Shown here piece by piece: positions 1 to 53,517 of a stretch of 53,517 nt of DNA. Each line of letters begins with the position of its first letter. Positions within the stretch are counted from its first letter, which is position 1. The position numbers and the translations under genes are program-made. The stretch spans positions 1-53,517 of the forward strand of contig JAILZS010000014.1 of the NCBI GenBank assembly GCA_023512375.1, given 5' to 3'. The notes under the pieces are model-generated. The model was not told the DNA's origin. It did not search any database and was given only the letters and a program-made list of their open reading frames with translations. Origin of the DNA: Bacillota bacterium (lineage in GTDB: Bacteria; Bacillota; Sulfobacillia; JAJZYS01; JAILZS01).

Positions 1-195
1 GAAGAGGATCGCTCGCGTCTCCTTGTCTCGCTTGGGAACCTTGGCCCATAGGCCTCCCTCCTGCCTGAGGACGGGGACGTAGAACGCGACGATCTTCTCG
101 AACAGAGCCTGAGTTTGTTCAAGCGCCTCGTTCTTGACGCCGTTCGGCCCCCACAGAGGGAGGATCGTGGTCCGCGTTGCGTTCACTTGCGCCAT
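1..195 (-). CDS. tnpB: TnpB-like IS607-family accessory protein, N-terminal part only (runs off the window)
   Basis: This reading frame starts with ATG at 195 and stays open to base 1, giving 65 residues before the window ends. It begins MAQVNATRTTILPLW and continues with a helical stretch (TQALFEKIVAFYVPVL), which resembles the N-terminal region of TnpB proteins. TnpB is the RNA-guided nuclease carried by IS607 and IS605 elements. None of its RuvC catalytic residues lie inside the window, so the family call rests mostly on position: it directly follows, and overlaps, a recognisable remnant of an IS607-type TnpA, which is the usual IS607 gene order. Whether the rest of the gene is intact cannot be seen here. 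Confidence 0.5.
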   Translation of the reverse strand, partial: MAQVNATRTTILPLWGPNGVKNEALEQTQALFEKIVAFYVPVLRQEGGLWAKVPKRDKETRAILF

Positions 196-541
196 CTGCT
201 CTCCCCCCTTCCTGAGCCCTTTCTTGCGCGTATACCGCGTGGTGGCTTCGGATCACGTCCGTTACTTGCATGCGAAATCGATGACTGCGCTGCCCGTAGA
301 ACAGGGCTACGAACACCGTGATGATGGTGATGAGGTCCCCCGTGAGGTCATTGTCCGCTGAAGCCGGAGGGCTGTCGTCGAGGTACACAATGAAGACCCT
401 GCGCAGCCCACGCCATTTCTCGTTGATGCCGGATGCTTGTTCCGCAATCACGTCGACGGTCCACAACCTGGGGGACGACACCCCAAGACGCCGACGTGCT
501 TCTGCAACACTGACAAAATCATCCATAAGACCATGATACAT
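119..541 (-). pseudogene. tnpA: Degenerate IS607-type TnpA serine recombinase
   Basis: The 140-residue frame reads as a TnpA from which blocks have been removed. It keeps an N-terminal MerR-like helix-turn-helix (VSVAEARRRLGVS, residues about 10-22), a short piece like the middle of the recombinase domain (VIAEQASGINEKWRG), and the characteristic C-terminal helix (DLITIITVFVALFYGQRS). The segment that should hold the catalytic serine (the YxRVS motif in this family) is absent, and a second gap lies before the C-terminal helix. Family members are usually about 200 residues. The product cannot be an active recombinase. The frame overlaps the start of the TnpB-like gene, as in intact IS607 elements. 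Confidence 0.65.
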
Positions 542-552
542 GGGTTAGCCTA

Positions 553-657
553 CTATGTCCACTTAAAGTGTAAGTCGGCGGACAGCACGACCACCTCGGG
601 GCGCGTGCGCGCCCACGCCACGAGGTTTCTCGCGTGCACCCGGGTCAAGGTCTCCAC
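553..657 (-). pseudogene. Transketolase C-terminal subunit, truncated by insertion
   Basis: The frame starts with GTG at 657, three bases after the stop of the N-terminal subunit, and encodes METLTRVHARNLVAWA followed by RTRPEVVVLSADL. This is the normal start of the C-terminal (pyrimidine-binding) subunit of a split transketolase. After the leucine at residue 29 the similarity ends; five unrelated residues and a TAG follow. Subunits of this kind are normally about 300 residues, so more than 90 percent is missing. The break coincides with the start of the IS607-type remnant, so insertion destroyed the gene. Whether the remainder survives beyond the element lies outside the window. Confidence 0.7.
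560..570. repeat. Short inverted repeat near the insertion-sequence end
   Basis: The bases CACTTAAAGTG form an 11-base palindrome with one central base. It lies exactly where similarity to the transketolase C subunit stops, so it probably marks the TnpA-side end of the inserted element. IS607 elements lack classical terminal inverted repeats and make no target duplication, so this is only a boundary marker. Confidence 0.3.
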
Positions 658-660
658 GGC

Positions 661-1588
661 CTACCCCTCCTCCTGCATGGCGGCGAGCAAGGCGCGGTAG
701 GCCTCGCGTTCGGCCTCGTCGCGGAAGCGGACGTAGTGGTAGCGGGGATCGCGCTCGCGCAGGCGTTCGATCCCCCGGCAGGGGTCGGTCATGGCGAGGA
801 CCACGAGCGGCCGCGCGCCATCCCAGGTCTCGGCCGGCCGGGCGAGAAGCTCGACGTCGTGGCCGTCGACCTCGTGCACGACCGCCCCGAAGGCGCTAAG
901 CTTTCCGCCCAGGTCGCCGATGTCGAGCACGTCGGCCATGCGGCCGTCGCACTGCTGGCGATTCACGTCCACGTACACGCCGACGCCGGGGATGCGATGG
1001 TGGGCGAGGACCTCGAACGCCTCCCACGTCTGGCCCTCCTGGAATTCGCCGTCGGACATGAACACCCAGGTGCGCCCGCTCTCTCCCTTCAGGTGCCGTG
1101 CCAGCGCCACGCCCAGCGCCTGGCTCAGCCCCTGCCCCAGGGAGCCGGTCGTCACCTCCCATGCCGGGGGAGTGCTCGGCGCCGATCATCTCCACCGTCC
1201 AGCCGTCCCGGTTGAATTGGGCGAGCCCCTCGGGGGCCATCCGACCCACCTCGATGAGCGTGGCGTAGAGCACGAGCGCATAGTGGGCGGGGGAAAGGTA
1301 GAAGCGGTCAAGGTCGGGGCGGTGGGCCCCGTTGTAGCCTGCGCCCGTGAAGGCGCGGGGGTTGTCCGCCCTAGGCACGCCGGGAAAGGGCAAGGGGAGC
1401 ATGGGGGCGACGCTTGGGCCCAGGCGCATGACGCGCGTGTAGAGGGTGGCCAGGACCTCGGCCGAGGAACAAGCCTGGCTCAGGTAGCCGCCGTTCTGGA
1501 CGATGGTGTGTTCCAGGACCCGGCGGCGCACGCTTCGCGCCACGCGGTACGCGTGCTCCACCCAGTAGGTCGCCGTCGCGGTAGCCAT
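661..1588 (-). pseudogene. Transketolase N-terminal subunit with a one-base frameshift
   Basis: From ATG at 1588 the first frame encodes about 143 residues, including an AEHSPGM segment. The protein then continues one base out of phase as [20 protein letters not shown]. Removing one C from the CCC at 1158-1160 joins the two parts into one N-terminal transketolase subunit of about 308 residues. The thiamine-diphosphate motif is recognisable: [13 protein letters not shown], then [10 protein letters not shown]. The enzyme would work with the C subunit in the pentose phosphate pathway. Its start overlaps the mtnA stop (TGATG), so the genes form one operon. The frameshift may be genuine decay, since the partner gene is destroyed, or a sequencing error. 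Confidence 0.8.
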
Positions 1589-2542
1589 CACCGGGCACCT
1601 CCCTTGGACCTGGACCGCCGCGCGAGCTCGACGACGCGGGCGAGGCCTTCCTCGTACGGAGGGCGGACGACGCCGCACTCGGTGACGATGGCGGTCACGA
1701 GTCGGGACGGGGTGACGTCGAAGGCGGGGTTGCGCACCGGGGTGTCCGGCGGCGCGATCGCGTGGTCGTCCACCTGCAGGACCTCGGCCGGGTCGCGTTC
1801 CTCGAGGGGGATGGCGTCGCCGCTGGGCGCGGTGAGGTCGATCGTGCTCGTGGGGGCGGCGACGTAGAAGGGCACGCCGTGCGCGGCCGCGGCCAGGGCC
1901 AGGGCGTAGGTGCCGATCTTGTTGGCGACGTCCCCGTTGGCGGCCACGCGGTCGCACCCTACCAGGCACAGGTCGACGTGCGCCGTGCGCATGATGTGGG
2001 CGGCCGCGCCATCCACGATGAGGGTGTGCGGCACGCCCAGGCGGGCGAGCTCCCAGGTCGTCAGGCGCGCCCCCTGCAGACGCGGGCGCGTCTCGTCCAC
2101 GTACACGTGCACCCCCCTCCCCGCCTCGTGGGCGGCGCGGATGATCCCCAGGGCGGTGCCGTAGTCCACCGTGGCGAGCGACCCCGTGTTGCAATGGTGG
2201 ACGATGTGCGCCCCCGGCGGCACGAGCTCGAGGCCGTGGCGGGCGATGGCGCGGTTGGTGTCCACGTCCTCCTGGGCGATGGCGAGGGCCTCCTCCTCCA
2301 CGCAAGCCGCCAACGCCGCCGCCGAGGGCCAGGGCTGGCTGTGCGCGCGCACGAGCACGCGCTCCACCGCCCAGGCCAGGTTGACCGCCGTCGGGCGCGC
2401 CGCGCACCGCCATGTCCCGGATGGCCGCTGCCACGTCGGCGCACGTGGTCAGGTCTAGGTACACCACCTCCGCTGGGAGGCGGCGCTGGTCGAGGAGGCG
2501 CAGCCGGTCCCCGAGCCAGATCAGGCTGAGTTCCCCCGCCAT
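1588..2542 (-). pseudogene. mtnA: Methylthioribose-1-phosphate isomerase with a one-base frameshift
   Basis: From ATG at 2542 the protein begins [20 protein letters not shown] and runs to DMAVRGAP, then shifts frame and continues [19 protein letters not shown] to a stop overlapping the next gene. One extra G in the GGG at 2393-2395 accounts for the break. The repaired product has about 317 residues, close to the usual length. It shows family hallmarks such as [39 protein letters not shown] and [19 protein letters not shown]. The enzyme isomerises methylthioribose-1-phosphate to the ribulose form in methionine salvage. No other salvage gene is visible. I cannot tell an assembly error from a real mutation. 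Confidence 0.85.
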
Positions 2543-2823
2543 GCCGGTTCCCCCCCACCCCCGCCGTCCCTGTCGGTTCCCCTCGCACCGGAACCGTTTC
2601 CACGCGCCGCGTCTCGCCCCTTCGCGCCATCCCGACCTGGTGGCAGGGTGGGGATGCCGCCCGGGCGGGCTGGGGACGCGCGGGGGCTGGCCGCATCGGC
2701 CGGGGCGAGGACCCACCGCGGCGCCACCCGCACACCTCCGGGCGAGGCCGTTCCCAACCGCTGCCGTCTTCTTCCCTCGCCGGCCGGCGGTCGAAGGAGG
2801 GGCGGAGCCTGGGGTGATGCGCG

Positions 2824-3579
2824 CTAGCGGCCGCCGTGCGCCAGGGCGCGCAGGCGTCGGGGGTAGACGGCGATGGGGCTCCGGGGTCCGCGGTAGTCGA
2901 TCGCCCCCCGCCGCCTCAGGTCCGCCAGGATGGCGCTCACCTGCTCCCGCGTGGCGTACACGTGGGCGGCCCACTCCTCGTGGGTCATGGGCGGGAGGAG
3001 AATCCTGGGCTCGCCGCCGGCGCCGGCGTCGTATGCCTCTGTCGCCCCCGCCGCTTCCTCCGCCAGCTCGGCTAGGCGTCGGACGACGCGCTCGCGCACG
3101 CTGGCGAAGGCGAGGTCCTGGATGCGTTCCGTCAGGGTGCCGATACGGTGGAACAGGTACTCGAGCACCTCCCGGGCGGCATCGGGCCCCTCGAGGATGT
3201 AGCGCACGACGTCCTGGCCGTAGACGGGCACGACCACGGCGTCCGTCTCCGCCACCACGGTCTCCTGGCGCGCCCGCACGCTGCAGAAGCACATCTCCCC
3301 CACCGCGGCGCCCGCCCCCGCCACCTGCAGGCGAAGCTCGCGCCCGCGCGGGGAGGCCAGGCTCTCCCGCACGGTGCCTGCCTGCACGAGGTAAAGATGG
3401 TCGGTGCGATCGCCGCGTTCGTAGAGCACCTCCCCCGCCCGGAGAGGGCGGGGGAGGCGGCCGATGGCGCGTTCCCGAGCCAGGTAGACCGCGAGGCCGG
3501 TGAGGGCCGTGCACTCGGTGTGGCTGGCGAGTTCTAGGCCTGCGCCGCCGGCGAGGGGCGGGCGGGAGGGCGGTTCCAC
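2824..3579 (-). CDS. Crp/Fnr-family transcription regulator
   Basis: The frame gives 251 residues from a GTG at 3579; no ATG fits better. An N-terminal cyclic-nucleotide-binding-type beta barrel ([20 protein letters not shown] through AVGEMCFCS) is followed by a long dimer helix and a C-terminal winged helix-turn-helix ([20 protein letters not shown], then [12 protein letters not shown]). CFC in the barrel is not the Fnr iron-sulfur cluster pattern, which is N-terminal, so the effector is unknown. It follows the Ni/Co-type transporter by 14 bases on the same strand and may be co-transcribed with it. The target genes cannot be read from the sequence. Confidence 0.85.
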
Positions 3580-3593
3580 GGCTGCCTTGCCCC

Positions 3594-4448
3594 CTATGCC
3601 GGCCCCCGCTCGGCGCGCACCGCACGCGCCTGGCGCAGGCCGCTCCAGAGGCTTCCGATGCCGATGCCCAAGACGGTGACGACGACGAGGACGAGGCCGA
3701 GGTTGACGGCGTCCAGGTTGGGGATGCGAAGGCCGGTCGGGAGGGAGAACCCCGCCACCTGGGGCATGAAGATCCCCAGGGCCCCGCCGGCCATGAAGGC
3801 GAGGCCGCCATAGGCCAGGGTCTTCCCGGCCACGCTGTGGGCGAGGCGTTCGGCAGTGTCGGCGGGTAGGCGGATGCGGCGGCTGTACGCCCCGAAGGCG
3901 GCGCCCGCGACCGCCTGCACGACCATCGTCCCGAAGCCGAAGACGGCCCCCGGGGCCCAGCCCAGAAGGTGCGGCATGGCCGGGGCGAGGGCCGTGTACA
4001 GGACGAGGGCGAAGGCGCCGAAGCCGAAGCCTGCGAGCACGCCGTGGACCGCCGCCATGAGGGGGGTGGGGGGCCTGAGCGCTAGCTCCTGCTCGGGGCG
4101 GTGCTGCTCGTGGTGGTCCCGCCGCAGGTGCAGGTGCAGGGCGCGGTCGAAGCGCAGGATGTGGGCGCCGGCCACCGCCATGGCGAACCCCACCGCCAGG
4201 TACACGTAGTTGTTGAGCCCGGGCACGAGGAAGAAGCGGCCCAGGGCGAGGTTGGAGAGCTGAGAGGCGACGGAGCGCTCCAGGGTGAAGGCGAGGGAGA
4301 AGATGAGGCCCGTGAGCAGGCCGCGCCGCGTCGAGTAGCTTCCCACGGCGTAGCTGAAGGTGATGGGCCACGTGTGCTCGTCGGGTGTGATGCCATGCAC
4401 GAGGCCCAGCACGAAGGCCGTGAGGAGGATGGCCGCGGTGCCGTGCAC
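3594..4448 (-). CDS. Nickel/cobalt-type (NicO/UreH-like) membrane transporter
   Basis: The 284-residue protein starts with GTG at 4448 behind a GGAAGGGGGCGGG ribosome binding site. It has about six to seven hydrophobic segments and a first-helix signature, [13 protein letters not shown], which recalls the metal-binding helix of NiCoT and RcnA/UreH-like transporters. A histidine-rich loop ([18 protein letters not shown], residues about 105-122) is typical of divalent-metal carriers. The gene is transcribed away from a Fur-family regulator, and a palindromic site lies between them, which supports metal-controlled expression. Nickel or cobalt uptake or efflux is likely; the exact metal and the direction of transport are inferred. 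Confidence 0.7.
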
Positions 4449-4466
4449 GGGACCCGCCCCCTTCCG

Positions 4467-4503
4467 TTGCGTGTGGACTGCAGTTGCAGTAATATCGCAT
4501 TAC
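4467..4503. promoter_or_regulatory. Fur-type operator overlapping the promoter of the Fur-family gene
   Basis: A plus-strand promoter can be read as TTGCGT at 4467-4472, a 17-base spacer and TAATAT at 4490-4495. The -10 lies inside a perfect inverted repeat, GTAAT-ATCGC-ATTAC (4489-4503), in the gap between the divergent transporter and Fur-family genes. This AT-rich palindrome stands out against the GC-rich background and is the natural binding site for the adjacent regulator, which could then control both genes. Confidence 0.6.
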
Positions 4504-4558
4504 CAACCTACATCGGATGCCGACCCGGCGTCAACGGGTGGGGAACGGGGGCGGAGAC

Positions 4559-5026
4559 ATGGCGGGGGAGCGACGGGCGGCGGCGCGCGTCCCGGCAGGG
4601 CGCGAGGCGTTCGCAGCCGCCCTTAGGTCGCAGGGGCTTCGCGTCACCGCGCCCCGTCTCGCTTTCTACGACGTCTTGGTGCAGGCGGCCGAACCGCTCA
4701 CGCCCCAGGAGATCGGCGACCGGTTGGCCGCCAGCGGCGTGAACCAGGCCACCGTCTACCGCCTTCTGGAGGCGCTCACGGCCGCGGGCGCGCTCGTGCC
4801 GCAGCTGGTGCGCGGCTCGCAGGTGGGCTATGAGCTCTCGCCTCCGTTCCGCCGTCACCACCACCACCTGCGCTGCCGGGGATGCGGGGCGCTCACGGAC
4901 ATCGAGGGATGCGACCTCTCCGACGCCTTGCGCGAGATCGCCCGCCGCCACGCCTTCCGCGTGGAGGGGCACTCCCTCGAGGTGTACGGCCTGTGCGCCG
5001 CCTGCCTGGAGGGGCCGCGGCGGTAG
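4559..5026 (+). CDS. Fur-family metal-responsive repressor (Zur/Nur/Fur type)
   Basis: The protein has 155 residues from ATG at 4559, which follows GGGGAACGGGGGCGGAG. An in-frame ATG 42 bases upstream lacks such a site. It has the winged-helix DNA-binding domain of the family (LRVTAPRLAFYDVLVQA, then NQATVYRLLEAL), a HHHH metal cluster, and two zinc-type pairs, CRGCG and CAAC, near the C-terminus. Proteins of this kind repress metal uptake or efflux genes when loaded with their metal. The divergent Ni/Co-type transporter and the shared palindrome suggest a nickel- or cobalt-linked role, but zinc or iron sensing is equally possible. Confidence 0.9.
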   Translation: MAGERRAAARVPAGREAFAAALRSQGLRVTAPRLAFYDVLVQAAEPLTPQEIGDRLAASGVNQATVYRLLEALTAAGALVPQLVRGSQVGYELSPPFRRHHHHLRCRGCGALTDIEGCDLSDALREIARRHAFRVEGHSLEVYGLCAACLEGPRR

Positions 5027-5084
5027 CGTTCCCGCTTGTGCCTCGTCCGCCCCGAAGCCGGTGAGGCGGCCCACGCAGAAAGAC

Positions 5085-5109
5085 GGCGCGGCGCAAGAGG
5101 CGCCGCGCC
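5085..5109. terminator. Strong hairpin after the Fur-family gene
   Basis: GGCGCGGCGC and GCGCCGCGCC form a perfect 10-base-pair stem around the loop AAGAG, 59 bases past the regulator stop. No T-run follows, so termination is inferred from stem strength and position. Confidence 0.55.
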
Positions 5110-5762
5110 GAAGCCGCCATTCCCTCGACTCGAGCCCGTGCTGCCTGGGTGCTCAGGGCGAATCACGGCGGCATCGTCCAGGGGCGGTTGGTGCCTATGT
5201 CCAGGGGGTGCCGGCCGGCTTCGCTTGGGCTTCAGGGTAAGGACCGGGCACCGCCTCGCACCGTGGACTTGGCGACGGTGCCGCTCAACGGGAGACCGAA
5301 GCGCGAGCCCGGTGTCGACGCACGGCGTTGCCCTTGACCCCCGGGGTGGGTGGCTCGACATGACGACGATCTCGGCGAAACCTTCAGGCCTCGGCCGACG
5401 TCCCACGGGGCGGGCCGTTTGCGGTTACGGCGTTTCCCTCGACCGCCGCCCCCGTCACCGTGTCCCCGGGCGGTGGGCGTACGGTGGCGCCGAGGAGGAA
5501 GGTGCCGCTCCTGTGGTTCCCCGCGACGGCGCCGGCTTGGCGGCGGTACCCGGGGAGTCCGGGGCTTGCGTGATGCCGGTGATGGTGCCGACCGCCTGGC
5601 ACGCAGTTGGAAGGTGCGACGGCGATGCCGCGCCCGCCCGCGCTCTTGACGAGCGCATCGCCCTCGACCCGGTGCTCGGTGCGGTTGCCGAGCCTGGCGT
5701 CGTCGCCCTCCAGGAGGAAGTTCCCAAGGCTGACGGCGACCGCGCCCCCAACCGCGGAGTGT
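5110..5762. other. Gene-free stretch with a possible decayed reading frame on the minus strand
   Basis: No convincing gene is present. On the minus strand, in frame with and directly after the stop of the drug exporter, a stretch without a good start codon reads AVGGAVAVSLGNFLLEGDDA and later SGTFLLGATVRP and TVTGAAVEGNAVTANG before stopping at 5384. A second frame carries TITGITQAPDSPG at a matching place. This looks like a frameshifted remnant of a repetitive, beta-rich protein, possibly a surface protein, but I do not recognise the family. The rest of the stretch holds nothing I can identify. Confidence 0.3.
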
Positions 5763-5792
5763 GCACGCCGCCGAGGTCGCCCGGCGGCGTGC
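5763..5792. terminator. Hairpin downstream of the drug exporter
   Basis: GCACGCCGCCG and CGGCGGCGTGC make an 11-base-pair perfect stem with an 8-base loop, 45 bases past the exporter stop on the minus strand. No T-run follows. Confidence 0.55.
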
Positions 5793-5836
5793 TTGCATGC
5801 GGTGAAGCAGGAACCACGCGCCGGGGAGTTCGACGC

Positions 5837-7396
5837 CTACTCCAGGGCCGCGTCGCTGGCGTCCGAAACCATGTCCGGGACAAGGCTGCCATGTTGCGAC
5901 GGAAGCAACGCTAGGGCCAGCGTTGCCGCCACCGCGGCCACTGCCATACCGATCCACATGGCGTTGTCCATGCCGTGGATGAAGGCGCGACTGGCCATGG
6001 CCTTGATTGCGCTCACATAGGCTGGGCCAAGCTTACTCGCAACGGCGTACGTGGCGGAGATGGATTTCTCCATCATCAAGGATAAAGATGATGGGAGATG
6101 AAACAGCCGTGGGATCGCCGACATGTGGCTGTGAAAGCCGCTGTTCTCCAGGCTGCCAAACACCGCGACGCCAAGGGTGCTTCCGATCTGGATGAGTGTG
6201 CTGTTCACCGACGAGCCGACTCCGGTTTGGGACTGGGGCAGAGAACCGATCACGGATTCTTCGCAGGGAGCCATGGTGGTGCCGATTCCTGCCCCGAGGC
6301 CGATGAGTGCGGGTAGGATGTCGATGTATGACCAGCTGCTGGTGGTGTGCGCCAGATACCAGACACTGGCGCCCGTGATCAGCAACCCAGCCGCTACCAC
6401 CAGCTTGGTTCCCGTGTGCCGAACCGCAAGGCTGGAAATAAGGGAGAAAACCGCAATCGCGGCGGCCTCAGGCACAAGTCTCAACCCGGTGGCGAACGGT
6501 CCGTTGCCAAGAATGGATTGGAGGTACTGCGTTGACAGGAAGAGGCTGCCCATGAGCACAAAGTAGGCAATGGATATGCTGGCAGACGCCATGCTGAATC
6601 TCATGTTGCGAAAGAAGTGCATGGGGACCAACGGGTTTGTCACTCGTAATTCCCACACCACAAATGCGATGATTCCCGTTGCTGCCAACAACAAGGCCAA
6701 CAGTATGGGGCGCGAGGTCCACCCCTGTACAGGTCCTTCGATGATCGCCCAGACAAGCGCGATCAAGCCTAGAGCAGAAATGAATAGACCGATGAGATCG
6801 GCACGAGGACCCGTGTGGCGGGAATTGGGAACGAAGGGTATGACGAGAGCTATGCCGACCATCACGATGGGTACGTTGACCCAAAAGATGCTCTGCCAGT
6901 TGTAGAGTTGCAGAAGTTTCCCGCCGACGATCGGCCCGAGAATGGCACCGATGCCGAGCGTTGCCGACCATAAGCCGAGCGCTTGGGACCGTTCGTGAGG
7001 ATCGCGGAAGATGTGGGAAATAGAAGACAACGTAGCCGGCATGATGAAGGCTGCGCCAGCTCCCATGACCGCGCGCCATACGATCAGTTGATCTGGTGAG
7101 ATGGCAAAGGTCGCCAGCGTGGACCCAGTTCCGAAGAGGATAAGTCCGAAAATTAGGCCGAGTTGCCTGCCGTATCTGTCGGCCATATGGCCGCAAGTCA
7201 GCAACAGTACAGAGAAGGTGAGTGTATAGCCGTCCACGATCCACTGGAGCTGGTCTTCCGAAGCGTGGAGCTTGGACGCGATGGTTGGCACCGCGACGTT
7301 GACAATCGTGGCGTCCAAGGCGATGACGACAAGACGGATGCACAACACGGCGACCGCCAACCAGCGGCGGCGCGGGGGTAAGGGCGGGCTCGTCAA
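5837..7396 (-). CDS. DHA2-family (EmrB/QacA-type, 14-helix) drug:proton antiporter
   Basis: The start chosen is TTG at 7396, ten bases after AAAGGAGA, giving 519 residues; the frame is open for 31 codons further upstream without a better site. Motifs of the major facilitator DHA2 group are clear: LDATIVNVAVPTI in helix 1, GHMADRYGRQLGLIFG (motif A), and LGIGAILGPIVGG (motif C) in helix 5. About 14 hydrophobic segments fit this family, which exports drugs or other amphiphiles using the proton gradient. The base composition is visibly less GC-rich than the surrounding genes, which suggests recent horizontal gain. No dedicated regulator is adjacent. The substrate is unknown. Confidence 0.88.
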   Translation of the reverse strand: MTSPPLPPRRRWLAVAVLCIRLVVIALDATIVNVAVPTIASKLHASEDQLQWIVDGYTLTFSVLLLTCGHMADRYGRQLGLIFGLILFGTGSTLATFAISPDQLIVWRAVMGAGAAFIMPATLSSISHIFRDPHERSQALGLWSATLGIGAILGPIVGGKLLQLYNWQSIFWVNVPIVMVGIALVIPFVPNSRHTGPRADLIGLFISALGLIALVWAIIEGPVQGWTSRPILLALLLAATGIIAFVVWELRVTNPLVPMHFFRNMRFSMASASISIAYFVLMGSLFLSTQYLQSILGNGPFATGLRLVPEAAAIAVFSLISSLAVRHTGTKLVVAAGLLITGASVWYLAHTTSSWSYIDILPALIGLGAGIGTTMAPCEESVIGSLPQSQTGVGSSVNSTLIQIGSTLGVAVFGSLENSGFHSHMSAIPRLFHLPSSLSLMMEKSISATYAVASKLGPAYVSAIKAMASRAFIHGMDNAMWIGMAVAAVAATLALALLPSQHGSLVPDMVSDASDAALE

Positions 7397-8039
7397 GGGC
7401 GGCGAGTCTCCTTTCGCGTGAGCGAAGGACACGCTCAAGGCCTTGGCCCGGTGCGCGGAAGAACGGGCGAGGCGGGGGGGCGAGCGCAACCCCCGGATGG
7501 GGTCCGTCGGGGCGTCTTAGGCCCGCGTCGCGGACGACATGCTGGCAAGCGGAAGCGGACGCAAACGGACTCCTAAGCCGATGCAAACCGGTTGCGAACG
7601 ACGGGTGGCGACGTGGATGCGGGTGTCTAGGCCATCAAGGCCCGGGGCATCCAGGGCGTCGCCGGTGGAGGCGGCTTGGCAGGTTTGGCCGCCGCCCTGC
7701 CGTGGACGCCGCATCTGCGGGCAACGGCGGCGTGGATCGCTTGGGCGGCGGTCCGGGTGTCGTCGTCGGGACGGGGCAGAGACCGCCCGCCAACGCGATC
7801 GCCGACACAGGGCCCGAACGGCAGACGGAAGATGTGCGAATTGCGGCGAGATTCGTGTCCACATGGCCCGCCGCCGTGCTACGGTGGGGGCGGCGGCCGC
7901 GCCGGCCCGGCCGCCCCCGCCCGGGTGCGGGAGGCCCGCCCCGCAGCCGGTTCCGGCGGCGTAGGGCGCGGGGGTCGGCCCCAAGGTGAGGGCGCCCGCC
8001 CCGCCCGGCGGACGGACGCGGGCGCCGGGAGGGGATGAC
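7397..8039. other. 643-base gap between divergent drug exporter and molybdenum hydroxylase operon
   Basis: Several long open frames cross this stretch, but all are rich in Arg, Pro and Gly and resemble the chance frames seen opposite GC-rich genes. I find no recognisable protein, tRNA or riboswitch. It must hold the promoters of both neighbouring transcription units. The only clear element is GGGAGGGG just before the ATG at 8040. Confidence 0.5.
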
Positions 8040-8584
<545 letters not shown>

Positions 8585-8585
<1 letters not shown>

Positions 8586-10951
8586 TGCCCACCCTGTTCG
8601 GCACCCCGGTGCGCCGGCGGGAGGACGCCCGCCTCATCCGGGGGGAGGGGCTGTACACGGACGACGTGCGCCTTCCCGACATGGTGTACGCCGCCTTCGT
8701 GCGCAGCACCCACCCCAGCGCCCGCATCCGCGTCGACGCCTCGGCCGCCCGTGCCCTGCCCGGGGTGCTGGCGGTGTTCACTGCCGACGACGTGGCCGGG
8801 CGGGTGGGCGACGTCCCCACCGCTTGGCTTGTTCCCGACTCCGGCCTGCGCACCCCGCCCCGACCGGTCCTGGCGCGGGACGTGGTGCGCTACGTGGGCG
8901 AGCCCATCGCCATGGTGGTGGCGCGCACCCGCGCCCTGGCCGCCGACGCCGCTTCCGCCGTGAACGTCGCCTACGAACCCCTTCCCCATGTCACCGACGC
9001 CCGCGCCGCCCTCGCCCCGGGTGCGCCCCAGGTGCACGCCGGCGTGCCGGGAAACGTCCTGTTCACCTGGCATGCGGGCGACCGGGAGGCCACCGACCGC
9101 GCCTTCGCCGAGGCGGAAGTGGAGGTGTCGCTCTCCATCCGCAACCAGCGGCTGGTGCCGGCGGCCATGGAGCCCAGGACGGCGGTGGCCGCCCCCACGC
9201 CCGAGGGCGGCCTCACGCTTTGGACCACGAGCCAGAACCCCCACATCGCCCGCTTCGTGCTCTCGGGCATGCTCTCCCTGTCGGAGCAGCGGCTTCGGGT
9301 GGTGGCGCCGGACGTCGGGGGCGGGTTCGGGAGCAAGATCCCCGTCTACCCGGACGAGGCGATGGTGGCCCACGCCGCCCGCGTCCTCGGCGTGCCCGTG
9401 AAGTGGACCGAGACCCGGTCGGAGGCCTTCGTGGCCACCATCCACGGGCGCGACCAGGTGCAGGACGTGGCCATGTGCGGCCGGCGCGACGGCACGATCA
9501 CGGGCATCCGCGTGCGGGCCACCGCCAACATGGGCGCCTACCTGTCGCTGGCCGCCCCCGGCGTGCCCACGATCCTGTTCGGCCTCATCGTGCCGGGGGC
9601 GTACCGCATCGGCGCCGTCGACGTGGAGGTCGTGGGCGTCGCCACCCACACCACGCCCACCGACGCCTACCGCGGGGCGGGGCGGCCGGAGGCGACGTTC
9701 CTCGTCGAGCGCCTGGTGGACACCTTCGCCCGCCGCATCGGCATGGATGCGGCCGAGGTGCGGCGCCGCAACTTCGTGCCCGCCTCCGCCTTCCCGTACG
9801 CCACCCCCACGGGCCTCGTGTACGACAGCGGCGACTACGCGGCGGCCATGGACCGGGCCCTGGAGGCGGTGGGGTACGAGGCGATGCGCCGCCGCCAGGA
9901 GGACCTGAGGCGCGAGGGACGCTACCTCGGCATCGGCCTGAGCACCTACGTGGAGGTGTGCGGCCTGGGGCCCTCCAAGGTGGCCGGCGCGGTCGGCTTC
10001 CAGGGCGGCCTGTGGGAGAGCGCCACCGTGCGCGTCCATCCCTCCGGCAAGGTGGCGGTGATCATCGGCGCCTCGCCCCACGGTCAGGGGGAGGAGACCA
10101 CCTTCGCCCAGATCGTAGCCGACGCCCTGGGAGCGCCGTTCGAAGACGTGGAAGTGGTGCACGGCGACACCGCCGCCACCCCCATGGGATGGGGGACCTA
10201 CGGCAGCCGCACCACCCCGGTGGGCGGCGGGGCCGTGAGCCTGGCCGCCCGGCGGGTGGCGGACAAGGCGCGCCGCCTGGCGGCTCACCTGTTGGAGGCA
10301 GCCGAGGAGGACGTGGTGGTGACCGACGGCCGTTACCATGTGGCCGGCGCGCCGGCGCGCTCGCTCTCGTTCGCCGACGTGGCCCTCCAGGCCCACCTCG
10401 CCTGGCGTCTGCCGGACGGCATGGAGCCCGGTCTGGAGGCGTCCGCCTTCTACGACCCGGAGAACTTCGTCTTCCCCTTCGGCTGCCACGCCTGCGTGGT
10501 GGAGGTGGACCGCAACACGGGCGAGGTGCGCATCCTCCGGTACGTGGCGGTGGACGACTGCGGCCGCATCATCAACCCCATGATCGTCGACGGCCAGGTG
10601 CACGGGGGGGTGGCCCAGGGCCTGGGCCAGGCGTTGTGGGAGGGGGCGGTGTACGACGAATCCGGCCAGCTCGTCACCGCCTCGTTCCTCGACTACGCCC
10701 TCCCGCGCGCCCGCCTCATGCCGCACATCGAGACGCTGCACACCGAGACGCCGTCGCCTCACAACCCCCTGGGGGTGAAGGGCGTGGGGGAGACGGGCAC
10801 GATCGCCGCCACCCCCGCGGTCGTCAACGCCGTGGTGGACGCCCTTGCGCCGCTGGGGGTCGAGCACGTGGACATGCCGATGACGCCCGAGCGCCTGTGG
10901 CGGATCCTGTCCAGGGCGCAGGGCCGGGCGCCCGAGGAGGTGCGGGCATGA
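8585..10951 (+). CDS. coxL: Molybdenum hydroxylase large subunit, form II CoxL-like
   Basis: The 788-residue protein begins [20 protein letters not shown] and has the usual layout of molybdenum-cofactor-binding large subunits, with [20 protein letters not shown] near residue 250 and [20 protein letters not shown] near the C-terminus. The active-site loop reads AYRGAGR (residues 361-367). This is the form II signature; proven CO dehydrogenases of form I carry AYxCSFR. The physiological substrate may therefore be CO or another compound such as an aldehyde or heterocycle. The operon order S-L-M is not the usual form I order. No cofactor maturation genes (coxD, coxE, xdhC-like) are present nearby. 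Confidence 0.88.
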
Positions 10952-11817
10952 TCGCCGAGGCGTTCGACTACGAGCGCGCCGACAGCCTGGAGGCGGCCCT
11001 CGCCGCCCTTGCGCGCCGGCCGGGGGCCAAGGTGTTGGCCGGGGGCCACAGCCTTCTCCCCCTGCTCAAGCTGCGGCTCGCCCAGGTGCCGCTCCTGGTG
11101 GACATCGACGGCGTGGGCGAGCTCGGCGGCGTGCGGGTGGAGGACGGCGACCTGGTGGTGGGGGCGCTCGCCCGCCACCGCGACGTGGCCGACTCCGAGG
11201 CCGTGCGCCGCGGCTGGACGGCGCTCGCCCAGGCGGCATCGCACGTCGGCGACCCCCAGGTGCGCAGCCGGGGGACGGTGGGCGGCAACCTCGCCCACGG
11301 CGACCCCGCGTCGGACCTTCCCACCGCCGTCCTCCTGTTCGACGGCGTGCTCACCGTCGCGAGCGGCGCGGGCCTGCGGCAGGTGTCCGCCCGCGACTTC
11401 TGGCTCGGGCCCTTCGCCACCGCCCTGGGCGAAGGGGAGATCCTTACGGCCGTGCGCATGGCGCCCCTGGGCGATCGCGCCGCCAGCGCCTATCGCAAGT
11501 TCCCCCACCCGGCCTCGGGCTACGCCGTCGTCTCGGTGGCGGCGGCGGTGCGGCTGGACGGGGAGGGTCGGGTGGCCGAGGCGCGGGTGGCGGTCGGGGG
11601 GGCGACGTACGTCCCCTTCCGCGCCGCCGCCGCCGAGGCGGCCATGGTGGGCGTGCGGCCCGACCCCCCCGCCTGCCGGGAGGCGGTGGCCGACCTGTTC
11701 GCCGGCCAGGAGCCGGCGGGCGACATGTACGCCTCCGCCGACTACCGCGCCCACATCGCCCGCCTGTACGCCGCCGACGCCCTCGCGGCGGCGGGGGCGG
11801 CGGCCGCGGCCGGCTGA
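10948..11817 (+). CDS. coxM: Molybdenum hydroxylase FAD-binding medium subunit
   Basis: The protein has 289 residues and starts at an ATG overlapping the large-subunit stop (ATGA). The FAD-binding signatures [15 protein letters not shown] (about residues 30-45) and [19 protein letters not shown] (about 107-125) are intact, and the C-terminal CO-dehydrogenase-flavoprotein domain follows. The subunit accepts electrons from the iron-sulfur subunit and passes them to an external acceptor such as a quinone. With the two upstream genes it completes one three-subunit enzyme. A strong hairpin follows, ending the operon. Confidence 0.9.
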
Positions 11818-11834
11818 CGGCTCGCGCGAGAGCC

Positions 11835-11864
11835 GGGGCCGGCGCCCACCGGGGCGCCGGCCCC
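11835..11864. terminator. Strong hairpin ending the coxSLM-like operon
   Basis: GGGGCCGGCGCCC and GGGCGCCGGCCCC form a perfect 13-base-pair stem around ACCG, 17 bases after the coxM stop. There is no T-run, as with the other hairpins found at gene ends in this window. Confidence 0.65.
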
Positions 11865-12105
11865 AGCCTGTCGTCAGGACCGATCGGGCCGGGGCGAGGG
11901 GAACCATCGGCGCACACCGGCGTTGCGGCCGTCCCCCTTCTCCCTGGTCTCCCGTCGTCCCGCCCCGATCCGAAGGAAGGCGCCAAAGAAAGCCCCGAAG
12001 GCCTTAGCCACAGGCCTTGCCTGCCCCCTAGCCTGGAAGGCGAAAGGGGCGGACCCCCGCACGGCGGCGAAGGCTCCCGCCCCGACGGCAAAGGGGGCAT
12101 CCATC

Positions 12106-12714
12106 ATGGCGGTTCGCCGTTCCTGGGCATGGATCGCAGGGCTCGGCGTCGCGGGACTGGTGGCCGCGGGCGCGGTGGGCATGACGCAGGCGGCCTCCCG
12201 GCCCCGTCCCGACGAAAGCAGCGTGAGCCTCAAGGGCGTGCACACCCGCTACACGTTGCACCTCACGATCGTAACCGGCGGCATGATTCACAAGCCGGGC
12301 TGGCCCAAGTTCCTCGCAAACGGCAAGTCCAGCGCGCGCATCGTCCTACCGGCGCACGCCCTGGTCACGGTGCTTCTTCGCAGCTATGACGACGGCGCTG
12401 CCCTCACCCCCGCCCACTTCGCCGCCGTGGACGGTACGGTGGGCGGCGTGGTGCGCATCGGCGGCAAGGCGGTGAAGGGCGTGGCGCCCAAGGACGTGTC
12501 CCACACGTTCACCGTCGTCGGCCTTGACCTCAACGCCCCCATCCCGGCCGTGACGGGGAAGAAGAAGTTCCTCACCGAGACCTTCCAGTTCGTCACCGGC
12601 GCCCCCGGCACGTGGGAGTGGCAGTGCTACGCCCCCTGCGGGACCGGCAAGACGGGCTGGGACGGCCCCATGATCACGCCCGGCTACATGATGGGCACGC
12701 TGGTCGTGCGCTAG
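12106..12714 (+). CDS. Exported cupredoxin-like protein with an altered copper motif
   Basis: The ATG at 12106 follows AAGGGGGCATCC and opens directly into a signal or anchor sequence (basic RR, then WIAGLGVAGLVAAGAVG). The 202-residue product has a cupredoxin-type end: SHTFTVVGLDL with H133, then WEWQCYAPCGTGKTGW with C174 and C178. The C-x3-C-G arrangement resembles the CuA centre of cytochrome oxidase subunit II (C-x3-C-G-x-G-H), but the position of the last histidine is K182. Copper binding by H133, a cysteine and a methionine in the final PMITPGYMMG segment is possible. It probably carries electrons or copper outside the cell. The following membrane protein is likely co-expressed. Confidence 0.7.
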   Translation: MAVRRSWAWIAGLGVAGLVAAGAVGMTQAASRPRPDESSVSLKGVHTRYTLHLTIVTGGMIHKPGWPKFLANGKSSARIVLPAHALVTVLLRSYDDGAALTPAHFAAVDGTVGGVVRIGGKAVKGVAPKDVSHTFTVVGLDLNAPIPAVTGKKKFLTETFQFVTGAPGTWEWQCYAPCGTGKTGWDGPMITPGYMMGTLVVR

Positions 12715-12750
12715 GGAGCGCCGACCGCAGTCGATGAGGGGGGATCCGCC

Positions 12751-13743
12751 ATGGCCCGTCCGGCGCGCGCCCTGGAGGTCGCGGTCGACCCGGGCTCCGT
12801 GTACGAGGCGGCGCCCGACCGCCTCCTGCGGGTGGGGCTGGCAAGCCTGTGGCTCCTGGACGGCCTGCTCCAGGCCCAGCCGGGCATGTTCACCATGGAC
12901 ATGGTGAGCACGATCATGCAGCCCGCGGCCACGGGCCAGCCCGGGTGGCTGTCGGGCCTCGTCCACTGGTCCGTCGTCCTCGTGACCCCGCGCGTCGCGG
13001 CCTTCAACTGGGGCGTGGTCCTCCTGCAGCTGGCCATCGGCGCTTTCATGCTCGCCCCTCCCGGCGCCTTCAGGCGGCTGGGCGTCGTCCTAGGCGGGGC
13101 GTGGGCGCTCGTGGTGTGGGTGTTCGGCGAGGGGCTGGGGCAACTCCTCACGGGGTCTGCCACGCCCCTGTCGGGGGCGCCGGGGAGCGCCTTCGTCTAC
13201 CTGGTGGGGGCTGTCGTCCTCCTCTGGCCGGGGGGCGCGGCGTCGGCCCGCATCGCCGGCCGCAGCGCCGTCGCCGTCGCCGCCTCGGCCATCCTGGCCC
13301 TGAGCGCCCTCCTTCAGCTCAACCCCCTCTTCTTCACCTCCCTTGGCCTGTCGAGCCCCTTCGGCCAGGCGGCCATGATGGGCCAGCCGTCCTGGCTCAG
13401 GGCGCCTATCGCCTGGGCGGCCACAGCCGCCGCCTCGGCGCCGGTCGCCGCCAACGCCCTCGCCGTCCTCCTCTTCGCCCTCGCGGCCGCCTGGCTGTGG
13501 CAGCGCCCGACCCGGCGGTGGGAAGGGATCCTCTTGGCGGTCACCCTGGTCTGGCTGGGCCTCGTGTGGTGGCTGGGGCAGGACTTCGGCATGCCCTTTA
13601 GCGGCATGGAGACCGATCCCAACACGGCGGCGCCGCTCGCCCTTCTTGTCTTCACCGCCTACGTCGCGCGGCGGCGCGCCCTGGCGGGGCGGGGGAGCGG
13701 CGTCACCCAGCCGCTGGCGGGGAAGGCATCTTCCGCCGCCTGA
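12751..13743 (+). CDS. Multi-pass membrane protein of unknown function
   Basis: The 330-residue protein starts with ATG after GAGGGGGGATCCGCC, 36 bases past the cupredoxin gene. About eight hydrophobic segments are visible. Recognisable stretches include LLRVGLASLWLLDGLLQAQP, MDMVSTIMQPAATGQPGW, a central WVFGEGLGQLLTG and a late WWLGQDFGMPF. It resembles uncharacterised membrane proteins of high-GC bacteria, and I cannot assign a function. The close spacing suggests it works with the cupredoxin, for example in copper handling or in a membrane electron-transfer step, but this is inference from position only. Confidence 0.75.
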   Translation: MARPARALEVAVDPGSVYEAAPDRLLRVGLASLWLLDGLLQAQPGMFTMDMVSTIMQPAATGQPGWLSGLVHWSVVLVTPRVAAFNWGVVLLQLAIGAFMLAPPGAFRRLGVVLGGAWALVVWVFGEGLGQLLTGSATPLSGAPGSAFVYLVGAVVLLWPGGAASARIAGRSAVAVAASAILALSALLQLNPLFFTSLGLSSPFGQAAMMGQPSWLRAPIAWAATAAASAPVAANALAVLLFALAAAWLWQRPTRRWEGILLAVTLVWLGLVWWLGQDFGMPFSGMETDPNTAAPLALLVFTAYVARRRALAGRGSGVTQPLAGKASSAA

Positions 13744-13843
13744 CGGCGGCGCCTGGCGCGGCCGGAGCATGTGGGGCGGGGGCGGTCCCCCGCCCCTGCC
13801 CGTGGTAGGATGGACGGGAGGTCGGGCAAGACCGACCCCGGGG

Positions 13844-15535
13844 GTGAACGTGAAGCTCGCCGCCTACTTAGGCCGCCTCCCGTCCGTCCAGGTGAGCGCC
13901 GTCGCGAAGCGGGCGGGCCCAGAGGCCGAGGGGGCCCTTGCCCGCGCCGGCGTGGAGGGGCTCGCCACCCACTTGGCGGGCGCGGAGCGGGTGGCGGCCT
14001 TGTTCGACTGCCTCGACCCCGAGGTCCGGCGCGTCGCCTACCGCCTGGCGATGCTTCCGGGGAGCGAGGCGCCCGTGGCGCTTCTCGTACACTTCCTGGG
14101 ACAGGGGTCAGGGGCTGGGCGCGCCCGGGTGGAGGAGGCGGTTCGCGCCCTGTGCGACGCCGACCTGGCCTTCTGGGTGCGGCCTGACGCCGTCGCCATG
14201 CCGGAGGAGTTCCTCCCCGGCGTCGTGCGCGTGCTCGAGCGGCGGGCGGTGCGGGTGGTGGCGGCGGACGGCGTGCCGCGCGAGCGCGTGTGGGAACGCC
14301 CGCCAACCCGCGTCGTGGCCGACCTGGCGCGACTTCTCGGCCGCCTGCGCCTGGGGGCGGCGACCACGCGCACGGGACGCGTGGCGCGGCGCGAACAGCT
14401 TCGCCTGGCGGCGTACGTGGAAGGGGGCGGGGAGGGGATCGCCGCCGCCACGGGGCGGGACTTCGACCTCGCCCCCGCCTGGGACGAGTACGACGCCCGC
14501 CTCGCTCCTTGGCTTGCGGTGGCGGCGTTGTACGGTCTCGTGCGGGTCGAGCGCGGCCGGGGGGTCGTGCCGTCGCCGGAGGGGGAGCGATTCCTCGCCC
14601 AGGACGCGTGGTGGCAGTGGGAGAGGGCGGCGGAGGCCTGGCTCCACCTCATGCGCCGCCACGGCGCGGGCCTGCGCGCCTTGTCGCCCGACTTCATCGC
14701 ATCCTCGCCCGAGGGCGGGTGGCTGGACCTGGAGGCGGCGGCCGAGGAGTACGGGCGGGCGAGCGACCCGTGGGGGCTCACCCCTCGCGCCCTCCTCCGG
14801 CTCATCTCCGCCACCGGCTACCTACTGGGCACGCTTCGCCTGGCGAGCCGGGGCGAGGCGGCGGCCGGAGAGACGCCCCTGCCCCTCGTCATGCCGACGG
14901 CGGCCATGCGCGCCCTGGCCGAGCGCAAGGCGGCGCCGTTGGTGCCGGTCGAGGGGCGGCTGCACCTGGACGCGAACATGGAGGTCGTGGCCATGGGCGA
15001 CCTGCCGGCGCGCCTGTGGGCCGACCTGGCGCTCTGGGCGCAGCCTCGGACGCTCGACCGGGCGAGCGTGTGGCAGTTCACGCCCGCCTCGGTGGGGGCG
15101 GCGGCGGCCGCCGGATGGGCGGTGACGGGGCTGTTGGCTGCGCTGGCGGAGGCGGCGGCCGGCGGGGTGCCGCAGGCCATGGAGGTGCGTCTGCGGGAAT
15201 GGGGCCACGCGGCCGCCGTCGAGGTGCGTTTGCGCAGCGTCGTGCGCCTGGAGGAGGGCAGCGACCGCGCCCGTCTGAAGGAGCTTCTCCTCCGCCTGGG
15301 CTTGGAGCGCGCGGGGGAGGGGCTCTTCCTCGCCGATCCCGCGCGCCATGCCGAGGTGGTGCGGGCGCTGGAGGCCGAGCGCGTACGCGTAAGGGCGGAC
15401 GAGATCTCGCCCTCTCCCTTCTCCCCCCCGTCCGGCGGGCGCGGCGGCCGTCGCCTGCAGATGCCCTGGCCAGGGCCCTTCCAGGAGCGGCTTTCCCTGA
15501 CGTTTCCTGGCGCGGGCAGAGCGCGCCGCCGCTAG
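13844..15535 (+). CDS. XPB/Ssl2 N-terminal-domain protein, first of two paralogues
   Basis: The start is GTG at 13844 or GTG at 13850 (GTGAACGTG); the ribosome binding site is weak, but a possible -10 (TAGGAT, 13807-13812) lies about 31 bases upstream. The 563-residue protein is mostly helical and carries the helicase-associated XPB/Ssl2 N-terminal domain: VEGRLHLDANMEVVAMGDLP, then DRASVWQFTPASVGAAAAAG, around residues 370-430. Such proteins accompany bacterial XPB in actinobacteria. Near the C-terminus it carries MPWPGPF (residues 540-546), which also occurs at the same distance from the start in the next gene. It has no helicase motifs of its own and is probably a partner or regulator of the XPB enzyme two genes downstream. 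Confidence 0.7.
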   Translation: MNVKLAAYLGRLPSVQVSAVAKRAGPEAEGALARAGVEGLATHLAGAERVAALFDCLDPEVRRVAYRLAMLPGSEAPVALLVHFLGQGSGAGRARVEEAVRALCDADLAFWVRPDAVAMPEEFLPGVVRVLERRAVRVVAADGVPRERVWERPPTRVVADLARLLGRLRLGAATTRTGRVARREQLRLAAYVEGGGEGIAAATGRDFDLAPAWDEYDARLAPWLAVAALYGLVRVERGRGVVPSPEGERFLAQDAWWQWERAAEAWLHLMRRHGAGLRALSPDFIASSPEGGWLDLEAAAEEYGRASDPWGLTPRALLRLISATGYLLGTLRLASRGEAAAGETPLPLVMPTAAMRALAERKAAPLVPVEGRLHLDANMEVVAMGDLPARLWADLALWAQPRTLDRASVWQFTPASVGAAAAAGWAVTGLLAALAEAAAGGVPQAMEVRLREWGHAAAVEVRLRSVVRLEEGSDRARLKELLLRLGLERAGEGLFLADPARHAEVVRALEAERVRVRADEISPSPFSPPSGGRGGRRLQMPWPGPFQERLSLTFPGAGRARRR

Positions 15536-15595
15536 CCGATAGGGGGAGGGCGCGGGCAGGCGTCGAACCGAAGGGAAGCGAGGAGGAGGTGGAGG

Positions 15596-17539
15596 ATGGC
15601 TTCGGGGGCACGCCGCCCGCTTCCGCCGCCCGACGCCGCCTGCCTGCGGGAAGAACAGGTGGGGCTGGTGCTCGAGCGCCTCTGGCTGGCCGCCGCCCTG
15701 CCGTTGGCCGCTGGGGCGGGGGCGGTCGAGTGGTGGGAGGCGGACGGGGCGGAGCGCGCCATCGAACGCCTCAAAGGAGCGGGCTGGGCGGAATCCACCG
15801 GCCGCGGGGGTTGGCGTCTCCGCCCCGCCGCCGCGGCGGCCGCGACCGAGGCGGTGACGGCAACCTGGCGGCGGGAGGGCGTCCTCGTGGCGGTCGATCC
15901 CGGACGCGCCTGGCGGCGGCAGGAACCCGCGGCAGCGGTGGCCGCCATGGCACGCCTCCTCGCCGCGGTGGACGGCACGCGCGCCACGGCGCGCCGACGC
16001 CTGTCGAGCGCGGCGGTGGCCGCCGCCCGGCGCGCCGTGGCCCCCATCGAGCGCGAATGGGGAGCGGCGGGAGGGCGCGAGGTGGTCTCCGCCGCACACG
16101 ACGAGCGGCACCCCGCCCTGGCGGTGTGGGAGGGGTGGGAGCCCGACGTGGCCGCGTGGGTCGGGCTCGCCGCCGACCTCGGGCTGTTCGCCCTGGCGGA
16201 CGATCCGGCCGGCGCGGTGTGGACCGTGCCGGCGGGGGCGCTCGAGGAGTGGTTCGCCGCCTCCCCCGGCGGGCGCTGGGCGCGCCTGGCCCATGCCTTC
16301 CGCCGCATGGCCGACGTCCACGCCGTAAGCCGCGTGCTCCTCTGGCCGGAGGAGGGGGAGGCGGTGGTGCCCGGCAGGCTCTTGGCCTGGCTGGCGCAGC
16401 GCGACCAGCGCTATGCCGCCCTCGCCGCCTACGCCATCACGGCCGTCGTCGGCGGCGCCTTCCGCCTCGGCCTGGCGGCGGTGGCGCCGGCGCCTGGGGG
16501 TGGGGAGGACGGCATCGCTGTGCGCCTGCTGCCGGAGGGGCGGCGGCTCCTTTCGGGCGAGGGGGCGGATCCTCCACCTCTCGCACCCGCATCGGTAAGG
16601 GTGACGGGCGACTTCCGCGTGTACGCGCCGGCGGCCGACGATCCGGAACGCGCCTTCTGGCTCGCCCGCTTCGCCGACCTGGAAGGGGTGGACGGCCTGG
16701 CCGTGCACCACTTGACGCGGTGGCGCTGGACCGATGCTTGCCAAGCCGGCTACGCGCCGGACGACGCCCTCGCCTTCCTGACGGACGGCGGGGACGGCAG
16801 CATGCCTCCCAACGTCGCCTTCACGCTGGAGCACGACTGGAGCGGCATCGACGCCGCCGGACCGGCGATGGCGCGGGTGGAGGCGGCGCTCCTCCTGCGC
16901 CTGCCGGACGAGGCGACCGCCGCCCGCCTGCGCGCCCTTCGGGCCGTGCGCTCGGCGGTGGCGGAGGAGATCACGCCCACCGTGTGGCGCCTGCACCCCC
17001 TGGACGGGCGGGCCTTGGGACGGCTGCGCGATCGTGTGGCGGAGGCGGGGACGATGTTGGCCCTCGCGCCGGAGGCGGTGCGACCCCCGGAGGAGGGGAC
17101 GGGCGGAAAGCGGTCCGCCCGTCCGCCCGACCGGGCAGGGGCCCGACCGAGCGCGCCCTACGCCGAAGGCGGCGGCCTTCCGGTGCACTTGGATGGCGAA
17201 CCCGTGCGCCTGCCGTGGCCCGGCCCGTTCGATGGCGGCGGGGGTGCGGCCACCCCGTGGCGGCTTGAGGTACCGGGGCGTGCGCCCCTTCCCGCCCGCC
17301 TGCCGCCCCGCCCACCCCCCCAGGCATGGCGGCGGCTGGCGCGCTCGCTTGCGCCGGGTCACCGCCTCCTGGTGGCCACGCGGCAGGAGGGGATCCTGCG
17401 GGTGGCGGTGGAGTGGGCCGACCGCAACGGGCTCGCGGGGCGGGGGGAGGACGGCGTCCTGCACGTGTGGGAGACATCGGAGATCCTCGGCCTGTGCGAG
17501 CCCGGGCAGGTGGACGTGACGGGGGCACGGCGGTACTGA
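15596..17539 (+). CDS. XPB/Ssl2 N-terminal-domain protein, second paralogue
   Basis: The ATG at 15596 follows GAGGAGGAGGTGGAGG. The 647-residue protein is only weakly similar to its upstream neighbour but has the same plan: a helical N-terminal half, an XPB/Ssl2-N-like segment (VRVTGDFRVYAPAADDPERA, then LAVHHLTRWRWTDACQAGY) near residues 335-390, and LPWPGPF at residues 539-545. After that it adds about 100 residues with a beta-rich stretch (RLLVATRQEGILRVAVEWA) that the first paralogue lacks. It has no ATPase motifs. It sits 60 bases after the first paralogue and 33 bases before the helicase gene, so the three form one operon. Confidence 0.65.
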   Translation: MASGARRPLPPPDAACLREEQVGLVLERLWLAAALPLAAGAGAVEWWEADGAERAIERLKGAGWAESTGRGGWRLRPAAAAAATEAVTATWRREGVLVAVDPGRAWRRQEPAAAVAAMARLLAAVDGTRATARRRLSSAAVAAARRAVAPIEREWGAAGGREVVSAAHDERHPALAVWEGWEPDVAAWVGLAADLGLFALADDPAGAVWTVPAGALEEWFAASPGGRWARLAHAFRRMADVHAVSRVLLWPEEGEAVVPGRLLAWLAQRDQRYAALAAYAITAVVGGAFRLGLAAVAPAPGGGEDGIAVRLLPEGRRLLSGEGADPPPLAPASVRVTGDFRVYAPAADDPERAFWLARFADLEGVDGLAVHHLTRWRWTDACQAGYAPDDALAFLTDGGDGSMPPNVAFTLEHDWSGIDAAGPAMARVEAALLLRLPDEATAARLRALRAVRSAVAEEITPTVWRLHPLDGRALGRLRDRVAEAGTMLALAPEAVRPPEEGTGGKRSARPPDRAGARPSAPYAEGGGLPVHLDGEPVRLPWPGPFDGGGGAATPWRLEVPGRAPLPARLPPRPPPQAWRRLARSLAPGHRLLVATRQEGILRVAVEWADRNGLAGRGEDGVLHVWETSEILGLCEPGQVDVTGARRY

Positions 17540-17572
17540 CCGCGGACGGCAAGAACGGCGAAACCAAGGGGG

Positions 17573-19369
17573 ATGGTCGGCGTGGACGGCGCTTCGGACC
17601 GGCCGCTCATCGTGCAGGGGGACCACACCCTCCTTCTCGAGGTGGACCATCCCCGCTACGCGGAGGCGCGCGACGCCATCATGCCCTTCTCGGAGCTCGT
17701 GAAGAGCCCCGAGCACGTGCATACCTACCGCATCACGCCCCTCTCTCTATGGAACGCGGCCGCCGCCGGCCACGACGCCGCCTCGGTCCTAGCCGCGCTG
17801 GAATTGCTTAGCCGCTATCCGTTGCCGGACAACGTGCGCGTCACCATCCTCGACCACATGGCCCGCTACGGCCGCCTCCAACTCCGCTCCGACGGGGAGG
17901 GGGGGCTGTGGCTGACGGCCGACGACCCTGACCTCCTGACGGAGGTGGTGCGCCACCGCCTCGTCGCCCCCTACGTCGAGGAACGCCGGGGGGCGCGGGT
18001 CCGCGTCCAGGTGACGGCCCGGGGCCTTCTCAAGCAGGCCCTCATCAAGGCCGGCCACCCGGTCCAAGACCTGGCGGGCTACCTGCGGGGGTCGCCCCTC
18101 GAGGTGCGGCTGCGCGAGCGCACGCGCGACGAAGGCGTCCCCTTCGCCCTGCGCGACTACCAGACGGCGGCGGTGGACGCCTTCTGGGCCGGCGGGGGCA
18201 GCGCCGGGGGAAGCGGCGTGGTCTGCCTCCCCTGCGGGGCGGGCAAGACGCTCGTGGGGCTGGGGGCGATGGCGCGAGCGGGGGCGCACACGTTGATCCT
18301 CTGTTCGAGCGTGAGCGCCGCCCGCCAATGGGTGGAGGAGATCCTGCAGCGCACCCACCTCACGCCCCGCGAGGTCGGCGAGTACAGCGGCGAACGCAAG
18401 GAGATCCGCCCCGTCACCGTCGCCACCTACCAGATCCTCACGAGCCGCCGCGACCGCCGCGCCGACGACTTCCCCCACATGCGCCTCATGGCGGCCGCGG
18501 ACTGGGGTCTGGTCATCTACGACGAGGTGCACCTCCTGCCCGCGCCGCTCTTCCGCATGACGGCCGACATCCAGGCGCGCCGCCGCCTGGGCCTCACGGC
18601 CACGCTGGTGCGGGAGGACGGGCGCGAGGACGACGTCTTCGCCCTCATCGGCCCCAAGCGGTACGACGTGCCCTGGCGGGAGCTCGAGGCCAAGGGGTGG
18701 ATCGCCGCCGCCGAGTGCTGCGAGATCCGGGTCGACCTCGAACCCGAGCGCCGCCGGGCGTATGCTCTGGCCGAGGCGCGAGACCAGGCCCGGCTGGCGG
18801 CGGAGAACCCCGTCAAGGACATGGTGGCGGCCGAGCTGGCGGCCATGCACCGGGAGGAAGGCGTCCTGGTCATCGGCCAGTACCTGGAGCAGCTCGAGCG
18901 CCTGGCCGTGCGCCTGGGGGCGCCCCTGGTCACGGGCCGCACCCCCCAGCGGGAGCGCGACCGCCTGTTCGCCGCCTTCCGCCGGGGCGAGGTGCGCACC
19001 TTGGTCGTGTCACGGGTGGCCAACTTCGCCATCGACCTGCCGGAGGCGTCGGTGGCGATCGAGGTGTCGGGCCTCTTCGGCTCCCGCCAGGAGGAGGCGC
19101 AGCGCCTGGGCCGCATCCTCCGCCCCAAGGCCGACGGCCGCCCCGCCCGCTTCTACGCTCTCGTGAGCCGCGACACGCGGGAGCAGGAGTTTGCCCAACG
19201 CCGCCAGCTCTTCCTCGTGGAGCAAGGGTACCGCTACACCATCCAGGCTGCGGCGCCGCGCACCGCGGAGGCAGGTGTGGCAACGCCGCGGGTGCCCCAT
19301 GCCCCGGCCTCCCTCGGCCGCGTCATTCCCTTCCCCTCCGCGGCCAGCCGGCGCGGGCGGCGGGGCTGA
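17573..19369 (+). CDS. xpb: Bacterial XPB-type superfamily 2 DNA helicase
   Basis: The 598-residue protein has the full XPB layout. An N-terminal XPB-N domain (residues about 10-110, PLIVQGDHTLLLEV onward) precedes the two helicase domains. Motif I is PCGAGKT (220-226), motif II is DEVH (317-320), motif III is GLTATLVRED with the XPB RED motif (347-349), and motif VI is QRLGRILRP (from 510). Such helicases open DNA with 3'-5' polarity in repair or remodelling. The archaeal partner nuclease Bax1 is not visible here; instead two XPB-N-like proteins lie upstream. A GTG nine bases inside is an alternative start. The next gene starts four bases after its stop. Confidence 0.92.
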   Translation: MVGVDGASDRPLIVQGDHTLLLEVDHPRYAEARDAIMPFSELVKSPEHVHTYRITPLSLWNAAAAGHDAASVLAALELLSRYPLPDNVRVTILDHMARYGRLQLRSDGEGGLWLTADDPDLLTEVVRHRLVAPYVEERRGARVRVQVTARGLLKQALIKAGHPVQDLAGYLRGSPLEVRLRERTRDEGVPFALRDYQTAAVDAFWAGGGSAGGSGVVCLPCGAGKTLVGLGAMARAGAHTLILCSSVSAARQWVEEILQRTHLTPREVGEYSGERKEIRPVTVATYQILTSRRDRRADDFPHMRLMAAADWGLVIYDEVHLLPAPLFRMTADIQARRRLGLTATLVREDGREDDVFALIGPKRYDVPWRELEAKGWIAAAECCEIRVDLEPERRRAYALAEARDQARLAAENPVKDMVAAELAAMHREEGVLVIGQYLEQLERLAVRLGAPLVTGRTPQRERDRLFAAFRRGEVRTLVVSRVANFAIDLPEASVAIEVSGLFGSRQEEAQRLGRILRPKADGRPARFYALVSRDTREQEFAQRRQLFLVEQGYRYTIQAAAPRTAEAGVATPRVPHAPASLGRVIPFPSAASRRGRRG

Positions 19370-19372
19370 CGG

Positions 19373-19954
19373 GTGGCGCCCGACTGGGCGGCGCTCTTGG
19401 CCGTGCCCGCCTTTGGCGTCGACACGCTGGCGGTCTCGGCGGGCATGGGACTCACGGGTGCGCGCCTTCCCTGGCGGCTTGTCGCCACCTTCGCCCTGTT
19501 CGAGGGGACGATGCCGGTCGTCGGCGCCCTGGCGGGCGCCGCCCTGGGGGCACGCCTCGCCCGCGCCGGCGTCCTCCTGGGGGCGGCGCTGTTGGCCGCG
19601 CTGGGGGTAAAGGAACTCGTCGAGGCGTGGCGAGAGGGGAGCCAGGCGGAAGGGAAGGGGGCGGACGGCGACGGGCCGGCGGCGGCGCGCGGCGCCCCCG
19701 AGTCGCTGCCGGCGCTGGCCGCCGCCGGCCTGTCGGTGAGTTTGGACGAGCTGGCCGGCGGCTTCGCGGTGGGGGCGGGCGGTCTCCCCCTATCGCTCCT
19801 CCTGCCCGCCTTCGCCTTGCAGGCGGCGCTGTTCACCTGGCTGGGGATGGCGGCCGGCGCCCGTCTGAGGCGCCTGGTGGGGCGATACGGGGAGTTCGCG
19901 GCTGGCGCCGCCTTCCTGGCCGTGGCCGGCGCCCTGGCCACCGGCCTATTGTGA
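19373..19954 (+). CDS. mntP: MntP-like manganese (metal) exporter
   Basis: The 193-residue membrane protein starts with GTG four bases after the xpb stop, so it is probably translated from the same message. It has the duplicated, six-helix plan of MntP/DUF204 exporters, with the paired signatures FGVDTLAVSAGMGL in the first half and SLDELAGGFAVGAGGL in the second. The aspartates within them are the expected metal ligands. A charged, low-similarity loop (REGSQAEGKGADGDG) joins the halves. Efflux of manganese or a related ion across the cytoplasmic membrane is likely. Its link to the helicase operon is probably only positional. Confidence 0.7.
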   Translation: MAPDWAALLAVPAFGVDTLAVSAGMGLTGARLPWRLVATFALFEGTMPVVGALAGAALGARLARAGVLLGAALLAALGVKELVEAWREGSQAEGKGADGDGPAAARGAPESLPALAAAGLSVSLDELAGGFAVGAGGLPLSLLLPAFALQAALFTWLGMAAGARLRRLVGRYGEFAAGAAFLAVAGALATGLL

Positions 19955-19957
19955 GGC

Positions 19958-20545
19958 TCAGCCGACGGTGAGGTGGGCCATGACCAGGATGATGAGCACC
20001 TGGAACACGCCCTGCACGCCGGCCAGGCTGTTGTTGCGCCGGTTGAGGCGGAAGATGCGCTCGAGGTCGGGCACCGGGCGCTGGAGCTCGCGGTAGGTGC
20101 GCAAGGAGTTGGGGAGGAGGATGCCCAGCCCCTGGACGGTGAGGATGGCGATGATCACCAGGGCGCCGATCACCCACGGCCGGTCGGGGCTCGAAGGCGC
20201 CAGCATGCCCAGCCAGTTGGCCATGTACCACCCCGCCGTGCCGGTGGTGAGGGCGAGCACCGGCAGGTAGAGGAGCGTGCGGGGCACGAGCCAGCCGATC
20301 ACCGCCTTGCGCTGCTCGGGCGTGAGGCGGCGGAGGATGGGGCCGACGAAGAAGCCCATGAAGATGTCGGTCCCCGTCCACAGGGCGCCGGCCATGACGT
20401 GCGTGAAGTCGAGGAGGTACAGGTCGCGCGTCGCCAGGGCCACGACCATGGCGGCGGGGAAGGCGAGCACCCACCAGGTGAGCTGGCGCACGAGGGGGCG
20501 GCTCTCCGTCTCGGTCGCGGCAGGGGTGGAAACGACCGCGTCCAA
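19958..20545 (-). CDS. Four- to five-helix membrane protein of unknown function
   Basis: The start is TTG at 20545, six bases after AGGGAGGT; no ATG fits. The 195-residue protein has four or five hydrophobic segments and a charged segment, DLERIFRLNRRNNSLAG, before the last helix. The first helices hold YLLDFTHVMAGALWTGTDIF and FFVGPILRRL, which recall small CopD- or DUF2269-like membrane proteins with conserved histidines. Function is unknown. Its end lies three bases from the convergent mntP-like gene with no room for a terminator between them. It is on the same strand as the VIT-type transporter upstream and may form a metal-related unit with it. Confidence 0.7.
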   Translation of the reverse strand: MDAVVSTPAATETESRPLVRQLTWWVLAFPAAMVVALATRDLYLLDFTHVMAGALWTGTDIFMGFFVGPILRRLTPEQRKAVIGWLVPRTLLYLPVLALTTGTAGWYMANWLGMLAPSSPDRPWVIGALVIIAILTVQGLGILLPNSLRTYRELQRPVPDLERIFRLNRRNNSLAGVQGVFQVLIILVMAHLTVG

Positions 20546-20640
20546 TGGGATACCTCCCTTCGGCCGCAGGCGAGCGTCGGAGGCCGCCCGGGTGGGCGCC
20601 TCCTTCGCCGCGCCTGGCCGCCACTCCTTGCCCGGCCGAT

Positions 20641-21336
20641 CTAGCCCGAGTGGGCGATGAGGCGGGCGAGGCCGTAGGCGACGGCGGCGGCGGTGCCGCC
20701 CACGAGCATCGTCTGGAGGGCGGAGCGCCACGGCACGAGCCCTGTCACCCTCCCCTTGTACGCCCCGAACACGAGCAGCGCGGCCAGGGTGAAGGCGGCC
20801 GAGATGAGGAGGGCGGTGTGCACGGGCAGGGGGAACAGGTAGGGGATGAGGGGGATGAAGCCGCCCACGGCGTAGCTCAGGCCGATGACCGCCCCTGACC
20901 GCCAGCCGTGGCTGGGGTGGGGCTCGCTCAGGTCGAGCTCCTCCCGCATCATGAACCGCACCCACGTCTCGGCGCTGGCCGTGAGGGCGTTCACCGCCCG
21001 TTCCAGCGTTTCGCCCCCCAGGCCGTACCCGGCGAGGATGTCGCGCACCTCGCGCCGCTCCTCGTCCGGTACGGTCACGACCTCGTGGTGCTCCCGCGCC
21101 AGCTCGCGGCGGTAGGTGTCGAGCTCGCTCGCCGCCGCCAGGTATCCCCCCAGGCCCATGGAGATGGCCCCGGCCGCCAGCTCGGCGAAACCGGCCACCA
21201 CCACGAGGAAGGTGGTATGCACTGCCCCAGACACTCCGGCGGCCAGGGCGAACGGCACCGTCAGCCCGTCCGACATCCCGAGGATGATGTCGCGCACCGA
21301 CGTGCGCGAGTCCAGGTGTCCGCTCTCCAGCTCCAT
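20641..21336 (-). CDS. VIT1/CCC1-family iron or manganese transporter
   Basis: The 231-residue protein starts with ATG at 21336 after GAGGGGAG; the frame is open further upstream without a better site. It begins MELESGHLDSRTSVRDIILG and continues with the family signature GMSDGLTVPFALAAGVSGA and AISMGLGGYLAAASELD. A cytoplasmic metal-binding region rich in glutamate (about residues 70-125) precedes three C-terminal helices (GGFIPLIPYLFP). Members move ferrous iron or manganese out of the cytoplasm or into stores. With the facing MntP-like gene it makes a small divalent-metal cluster. Confidence 0.88.
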   Translation of the reverse strand: MELESGHLDSRTSVRDIILGMSDGLTVPFALAAGVSGAVHTTFLVVVAGFAELAAGAISMGLGGYLAAASELDTYRRELAREHHEVVTVPDEERREVRDILAGYGLGGETLERAVNALTASAETWVRFMMREELDLSEPHPSHGWRSGAVIGLSYAVGGFIPLIPYLFPLPVHTALLISAAFTLAALLVFGAYKGRVTGLVPWRSALQTMLVGGTAAAVAYGLARLIAHSG

Positions 21337-21474
21337 GCGCGGCTCCCCTCGCGGGCGTCTCGCGGCGGGGCCGGGCACACAGACGCCTCCGGCGCCCCCG
21401 CCCTTGGCCCCCGCCGACCCACAGCGCTAGCATGGCCCAAGGACCCTGGGGTTGGCGAGAGGGAGGCGGGTCGA

Positions 21475-22143
21475 ATGCCCACCGGCGACGGGCAAGGCGA
21501 GCGTTCGAGGCACGGGTACGGCGGACGGCACGAGCACGGCCACGGCGCCTTCGACCCCGAGCATCTGCGCCGCCACGAGGCGGAGCGCCGCGCCTGGATG
21601 GCGCCCGAGGCCCTCTTGGGGGAGATGTTGGCGGGGGACGGGGCGGGCGGGGTGCTGGTCGACGTGGGCGCCGGCACCGGCTTCTTCGCACTTGCGGCCG
21701 CCCGCCACCTGCCGTTCGCACGGGTGGTGGCGGTGGACCGCCAGGCCGACATGGTGGCGCACGTGCGGGAGCGCGCCCGGGGGGAGGGGTTGGGCAACGT
21801 GGAGGCCGTCCAGGGGGAGGCGGAGGCGTTGCCTCTGGCGGACGGGAGCGCCGACGCCGCCCTGTTCTCCATGGTCCTGCACGACATCTCCCGGCCCGAG
21901 CGCGCCCTGGCGGAGGCGGCGCGCGTGCTCCGCCCGGGGGGGAGGCTCCTTCTGGTGGAGCTGCGCCCCGGCGCCACGGACAAGGGTCCGCCGCCCGAGA
22001 TCCTGTTCGAGCCGCACCGGCTCGACGCCCTGGTGGAGGGGAGCGGCTACGCCATCAATCGGCGCTGGCACGGGCCCGGGCCGCTCTACCGCCTGAAGGC
22101 GCGGCGCTCCGGGGCGGAGGGCGACGCCGTCGGCAAGGCATGA
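21475..22143 (+). CDS. Class I SAM-dependent methyltransferase
   Basis: The 222-residue protein starts with ATG after GAGAGGGAGGCGGG. Its N-terminus is His- and Gly-rich (RHGYGGRHEHGHGAFDPEHL), then the Rossmann fold shows motif I LVDVGAGTGFFALAAA (about 60-75), an acidic VVAVDRQADMV, and a later LRPGGRLLLVELRPG. The fold is that of small UbiE-like methyltransferases; the substrate cannot be told. Its end is separated from the next gene by a C/G-only tract, so the apparent neighbour downstream may not be real. The His-rich leader might bind metal and fits the metal-transport setting, but this is speculative. Confidence 0.85.
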   Translation: MPTGDGQGERSRHGYGGRHEHGHGAFDPEHLRRHEAERRAWMAPEALLGEMLAGDGAGGVLVDVGAGTGFFALAAARHLPFARVVAVDRQADMVAHVRERARGEGLGNVEAVQGEAEALPLADGSADAALFSMVLHDISRPERALAEAARVLRPGGRLLLVELRPGATDKGPPPEILFEPHRLDALVEGSGYAINRRWHGPGPLYRLKARRSGAEGDAVGKA

Positions 22144-22185
22144 CGCCGCTTGCGCGCACAGGCACCTCAGACGCGCCGGGGTGGG

Positions 22186-22372
22186 CCCCCCGCCCCCCGG
22201 GCCCCCCCCCCCGCCCACCCCCCCCCCCCCGCCACAGCCGGGCACCCCCCCCCCCCGCGGCGCGCCGGGCCCCCGCGGGCCGGCCCCCCGCCCCCGCCCC
22301 CCCCCCCCCGCCCCCCCCCCCCCCCCCCGGGGCGCCCCCGGGGGGGGGGGGCCCCCCGGGGCGGCCCTGGAC
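22186..22372. repeat. Extreme C/G low-complexity tract, likely assembly artefact
   Basis: About 187 bases consist almost only of C and G runs, with uninterrupted C runs of ten or more, then G runs toward the end. It abuts the stop codon of the next gene exactly. The same texture recurs at the right end of the window. Such tracts are typical of low-quality read ends or gap filling, so the join here is suspect. Confidence 0.7.
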
Positions 22373-22374
22373 CG

Positions 22375-24669
22375 CTAGACGGCGGCCAGGGCCGCCTTCA
22401 CCTTGTCGGGCGTGAACGGCCAGCTGCGGATGCGCGCGCCGGTGGCGTCGTAGATGGCGTTGGCGATGGCGGCCGACACGGGCATGGTGGCCAGCTCGCC
22501 CACGCCGCCCGGTGGGATGTCCGGGCGGTCGATGATGAGCGGCACGACCTCGGGCACCTCGGAGAAGTGGAGGATCGGGTAGCTGATCCAGTCGACGGTC
22601 TGGACCATGCCGTCGGCGTAGCGCACGGACTCCTTCATGCACCAGCTCGTCGCCTGGATGGTGCCGCCCTCGATCTGCAGGCGCACGCCGTTGGGGTTGA
22701 CGACCAGGCCGCAGTCGAAGCCGACGTACATGCGTTCCACGCGCACCTGACCGGTGGCCTTGTCCACCGCCACCTGGGCCACGTCGGCGACGTAGGTCTG
22801 GGCGCCCGGGTCGAAGAAGGTCGCGATGCCGAGCCCGCGCCCGCTCGGCTTCGTGTGCGCCTTCCAGCCGGCGGCCTCGGCGGCGCGGGTGAGGACGGCG
22901 ATCGCCCGGGGGTCGCTCAGCTGGCTGAGGCGGAACTCCAGGGGGTCGACGCCGGCGGCGTACGCCAGCTCGTCCATGAAGGACTCGACGGCGAAGCAGT
23001 TCGACGGCGCCCCCACCGCCCGGAGGAGGCCCTTGCGCATCGGGTTGGAGACATAGTGGATCACCTGGCTGATGTGCGGGAAGGTGTACAGGGGCGCGAT
23101 GGCGATGCCGTTCTGCCCCATCCAGGTGTCGCCGAAGTCCTTGTCGGTGTACACGTCGAACTGGAAGGCGGTGACGCGGTTACCGTTGAGTCCCCCGCGC
23201 ATGCGGAAGAACTTGGGCCCCTGCATGGTGCTCCACTGGAACTCCTCCTGCCGCATCCACTGCACGCGCACCGGCAGCCCGATGGCGCGTGAGATGAACA
23301 GCGCCTCGTACACGGCGTCGTCGTTCCAGCCCCGCCCGTACACGCCCGAGCCGGGGAAGTTGTGCACCGTGACGGCGGAGGTCGGCAGCCCCATGAGGTT
23401 GGCCACCTGGGTTTGGGTGCTGAAGACGTTCTGGCTGTCCGACCAGACCTCCACCTCGCCCGGCTTGACCCAGACCATCCCCGTCGACGGGCCGATGGGG
23501 GCGTTGGCCAGGTAGGGGGTCGAGTACTCGGCGGCGATCTGCCGGCTGGCCTGGGAGAAGCCGCGGACCATGCTGCCGCGGGCGTTGGCCACCTGGGTGC
23601 TGAACACCGGCAGGGTGGCCAGGTACTCGTACGTGTTGGAGGCCGGCTGCGGGATGAGGGGCTCGCCCGCCGTCCAGCGCGCCGTCTTCGCCAGCGCCTG
23701 GACGCCCTGGATGGCCGCCCACTCGTTCGTGGCCACGACGGCGACGAACTGGCCCATCTCCATGTTCGTGATGCCGCTCGTGTTCCAGCCCGGCACGTGC
23801 TCGGGATCGAGGTCCAGGGGCACCACGGCGACGACCCCCGGCATCTTGAGCACCGGGCGGGCATCGTACGACAGGAGCTGGGCGCCGTAGGCGGGCGGCC
23901 TGAGGAGGCGGGCGTGCACCATGCCCGGCACCCGTTGGTTGACCAGGTAATCGGTCGGGCCGCCCGTGCCGGTGAGCTTGGCCGGGATGTCGATGCGCGG
24001 CACGGGCGTTCCGACCACCTCGTAGGTGGCCGACGACCTCAGGTGCACGTTGGGGTCGACGTTGCCGGTGAGCTGCTTGCCCGCCACCAGCTGGGCGTAG
24101 GTGACGCTTCGGCCGTCGGGGGCGTGGAAGGCGCCGTCGCGCGGCACCAAGGTGTCGCCCGCCACCCCCAGGGCGGCGGCGGCGAGCGAGCGCAACGTCT
24201 CCCGCGCCGTGGCCGCCGCCAGGCGTACGGCCGCTCCCGCGCGGTGCACGCCCGTGCTGCCGCCTACGCCGCCTGTGTTGGCCGACGAGCTGTCGATCGG
24301 CAGCATGGAGACGCGCTCGAAGGGGACGTACAGCTCGTCCGCCGCGATCTGGAGCATGCCGGTCTGGGCGCCGGTGCCGACGTCGGGCTGGCTTTGGCTG
24401 ATGAGGATGCGGCCGTCGGCCGTGATGGCGATCCACGAGCTGAGGGGGGAGCCGTTGCCCAGGTAGCCGACCCCCGGCGCCGCCCACGGGTTGACGGCCG
24501 GCGCAGGGGGCGCGGCCGCCGCCGCGCCGCGGGCCAACAGGTTGGCCGCCGTACTGAAGGTGATGATGAGGGCGCCGGCGCCGAACAGGAACTGGCGCCG
24601 CGTCCACCCGCTCGGGCCCTCGAACCCGGCCGGCTCGGGGCCGCCGGGGTAGGCAGGCGAGGAGGCCAC
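22375..24669 (-). CDS. iorB: Exported molybdenum hydroxylase large subunit, isoquinoline 1-oxidoreductase beta type
   Basis: The 764-residue protein starts with GTG at 24669 and carries a twin-arginine signal (WTRRQFLFGAGALIITFSTA) followed by an Ala-rich cleavage region, so it is exported folded with its cofactor. Molybdopterin-binding hallmarks include SQSQPDVGTGAQTGMLQIAA, GGVGGSTGVHRAGAAVRLAA and, near the end, IPPGGVGELATMPVSAAIAN. The layout is that of IorB-type two-subunit aldehyde, nicotine or N-heterocycle oxidoreductases rather than cytoplasmic xanthine dehydrogenase. It is translated one base after the small subunit. Electrons probably go to a cytochrome c, which is not encoded nearby. 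The substrate is unknown. Confidence 0.88.
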   Translation of the reverse strand: MASSPAYPGGPEPAGFEGPSGWTRRQFLFGAGALIITFSTAANLLARGAAAAAPPAPAVNPWAAPGVGYLGNGSPLSSWIAITADGRILISQSQPDVGTGAQTGMLQIAADELYVPFERVSMLPIDSSSANTGGVGGSTGVHRAGAAVRLAAATARETLRSLAAAALGVAGDTLVPRDGAFHAPDGRSVTYAQLVAGKQLTGNVDPNVHLRSSATYEVVGTPVPRIDIPAKLTGTGGPTDYLVNQRVPGMVHARLLRPPAYGAQLLSYDARPVLKMPGVVAVVPLDLDPEHVPGWNTSGITNMEMGQFVAVVATNEWAAIQGVQALAKTARWTAGEPLIPQPASNTYEYLATLPVFSTQVANARGSMVRGFSQASRQIAAEYSTPYLANAPIGPSTGMVWVKPGEVEVWSDSQNVFSTQTQVANLMGLPTSAVTVHNFPGSGVYGRGWNDDAVYEALFISRAIGLPVRVQWMRQEEFQWSTMQGPKFFRMRGGLNGNRVTAFQFDVYTDKDFGDTWMGQNGIAIAPLYTFPHISQVIHYVSNPMRKGLLRAVGAPSNCFAVESFMDELAYAAGVDPLEFRLSQLSDPRAIAVLTRAAEAAGWKAHTKPSGRGLGIATFFDPGAQTYVADVAQVAVDKATGQVRVERMYVGFDCGLVVNPNGVRLQIEGGTIQATSWCMKESVRYADGMVQTVDWISYPILHFSEVPEVVPLIIDRPDIPPGGVGELATMPVSAAIANAIYDATGARIRSWPFTPDKVKAALAAV

Positions 24670-24670
24670 G

Positions 24671-25129
24671 TCACACGCCCCCCTTCGCGGCCGCCTTCTC
24701 GATGGCGGCGAGGATGCGCAGGTGGGTGCCGCAGCGGCACATGTTGTTGTCCATCGCCTGGATGATCTCTTGCCGCGTCGGGTGCGGGTTCTGCTTCAGA
24801 AAGCCGGTGGCCTGCATGATCATGCCGTTGATGCAATAGCCGCACTGCGCCGCCTGTTCCTCGATGAACGCCTGTTGCACCACGCTCGGGTGCTCGAGCG
24901 TGCCGAGGCCCTCCAGCGTGGTCACGGCGTGCCCCTGCACCGCCGCCAACGGGATCTGGCAGGAGCGTGCCGGCGCGTCGTCCATGAGCACCGTGCAGGC
25001 GCCGCATTCTCCCAGACCGCAACCGAACTTCGGACCGTTCAGGGCGAACTCGTCGCGCAGCACGTAGAGGAGCGGCGACGTGGGGTCGAAGGCGCTTTCG
25101 ACGGGTCGCCCGTTGAGCCGAAAGTGCAC
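24671..25129 (-). CDS. iorA: 2Fe-2S subunit of the exported molybdenum hydroxylase
   Basis: The best start is GTG at 25129 behind GAGAGGGGGATCC; it gives 152 residues beginning MHFRLNGRPVESAFDPTSPL. The cluster motifs are [16 protein letters not shown] with a following SCQIPLA, then AQCGYCINGMIM and NNMCRCGTHLRI, all cysteines present. This subunit carries electrons from the molybdenum site and is carried across the membrane with the TAT-bearing large subunit, since it has no signal of its own. The gene pair is separate in sequence type from the coxSLM-like operon at 8-12 kb. Confidence 0.9.
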   Translation of the reverse strand: MHFRLNGRPVESAFDPTSPLLYVLRDEFALNGPKFGCGLGECGACTVLMDDAPARSCQIPLAAVQGHAVTTLEGLGTLEHPSVVQQAFIEEQAAQCGYCINGMIMQATGFLKQNPHPTRQEIIQAMDNNMCRCGTHLRILAAIEKAAAKGGV

Positions 25130-25632
25130 CGCCGTGGTGGATCCCCCTCTCTCTCGCCGTGCGAGGAGACGTCGGACACCGCATCCGCCGGGCGGAGGCG
25201 TCCGTCCCTCGCGCAAGACGAAGAGACCCCCGCCGCCGCGGGGCCACGCAGCGACTGGGGGAGAAAGGGCTTCACGTCCCCTGGGGCCCATCCGGCTGGC
25301 GCCTGCGTGCTGGGACGGACGCCGGCCCGAATGGGGGGGCGCGGTCGCCGGGGGAGGACGGAGACGCGCGTGGCCACACTGGCCTTCGGCGACGGGGTGC
25401 GATTTCCTGCCCGCTTCGCTCGGGCGCCCCGTCCTCGGGCGCATACGCCGCCCCGGCGCGCCTGCGCCCGGGCGCGGGGACAGGTGGGAGCTGCCACGAG
25501 GCGGCGGGTACGTTCGGCGGGGGGACGAGCTCGAGTCCTCGGGCGGCGCGTGCGGGTCGGCGGTCCCGCGGCCTGAGAACGGGTGCACCGGCCCGGGTGC
25601 CGGCGCGCTTCGGCCCTGCCGGAGCCTGGGCG
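25130..25632. other. 503-base stretch without a gene upstream of iorAB
   Basis: Open frames here are Arg/Pro-rich chance frames. I find no tRNA, no recognisable riboswitch and no clear promoter. The stretch must hold the iorAB promoter. Confidence 0.5.
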
Positions 25633-26082
25633 TCAGGACCCGGCACAGCACGCCCGCGATCCCACGCCGGGGTGCAGGCCGAGGCGCGAACGCGCGCGCC
25701 GAAGCCGCGCCTCGACGCCGTCGATGCAAGGGCAGTCGGAGAGGATCTCACCGTACCAGAAGGCCGCCTCGGCCCAACGCCCGCCCGCCTCGGCGCGCTC
25801 GGCGCGGGCGAAGTAGACGTGCACCGGGTGGACCAGGAGCCTGAGCGCCGATCGCTGCGCGCGGCCCGGCGCCGGGCGCCAGCGCACGAGGCCCCACGCC
25901 GACAGGCGGGCGAGCGTGTCGCGCACGGCGCGCGCACTCACCTGCCACAGCGCCATGAGGTCGGCGACGGTGAGGGAGGCCTCCACCCCGTCCGGGAAGC
26001 CGTCCTCGGCCGGAAGAGCGCGCGCCAGCGCCAGGTAGCGGGAGAGGAAGACCTCCGCCTTCGGGCTTACGCCGGTGGGCAA
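25633..26082 (-). CDS. SgrR-N-like winged-helix protein
   Basis: The start is TTG at 26082, about eight bases after GGAGG; an upstream extension lacks a site. The 149-residue protein has a helix-turn-helix like the N-terminal DNA-binding domain of SgrR: SLTVADLMALWQVSARAVRD, then LARLSAWGLVRWRPAPGRAQ. Its C-terminal part is helical with a TPR-like helix (AERAEAGGRWAEAAFWYGEI). SgrR itself continues into a solute-binding domain, which is missing here. The gene overlaps the ArsI-like gene by 16 bases and is on the same strand, so the two are probably co-translated. It may sense something related to that enzyme. Confidence 0.6.
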   Translation of the reverse strand: MPTGVSPKAEVFLSRYLALARALPAEDGFPDGVEASLTVADLMALWQVSARAVRDTLARLSAWGLVRWRPAPGRAQRSALRLLVHPVHVYFARAERAEAGGRWAEAAFWYGEILSDCPCIDGVEARLRRARSRLGLHPGVGSRACCAGS

Positions 26083-26465
26083 CAGGGCGCCTCCGCCGAG
26101 GGGGCGCTCATCCGCCGCTCGGCCACGTGGAAGACCTCCCACCGCCGCCCGTCGGGGTCGAGGGCCCAGAACTTGCTCTGGAGGGAATCGCAGCACCACA
26201 CGTCCTCCTCGACGCGGACCTCGAGACCTTCCCCCCGCACGCGGGAGAGGGCCTCGGCCACCGCCTCGGGCGTCTCGACCTCGAGGCCGTAGTGCCCGCG
26301 GTCGGTGCCCGATGCGCCGCCCGCGGTGAGGGCGAGGTTGAGGCTGGCGGTGAGGAACTGGGTGTAGCCGGGCAGGGTGCGGTAGGGCTCGGCCCCCAAC
26401 AGGGCGCCGTAGAAGTGCCGGGAGCCTTCGAGGTCGCCCACCGTGAGGGCGATGTGGGTGCGCAT
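26067..26465 (-). CDS. ArsI/CadI-like vicinal oxygen chelate dioxygenase
   Basis: The 132-residue protein starts with ATG at 26465 after GGAGGGATGGC. It is a one-domain glyoxalase-fold (VOC) protein: MRTHIALTVGDLEGSRHFYG at the N-terminus, HYGLEVETPEAVAEALSRVR in the middle and KFWALDPDGRRWEVFHV near the end. Between them lies EEDVWCCDSLQSKFW. The adjacent cysteine pair is the mark of ArsI, the C-As lyase that degrades trivalent methylarsenicals, and of cadmium-induced CadI relatives. No ars operon is adjacent. Organoarsenical or organic xenobiotic breakdown is likely, but cadmium binding is an alternative. Confidence 0.75.
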   Translation of the reverse strand: MRTHIALTVGDLEGSRHFYGALLGAEPYRTLPGYTQFLTASLNLALTAGGASGTDRGHYGLEVETPEAVAEALSRVRGEGLEVRVEEDVWCCDSLQSKFWALDPDGRRWEVFHVAERRMSAPSAEAPCCPPA

Positions 26466-26837
26466 GCCATCCCTCCGTTCGCGCCGGGTGGTCGGCCCGG
26501 GGCTGGTGCGTTCGCCCATCAGCCTAGCGCGGACGCCGGGAGGGAAACAGATCGGGATGGGGGGCGAAGGCGCCGGGTTTACCATTCCGCAACCGCCCGT
26601 CGCGAGCGCGTTGCCCGCGGGGAACCCCCCCGGCAGGGACGGCGCGTGCACGCCAGAAGGGGCTCATCGGTTCCTTGGGTCGACGGCATGGCAAAGGCGG
26701 GCGCGGCCTGGGGGTGGAACGGCGAGGCGACTTCTCGGTGGCGCACGTGGCGGAGGCCGAAGCCGCCGCCGCGATCCGCACCAGCGCAGGGGTGGGACGG
26801 CCGATGTCCAACTCCTTCCGCCAGACGGGAGGGGGCG
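26466..26837. other. 372-base divergent promoter region
   Basis: This gap separates the minus-strand ArsI-like gene from plus-strand manC. No gene or RNA is evident. It contains the manC ribosome binding site (GGGAGGGGGCG) and probably both promoters. Confidence 0.5.
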
Positions 26838-28325
26838 GTGGCGTTGGCCCGACGGCGTCCCACCACGGTGGCCATCGTGCTCGCGGGCGGGCGGGGCGAG
26901 CGTTTCTGGCCCCGCAGCCGCGCCGACCTCCCCAAGCCCTTCCTCCCCCTCCTGGGGGAGCGGAGCCTTCTCCAGGAGGCGTACGCCCGCGCCCGTATGG
27001 TGGCGGACGGCGGCGCGGTGTTCGTCGTGACGGCGCGCGCCTTCGCCGCCCGGGTGCGCCGCCACCTGCCGGATCTGGAGCCCGACCACCTGGTGGTGGA
27101 GCCGGTCGGGCGCGACACCGCCCCTGCCCTCGCCCTGGCCATGGCGACGGTGCGGGCGCGGGTGGGCGAGGCGGTGGCGGTGGCCCTTCCCGCCGACCAC
27201 TGGGTGGACGACGCCGCCGCCTTCGCCGCCGCCTGCCGGCGCGCCGCCGCCGTGGCGGCCCGCACGGGCGGGCCTGTCCTCCTGGGGGTGCGGCCCACCC
27301 GGCCGGAGACGGCCTACGGCTACATCCTGCCCGCCCGCGCTTCCGGGCGGGCGGGATGGGCGCCGGTGTCCGCCTTCCGCGAGAAGCCGCCGGCGGCCGA
27401 GGCGCTCCGCCTCATGCGGGAGGGGGCGCTGTGGAACGCGGGCGTCTTTGCCTGGCGCCCGGAGGCGTACCTGGAGGCGGTACACAGGCGCCTTCCGGCC
27501 GTGGCCCGGGCGGCCGAGGCCTTGGCCGCCGCCGGTGGGAGGAGGGGTGAGGGGGCGCGCGCCTTCGCCGCCCTCGAGCCGGTGTCCGTCGACCACGGGC
27601 TACTCGAGGGGGCGGAGGGGACGTGCGTGGTGCCGGGGCGCTTCGGCTGGGACGACGTGGGCGGCTGGGGGGCGCTGGCGCGCCTGGGCGATGCCGACGC
27701 CCAGGCCAACGTCGTGCGCGGCCGCGCCCTCGCTCTGGAGTGCGAGAACGTGACCGTGGACAGCGGCGCCGGCCGCCTCGTGGTGGCCTTCGGGCTGCGC
27801 GACGCGGTGGTGGTGGACAGCGCCGACGTCGTCCTGGTGGTGGCGCGGGAGCGCGCGGGCGACCTCAAGCGGGTCACCGCGGCCCTGCGGGAGCGCGGCC
27901 TGGGGAGCTACCTCGCGCGCACCGGCGGCGCCTACACCCCGGAGGGGGCGCGGGTGGTGCCCAAGCCGTGGGGGCGGGAGGTTTGGTGGGCCGAGACCGA
28001 GCGCTACCTCGGCAAGCTCCTGGAGGTCGAGCCCGGCCAGGCCCTCTCCCTCCAGTACCACCGCGAAAAGCGCGAGACCATCCTCGTCCTGTCCGGCGCG
28101 GGCAGGGTTACCCTGGGAGGCGGCCCGCCCGTGCCCATCGGACCGGGAAGCCGCGTCGACCTGCCCCCCGGCACCGTGCACCGGTTGGAGGCGGGCGCGG
28201 ACGGCCTGACCGCGGTGGAGGTCTCCACCCCTGAGGCGGACGACGTGGTGCGGCTGGAGGACCGATACCGGCGCCGGACCGGGCGGGAGCGGGCGACTCA
28301 GAAGGCGACGCGGCGTTCCTCGTAG
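26838..28325 (+). CDS. manC: Bifunctional mannose-1-phosphate guanylyltransferase / mannose-6-phosphate isomerase
   Basis: The start is GTG at 26838 directly after GGGAGGGGGC. The 495-residue protein has an N-terminal nucleotidyltransferase domain (VLAGGRGERFWPRSRADLPK, the pyrophosphorylase loop), a central GRDTAPALALAM and AYGYILPA, and WNAGVFAW. The C-terminal cupin domain (from about residue 370: PKPWGREVWW, QYHREKRETILVLSGAG, PPGTVHRLEAG) carries the isomerase histidines. Together these make GDP-mannose from mannose-6-phosphate for surface polysaccharides. The gene stands alone, and its 3' end overlaps the convergent leuD by 28 bases, an unusually tight tail-to-tail arrangement. Confidence 0.92.
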   Translation: MALARRRPTTVAIVLAGGRGERFWPRSRADLPKPFLPLLGERSLLQEAYARARMVADGGAVFVVTARAFAARVRRHLPDLEPDHLVVEPVGRDTAPALALAMATVRARVGEAVAVALPADHWVDDAAAFAAACRRAAAVAARTGGPVLLGVRPTRPETAYGYILPARASGRAGWAPVSAFREKPPAAEALRLMREGALWNAGVFAWRPEAYLEAVHRRLPAVARAAEALAAAGGRRGEGARAFAALEPVSVDHGLLEGAEGTCVVPGRFGWDDVGGWGALARLGDADAQANVVRGRALALECENVTVDSGAGRLVVAFGLRDAVVVDSADVVLVVARERAGDLKRVTAALRERGLGSYLARTGGAYTPEGARVVPKPWGREVWWAETERYLGKLLEVEPGQALSLQYHREKRETILVLSGAGRVTLGGGPPVPIGPGSRVDLPPGTVHRLEAGADGLTAVEVSTPEADDVVRLEDRYRRRTGRERATQKATRRSS

Positions 28326-28891
28326 GCGGCGATCGCCGCCTCGTGCCGGAGTGTGAGGGCGATCTCGTCCGCCCCCTCCAGGAGGCGGCGGCGCGCCGCC
28401 TCGTCGATGGCGATCTCGGCCACGATCCCGTCCGGCCCCAGGACCCGCCGCGCCTCGAGGTCGACCGTCACCGTCGCCCCCTCGTGCCGCTCCACGGCAG
28501 CCATGAGGGCGCGCGCCTCCTCCTCTCCCACCTGCGCCGGCACGAGGCCGTTCTGCACGCAGTTCTGGCGGAAGATGTCGGCGAACGAAGGCGCCACCAG
28601 GGCGCGGAAGCCGTAGTCGCGCAGGGCCCACGGGGCATGCTCGCGCGACGAACCGCAGCCGAAGTTCGCCCCCGCCACCAGCACCGACGCGCCGCGGTAG
28701 CGCTCGAGGTTGAGGACGAAGTCGGGACGGGGGCGGCCGTCGGCGTCGAACCGCCAGTCGGCGAACAGGGCGTCGGCGAAGCCTGTGCGCTCGATGCTCT
28801 TCAGGAAGCGCTTGGGGACGATCTGGTCGGTGTCCACGTTGGCCCGGTCGAGCGGCACCGCCAAGCCCGTATGGGAGCGAAAGGGTTCCAC
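28298..28891 (-). CDS. leuD: 3-isopropylmalate dehydratase small subunit
   Basis: This 197-residue subunit starts with GTG at 28891 after GGAGGAGGGACCGCG. It contains FRSHTGLAVPLDRANVDTDQ, IVPKRFLKSIERTGF and the substrate loop GANFGCGSSREHAPWALRDY, all diagnostic for LeuD. With LeuC it isomerises 2- to 3-isopropylmalate in leucine synthesis. It is the last gene of leuABCD, 28 bases after leuC. The C-terminus overlaps the 3' end of convergent manC. Confidence 0.95.
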   Translation of the reverse strand: MEPFRSHTGLAVPLDRANVDTDQIVPKRFLKSIERTGFADALFADWRFDADGRPRPDFVLNLERYRGASVLVAGANFGCGSSREHAPWALRDYGFRALVAPSFADIFRQNCVQNGLVPAQVGEEEARALMAAVERHEGATVTVDLEARRVLGPDGIVAEIAIDEAARRRLLEGADEIALTLRHEAAIAAYEERRVAF

Positions 28892-28919
28892 CGCGGTCCC
28901 TCCTCCGTGATGGTCGGCG

Positions 28920-30338
28920 TCAGGCGACTCCAGGCCACGTGCGCACGTCCACGAACCGCCCCGCCACCGCCGCCGCCGCGGCCATGACCGGGCTGACGAG
29001 GTGGGTGCGGCCCCCCGGTCCCTGGCGTCCCTCGAAGTTGCGGTTCGAGGTGGAGGCGCAGCGCTCCCCCGGGCGCAGGAGGTCGGGGTTCATGCCCAGG
29101 CACAGGCTGCACCCGCTCTGGCGCCACTCGAAGCCGGCGTCGCGGAAGATCCGGTCCAGGCCCTCACGCTCGGCGGCGCGCCGCACCCCCTGCGACCCCG
29201 GCACCACCATGGCCCGCACGCCGTCGCGCACGCGCCGCCCCCTCACCACCTGGGCGGCCGCCCTCAGGTCCTCCAGGCGGGCGTTGGTGCACGAGCCGAT
29301 GAACACGCGGTCCACGGCGATGTCCGTGATCGGCGTGCCGGCCCTGAGGTCCATGTAGGCGAGGGCGCGGGCCGCCGCCTCCTGCTGGGCGGGGGTGGGG
29401 AAGTCGGCGGGGTCGGGCACCGTCCCGCCTACGCCGGTCACCATGCCGGGGTTGGTCCCCCACGTCACCTGCGGTTCGAGGGCGCTTACGTCGATGCGCA
29501 CCGTGGTGTCGAAGACCGCGCCCGGGTCGGTGGGCAGCGTCTGCCAATAGGCCAGGGCGCGCTCCCAGGCGGCGCCGGCGGGGGCCATGGGGCGTCCCTC
29601 CAGGTAGGCGTAGGTGGTGTCGTCGGGCGCCACCATCCCGGCCCGGGCGCCTGCCTCGATCGACATGTTGCACAGGGTCATGCGCGCCTCCATGCCCATG
29701 GCCCGCACCGCCTCGCCCCGGTACTCGATGACGTGGCCCGTGGCGCCGCCCGTTCCGATCTCCCCGATGAGGCGCAAGATGGCGTCCTTAGCCCCCACCC
29801 CCGGGGCGAAGGTGCCGGAGAACTCCACCGCCATCTGGCGCGAGCGCGCCTGCCACAGGCACTGCGTGGCCAGGACGTGCTCCACCTCGCTCGTGCCGAT
29901 GCCGAAGGCGAGGGCGCCGAAGGCGCCGTGGGTGGAGGTGTGGCTGTCGCCGCACACCACCACCTTGCCGGGTTGGGTGGCCCCCAGCTCCGGGCCGATC
30001 ACGTGCACGATGCCGCGCCGATCGCTGTCGAGGCCGTGGAGGGGGACGCCGAAGTCGCGGCAGTTTTGCTCGAGCGCCTCCACCTGGCGGGCCGACATGG
30101 CGTCGGCGATGGGCAGGATGGGCTCGTCCGTGGGCACGTTGTGGTCGATCGTGGCCAGGGTGAGGTCGGGCCGGCGCACGCGCCGTCCGGCCATCCTCAG
30201 ACCCGAAAACGCCTGGGGCGACGTGACCTCGTGCACGAGGTGCAGATCCACGTACAGGAGCGCGCGTCCCGTGGCCTCCTCCTCGGCCACCACATGGGAG
30301 CGCCACAGCTTGTCGTACAGGGTGCTCGGTGCGCTCAC
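28920..30338 (-). CDS. leuC: 3-isopropylmalate dehydratase large subunit
   Basis: The start is GTG at 30338 after GGGGAGGGACGGGC and overlaps the leuB stop (GTGA). The 472-residue protein has [10 protein letters not shown] at its N-terminus, the motif [20 protein letters not shown], and the three cluster cysteines, first in [13 protein letters not shown] and then in [12 protein letters not shown]. These bind the 4Fe-4S cluster at which the dehydratase acts. It belongs to the bacterial LeuC group of about 470 residues, not to the archaeal homoaconitase-like type of about 420. Confidence 0.95.
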
Positions 30339-31455
30339 GCCCGTCCCTCCCCGCGGGTCGGCCGAAGCGACCCGTCCTCGGTCTCCTGCCCCGCTCTTGC
30401 CCGGGCCCACAGGGCCCGGAGCACGGCGTCGCCCATCTCCCGCGTGGTGAGCGCCGCCTCCCCGGGCAGGGCGATGTCGCGCGTGCGCGCCCCCGCCTCG
30501 AGGACGTCCTCCACCGCCCCCTCGATGGCGTCCGCCGCCTCCGGGTGGGCGAGGCCGTAGCGGAACATCATGGCCACGGCGCCGATCGCGCCCAGGGGGT
30601 TGGCCACCCCCTTCCCGGCGATGTCGGGGGCGCTGCCGTGCACGGGCTCGTACAGCCCGGGGGAGCGGTCCCCCAGGGAGGCGGACGGGAGCAGGCCCAG
30701 GCTTCCCAGCGTCCCCGCCCCGAGATCGGAGAGGATGTCGCCGAACAGGTTCTCGGTCAGGATGACGCCGTACCGCCCAGGGTCCTGGCACATGCGCATG
30801 GCGCACGCGTCCACGAGCTCCGTCTCGAAGTGGACGTGGGGGTACTCGGCCGCCACCTCGCCCACCACCTCGCGCCAGACGCGCGACGACTCGAGCACGT
30901 TGGCCTTGTCCACGAGCGTGAGGGGCACGCCCGCCTCGGCCGCCAGGCTGAACGCCACCCGGGCCACGCGGGCGATCTCCCGCCGCGTGTACACGAGCGT
31001 ATCGGTCACCCGGTCGCCCTGCCGCCCGCGCGGTCCGAAGTACAACCCCCCAGTCAGCTCCCGCACGATGAGGTAGCGCACGCGCCCGAACACCTCGGGC
31101 CGGAGGGGCGAGGCGGCGGCCAGGGGAGGGAGCGCCACCACCGGGCGGAGGTTGGCGTACACCCCCAGCTCCCGGCGCAGGCGCAACAGCCCCGCCTCGG
31201 GCCGAGGCCCCGCTCCGCCCTCCCACCGCGGCCCGCCCACGGCGCCCAGAAGGACGGCGTCCGCGTCCCGGCAGGCGGCCAGGGTGGATTCGGGCAGGGG
31301 ATCGCCGACGAGGTCGATGGCCGCCCCACCCACCGGGTGTTCCTCGGTGCGTACGGCCACGCCCCACAGCTGGCCCGCCGCCTCCAGGACGCGCACCGCC
31401 TCCCGCGTCACCTCGGGCCCGACGCCGTCGCCCGGCAGGACCACCACCCGGGCCA

Positions 31456-31456
<1 letters not shown>
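30335..31456 (-). CDS. leuB: 3-isopropylmalate dehydrogenase
   Basis: The ATG at 31456 overlaps the leuA stop (TGATG). The 373-residue protein starts [20 protein letters not shown] and contains [60 protein letters not shown] and [20 protein letters not shown], the full set for LeuB. It oxidises and decarboxylates 3-isopropylmalate with NAD. The C-terminal 20 or so residues are polar and probably disordered. Confidence 0.96.
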
Positions 31457-32631
<1,175 letters not shown>

Positions 32632-32639
32632 GGCCCTGC

Positions 32640-32968
32640 CTCCTCCTTTCGGCTCGGCTCTGTCTTCGGCGCAGCGCCCGCAGGGTATAGCGCGGCCAGG
32701 GGGCTCCGCCCCCGGAAGGGACGGGCCCCCTGGCCCGCGGTACCACCCTTGTTGCCCCGCATGGCGGGGCCACTCTGCCGCGTGTGCGGACTTGTTGGTA
32801 ACGGCCGCGGCCGCGGCCGGCGCCTCCTAGCCCGGGAGGGGTTCGGGGCGCGGCTCGGGGGCGAGACGTTCGGAGTGGGGGCGCCGGCTCGCACCTTGCG
32901 CCGGCTCTCTGGTGCCCCGTCGTCCGACGATTCCCCGTCCTTGCCTGTGGGGCGATGCGCTTGAACCC
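32640..32968 (-). ncRNA. T-box leader of the leu operon
   Basis: On the minus strand the leader carries the T-box core AACAAGGGTGGTACCGCGG (32753-32735), which pairs with the tRNA acceptor end. Upstream lies a Stem I with the conserved CAGAGAGCCGG and a matching AGCCGG strand (near 32895-32915). A CTC triplet at 32865-32863 (within GTCTCG) sits where a leucine specifier could be, but the exact specifier is not proven. Downstream, GGCCAGGGGG and CCCCCTGGCC form a long alternative stem ending near 32690. No T-run follows it. Uncharged tRNA-Leu should favour expression of leuABCD. A possible -10 (TAGGAT, 32974-32969) precedes the leader. Ends are approximate. Confidence 0.82.
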
Positions 32969-33011
32969 ATCCTATACCACGCGGGCGAGGAAATTCCTCC
33001 TGCCCCCGCCC

Positions 33012-33938
33012 TTACGCCTCCGCCTCCCGGCAAACTTCGGCCAGGGCGGCGCGCGCGGCGGCGCGGGTGACGGGGACGAAGCGCACCGCCTCGCCCGGCC
33101 GAAGCTGTGCCGCCCGCCAGGCGTCGGCGGCGATCACCTGCAGGGGCTTCGGGTAGCCGCCCAAGGAACCGCGGTCGACCAGGAGGAGGACGGGCCGGCC
33201 GGCGGGGGTCCACTGCACGCTTCCGGCCAAGGTGCCCTCGGACGGCATGTCCGCCGCTGCCCAGCGCGGCGCTTCGCCCTCTCCTTCGAGCACGAGGCCC
33301 ACCCGGCTCGCCTGGGGAGTGACGCGCAGGCGCGCCCCCAGGAGATGGCGGCGGACGGCGGTGGGCGCCATGTGCCACTGCGGGCCGGGGAGGACGCGCA
33401 GCAGGGCCGCCCCGTCCTCGCCGACCGGGGGGGTGGCCGGGGGCGGTGGACCCGACGCCCTCGCCTCGCCCCGCACCGGTCCCACGGGCAGCACGTCCCC
33501 CGCCCGCAAGGCCCGTCCGGCGAGGCCCGGGAGTTGGGACGGCAGGTCGGCGGAGCGCGACCCGAACGCCGCCGGCACGTCGATCCCGCCCCCCACGGCC
33601 AGGTAGGCGCGCAGGCCGGGGCGGGCGCGGCGGAAGGCGAGGGTAGCCCCCGCCGGAACCTCGAACGCCTCGCCCCAGGGCGCGGGCGTGCCGTCCACCG
33701 TGGGCTCGAGGGCGCCGCCGCACACGCAAGCCACCAGGGGGGCGCGCGTGGCCAGGACCGGACCCTGGGCGAGGATCTCCAGACCCGCCGCCCAGGAGGG
33801 GTTGCCGACGCGGCGGTTGGCCGCCCACAGGCTGGGGGCGTCGGCCGGCCCTGCCTCCGACAGGCCGAAGCGCAGGGCGCGGCGGGGGACGCCGTCCACC
33901 ACCAGGTCCATGAGGCCCGCCCGCACCACCTCGATCAC
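33012..33938 (-). CDS. pxpC: 5-oxoprolinase subunit C (KipA/biotin-dependent-carboxylase-like)
   Basis: The start is GTG at 33938, overlapping the pxpB stop (GTGA). The 308-residue protein begins with VVRAGLMDLVVDGVPRRALR and shows the family segments FGLSEAGPADAPSLWAANRR, LRAYLAVGGGIDVPAAFGSR, GSLGGYPKPLQVIAADAWR and LRPGEAVRFVPV. With PxpB and PxpA it cleaves 5-oxoproline (pyroglutamate) to glutamate using ATP. PxpA, the LamB/YcsF protein, is not beside it. No T-run terminator separates it from the leu leader, so read-through into leu is possible. Confidence 0.9.
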   Translation of the reverse strand: MIEVVRAGLMDLVVDGVPRRALRFGLSEAGPADAPSLWAANRRVGNPSWAAGLEILAQGPVLATRAPLVACVCGGALEPTVDGTPAPWGEAFEVPAGATLAFRRARPGLRAYLAVGGGIDVPAAFGSRSADLPSQLPGLAGRALRAGDVLPVGPVRGEARASGPPPPATPPVGEDGAALLRVLPGPQWHMAPTAVRRHLLGARLRVTPQASRVGLVLEGEGEAPRWAAADMPSEGTLAGSVQWTPAGRPVLLLVDRGSLGGYPKPLQVIAADAWRAAQLRPGEAVRFVPVTRAAARAALAEVCREAEA

Positions 33939-34684
33939 GCCCGCACCGCCTCCGGCACGAACCAGACGCGGTCGCCCACCCGCAGGAGCGACGCCGCTTC
34001 GGGCGATGGGGCGGAAGGGTCGAACAGGGGGACGTCGGTCCGACCCACGATCTGCCATCCTCCGCTCGAAGCGCGGGGATAGATGCCCGTCTGCCGCCCG
34101 GCGATGCCCACCGCCCCCGCCTCCACGCGCTGGCGGTGGACCTCGCGCCGGGGGGCGGCGATGCGCTCGTCCACGAAGCCCAGGAACGGGTAGCCGGGGC
34201 GGAAGCCGACGGCGAGGACGCGGTACTCGCGAGCCGTATGCAGGCGCACCACCTCGGCGGGGGCAAGGCCCGCCCAGGCGGCCACCGCGGGAAGGTCGGG
34301 GCCGTCTTCCCCCCCGTAGCGCACGGGGATGCGCCACAGCCGGCCGCTCCCCTCTCCGTCCGCCTCCGGGCCGAGGCCCGCGAGGGCGCGGCGCACGGCG
34401 CGTCCCACCGCTCGCCGCACCCGCGCCGCCGCCTCCTTCGACACGAGTCGGCAGGGATCGAGTAGGACGAGGACCGAAGTGTACGAAGGCACGATCTCCT
34501 GCAGGGCCGGCGGCGGCGCATCCTCCAGGGCGGCGGCCACCGCCGCCACCCGGCGCGTGGCCTCGGCCGACGGCTCCTCGGCGAGGCGCACGAGGAGGGC
34601 GCGCTCCCCCATCCAGGCGATCGGGGCCGGAGCCTGCGCCGGCGCATGCGTGGACAAGCGACATCCCACCCTGACGTTCATCAT
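33935..34684 (-). CDS. pxpB: 5-oxoprolinase subunit B (KipI-like)
   Basis: The start is uncertain: ATG at 34684 or 34681, or TTG at 34658, which lies seven bases after AGGGTGGG. From 34684 the product has 249 residues. Family marks are MGERALLVRLAEEPSAEATR, EIVPSYTSVLVLLDP, GFRPGYPFLGFVDERIAAPR and GIAGRQTGIYPRASSGGWQI. It is the partner of PxpC in 5-oxoproline breakdown; in Bacillus the homologues were first known as KipI and KipA, which act on a sporulation kinase. Context here gives no sign of that role. Confidence 0.9.
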   Translation of the reverse strand: MMNVRVGCRLSTHAPAQAPAPIAWMGERALLVRLAEEPSAEATRRVAAVAAALEDAPPPALQEIVPSYTSVLVLLDPCRLVSKEAAARVRRAVGRAVRRALAGLGPEADGEGSGRLWRIPVRYGGEDGPDLPAVAAWAGLAPAEVVRLHTAREYRVLAVGFRPGYPFLGFVDERIAAPRREVHRQRVEAGAVGIAGRQTGIYPRASSGGWQIVGRTDVPLFDPSAPSPEAASLLRVGDRVWFVPEAVRA

Positions 34685-34747
34685 CCCGGTCGGCTTTCCA
34701 TCGGCAGGGCGCCGCCTCCTTCCGGCGGCGCCGGGCGGAGGTGCGAG

Positions 34748-36301
34748 ATGGCGGCGAGTCGCGGGCGCACCCTGCGGGTGCGGGGGCGCATCTACACGGG
34801 GGACTGGGAGGGCGAGGCGGTTACGCACGCCCTGTGGGTCGAGGACGGGGTGGTGCGGGCCACGGGCGACGAGGCCTTGGCCGCCGGCCGTCCCGACGAG
34901 GCGCGCGACCTGGGGCCGGGCGAGTGCGGCGTGCCCGGCTTCTGGGACAGCCACATCCACCTGGCGGACTACGGGTTTGCCCTGGGGGAGGTCGACCTGG
35001 AGGGGGCCGAGAGCGCGGATGCGGTGGTGGAGCGGCTGCGCGCGGAGGCCGGTCCCGGCGACGGCACGCTCGTGGGACGGGGGTGGATGGTCGGCCGCTG
35101 GCGCGGGCCCATGCCCCACCGCCGCCAGCTCGACGTCCTGGGCGACCGCCCCGTCCTCCTGTGGAACCACGACCACCACAGCGTGTGGGCCAATACGGCC
35201 GCCCTCAAGCGGGCGGGGATCGACGCACGCGTCCCCGACCCCGCCGGGGGACGGGTGGAGCGGGACGACGACGGCGAGCCCACCGGCATCCTGCGGGACG
35301 ACGCGGTCGACCTCGTGCGGGACCTCTGGCCGGCGCGCACCCCCGAGGCGGTGGAGGCGGCGCTGCGCCGCGCCCAACAGGCGCTCCTCTCCCTGGGCGT
35401 GACCGCCGTCTGCACGATGCAGGAGGGGGCGGAGGCGGTGCGCGCCCTCGCACGGCTGCGCGACCGGGGGGAGCTCCTCCTGCGGGTGGCCGTCTATCCG
35501 CCGGTCGAGGCCATGGACGGCCTCATCGGCGCCGGCCTGGCCACGGGGTTCGGCGACGACCGCCTATGGTTGGGGGGCGTCAAGGCGTTCATGGACGGCG
35601 CCCTCGGCAGCCAGACGGCGTGGATGCGCTCGCCCTACCGGGAGGTGGAGGGGACCGGCCTGGCCATGCCCTTCGCCGCCGCCCTTCCCGAGGTGCTCGG
35701 GCGCCTGCGCCGGGCGGACCTTCGCCTCGCCCTGCACGCCATCGGCGATCGGGCGGTGGCGGAGGCGGTGACCGCCCTGGCGGCGCCCGGGTCCCTGGCC
35801 TTGCCCGAACGCATCGAGCACGCGCAACTCGTGCCGCCGGACGTGGTGGCGCGCTGGCCGGGGGCGCGCCTGGCCGCCTCGATGCAGCCCGTGCACCTCA
35901 CGGACGACCTGGAGCTCATGGCCCGCTTCTGGGGGGAGGAACGCGCCCGCCACGCCTTCCCCCTGCGTTCTCTGCGCGCCTTGGGCGTCCTTCTCCTGTT
36001 CGGCTCCGACGCCCCGGTGAGCGATCCCGACCCCCTCAAGGGGTTGTGGGCGGCGGTGGAGCGCCGCCGCCCCGGGGGTGCGGCGCTTGCGCCGGAGGAG
36101 GCGCTCACCCCGGCCGAGGCGCTGCGGGCGTACGCCGCCGCCCCGGCGGCGGCGGAGGGCCGCCCCCACCTGGGCCGCCTGACGCCGGGAAGCCCCCTCG
36201 CCCTTACCGTCCTGAGCGCCGATCCGCTCGCCCCGCAGACCGACCTTTCCCGCCTGCGGGTGACGGCGGTCCTCACGGCCGAGGCGGCGGCCGCAGGGTA
36301 G
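34748..36301 (+). CDS. YtcJ-type amidohydrolase (amidohydrolase 3 family)
   Basis: The ATG at 34748 follows GGCGGAGGTGCGAG. The 517-residue protein has the metal-dependent hydrolase fold: FWDSHIHLADYGF holds the first HxH pair, WNHDHHSVWANTAAL and GGVKAFMDGALGSQTAWM follow, LALHAIGDRAVAE and IEHAQLV supply further metal ligands, and LFGSDAPVSDPDPL the last aspartate. The family hydrolyses N-acyl or formamide-type compounds; the substrate is unknown. It is divergent from pxpBC, and a nearby amide-metabolising role is imaginable but not shown. A strong hairpin ends the gene. Confidence 0.85.
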   Translation: MAASRGRTLRVRGRIYTGDWEGEAVTHALWVEDGVVRATGDEALAAGRPDEARDLGPGECGVPGFWDSHIHLADYGFALGEVDLEGAESADAVVERLRAEAGPGDGTLVGRGWMVGRWRGPMPHRRQLDVLGDRPVLLWNHDHHSVWANTAALKRAGIDARVPDPAGGRVERDDDGEPTGILRDDAVDLVRDLWPARTPEAVEAALRRAQQALLSLGVTAVCTMQEGAEAVRALARLRDRGELLLRVAVYPPVEAMDGLIGAGLATGFGDDRLWLGGVKAFMDGALGSQTAWMRSPYREVEGTGLAMPFAAALPEVLGRLRRADLRLALHAIGDRAVAEAVTALAAPGSLALPERIEHAQLVPPDVVARWPGARLAASMQPVHLTDDLELMARFWGEERARHAFPLRSLRALGVLLLFGSDAPVSDPDPLKGLWAAVERRRPGGAALAPEEALTPAEALRAYAAAPAAAEGRPHLGRLTPGSPLALTVLSADPLAPQTDLSRLRVTAVLTAEAAAAG

Positions 36302-36329
36302 GGCCGGACCGCGGCGGTGGGACACGGGA

Positions 36330-36360
36330 CGGCCGCGGCCGCTCTTGGCGGCCGCGGCCG
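36330..36360. terminator. Bidirectional hairpin between convergent genes
   Basis: CGGCCGCGGCCGC and GCGGCCGCGGCCG form a perfect 13-base-pair stem around TCTTG. It lies 28 bases after the amidohydrolase stop and 20 bases before the end of the PepSY-like gene, so it can serve both strands. Confidence 0.7.
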
Positions 36361-36380
36361 CGCCGTCCCGGCCTCGATCC

Positions 36381-37574
36381 CTAGTCTCCGCCCGAGCCGC
36401 TGTTGTCCTGCCCCGACCCCGACCCCTGCGGGCCCGAGCCTCCGTTGCCGTCGGACCCTTGCCCCGGGCCGGCGGAGAGGACGGCCCCGGTCGAGGCGTC
36501 GACGTACACCGCGGCGGTGGAGCCGTCCGCCTGCACCAGCGTCACGCGCCAGGCGGTGCCGTACAGGCTGTCGACCAGCTCAACGTCCACCGGCACAGCG
36601 CCGGCGTTGGCGCCTAGGGCGGCGGAGACGGCCTGGTCGAGCGACACGGTGGGCGCGGCGGGGGCGCCCCCCTGGCCCTGGAAGTCGCCATGCATGGTGT
36701 CGATGGCGAGAAGCTGGGGCGAAGCACCCGTGGTTCCCGCCGCCGATGCGGGTTGGGCGCTCTCCAATACGTCCGCGCTGCCGCCGGCGGAGGAGGCCAC
36801 CACCACGGCGTAGGCGGGCACGCCGGCGAACAGGGCGTTGCCGAAGCCGAAGCCGCCATCTCCGCCATCTCCGCCGTCGCTCGTGCCGAGGCCCTGCCAG
36901 CCGTACAGGCGGGCGGAGAGGGCGAAGGGCTGGGCGAGGGAGGGGATGGCAAGGGAGGAGACGGTGGCCACGGCGGCGTCGGCGGCGGCGGTGAGCGAGA
37001 CGGCCGGGGCGGAGACGGTCGGTCCGCCGCCGGTCGAGCCGGCGCCGGAGCCGGACGAGCCGGAGGTGTTCACCGTGACGGTTACGGTCTGGCCTCCCAC
37101 GTCGAGGCTGAACACGGTGATGGCGCCGTTGTCCTCGCTCTGGGCGGTCACGGGGGCGCCGTTCTGCGCTGCCAGGGTGCTCTCGAGGGCGGCCAGGAAG
37201 GCGTTGAGGGCGGTGCCTTGGACGGGGGCGGTGCCAGCGCGCATGCGTACGCGCCGCCCGACCGGGTGGACGCGGCCGCTGGCGGCGTCCACGAACACGC
37301 GCCCCTCCGTCCGGCCGCGCACCCAGGTGACGACGTAGCCGCGTCGGCCGCCCACGCGGGCGGGGGCCATGGCCAGCACCGTCATGCCTCGGGCGCGCAG
37401 GGAGGCGCGCAGGGCGCGCGCCAAGACGAGCGCCGCCCGGTCGCGCACCACGAGGTGGGCGCGGCCGCGGGCGGGTAGACCGCGGGCGAAGGAGGGGGCG
37501 GCCTGCGCGCCGAGGGTGGCGGCGACGGCCAGCGCCCCGGCGATCATGTGGGGGAAGAACCGGTGGCCTCGCAT
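36381..37574 (-). CDS. Secreted PepSY-like protein with Gly/Ser-rich regions
   Basis: The 397-residue protein starts with ATG at 37574 and has a signal peptide (HMIAGALAVAATLGAQAAPS). An N-terminal PepSY-like repeat (GYVVTWVRGRTEGRVFVDAA, then SGRVHPV) and a C-terminal one (DQAVSAALGANAGAVPVDVE, then AAVYVDASTGAVLSA) flank a long Ala/Gly/Ser-rich middle, including GSSGSGAGSTGGG. The tail after the second repeat is also Gly/Ser/Asp-rich. PepSY domains often inhibit or chaperone proteases or bind the cell wall. There is no protease domain. It is probably extracellular or wall-associated; the role is unknown. Confidence 0.65.
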   Translation of the reverse strand: MRGHRFFPHMIAGALAVAATLGAQAAPSFARGLPARGRAHLVVRDRAALVLARALRASLRARGMTVLAMAPARVGGRRGYVVTWVRGRTEGRVFVDAASGRVHPVGRRVRMRAGTAPVQGTALNAFLAALESTLAAQNGAPVTAQSEDNGAITVFSLDVGGQTVTVTVNTSGSSGSGAGSTGGGPTVSAPAVSLTAAADAAVATVSSLAIPSLAQPFALSARLYGWQGLGTSDGGDGGDGGFGFGNALFAGVPAYAVVVASSAGGSADVLESAQPASAAGTTGASPQLLAIDTMHGDFQGQGGAPAAPTVSLDQAVSAALGANAGAVPVDVELVDSLYGTAWRVTLVQADGSTAAVYVDASTGAVLSAGPGQGSDGNGGSGPQGSGSGQDNSGSGGD

Positions 37575-37696
37575 GGGTGTCCACTCCCATCCCTGTCGGA
37601 TTCTCCCAAGGGGTCCGAGGGCATGGTAGGGGGGGATTGTGGCAGGTGTATGGCAGCGGGGCTGTCGAGGCACGGAAGCGGGAGTCGCGCCCACCG

Positions 37697-38446
37697 TCAC
37701 GGAAGGGGATCTCCCGTCGGCCCGTAGCCGATGCCCAGACCCCCGTCCACCGCCAGCACGGCGCCGGTCACGTAGGAGGCGAGGGGCGACAGGAGGAAGG
37801 AGGCCGCCGCCGCCACCTCTTCCGGACGGCCCGCGCGCCCGAGGGGGATGGACGACAACAGGGCGCGGCCGCGCTCGCCCTCCCCCAGGGAGGCGCCCAT
37901 CCCGGCCGTCAGGGCGCCGGGCACGACCGCGTTCACACGCACGCCGCGCGGCCCCCATTCCATCGCCAATGCCCGCACCCAGGCCACGAGCGCCGCCTTG
38001 GTGGCCGCGTAGGCGGCGGCTGGGAAGGGGCGGGGCGGGGCGAACGCGTCGATCGAGGCCACCGCCACCACCGCGCCTCCCGCCGCTTCCAGCGCGGGCC
38101 GCAGGAGGGAGAGGAGTTCGGCCAGGGAAGCCACGTGCACGTCGAGCATCTGGTGCCACTCGTCCCGCGTCGTGCGGTGCCAGGCGTCGGCGTAGGCCAC
38201 GCCCGCCACATGGGCCACGGCCGTCACCGGCAGGCGGGCGAGGCGGGCGCGCGCCGCCTCGTTCCAAGGGCGGCGCAGGTCCTGGACCACGACCTCGGCC
38301 CAGGGGGCGCCCTCCTGCCGCATGGCGCGGGCCAAAGCGGCCGTCTCCTCCCCGCCTCGGCCTACCAGGGCGAGCCCCCGCCCCTCGCCCGCCAGCCGGT
38401 GGCAGAGGGCCTCGCCCACCGGGGAGCGGGCGCCGGTCACCACCAC
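37697..38446 (-). CDS. Short-chain dehydrogenase/reductase
   Basis: The frame starts with GTG at 38446; adjacent in-frame GTGs make the exact start uncertain. The 249-residue protein has the Rossmann loop VVTGARSPVGEAL, which replaces the usual TGxxxGIG with a serine/proline version, then the active-site YAATK, a serine in AVASIDAF, and the C-terminal GAVLAVDGGLGIGYG. The fold reduces or oxidises a carbonyl or hydroxyl group using NAD(P). It lies back-to-back with tatD and has no informative partners. The substrate is unknown. Confidence 0.88.
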   Translation of the reverse strand: MVVTGARSPVGEALCHRLAGEGRGLALVGRGGEETAALARAMRQEGAPWAEVVVQDLRRPWNEAARARLARLPVTAVAHVAGVAYADAWHRTTRDEWHQMLDVHVASLAELLSLLRPALEAAGGAVVAVASIDAFAPPRPFPAAAYAATKAALVAWVRALAMEWGPRGVRVNAVVPGALTAGMGASLGEGERGRALLSSIPLGRAGRPEEVAAAASFLLSPLASYVTGAVLAVDGGLGIGYGPTGDPLP

Positions 38447-38561
38447 CCCGCCGCGCTCCGGGTTTGACAGCCCGATCGCCTCCTGCTACACTCCGCGCGT
38501 TCTTGCCAGCCCGCCGGTGACCCAGTATGTCCGACGCCCCGCCGGGGCGTAAAGGAGCGCC

Positions 38562-39380
38562 ATGGCCGCCCTGCCCGAACCGCCCCCGCTGCCGCCGCCG
38601 TTGCCGGCGCCGGCGGTCGACACCCACGGCCACCTCAGCGATCCCCGGCTCGCGCCCACAGCGGAGCGCCTGTTGGCGCGGGCGGCGGCGGTGGGGGTGG
38701 CGTACGTCGTCGACCCGGCGGTGGACGCCGCGAGCGCGGAGACGGCCCTCGCCCACGCCCGCCGTTTTCCCCGGGCCGTGCGCGCCGCGGTGGGAGTGCA
38801 CCCCCACGAGGCGGCGGCGCTCGGCCCGGACGACTGGGCGCGCGTCGAAGCCTTGGCCGCCGATCCCCTGTGCGTGGCCGTGGGCGAGGTCGGCCTCGAC
38901 CACCAGCGCGTCTTCTCCCCGCCTGCGGTACAGGAGGAGTGCCTCGAGCGCAGCCTGGACCTGGCGCGACGCCTGGACAAGCCCGTCCTCCTCCACGTGC
39001 GGGCCGCGTACCGCCGGACGCTGGAGATCCTGGACGGGGCGGGGAGGGTGCGCGGCATCCTGCACGCCTTCTGGGGCGACCGGGAGACGGCGGAGGCCTT
39101 CCTGGTGCGCGGTTTCCTCCTGGGGGTGGGAGGTGCGGTCACCTTCCGGCGCGAGGAGGGCCTGAGGCAGGTGATCGCCGCCCTTCCGCCCGGCTCGTTC
39201 GTTCTGGAGACCGACGCCCCTTACCTGGCGCCGGAGCCGGTGCGCGGGCGCACCAACGAGCCAGCCCTGGTGGCCTACACGGCCCGTCGGGTGGCGGCGG
39301 TGCGGGGCGTGGAGGTGGCCGAGCTGGTGCGGGAGACGACGGCGGCGGCCGCCCGCCTGCTCGGTTGGCCAGCGGAATAG
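38562..39380 (+). CDS. tatD: TatD-family metal-dependent DNase
   Basis: The ATG at 38562 follows AAAGGAGCGCC. The 272-residue protein carries the metal ligands of the family: VDTHGHLSDPRL, VAVGEVGLDHQRVFSP, VLLHVRAAYRRT, ILHAFWGD and FVLETDAPYLAPEP. The N-terminal proline run (PPLPPPLPAP) is an odd extension. In Bacillus this gene (yabD) stands at the head of the ori-proximal cluster, next to the wall gene yabE and ksgA, the same order as here. It is a 3'-5' exonuclease with a role in DNA repair or quality control. Confidence 0.93.
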   Translation: MAALPEPPPLPPPLPAPAVDTHGHLSDPRLAPTAERLLARAAAVGVAYVVDPAVDAASAETALAHARRFPRAVRAAVGVHPHEAAALGPDDWARVEALAADPLCVAVGEVGLDHQRVFSPPAVQEECLERSLDLARRLDKPVLLHVRAAYRRTLEILDGAGRVRGILHAFWGDRETAEAFLVRGFLLGVGGAVTFRREEGLRQVIAALPPGSFVLETDAPYLAPEPVRGRTNEPALVAYTARRVAAVRGVEVAELVRETTAAAARLLGWPAE

Positions 39381-39481
39381 GGCGCGAGTGTCGAGACGGG
39401 TCGCACGTTTTTTCCGGACTCCGGAAGGAGATCCGGTTCCTGGACGCGAACACCCCGCACCGACTTGCATGGGAAGAAAAG

Positions 39482-39511
39482 TTGTCGGCAACCGGAACGC
39501 CGGCATAGGAT
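39482..39511 (+). promoter_or_regulatory. Likely promoter of the 3D-domain gene
   Basis: TTGTCG at 39482-39487 and TAGGAT at 39506-39511, 18 bases apart, precede GGGAGGTGAAAGG and the GTG at 39530. The transcript would have almost no leader. A hairpin (CCGGACTCC/GGAGATCCGG, 39414-39436) lies just upstream and may end tatD. Confidence 0.45.
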
Positions 39512-39529
39512 GCGGCGGGAGGTGAAAGG

Positions 39530-40069
39530 GTGGCCGGGGGTTGGCGGCTGGGCGCAGGGCGGAGCGGGGCGGCGGCGGCCGTGCTCGCCTGCTTGGCGCT
39601 CGCCTTCGCCCCCACCCCGGGGGCTGCGGCCGCGGCGCACGCCCGGCACGCCTCAGCCGCCGCACACCGGCGGCACGAGCCGGCGGGGCGCCGGACCGGG
39701 CGGCCGGCCGCCCGTCGGGGCGGACGCGCCGACGGCCGCAGGCCTGCCCCCGCGGGGCAGGCGACGGGTGGCTACACGGTGGTGGGCCACCTGACGGTGG
39801 AGGCCACGGCCTACTGGCCCGACCCGTCCTGGTCCGACGGCGTCACGTCGACGGGCGTGCGGGCGCAGTACGGGGTGGTGGCCGTCGATCCCAGCGTCAT
39901 CCCCCTCGGCACCCACCTCTACATCCCCGGTTACGGCCAGGCCGTCGCGGCGGACACCGGTGCGGCGATCGTGGGCGACCGCATCGACGTCTGCTTCGAC
40001 ACCGCCTGGCAGGCCCAAGACTGGGGCGTGCGCTACGTGACGGTGGCCATCGAGCGGCCCACCGGCTAG
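39530..40069 (+). CDS. Secreted 3D-domain protein (YabE/RpfB-like cell-wall factor)
   Basis: The start is GTG at 39530 behind GGGAGGTGAAAGG. A signal sequence (AAAAVLACLALAFAPTPGAA) is followed by a long, basic, His/Arg-rich linker and, from about residue 95, a 3D domain: VEATAYWPDPSW, GVVAVDPSVIPLGTHLYIPG, AADTGAAIVGDRIDVCFDT. The three aspartates of the 3D fold are present, as in MltA-like lytic proteins. The 179-residue product is shorter than YabE, lacking its G5 and DUF348 repeats. It sits at the yabE position between tatD and ksgA and probably remodels peptidoglycan. Confidence 0.82.
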   Translation: MAGGWRLGAGRSGAAAAVLACLALAFAPTPGAAAAAHARHASAAAHRRHEPAGRRTGRPAARRGGRADGRRPAPAGQATGGYTVVGHLTVEATAYWPDPSWSDGVTSTGVRAQYGVVAVDPSVIPLGTHLYIPGYGQAVAADTGAAIVGDRIDVCFDTAWQAQDWGVRYVTVAIERPTG

Positions 40070-40092
40070 GCGCCTTCGCGCGGCGGATGGCA

Positions 40093-40117
40093 GGGCGGCC
40101 CCGGTCCGGGGTCGCCC
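40093..40117. terminator. Hairpin after the 3D-domain gene
   Basis: GGGCGGCCCCGG and CCGGGGTCGCCC pair along twelve bases with one G-T wobble and a one-base loop, so the apex will open; TT follows. It lies 23 bases after the stop. Confidence 0.5.
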
Positions 40118-40260
40118 TTGGCGCGGTTCGGTGCCTTCCCGGCGGCGTGCTATGCTGGTGCCACAGGCATCGAATGGGGTGACGCAAGGCGCAGGCACCG
40201 ACTACGCCCACCGCCATCCGCGCCGCCCTGGCCGAGCGCGGGCTGGCGCCGCTGCACCGC

Positions 40261-41070
40261 ATGGGACAGCACTTCCTGGCGGACCCGCGCGTCGCGGCGC
40301 GCATCGCCGCCGCTGTGGCGAACCGCCCGGAACGGGTGTGCCTGGAGGTGGGACCGGGCCTGGGAGCGCTGACGGCCGCCCTGACGGACGCGGGGCGGCG
40401 GGTGGTGGCGGTGGAGATCGACCGCGGCCTGGCGGCCTTCGTGCGCGACCTCGCGGGCGTCGACGGCGCGCCCGTCACCGTGGTGGAGGGCGACGCCCGC
40501 ACGGTCGATCTGGCCGGCCTCTCCGCCCCGGCCGACACCCTGTTCGTGGGCAACCTGCCCTACTACGCCAGCTCCCCGCTCCTAAGGCGCGCCCTCGCTC
40601 TGGGCTACCCCGCGGCGGTGGTCATGGTACAGCGGGAGGTGGCGGGGCGCCTGGTGGCGCCGCCGGGCCGACCGCTGCGGAGCGGCCTGACCGTGCTCCG
40701 GGAGGCGGTCTGCGCCATGGAGGTGCTCTTCTCCGTGCCGCCCGAGGCATTCTACCCCCGCCCGGAGGTGGAGTCGGCGGTCGTCCGCCTCACGCGCCGC
40801 CCCGACGCCCTGGCCGGGGCCGCGTACGCGCGCCTGGAGCGGGCGCTCAGGGCCGGTTTCGGCCACCGCCGCAAGGGGATGCGCCAGGCCCTGCGGCACG
40901 GTACGGCCCTCTCCCCTGGGGAGGTGGAGGCGGCCCTCGCGCGCGCGGGCGTGGAAGGGCAGCGCCGCCCCGAGACGCTTTCCCTGGCGGAATGGGACGC
41001 CTTGGCCCGGGCCCTGGAGGAGGAAGGGGGCGAGGGGGCGTGGCGGCCGGAAGCGCGGGCTGGTTCGTGA
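40261..41070 (+). CDS. ksgA: 16S rRNA dimethyladenosine transferase
   Basis: From the first ATG the protein has 269 residues and begins GQHFLADPRVAARIAAAV, then EVGPGLGALTAAL (SAM motif I), VAVEIDRGLAAFV and VGNLPYYASSPLLRR (the NLPY catalytic motif). It methylates two adjacent adenines near the 3' end of 16S rRNA during 30S assembly. Codons upstream of the ATG, from 40207, read PTAIRAALAERGLAPLHRMG, matching the family's N-terminal helix, but the codon where a start belongs (40204) is ACG. The true start is therefore either an unusual codon or hidden by an error. rnmV, common before ksgA, is absent. Confidence 0.93.
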   Translation: MGQHFLADPRVAARIAAAVANRPERVCLEVGPGLGALTAALTDAGRRVVAVEIDRGLAAFVRDLAGVDGAPVTVVEGDARTVDLAGLSAPADTLFVGNLPYYASSPLLRRALALGYPAAVVMVQREVAGRLVAPPGRPLRSGLTVLREAVCAMEVLFSVPPEAFYPRPEVESAVVRLTRRPDALAGAAYARLERALRAGFGHRRKGMRQALRHGTALSPGEVEAALARAGVEGQRRPETLSLAEWDALARALEEEGGEGAWRPEARAGS

Positions 41071-41534
41071 GCCCCAGCCGGGGACGCCGGACGCTGGAGG
41101 GGATGTACCGCGACCTCGTCGAGTACATGGCCGAAGACCCCGAGGCGCGCTACAAGCTCATCGTGGGCAGCGACTCCCAGCTGAGGCAGGAGCTCGTCTT
41201 CGTCACCGCCGTCGTCTGCCATCGCCTGGGCAAGGGGGCGCGTTACTACTACCAGCGCGTGCGCCACCGGCGCATGGCCAGCCTGCGCCAGCGCATCTTC
41301 TACGAGACGTCGCTCAGCCTCGAAGTGGCCGGCGACTTAAGCCGCCTGTTCGCCGAGCGGGGCCCGGCGGACGTGGAGCTCGAGATCCACCTCGACATCG
41401 GGCCCGAGGGCGAGACGCGCGACCTCATCCGGGAGATCGTGGGCATGGTCATGGGCAGCGGCTTCCCGGCCAAGATCAAGCCCGAGGCGTACGCCGCGTC
41501 GTCGGTGGCGGACCGGTACACGAAGAACGTCTGA
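41040..41534 (+). CDS. YkuK/DUF458 RNase H-like protein
   Basis: The start chosen is GTG at 41040 after GGAGGAAGGGGGCGAGGGGGC; an inner GTG at 41067 overlaps the ksgA stop. The first gives 164 residues with the family N-terminus WFVSPSRGRRTLEGMYRDLV. Other marks are YKLIVGSDSQLRQELVFVTA, VELEIHLDIGPEGETRDLI and GFPAKIKPEAYAASSVADRY. The fold resembles RNase H with aspartates in conserved positions, but no activity is established. Overlap with ksgA shows it is translated as part of that operon. It is not at this position in Bacillus. Confidence 0.85.
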   Translation: MAAGSAGWFVSPSRGRRTLEGMYRDLVEYMAEDPEARYKLIVGSDSQLRQELVFVTAVVCHRLGKGARYYYQRVRHRRMASLRQRIFYETSLSLEVAGDLSRLFAERGPADVELEIHLDIGPEGETRDLIREIVGMVMGSGFPAKIKPEAYAASSVADRYTKNV

Positions 41535-41835
41535 ACGGCGGTCCCGGCCGCCGCGTACGTCGAGTCCGCCCTGCCGGGGCGTCGGCGAAGCGGGCGCGGC
41601 GCGGGACGGGGAAGCGGCCGGGGGATCGCCGCCCCAGGGGGTCGGCGCGTCGGCTGGCGCCGGCTTGGCAGCCAGGCGGTCGCGACTCTGCGAGCGCGCC
41701 GGCGATCCGGCGAGTGGGAGGCGCTCTGGGCCAGCGAACCCCATCGCCGCCGCCCGAAGGCCCGCCGCCGAGAACAGGTCCGAACCGCTGCATGACCACC
41801 ACGGTTGTGAGGCACACCCGTTCGCCCGATATCGA

Positions 41836-41901
41836 TTGACAACCGCCGATGTCCCCTGTAAAATACCGCGCCTTGACGGTCTGCCCCGACCCGCGTACAA
41901 T
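41836..41901 (+). promoter_or_regulatory. Two tandem consensus sigma-A promoters for veg
   Basis: Promoter one is TTGACA (41836-41841), 17 bases, TAAAAT (41859-41864). Promoter two is TTGACG (41873-41878), 17 bases, TACAAT (41896-41901). Both are near-perfect, the strongest in the window. The preceding 300 bases (from 41535) hold no gene I can identify. Confidence 0.85.
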
Positions 41902-41941
41902 CGTTCTAGCCGCGTCGTTGGGCAGGAAGGATGTGGTGGGG

Positions 41942-42226
41942 TTGGCGGCCAAGGTTCTTGCGGACATCAAGCGGGACCTGGACGGACTCATCGGCTCGCG
42001 CATCCGGTTGCGCGCCAACAAGGGTCGGCGCAAGGTCGACGAGCGGGAGGGGATCCTGGAGCGCACCTACCCCAGCATCTTCGTGGTGCGCCTGGTCGAG
42101 GACTCCTCCATGCGGCGCGTGTCCTTCAGCTACGCCGACATCCTCACGGAGGCGGTGGAGCTGACGGTGTGCCGCGACGAGCCGCCCGTGCGCCCGCCGG
42201 CGGCGCAACCCTGCCCGGTGAACTGA
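41942..42226 (+). CDS. veg: Veg-family protein
   Basis: The family start (MAxxLxDIKxxLDG) points to TTG at 41942, nine bases after GGAAGGA; GTG codons at 41933 and 41936 are alternatives. The 94-residue product reads [20 protein letters not shown], then [20 protein letters not shown] and [15 protein letters not shown]. In Bacillus, Veg is very strongly expressed and affects biofilm matrix gene control. Here too it lies behind tandem consensus promoters. The extra C-terminal residues after VELTVC are proline-rich and unusual. A strong hairpin follows. Confidence 0.92.
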
Positions 42227-42242
42227 CCTGAAGTGCCGCGAC

Positions 42243-42273
42243 GGCCCGGGCGCCCGCGATGGGCGCCCGGGCC
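42243..42273. terminator. Strong hairpin after veg
   Basis: GGCCCGGGCGCCC and GGGCGCCCGGGCC form a perfect 13-base-pair stem around GCGAT, followed by TCATT. It lies 17 bases past the veg stop. Confidence 0.75.
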
Positions 42274-42322
42274 TCATTCCGCATGGCGTTCCCGGCGGCG
42301 TCGCATCCTGCCCGGTCGGGGG

Positions 42323-43150
42323 GTGGTGGCGTTGGCCGCGCGGCGAGGTGCCGTCATGGTGGTGGGCGGTCACGAGGACCACAGCGGCGCCCGCCGCATC
42401 CTGCGCGAGTTCGTCCGCCTGTCGGGGGGCTTCGCGGCGCGCATCGCCGTGGTGGCCACCGCCGCCGAGGACCCCGCGGCGGCGGCGGCCGCCTACGTCG
42501 ACGCCTTCGCCTCCCTGGGGGCGCCCGCCCGGGCGGTGCGCGTGGCCGACCGGCGCGAGGCGGGCGACTTCGCCGTCGCCGACCTCCTGCGCCAAGCGAC
42601 CGGCATCTTCTTCACCGGCGGCGACCAGCTGCGCATCACCGCCATGCTGGGCGGCACGCCGTGCGAGGCCGCGCTCCGGCAGGCGCACGGCGCAGGGGCG
42701 GTGGTGGCCGGCACGAGCGCCGGGGCCAGCGCCATGAGCTCCACCATGATCGTGGGCGGCCGTTCCGACGCCTCGCCCCGGCGGGAGGTGGTGCGCATGT
42801 CCCCAGGGCTTGGGCTGTTGCCCGAACTCGTCATCGACCAGCACTTCGCGCAACGCGGCCGCCTCAGCCGCCTGCTCGCCGCCCTGGCCCAGAACCCCGG
42901 CCTGTTGGGGGTGGGGGTGGACGAGGACACCGCCTTCGTGGTGGACGGCGACGGCGTCCTGCGCGTCGTCGGCAGCGCCACGGTCACCGTGCTCGACGGG
43001 CGGGGGGTGCGGCTGTCGACCGCCTCCGAGGCCGACCTGGACCAGTCGCTCACGCTCACGGGCGTGGTCCTCCACGTGCTGTCCGACGGCTATCGGTTCG
43101 ACATCCGCGCCCGCCGGCCGTACCCGCCGGCGCCGGAGGGGGCGGAATAG
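42323..43150 (+). CDS. cphB: Cyanophycinase
   Basis: GTG at 42323 or 42326 behind GGTCGGGGG is the likely start, giving about 275 residues. The peptidase S51 fold is clear: VMVVGGHEDHSGARRIL, FFTGGDQLRITAML, then the nucleophile serine in VVAGTSAGASAMSSTMIVGG, and LGVGVDEDTAFVVDGDG. The enzyme cuts cyanophycin, a polymer of aspartate and arginine, to dipeptides, usually as an intracellular serine exopeptidase. It precedes cphA by 54 bases and probably shares its transcript, so synthesis and breakdown are encoded together. The gene pair lies between veg and ispE, unlike in Bacillus. Confidence 0.9.
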   Translation: MVALAARRGAVMVVGGHEDHSGARRILREFVRLSGGFAARIAVVATAAEDPAAAAAAYVDAFASLGAPARAVRVADRREAGDFAVADLLRQATGIFFTGGDQLRITAMLGGTPCEAALRQAHGAGAVVAGTSAGASAMSSTMIVGGRSDASPRREVVRMSPGLGLLPELVIDQHFAQRGRLSRLLAALAQNPGLLGVGVDEDTAFVVDGDGVLRVVGSATVTVLDGRGVRLSTASEADLDQSLTLTGVVLHVLSDGYRFDIRARRPYPPAPEGAE

Positions 43151-43204
43151 GGCGAGGGCGCCGGGAAAGCCTACGCCTTGTCACGCGAGGGAGGAAGGCC
43201 GCCG

Positions 43205-45856
43205 GTGAGGATCTTGGCTTGGCGTTCGTTCGAAGGCCCCAACGTCCACTGCCACCGCCCCGTGCTGGAGTTCCTTCTCGACCTGGAGGCGCTCGAAGGC
43301 GTAGCCACTTGCGACGTACCGGGCGCGGCCGAGCGCCTCGTCGCCATGCTCCCGCCTTTGGCGGAGCACCACTGCGGCCTGGGCCGTCCCGGCGGCTTCG
43401 CCCAGCGCCTGAGGGAGGGAACGCTCTTCGGCCACGTGGTCGAGCATGTGGCCCTCGAACTCATCCACCGCGCCGGGGAGGAGGTGCGCTACGGCAAGAC
43501 GCGGGCCACCCGCACGGCGGGCGTGTACTCGGTGGCGGTGGAGCAGCGCACGCCGGAGGTGGCGCGGGCGGCGGCGGAGGCGGCGCTCGATCTGGTGGAG
43601 CGGATCGCACGCGGGCAGGAGGCCGATCTGGCGGCGGCGGAGGGGCGGGTGGCGCAGGCCGCCGCCGCCCATGCCCTCGGGCCCAGCACCCGGGCCCTGT
43701 GGGACGCCGCCCAGCGCCGGGGGATCCCGGTGCGGCGCCTGGGGACGGGTAGCTTCCTCGCCCTGGGGTACGGGCGGTACATGCGCCGCCTTGAGGGCTC
43801 TATCACCGACGCCACCTCGGCCGTGGCGGTGGACGCCGCCCAGGACAAGGCGCTCACCCGAGCCCTGCTCGAGACCGCGGGCCTGCCCGTGGCGCCGGGG
43901 ACGGTGGCGGCCGACGCCGAGGCGGCGGCGCAGGCGCTCGCCCGCTTGGGGCCACCCCTCGTGATCAAGCCCCGCCGCGGCCGTCAGGGCGAAGGCGTGA
44001 GCCTGGACGTGCGCACCCCGGAGGAGGCGCGGCGCGCCTTCGCCTTGGCGGCGGCAGGTGACGGGGAGGCGGTGTGCGAGCGCCAGCTCCCCGGCAGCGC
44101 CGTGCGCGTGCTGGTGGTGGGCGGTCGGGCGGTGGCGGCGGCCGTCCGACGTCCCGCCCAGGTGGTGGGCGACGGCCGGCGCACGGTGGCGGAGCTGGTG
44201 GCGGCGGAGAACGCCCGACCGGAGAGGGGGGAGGGCCACGCCCGCCCCCTCACCCGCATCCGCCTCGACTCGCCCCAGGCCCGCGCCGCCCTGGCACGCG
44301 CCGGACATGCCTCCGACAGCGTACCGGCGGCGGGCGAGAGGGTGCCCCTGTGCCTGGCCGCCAACCTCTCCACCGGCGGCACGGCGGAGGATGTGACCGA
44401 CGCCCTCCACTCGGACAACGCCCGACTGGCGGTCCGGGCGGCGCAGGCGGTGGGCCTGGACGTGGCCGGGGTGGACCTCATCCTTGCCGACCCGGGCCGC
44501 TCGTACCGCGATGCGGGGGGCGCGGTACTGGAGGTGAACGCCTCCCCGGGGCTGCGCATGCACCTCTTCCCCAGCGTCGGGCGGCCCCGCCCTGTGGCGG
44601 ACGCCATCGTCGACCACCTGTTCGGCGCCGGCGACGGGCGCATCCCCGTGGTGGCGATCACGGGCACGAACGGCAAGACCACGGTGGCGCGCCTGGTGGC
44701 GCACATGGTGGGGGAGACGGGGCGCACGGTGGGCCTGACGACCACGGACGGCATCCGCGTGGGGGCCGAGGAGATGGCGCACGGGGACGACGCCGGGCCG
44801 CGCTCGGCGCAATCCGTCCTGTCCGATCCCCGCGTGGAGGTGGCGGTGCTGGAGTGTGCACGCGGGGGCATCCGGCGGCGCGGCCTGGGCTTCGACCGCT
44901 GCCAGGTGGGGGCCGTCCTCAACGTGGCCGCCGATCACCTGGGGCAGGACGGCATCGACAGCCTGGACGAGCTCGCCCACGTCAAGGCCCTAGTGGTGGA
45001 GTGCGTCCTCCCCGAGGGGGCGGCGGTGCTCAATGCCCACGACCCGCGCGTGCGCGCCATGGCGGCGCGCACGCCGGGACGGGTAGTCCTGTTCTCCGGG
45101 CGGGAGGGCGATCCGTACGTGCGCCGCCACGTGGAACGGGGCGGAGAGGCGGTGGCCGTGGCGGGGGGACGGCTTGTCCACCTGTGGGCGGGGCGCGAGG
45201 AGGAGATCCTGCCCCTCCGACGCCTGGCCTTCGCCTTCGCGGGCGCGAGCGCGGCCATGGTGGAGAACGCCTGCGCCGCGGCCGCCATCGGTTTCGGCCT
45301 CGGCCTGGGGGGGGCTGACGTGGCCCGCGGCCTGCGCACCTTTAGCGGCGGCCCGCGCGACAACCCCGGGCGCATGAACCTGATGGCGGTGGGCGACACC
45401 CGCGTCCTCCTCGACTACGGCCACAACGCCCCCGCCATCGCTGCCGCCGCCTCCCTGGCCCGGCGACTGGCGACGGGAAGGCTCCTGGCCGTGGTGGGCG
45501 TGCCCGGGGACCGGCGCGACCGCGACATCGCTGCCGCTGGAGAGGTGGCCGCCCGCGTCTTCGACCGCGTGTGGTTCAAAGAGGACCGCGACCGCCGAGG
45601 GCGAGCGCCGGGCGAGGTGGCGGCGCTCCTGGAGGCGGGGGCGCTCAGGGCGGGGGCGCGCCGCCGCGCGATCCAGGTCTGCCTGGCCGAAGAGGCTGCC
45701 CTGGCTCGAGCCCTGGAGGCGGCGGCGCCGGGCGACCTCGTGGTGTACTTCTACGAGTCGTACGAGCCCGCCCGCGCCGCGTTGGCCGAGCTGGGGCGGG
45801 AGGCGCCCCATCGCCTGGCGACCGCGGCCACGGCGGCCCAGGGTCCAGGCGGGTAG
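43205..45856 (+). CDS. cphA: Cyanophycin synthetase
   Basis: GTG at 43205 follows GGGAGGAAGG and gives the family start VRILAWRSFEGPNVHCHRPV; a TTG 27 bases upstream is weaker. The 883-residue protein has an N-terminal domain, an ATP-grasp domain (VIKPRRGRQGEGVSLDV, then VLEVNASPGLRMHLFPSVG) and a Mur-ligase-like C-terminal domain (VVAITGTNGKTTVARLVAHM, LLDYGHNAPAIAAAA). It builds cyanophycin, alternately adding aspartate and arginine with ATP. The length matches known CphA. With cphB it supports storage of nitrogen, carbon and energy. Confidence 0.95.
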   Translation: MRILAWRSFEGPNVHCHRPVLEFLLDLEALEGVATCDVPGAAERLVAMLPPLAEHHCGLGRPGGFAQRLREGTLFGHVVEHVALELIHRAGEEVRYGKTRATRTAGVYSVAVEQRTPEVARAAAEAALDLVERIARGQEADLAAAEGRVAQAAAAHALGPSTRALWDAAQRRGIPVRRLGTGSFLALGYGRYMRRLEGSITDATSAVAVDAAQDKALTRALLETAGLPVAPGTVAADAEAAAQALARLGPPLVIKPRRGRQGEGVSLDVRTPEEARRAFALAAAGDGEAVCERQLPGSAVRVLVVGGRAVAAAVRRPAQVVGDGRRTVAELVAAENARPERGEGHARPLTRIRLDSPQARAALARAGHASDSVPAAGERVPLCLAANLSTGGTAEDVTDALHSDNARLAVRAAQAVGLDVAGVDLILADPGRSYRDAGGAVLEVNASPGLRMHLFPSVGRPRPVADAIVDHLFGAGDGRIPVVAITGTNGKTTVARLVAHMVGETGRTVGLTTTDGIRVGAEEMAHGDDAGPRSAQSVLSDPRVEVAVLECARGGIRRRGLGFDRCQVGAVLNVAADHLGQDGIDSLDELAHVKALVVECVLPEGAAVLNAHDPRVRAMAARTPGRVVLFSGREGDPYVRRHVERGGEAVAVAGGRLVHLWAGREEEILPLRRLAFAFAGASAAMVENACAAAAIGFGLGLGGADVARGLRTFSGGPRDNPGRMNLMAVGDTRVLLDYGHNAPAIAAAASLARRLATGRLLAVVGVPGDRRDRDIAAAGEVAARVFDRVWFKEDRDRRGRAPGEVAALLEAGALRAGARRRAIQVCLAEEAALARALEAAAPGDLVVYFYESYEPARAALAELGREAPHRLATAATAAQGPGG

Positions 45857-46118
45857 GCGGCTCGCCGGCGGGGGGCCTGCGCAGCCGCATGTCCCTCGTC
45901 CGCCTCGCGCTTGTCGGGCGCTGACCGTCAACGCGAGGCTCGTGGGCGATGGCGGTCCCGTTGCCCAAGAAGTGGACTCCGCCCATGCCGCCGACCGACG
46001 TGTTTGCCGGGGCAGGCGTTCGCCGCAGTGGCGATGCGGGTACCCCCATGTGAACGACGTGGAACAGGAGGTCGCAGTGCCAAGCGGCCTGGCCGTGGGT
46101 CCGTGCGCCTACGGCCGG

Positions 46119-46265
46119 GCGACTTTCGCGCGCGCGGGGGTGTCGAACGTCCGCCGGGCCGGGATGCCGCCCGCCACGATCCAGGAGCGCATCGGCCCCT
46201 CGCTGACGACGGCGCACTACGTTGGCGCGGCGCCCCGGGCCATGCAGGAGGCGGTAGAGCGGGCT
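46119..46265 (+). pseudogene. Remnant of a tyrosine recombinase C-terminus
   Basis: One plus-strand frame reads TFARAGVSNVRRAGMPPATI and then QERIGPSLTTAHYVGAAPRA followed by MQEAVERA. This matches the end of phage-type integrases: the arginine/histidine box, a PPATIQxxLGHSSLTTTxxYxH segment, and the AAPExMxEAVERL tail. The catalytic LGHS is changed to IGPS, and no N-terminal or core part is present upstream. It is therefore a dead fragment about 50 codons long. It shows that a mobile element once integrated between cphA and ispE. Confidence 0.5.
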
Positions 46266-46319
46266 ACGCTTACGCAATGGGGTCAAGAGGCGAGCCAACT
46301 GGGAGAGAGAAGTGGAGCC

Positions 46320-46777
46320 CTAACAAGCAAGAAACCGACGATGCGAATGCTGTGCCTTCTGCCGCTGTTGTCCGATCAAACGATCGGCAAAGTCATGGCA
46401 CTCCTTGCAAACAACCTTAGGATCATCTCGAGCCCATCGGGCTGGCCCATGTTCCGTGGTTTCCAAGGCGGCACAGAGATTGGCGAGCTTCACATAGTCC
46501 TTCTCGGGTAGAAGTTCAGCCGCAACGCTTCCGAACGCTATCCGGCTAGAGAGTCAAAATTTCGTGTTGACTAGTACGAAGTTGTTGTCATACTCAGGTG
46601 CGATACGCAACAAATCAAATCGCCGAGAATCTCGGCGTTATACCCAAGCTCCGCAGCTATTGCTCTGGCGGACAGACGCGCCCTTGATCTGTGGACGAGC
46701 CATGGAAGCAGTACGGACGCAACCGCCACTCCCAGCAAGGTAGATCCGATTCCATCCAGCCACCACAGCGTCCTCGC
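46320..46777 (-). pseudogene. Decayed small membrane protein
   Basis: On the minus strand a frame begins WWLDGIGSTLLGVAVASVLL and continues PWLVHRSRARLSARAIAAEL and GYNAEILGDL, a membrane helix followed by the ELxxNxxIL pattern seen in many small uncharacterised bacterial membrane proteins. The continuation is one base out of phase (RIAPEYDNNFVLVNTKF), then meets an in-frame TGA at 46556-46554, and goes on as SRIAFGSVAAELLPEKDYVK and LANLCAALETTEHGP to a TAG at 46320. One frameshift and one stop make it a pseudogene. Its lower GC content suggests foreign origin. Confidence 0.5.
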
Positions 46778-47358
46778 TTACCACCTTGAATGCCAAGGCC
46801 GGCGAATTCCGTTCGCTCCGATCGCACCGTAAATTGGGGGGAGCTTTCCCAGTAACCTGATGACGACCTGCACGTAGGGCGTGACGCCATGGCCAGTATA
46901 GCAAAAGCATAGGTGATCTGCACCTTGGGTGGTAGCATCGCAAGCTGATCGAGTGACCGATGTACAAGCGGCCCTGATCCTGATGGTGTTGACACGCGGT
47001 AGCGACCAAACGTCGCGCTCAAGTGCCCTCCGCGTTCGGCGAGCGCTGCGTCCACGCCGTGTAGGGAGCCGCTTGCCGAGCGCGTGGAAGCATGACCGAT
47101 GCGGAGATCAACGGACGAGATGGGCGACTCGCCGTGGGTCGAGGGCCATTTGTCGGGCGCCTACTTGCCAGGTGAATGACCACCGGGCGGCGAGTGCGGC
47201 ACCGTCGGCAGCTCGGCAGGCTTCGCCGCTGGGGAGGATGGGCGGCCGGGGCGGTCGGCGCCACACCAGGATGGGCGCACAGGAAGCGATGGAACGGCGT
47301 CGCGCCACCCGACCCTGCATGCCGTGGCGTGTGGGCGTGCTATCGTAGCGGGGACGGG

Positions 47359-48327
47359 ATGGCGCGGGAGGGGAACGCGGTCGACAGGCGGGAGGCGGCG
47401 TGGGCGAAGGTGAACCTCGCGCTGGAGGTGGGGCCGCGCCGGCCGGACGGTTACCATGAGGTGGTCACCTTCCTCCAGGCCCTGGACTGGGAGGAGACGG
47501 TGCGCGTGGGCCTGGGCCGGCGCCCTGCGGGCGGCGTGCGCCTGCGGGTGCGGGGCATGCCGGCGCTTCCGCGCGGGGCCGGGAACCTGGCCGTACGCGC
47601 TGTCCACATGTGGCGTCGCTATGACCCCGGCCTCGGCCCGGTGCGGGTGGAGATCGCCAAGCGCCTGCCGGCGGGGGCTGGCCTGGGCGGTGGCTCGAGC
47701 GACGGGGCCGCCGTCTTACGCGCCCTCAGCCGCCTTCGCCCCGGCAGGGCGAGCGCCCCGGGCATCGCCCGCGAGTTGGGGAGCGACGTGCCCTTTCTGC
47801 TCTCCGACCTGCCGGCGGCCCTGGCGTGGGGCCGGGGCGAGCACCTGGAGGCGGCGCCCTCGCTCCCGGCGACCTGGAGGGTGGTGGTGGCGCTCGGCCC
47901 TCGGCCCCTCTCCACCGCCGCCGTCTACCGGCGCTTCGACCGCCTGGCAGGCGCGCGCGAGCCGATCGGGGAACGCAGCCGGGCCCTGGCCGCCGCCCTG
48001 GCCGCCTTGACGGCGGAGGGGGCGCGCCGGCCGCAAAGTGCCCAGGCGCTTGCGACCGTCGCTCCCTGGCTGGAGAACGATCTGTGGCCGGCCGCGCTGT
48101 CGCTTCTGCCGGAGCTGGAGCGGGTGCGCTCCCTCCTGGCGGAGAATGTGGGCCGCGGGCGGCCGGTGGCCATGACCGGGAGCGGGAGCGCCCTGTTCGC
48201 GCTGGTGGAGGACGCCGACCGCGCCGCGCACGCCGTGGCCCGATTGCTGCGGGAGGGCGTGCGGGCGAAGGCGGCGGCCCCCCGCGGGGGCGCGGCGGAG
48301 GATGGCGAAGGGCGGGTGGCGATGTGA
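47359..48327 (+). CDS. ispE: 4-diphosphocytidyl-2-C-methyl-D-erythritol kinase
   Basis: The ATG at 47359 follows GCGGGGACGGG. The 322-residue GHMP kinase has AWAKVNLALEVGPRRPDGYH at the N-terminus, the phosphate loop LPAGAGLGGGSSDGAAV, GSDVPFLLS and the C-terminal MTGSGSALFAL. It phosphorylates CDP-methylerythritol in the MEP route to isoprenoids. It keeps its Bacillus-like position before purR, but one extra gene lies between them. The start overlaps no other gene because the scar region lies upstream. The next gene begins inside its stop. Confidence 0.93.
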   Translation: MAREGNAVDRREAAWAKVNLALEVGPRRPDGYHEVVTFLQALDWEETVRVGLGRRPAGGVRLRVRGMPALPRGAGNLAVRAVHMWRRYDPGLGPVRVEIAKRLPAGAGLGGGSSDGAAVLRALSRLRPGRASAPGIARELGSDVPFLLSDLPAALAWGRGEHLEAAPSLPATWRVVVALGPRPLSTAAVYRRFDRLAGAREPIGERSRALAAALAALTAEGARRPQSAQALATVAPWLENDLWPAALSLLPELERVRSLLAENVGRGRPVAMTGSGSALFALVEDADRAAHAVARLLREGVRAKAAAPRGGAAEDGEGRVAM

Positions 48328-49109
48328 GGCAGGACGTGTGGGCGGTGGTGCTGGCGGGGCGGCGCAACGACGGCCGGCTGGCCGTCGACTCGGGCGCCGC
48401 CACCTGGGAGGCGATGATCGACCTCGCCGGCCGCCCCATGGCGGCACGCGTTCTCGACGCCTTGGCGGCGGCGCACGGCGTGCGCGGCGGCGCCGTGGTG
48501 GGACCCGCCCCGCTGGAGGCCTACCTCCCCCCGGGGTTCGAGCGCGTCGAGCCTGTCGGGGACAGCGTGGCCAACCTGCGCGCAGGCCTCGGGCGCCGCC
48601 CGCCCTGGGCGGGGAGGACGCTCGTGGTCACCTCGGACATCCCCCTCCTCACGTCCGCCATGGTGGACGACTTCCTCGCCCGCTGCGGCGACGGCGAGCT
48701 CGACGTGTACTTCCCCGTCGTCCGCCGGGAAGTGGCGGAGGCGCGCTTCCCCGGCGTGCGGCGCACGTACGTGCGCCTGCGCGACGGCGCCTATACGGCG
48801 GGCAACCTGTTCCTCGTGCGGCCCGAGGTGCTGGTGGGGTCGGCCGACGGGGGCGACGACCTCTTGGCGCGCATGGTGCGCTGGCGCAAGGCGCCTTGGC
48901 GCATGGCCGTCGCCCTCGGCCCGGCCCTGGTGTGGGGGGCGGTGGTCGGGCGGTGGGATCTCGCGCGTGTGGAGCGCGAGGCGGCCCGCCGCCTGGGCGT
49001 CCGGGGGCGGGCGGTGGTGACCGAGCATGCGGAGGTGGGCGTGGACGTGGACAAACCCTCCGACCTCGCTCTGTGCCGGGAGGTGCTGGGACATGGCGCG
49101 CGGCCCTGA
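48324..49109 (+). CDS. MobA-like NTP transferase domain protein
   Basis: The start is GTG at 48324, overlapping the ispE stop (GTGA). The 261-residue protein has a nucleotidyltransferase N-terminus (WAVVLAGRRNDGRLAVDSG), though the usual GGxSxRMG is changed to GRRNDGRL. Later segments LVVTSDIPLLTSAMVDDFL and NLFLVRPEVLVG fit the same fold, as does DVDKPSDLALC at the end. Members transfer a nucleotide to a cofactor or sugar; the altered phosphate loop means I cannot name the substrate. It also overlaps purR by 17 bases, so all three genes are coupled. Confidence 0.7.
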   Translation: MRQDVWAVVLAGRRNDGRLAVDSGAATWEAMIDLAGRPMAARVLDALAAAHGVRGGAVVGPAPLEAYLPPGFERVEPVGDSVANLRAGLGRRPPWAGRTLVVTSDIPLLTSAMVDDFLARCGDGELDVYFPVVRREVAEARFPGVRRTYVRLRDGAYTAGNLFLVRPEVLVGSADGGDDLLARMVRWRKAPWRMAVALGPALVWGAVVGRWDLARVEREAARRLGVRGRAVVTEHAEVGVDVDKPSDLALCREVLGHGARP

Positions 49110-50019
49110 GCGGCCCGTACCCGTCCCGGGGGGCGGGGTGCGGTTGGCCAACGGCCGGGCGGAACGCCTCGCCCTTCTCACCCAGGCGCTCACCGCCTCC
49201 CCTGGGCGGGTGTTGGGGCTCGGGCGTCTGGCCGAGGCCCTGGGGGTGGCCAAGTCCACCCTGAGCGAGGACCTGGCGGCGGTCAACCGGGCCCTGCGCA
49301 CCGCCGGGCGGGGAGAGGTGCTCTCCCTCCCCGGTGCCGCCGGCGGCATCGTCTACCGCCCCGAGCCGGCGGAGGAGCGCGTGCTGGACCTGGCCCAGGC
49401 CCTGTGCCGCGACCTGAGCCGGCCGGAGCGGCGGATGGCCGGCGGCTTCCTGTTCACCACCGACGTCGTCTTCTCACCCGCGGTGGCGCGCGACGTGGGG
49501 GAGGTGTTCGCGGGCCGGTTCTGGCCCGCCCGGCCCGACGCCGTGGTGACGCTGGAGACGAAGGGCATCCCCCTCGCCCTCATGACCGCCCACGCCTTGG
49601 GGTGCTCGCTTGTGACGGTGCGGCGGCGCACGTCGGTGACCGAGGGGCCGGCGCTGGAGATCAACTACCTGTCCGGCAGCGCGCGCATCCAGACGATGAG
49701 CTTGCCGCGGCGGTCCCTGGCGGCGGGGGCGCGGGTGCTGCTGGTGGACGACTTCCTCAAGGCTGGGGGTACGGCCCGAGGCCTCATGGACCTCATGGAC
49801 GAGTTCGGGGCGGAGGTGGTGGGGCTGGCGGTCCTCATCGAGACGGCCGAACCGGCGCGCAAGCTGGTGGAGGGCCACCTCGCCCTGGTGCGGCTGGGGG
49901 AGCGGCCGGACGGCACCCCCGTGGTGGAGCCCAGCCCCACGCTCGCCGTCCGGCCCGTGCCGGCGCCGCGCCGGGCGGCTCCCGCGCCGCCGGGCGGGGA
50001 CGGGGGCGAGGGACGCTGA
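49093..50019 (+). CDS. purR: Pur operon repressor
   Basis: The ATG at 49093 lies inside the end of the preceding gene. The 308-residue protein has an N-terminal winged helix (RLAEALGVAKSTLSEDLAAV) and a phosphoribosyltransferase-like domain with the PRPP motif VLLVDDFLKAGGTARGLMDL. In Bacillus PurR binds PurBoxes and releases DNA when PRPP is high, controlling purine synthesis. Its position between ispE and glmU is the Bacillus order. yabJ and spoVG, which normally follow, are absent. The C-terminal tail is Pro/Ala-rich. Confidence 0.93.
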   Translation: MARGPERPVPVPGGGVRLANGRAERLALLTQALTASPGRVLGLGRLAEALGVAKSTLSEDLAAVNRALRTAGRGEVLSLPGAAGGIVYRPEPAEERVLDLAQALCRDLSRPERRMAGGFLFTTDVVFSPAVARDVGEVFAGRFWPARPDAVVTLETKGIPLALMTAHALGCSLVTVRRRTSVTEGPALEINYLSGSARIQTMSLPRRSLAAGARVLLVDDFLKAGGTARGLMDLMDEFGAEVVGLAVLIETAEPARKLVEGHLALVRLGERPDGTPVVEPSPTLAVRPVPAPRRAAPAPPGGDGGEGR

Positions 50020-50027
50020 GCGCCGAG

Positions 50028-51020
50028 GTGCCGGCGGCGATCGTCGTTCTGGCCGCGGGGCGGGGCACGCGCATGCGTTCGCCCTTGCCCAAGGTCCTGC
50101 ACGAGGTGGCGGGCCGACCCATGGTGGGCCACGTGGTGGCGGCCTGCCTTTCGCTCGCGGCCGAGGGGGCCCAGCTGTGGGCGGTGGTGCCGCCGGGACC
50201 GGACGGGCGTCGGGTGGCGGAGGCGGCGCATCCCGCCCGCCCCGTGGTCCAGACCGAGGCCCGGGGCACCGGCCACGCCCTCGCCAGCGCCGTGGGCGAG
50301 CTGCCGGGGTCGGGGACGGTCATCGTCCTCAACGGCGACATGCCGCTCGTCACCGAGACCCTCGTGCGCCGGCTGGCGCGGGAGGGGGCGGGGGCAGCGG
50401 CCGCCCTCGTGGCCGCGACAGTCGACCGCCCCGACGGGTTCGGGCGCGTGCTGCGCGGCCCGGGGGGCGAGTTCGCACGCGTGGTGGAGGAGGCCGACGC
50501 CACCCCCGAGGAGCTTAAAGTGCGGGAGGTGAATGCCGGCCTGTACGCCTTCGACCTGGAGGCGGTGCGCCCCGTCCTGGGCGCGCTCGGCACCGCCAAC
50601 GCACAGGGAGAGATGTACCTCACAGACGCCTTGGGGCATCTGGCGGCGGAGGGACGGCGGGTGGCGGTGGTGGAGGCGCCCGATCCGGAGGAGGTGATGG
50701 GCGTCAACACCCGCTTCCAGCTCGCCGAAGCGGCCGCTGTCCTCTTCCGCCGGCGGGCGCGCGCCTTGGGCGAGGCCGGGGTGGGCGTGGCCGACCCCGA
50801 GAGCGTGCGGGTGGAGGTGGCGTGCGAGGTGGCGCCGGGGGCGTGGCTGGGGCTCGGCGCCCACCTGTGCGGACGCACACGGGTGGCGGCAGGGGCGCGC
50901 GTCGAGGCCGCCCGCCTGCGAGGGGTGCGCGTGGCCGAGGGCGCGCGCGTGGGGGGCGGGACGTGGATCGACCCCGCCTGCCCCTCGCAGGGGGGCGGCG
51001 CCGCGGGGGCGAATGGGTGA
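50028..51020 (+). CDS. glmU: UDP-GlcNAc pyrophosphorylase (GlmU) lacking most of the acetyltransferase domain
   Basis: The family start PAAIVVLAAGRGTRMRSPLP fits GTG at 50028; a CTG at 50016 overlapping the purR stop is an alternative. The first 230 residues are a full uridylyltransferase domain: KVLHEVAGRPMVGHV, QTEARGTGHALASAV, VLNGDMPLVTE and EVNAGLYAFDLEAV. After it comes only a short part of a left-handed beta-helix, ending at residue 330 with ACPSQGGGAAGANG. Full GlmU has about 450 residues, and the missing part holds the acetyl-CoA site and its catalytic histidine. Another enzyme would have to acetylate glucosamine-1-phosphate. Confidence 0.9.
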   Translation: MPAAIVVLAAGRGTRMRSPLPKVLHEVAGRPMVGHVVAACLSLAAEGAQLWAVVPPGPDGRRVAEAAHPARPVVQTEARGTGHALASAVGELPGSGTVIVLNGDMPLVTETLVRRLAREGAGAAAALVAATVDRPDGFGRVLRGPGGEFARVVEEADATPEELKVREVNAGLYAFDLEAVRPVLGALGTANAQGEMYLTDALGHLAAEGRRVAVVEAPDPEEVMGVNTRFQLAEAAAVLFRRRARALGEAGVGVADPESVRVEVACEVAPGAWLGLGAHLCGRTRVAAGARVEAARLRGVRVAEGARVGGGTWIDPACPSQGGGAAGANG

Positions 51021-51096
51021 GGGCGACCACCGCGCGCGGGGGGCCGCAGGCAGCGCGCGCCAAGATCGAGGGCCCGTCCGGGAGGGGGTTGCGACG

Positions 51097-52077
51097 TTGC
51101 AGGAGGTGACCCGCCACCGCCCGCGCCTGGCGACGTTCCGCAGCGCGCCCTTGCGCCTGTTCGCCGGCAACGGCAATCCCGCCTTGGCGCACGCCATCGC
51201 CGCCGAGCTGGGCATCGAGGCCGGCAACATGGTCGTGGGCCGCTTCTCCAACGGCGAGGTGCGCGTGCGCATCTCGGACAACGTGCGAGGCACCGACGTG
51301 TTCGTGGTGGAGTCGATGGCCTCGCCCGTCAACGAGCACCTGGTGGAGCTCCTGGTCATCACCGACGCCCTGCGGCGGGCCAGCGCCGCCCGCATCACGG
51401 CCGTCGTGCCCCACTACCCGTACGCCCGGCAGGACCGCAAGTCGGCCGGGCGGGAGCCGATCAGCGCCAAGCTCGTGGCCAACCTGCTCACCACCGCGGG
51501 GGTGGACCGGGTCCTCACCATGGACCTGCACGCGCCCCAGATCCAGGGCTTCTTCGACATCCCCCTCGACCACCTCACCTCCATGCCGATCCTGGCCAAG
51601 TACCTGGAGAAGTACGCGGGCGAACGGCCCATGGTGGTCTCCCCCGACGCGGGCGGCGTGCACCGGGCGCGCCTTCTGGCAGAGCGGCTGGGCATCCCGG
51701 TGGGGTTCGTGGACAAGCGCCGCCCCGAGCCCAACGTAGCCGAGGTGGTGCACGTGGTGGGCAAGGTGGAGGGGCGGACGGCCATCCTGGTGGACGACAT
51801 GATCGACACCGGTGGCACCACGGCGGCCGCCGCCCGCGCCCTCCTGGACTTCGGCGCCCGCCGGGTGGTGGCCGCGGCCACGCACGCCGTCCTGTCGGGG
51901 CCGGCGATCGAGCGCCTGCGCGAGGCGCCGTTGGAGGAGATCGTCCTCACCGACACCTTGCCCCTTCCGGCCGGGGCGGACGGCCGCTACCGGGTCCTGT
52001 CGGTGGCGCCCCTCCTCGCCGACGCCATCGTGCGCATCCACGAGGACCGCTCCATCACCCAGTTGTTCGAGACCTGA
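51097..52077 (+). CDS. prs: Ribose-phosphate pyrophosphokinase
   Basis: The likely start is TTG at 51097 behind GGGAGGGGG; the frame is open further upstream. The 326-residue product contains LRLFAGNGNPALAHAIAAEL, RFSNGEVRVRISDNVRGTDV, VPHYPYARQDRKSAGREPIS, VVSPDAGGVHRARLLAERLG and the PRPP loop ILVDDMIDTGGTTAAAARAL. It makes PRPP from ribose-5-phosphate and ATP for purine, pyrimidine, histidine and tryptophan synthesis. The gene follows glmU by 76 bases, as in Bacillus. Confidence 0.95.
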   Translation: MQEVTRHRPRLATFRSAPLRLFAGNGNPALAHAIAAELGIEAGNMVVGRFSNGEVRVRISDNVRGTDVFVVESMASPVNEHLVELLVITDALRRASAARITAVVPHYPYARQDRKSAGREPISAKLVANLLTTAGVDRVLTMDLHAPQIQGFFDIPLDHLTSMPILAKYLEKYAGERPMVVSPDAGGVHRARLLAERLGIPVGFVDKRRPEPNVAEVVHVVGKVEGRTAILVDDMIDTGGTTAAAARALLDFGARRVVAAATHAVLSGPAIERLREAPLEEIVLTDTLPLPAGADGRYRVLSVAPLLADAIVRIHEDRSITQLFET

Positions 52078-52158
52078 GCCGGCGCTGTGGCATCCTCGGA
52101 GGGGAGAGCGCCGACCGGGCGAGGCGGCCGGCCGGCGACGGGAGGAGGAGGGGACGCC

Positions 52159-52770
52159 ATGTCCGAAGGAACGGGAGAAGGGCCGGCGGAGGCGGTGGTG
52201 GCGGCGAGGCCGCGCCCGAGCGGCAAGCACGCGAGTCGGGAACTTCGGGCCCGCGGCGGCGTGCCGGCGGTCGTCTACGGCCACGGCGAACCCCTGCCTG
52301 TGGCCTTGACCCTGCGCGAGGCGCAGGCGGTGGTGGGGATGCCGCCCAACCACGTGTTCGCCCTCGCGCTGGAGGGGCGGGGGCGCGAGGACGTGCGCCT
52401 CGTGGCGGTGCAGCGCGAGGCCACCACGGGAAGGCTCCTGCACCTCGACCTGGAGCGGGTGCGCCGAGGCGAGCGCACGCGGGCCGAGGTGCCGGTCCAC
52501 GTCCAGGGGGAGGAGGAGCTCATCCGGCGCGGCGGTGTGGTGGCGCGCCTGCTGGACGCCGTCGAGGTGGAGGGGGAGGCCATGCACCTGCCGCCGGCGG
52601 TGGAGGTGGACGTCTCCCACCGGGCGGCGGGCGACCACGTGACGGCGGGCGACCTCTCCCTTCCGCCCGGCGTCGCGCTGGTGACGCCGCCCCAGACGCC
52701 GGTCCTGCACGTCACCCACCCGGCGCGCGGCGGCGACGAGGGCGCGCCGGGGGAGCCGGCCGAGCGCTGA
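52159..52770 (+). CDS. rplY: Ribosomal protein bL25, Ctc type
   Basis: The ATG at 52159 follows GGAGGAGGAGGGG. The 203-residue protein has the two-domain Ctc/TL5 plan: an N-terminal 5S-rRNA-binding domain (RARGGVPAVVYGHGEPLPVA, VQREATTGRLLHLDLERVRR) and a C-terminal beta domain (VPVHVQGEEELIRRGGVVAR, then LDAVEVEGEAMHLPPAVEVD). It binds 5S rRNA in the 50S subunit. The prs-ctc-pth order is the standard Bacillota arrangement. In Bacillus ctc is under general stress sigma-B; no such promoter is evident here. Confidence 0.93.
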   Translation: MSEGTGEGPAEAVVAARPRPSGKHASRELRARGGVPAVVYGHGEPLPVALTLREAQAVVGMPPNHVFALALEGRGREDVRLVAVQREATTGRLLHLDLERVRRGERTRAEVPVHVQGEEELIRRGGVVARLLDAVEVEGEAMHLPPAVEVDVSHRAAGDHVTAGDLSLPPGVALVTPPQTPVLHVTHPARGGDEGAPGEPAER

Positions 52771-52771
52771 C

Positions 52772-53374
52772 ATGGGGGCGCCGCCTGCGCGCGTGCGCCT
52801 GGTCGTGGGCCTGGGCAACCCGGGCGGCCGCTACCGGGGGACGCGGCACAACCTTGGGTTCGCCGTGGTGGAGGAACTGGGCCGGCGCTGGGGGGGCTCC
52901 TTCCGCCCTCGCTTCGACGGTCTGGCCGCCGACGCCGCCGGCCCGGGGGGGCCGGTGACGCTCCTCATGCCGCAGACGTTCATGAACGACAGCGGCCGGT
53001 CGGTGGCGGCCGCCCGCCGCCGGCTGGGCCTCATGCCGGGGGAGGTCCTCGTCGTGCACGACGACCTCGACCTGCCGCTCGGAACCGTGCGCGTCCGCCC
53101 CGGGGGTGGGAGCGGCGGGCACAACGGACTGCGCTCCGTCATCGCCGCCCTGGGCGGGCAGGACTTCGGCCGGGTGCGCCTGGGCATCGGCCACCCCCCG
53201 CCGGGCGCGGACGTGGTCGCCTACGTCCTCGACCGCTTCCCGCCCGGCGAGCGGGAGCTGGCCGAGGCGGCGGTGGAAAGGGCGGTGGCGGCCGTGGCGC
53301 GGGTGGTGGCCGACGGCTATGAGGCGGCGATGAACGAGTTCAACGCCCCCGCCCGCCCTGCGGGGCGTGGCTGA
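52772..53374 (+). CDS. pth: Peptidyl-tRNA hydrolase
   Basis: The ATG at 52772 lies one base after the L25 stop; an inner GTG at 52793 is possible. The 200-residue protein has RLVVGLGNPGGRYRGTRHNL, MPQTFMNDSGRSVAAARRRL, VVHDDLDLPLGTVRVRPGGG and GGHNGLRSVIAALGGQDFGR. These contain the catalytic histidine, aspartate and asparagine. It releases tRNA from stalled peptidyl-tRNA. The next gene in Bacillus (yabK/mfd) is not reached, because the window ends in low-complexity sequence. Confidence 0.95.
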   Translation: MGAPPARVRLVVGLGNPGGRYRGTRHNLGFAVVEELGRRWGGSFRPRFDGLAADAAGPGGPVTLLMPQTFMNDSGRSVAAARRRLGLMPGEVLVVHDDLDLPLGTVRVRPGGGSGGHNGLRSVIAALGGQDFGRVRLGIGHPPPGADVVAYVLDRFPPGERELAEAAVERAVAAVARVVADGYEAAMNEFNAPARPAGRG

Positions 53375-53398
53375 GGCGGAGGCGGGCGGGGGCGTGGG

Positions 53399-53517
53399 GG
53401 CGGCGGCGCGCCCCCCCCCCCCCCCGCGCCAGCCCCCCCCACCCGCCCCCCCCCCCGGGGCGGGGGCCGCCCCCCCGCCGGCCCCCGGGCGGGGGGGCCC
53501 CATGGGGGGGGCCCGCC
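53399..53517. repeat. C/G-only tract at the window end
   Basis: The last 119 bases are almost only C and G homopolymer runs, with the same texture as 22186-22372. No gene is visible. It probably marks the end of a contig where base calling failed. Confidence 0.65.

Follow-up and report, generated by a model that had tools for sequence, protein, structure and literature searches.

The XPB operon and its partner genes

The window, i.e. the whole stretch of 53,517 nucleotides that was analysed (contig JAILZS010000014.1 of a Bacillota bacterium), harbours two genes encoding putative XPB partner proteins, referred to as A and B, which precede the gene of the XPB helicase in the order A, B, XPB, all three on the forward strand (Table 1). 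Directly 3' of the XPB gene, genes predicted to encode an Mntp manganese-efflux protein (19373-19951, forward strand) and a VIT-family iron/manganese transporter (20641-21375, reverse strand) were detected.

Table 1. Genes, domains and motifs of the XPB operon (positions of the window)
Feature	Position	Strand	Description
Gene A, p52/Tfb2-like XPB partner	13844..15535	+	563 aa from GTG; PF13625 E = 1.4e-11; best Foldseek hit p52/Tfb2, E = 2.1e-9
Tail of A			short, without C-terminal barrel
Clutch/XPB-N-like domain of A (PF13625)	14966..15208	+	residues 375-455; folded in the model
PWPGPF motif of A	15464..15481	+	residues 541-546 (numbering from GTG 13844); disordered tail
Gene B, p52/Tfb2-like XPB partner, paralogue of A	15596..17539	+	647 aa, ATG 15596; best Foldseek hit p52/Tfb2, E = 4.8e-8
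Clutch/XPB-N-like domain of B (PF13625)	16601..16969	+	residues 336-458
PWPGPF motif of B	17213..17230	+	residues 540-545; disordered linker
C-terminal conserved segment of B	17306..17536	+	residues 571-647; small, barrel-like; missing in A
XPB helicase, third gene of the operon	17573..19369	+	598 aa; NF045503 repair_heli_XPB, 839.9 bits
XPB N-terminal domain (PF13625)	17606..17977	+	residues 12-135; PF13625 E = 9.8e-36

In the first-pass annotation A and B had been described as XPB partners with an XPB-N-like domain. The profile of this domain, PF13625, was found in A, in B and at the N-terminus of XPB, which agrees with the description; A reached 44.9 bits against a cut-off of 34.2, and B stayed below the gathering cut-off with 24.2 bits (E = 3.5e-5). 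By analogy with TFIIH the N-terminal domain (NTD) of XPB is expected to be the clutch partner of both proteins.

AlphaFold predicted A and B with a mean pLDDT of 63 and 64, respectively, the clutch and the C-terminal domain (CTD) being confident in both. The values fall below 50 in residues 520-563 of A and 487-575 of B, two regions which both span the motif and in which low pLDDT may come from a shallow alignment as well as from disorder. The motif follows the XPB-N-like domain in both proteins, as had been stated, and both models place it in a low-confidence, predicted disordered tail and thus outside any buried core strand. The C-terminal segment of B, also of low model confidence, aligns with the tails of the homologues from four genomes (G062, G104, G106 and G082); it retrieved no match in Pfam and looks WYL-like by eye.

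Relationship of A and B to p52/Tfb2

A profile of the XPB-adjacent partners searched against the PDB retrieved human p52 (GTF2H4) and the XPB NTD as best hits, and 13 of the 13 matches up to E = 10 were p52/Tfb2 or XPB. A second profile, built without the proteins of the window, matched p52 (5e-5), the XPB NTD (1.5e-4) and Tfb2 (3e-4); in its CTD region Tfb5 was retrieved with E = 0.15, this domain resembling both the CTD of p52 and Tfb5. According to the Foldseek searches all of the top 18 (B) and top 20 (A) hits were p52/Tfb2, far ahead of XPB. Most of these alignments comprise approximately 500-550 columns at low global TM-scores of 0.2-0.3, which indicates a domain-by-domain match rather than a single rigid superposition.

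The Pfam family Tfb2 (PF03849) was matched by 9 of 15 and by 6 of 20 relatives (best value 3.2e-7), with the one displayed score, 23.4 bits, lying below the gathering cut-off of 34.5; A and B themselves did not match it. Furthermore, searches for Tfb2_C (PF18307) in the class and for Tfb5/p8 (PF06331) and p44 (PF04056) in the genome yielded nothing above the cut-off.

Taken together, the profiles and predicted folds identify A and B as p52/Tfb2-like proteins with a putatively XPB-binding clutch fold. Since they remain below the Pfam cut-off and their binding to XPB is a prediction, they are termed p52-like here and are not assigned to the curated Tfb2 family.

XPB-adjacent partner proteins mostly from Planctomycetota (L049-L056, L060-L065) end right after the clutch helix PQNVxYSLEEW, the whole CTD being gone. 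Outside the clade described below, the CTD of numerous bacterial p52-like proteins (e.g. L148, L108, L007 and L023) ends in the consensus GYMPxPG[IV].

In 2012 no homologues of p52 had been found in bacteria and a TFIIH-like role of the bacterial XPB was therefore thought unlikely (PMC3353954). The function of the bacterial XPB is still called elusive in a 2026 review, the consulted passages of which name no bacterial p52 (PMC13024598). No later report of a bacterial p52 was found in the open-access literature, to which the search was confined, and the relationship may have been noticed earlier elsewhere. The p52-like identity of the XPB partners is more consequential than the motif that they share. 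A p52-like protein beside XPB in several bacterial phyla is a concrete and testable partner, and it suggests that the pair of XPB and p52 may predate, or have been exchanged between, the domains of life.

Distribution and history of the PWPGPF motif

Both neighbouring genes beside XPB encode the motif in frame, A as part of LQMPWPGPFQ and B as part of VRLPWPGPFD, in agreement with the first-pass annotation. Its degenerate codon pattern matches the window twice (0.02 matches expected) and the 2.68-Mb genome exactly twice, namely at the sites in A and B, and the reversed pattern did not match anywhere in the genome. As roughly one match is expected by chance across the genome, the weight rests on the location in adjacent in-frame genes and on the recurrence in homologues. 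No paper was found by an open-access text search for the strings PWPGP, PWPGPF and WPGPF.

As had been noted before, the two proteins show little similarity in the rest of their sequence, with a BLASTP E-value of 0.017 and 23% identical residues in the multiple alignment. Their motifs had also been regarded as occupying the same position, which holds for the residue number of about 540 and fails structurally: approximately 30 residues separate the last folded helix from the motif in A and approximately 57 in B, and 17 and 102 residues, respectively, remain after it. Among the full-length homologues the first residue of the motif varies between 519 and 584. The equal residue number was therefore dismissed as a coincidence.

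In a sample of 154 genomes of the class an intact [LM]PWPG was detected at the equivalent tail position of seven proteins from five genomes: A and B of the present genome (G000), one protein each of G062 and G082, the second partner (A2) of G096, and both partners (A1 and A2) of G106. These genomes belong to three families of the class, including the one of the present genome. In a sixth genome, G104, both paralogues carry degenerate versions (AGWPGKI and LECPGPF), and in A1 of G096 the motif segment has been lost through an internal deletion. The more than 50 other homologues inspected, including those of the families f2 and f4 of the same order, lack the motif, and a phylum-wide search of 399 genomes added one strong homologue (G173), which is free of it as well. 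The alignment of homologues from XPB operons thus bears out conservation within a single clade and does not support the motif as a general feature of XPB partners.

Within this clade the W-P-G-P columns are nearly invariant among nine aligned proteins and the linker around them is variable. The copies differ by synonymous codons (e.g. CCC TGG CCA GGG CCC TTC and CCG TGG CCC GGC CCG TTC), which argues for selection on the peptide, and shuffling of the tails produced PWPG with a probability of 0.001-0.016 per protein. The XPB gene adjoins every intact copy whose contig extends to it, and the genomes with the motif contribute XPBs that rank among the closest to that of the window. G000, G096 and G106 each have two paralogues in tandem; A and the two A2 proteins of family f47 (G096 and G106) are devoid of the C-terminal segment and end 19 residues past PWPG. 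B is 34% identical to the XPB-adjacent homologue of G062.

Two of the altered loci deserve a description. In G096 the first partner (L067:8776-10032, reverse strand) carries an in-frame internal deletion that extends from the middle of the clutch through the CTD and the motif and fuses the start of the clutch to the C-terminal segment; its near relative in G106 is intact. In G104 the B-type p52-like copy at L133:6457-7530, which contains LECPGPF, has no XPB gene within the 16 kb examined, and the 5' part of the gene is apparently located in another reading frame.

A chance likeness of proline- and glycine-rich tails in a high-GC genome has to be considered, as high GC and proline-rich tails make PWPG-like strings likelier and the pattern coding for PWPGP, CCNTGGCCNGGNCC, matches 55 sites of the genome. 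It is, however, hardly compatible with seven proteins from five genomes sharing the equivalent tail position, different synonymous codons and a single clade, and we regard it as highly improbable. Selection for the peptide as a motif of the tail is, by contrast, very probable. The region around the tail of A (SPSPFSPPSGGRGG) was also considered as a translated DNA repeat and rejected as such, there being no second copy in the window. The part of this tail preceding the motif (15396-15450, EISPSPFSPPSGGRGG) resembles a translated high-GC intergenic repeat, likewise without a second copy in the window. A motif of the beta-clamp type was rejected by eye, its leading Q not being conserved.

In the tree calculated with the tail columns removed (ten clade proteins) all motif carriers fall into one clade with a support of 98/98, and with 99/97 in a fuller tree. 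Since this grouping is obtained without the tail, A and B are, as far as the tree reveals, paralogues that have retained an ancestral motif. The simplest history would be a single gain at the base of the clade followed by a duplication with the motif kept in both copies, which would account for its presence in two proteins of so little similarity. A, which sits on a long branch, was also considered as an orthologue of the short-tailed A2 of G096 and G106, and this placement is disfavoured (AU p = 0.019).

An origin of PWPGP as the GYMPxPG[IV] turn at the end of the CTD, shifted downstream by an insertion, appears improbable. GYMPxPG is the consensus end in one homologue alignment (A4) and directly follows the CTD in eight distinct homologues. 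However, the carriers retain a separate CTD end (AGVAVEG, AGCDVEG or EGFQIDG) 24-40 residues before the motif, the stretch in between varies in length and sequence, and neither model includes the motif in its folded part.

A putative docking role and comparison with known systems

PWPGPF is a conserved short stretch inside a variable, predicted disordered region, as is characteristic of short linear motifs. Based on alignments and models we presume, with a probability of roughly 0.55, that it acts as a docking motif for a partner protein. In the proposed arrangement A and B would be paralogous p52/Tfb2-like proteins expressed from one operon with XPB, the clutch of each gripping the homologous NTD of XPB as p52 does in TFIIH. 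Behind the folded core the tail would be disordered and contain a single conserved short linear motif, [LM]PWPGP[FL], whose tryptophan and prolines may insert into a pocket on a ligand shared by both proteins, XPB being the foremost candidate. Docking of the motif would then add a second, tethered contact to the grip of the clutch. The single tryptophan of PWPGP also offers a handle on the use of the tail.

XPB is favoured as ligand because it adjoins every intact copy within reach of the contig and because both motifs of G104 have decayed together, as expected if a common ligand had changed. A search for the docking site among XPB positions kept in the five genomes with intact motifs and changed in G104 gave no signal (4 clade-specific positions against 0-12 in leave-one-out controls). 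The second copy of G104, which is located away from XPB, yet retains CPGPF, and this counts against docking to XPB. The assignment of XPB as the docked partner is consequently tentative. The restriction of the motif to three families indicates furthermore that it is dispensable for XPB partnering in general.

The main rival to docking is a staple formed inside one paralogue or from one to the other: the motif would fold onto the clutch or CTD of its own chain, or onto its sister protein at the CTD or the C-terminal barrel, and thereby hold A and B together as a pair. In TFIIH the CTD of p52 pairs with p8. The missing match for Tfb5/p8 in the genome and the resemblance of the CTD region to Tfb5 would fit such a pairing, as would the tandem gene pairs of three genomes and the presence of the motif in A, which is devoid of the barrel found in B. 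In the single-chain models, however, the motif packs against no folded part; proteins of the family f10 have a barrel-like tail and no motif, and only one copy each was detected in G062 and G082, both incomplete MAGs. A staple therefore seems rather unlikely.

Somewhat less likely still is docking to another protein, such as the RNA polymerase, UvrA/UvrB or a nuclease, by which the XPB module would be recruited. Such a motif, short and placed in a disordered tail beside a translocase, has the typical features of a recruitment peptide, and the pathway partners of bacterial XPB are not known (PMC3353954); no candidate ligand was found, however, and XPB and its partners are the only known constant components of these loci. 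Returning to the docking of XPB, one may speculate about a reduced bacterial TFIIH-like module, in which XPB would be held by two p52-like paralogues, their paired CTDs would replace p8 and both PWPGP tails would dock to XPB to set its activity; as a whole we consider this module doubtful.

Short proline-rich and tryptophan-containing peptides in disordered regions, similar to PWPGPF, are also known as ligands of SH3-, WW- and GYF-type domains, and we know of no consensus of this type that fits [LM]PWPGP[FL].

Bax1, the archaeal binding partner of XPB, shares with A and B the proposed association with the helicase (PMC7672443; PMC13024598). It differs in being a nuclease that contacts the thumb and HD2 of XPB (PMC13024598), whereas p52/Tfb2 and PF13625 are the matches of A and B; none of the searches retrieved Bax1.

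The bacterial XPB partners with a Helicase_C_3 domain (PF13625) belong to the same family as A and B, and in Bacillota, Planctomycetota and Paenibacillus the partner gene is usually located directly beside XPB. In comparison to these, A and B are duplicated and encoded upstream of XPB, and PWPGP is absent from the inspected homologues outside the clade.

In TFIIH the clutch of p52 and the XPB NTD adopt the same fold and form a pseudo-symmetric dimer, which recruits XPB and is linked to the stimulation of its ATPase (PMC6422496). A and B resemble p52/Tfb2 (GTF2H4) in the clutch homologous to the XPB NTD, the N-terminal part rich in winged helices and the CTD that follows; p52/Tfb2 is their best match by both profile and fold, and their genes adjoin that of XPB. 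They differ from it in their bacterial origin, the two paralogues per operon, the PWPGP motif of the tail and the extra C-terminal segment of B, and their setting differs from that of p52 in TFIIH in that p8 and p44 are without a match in this genome.
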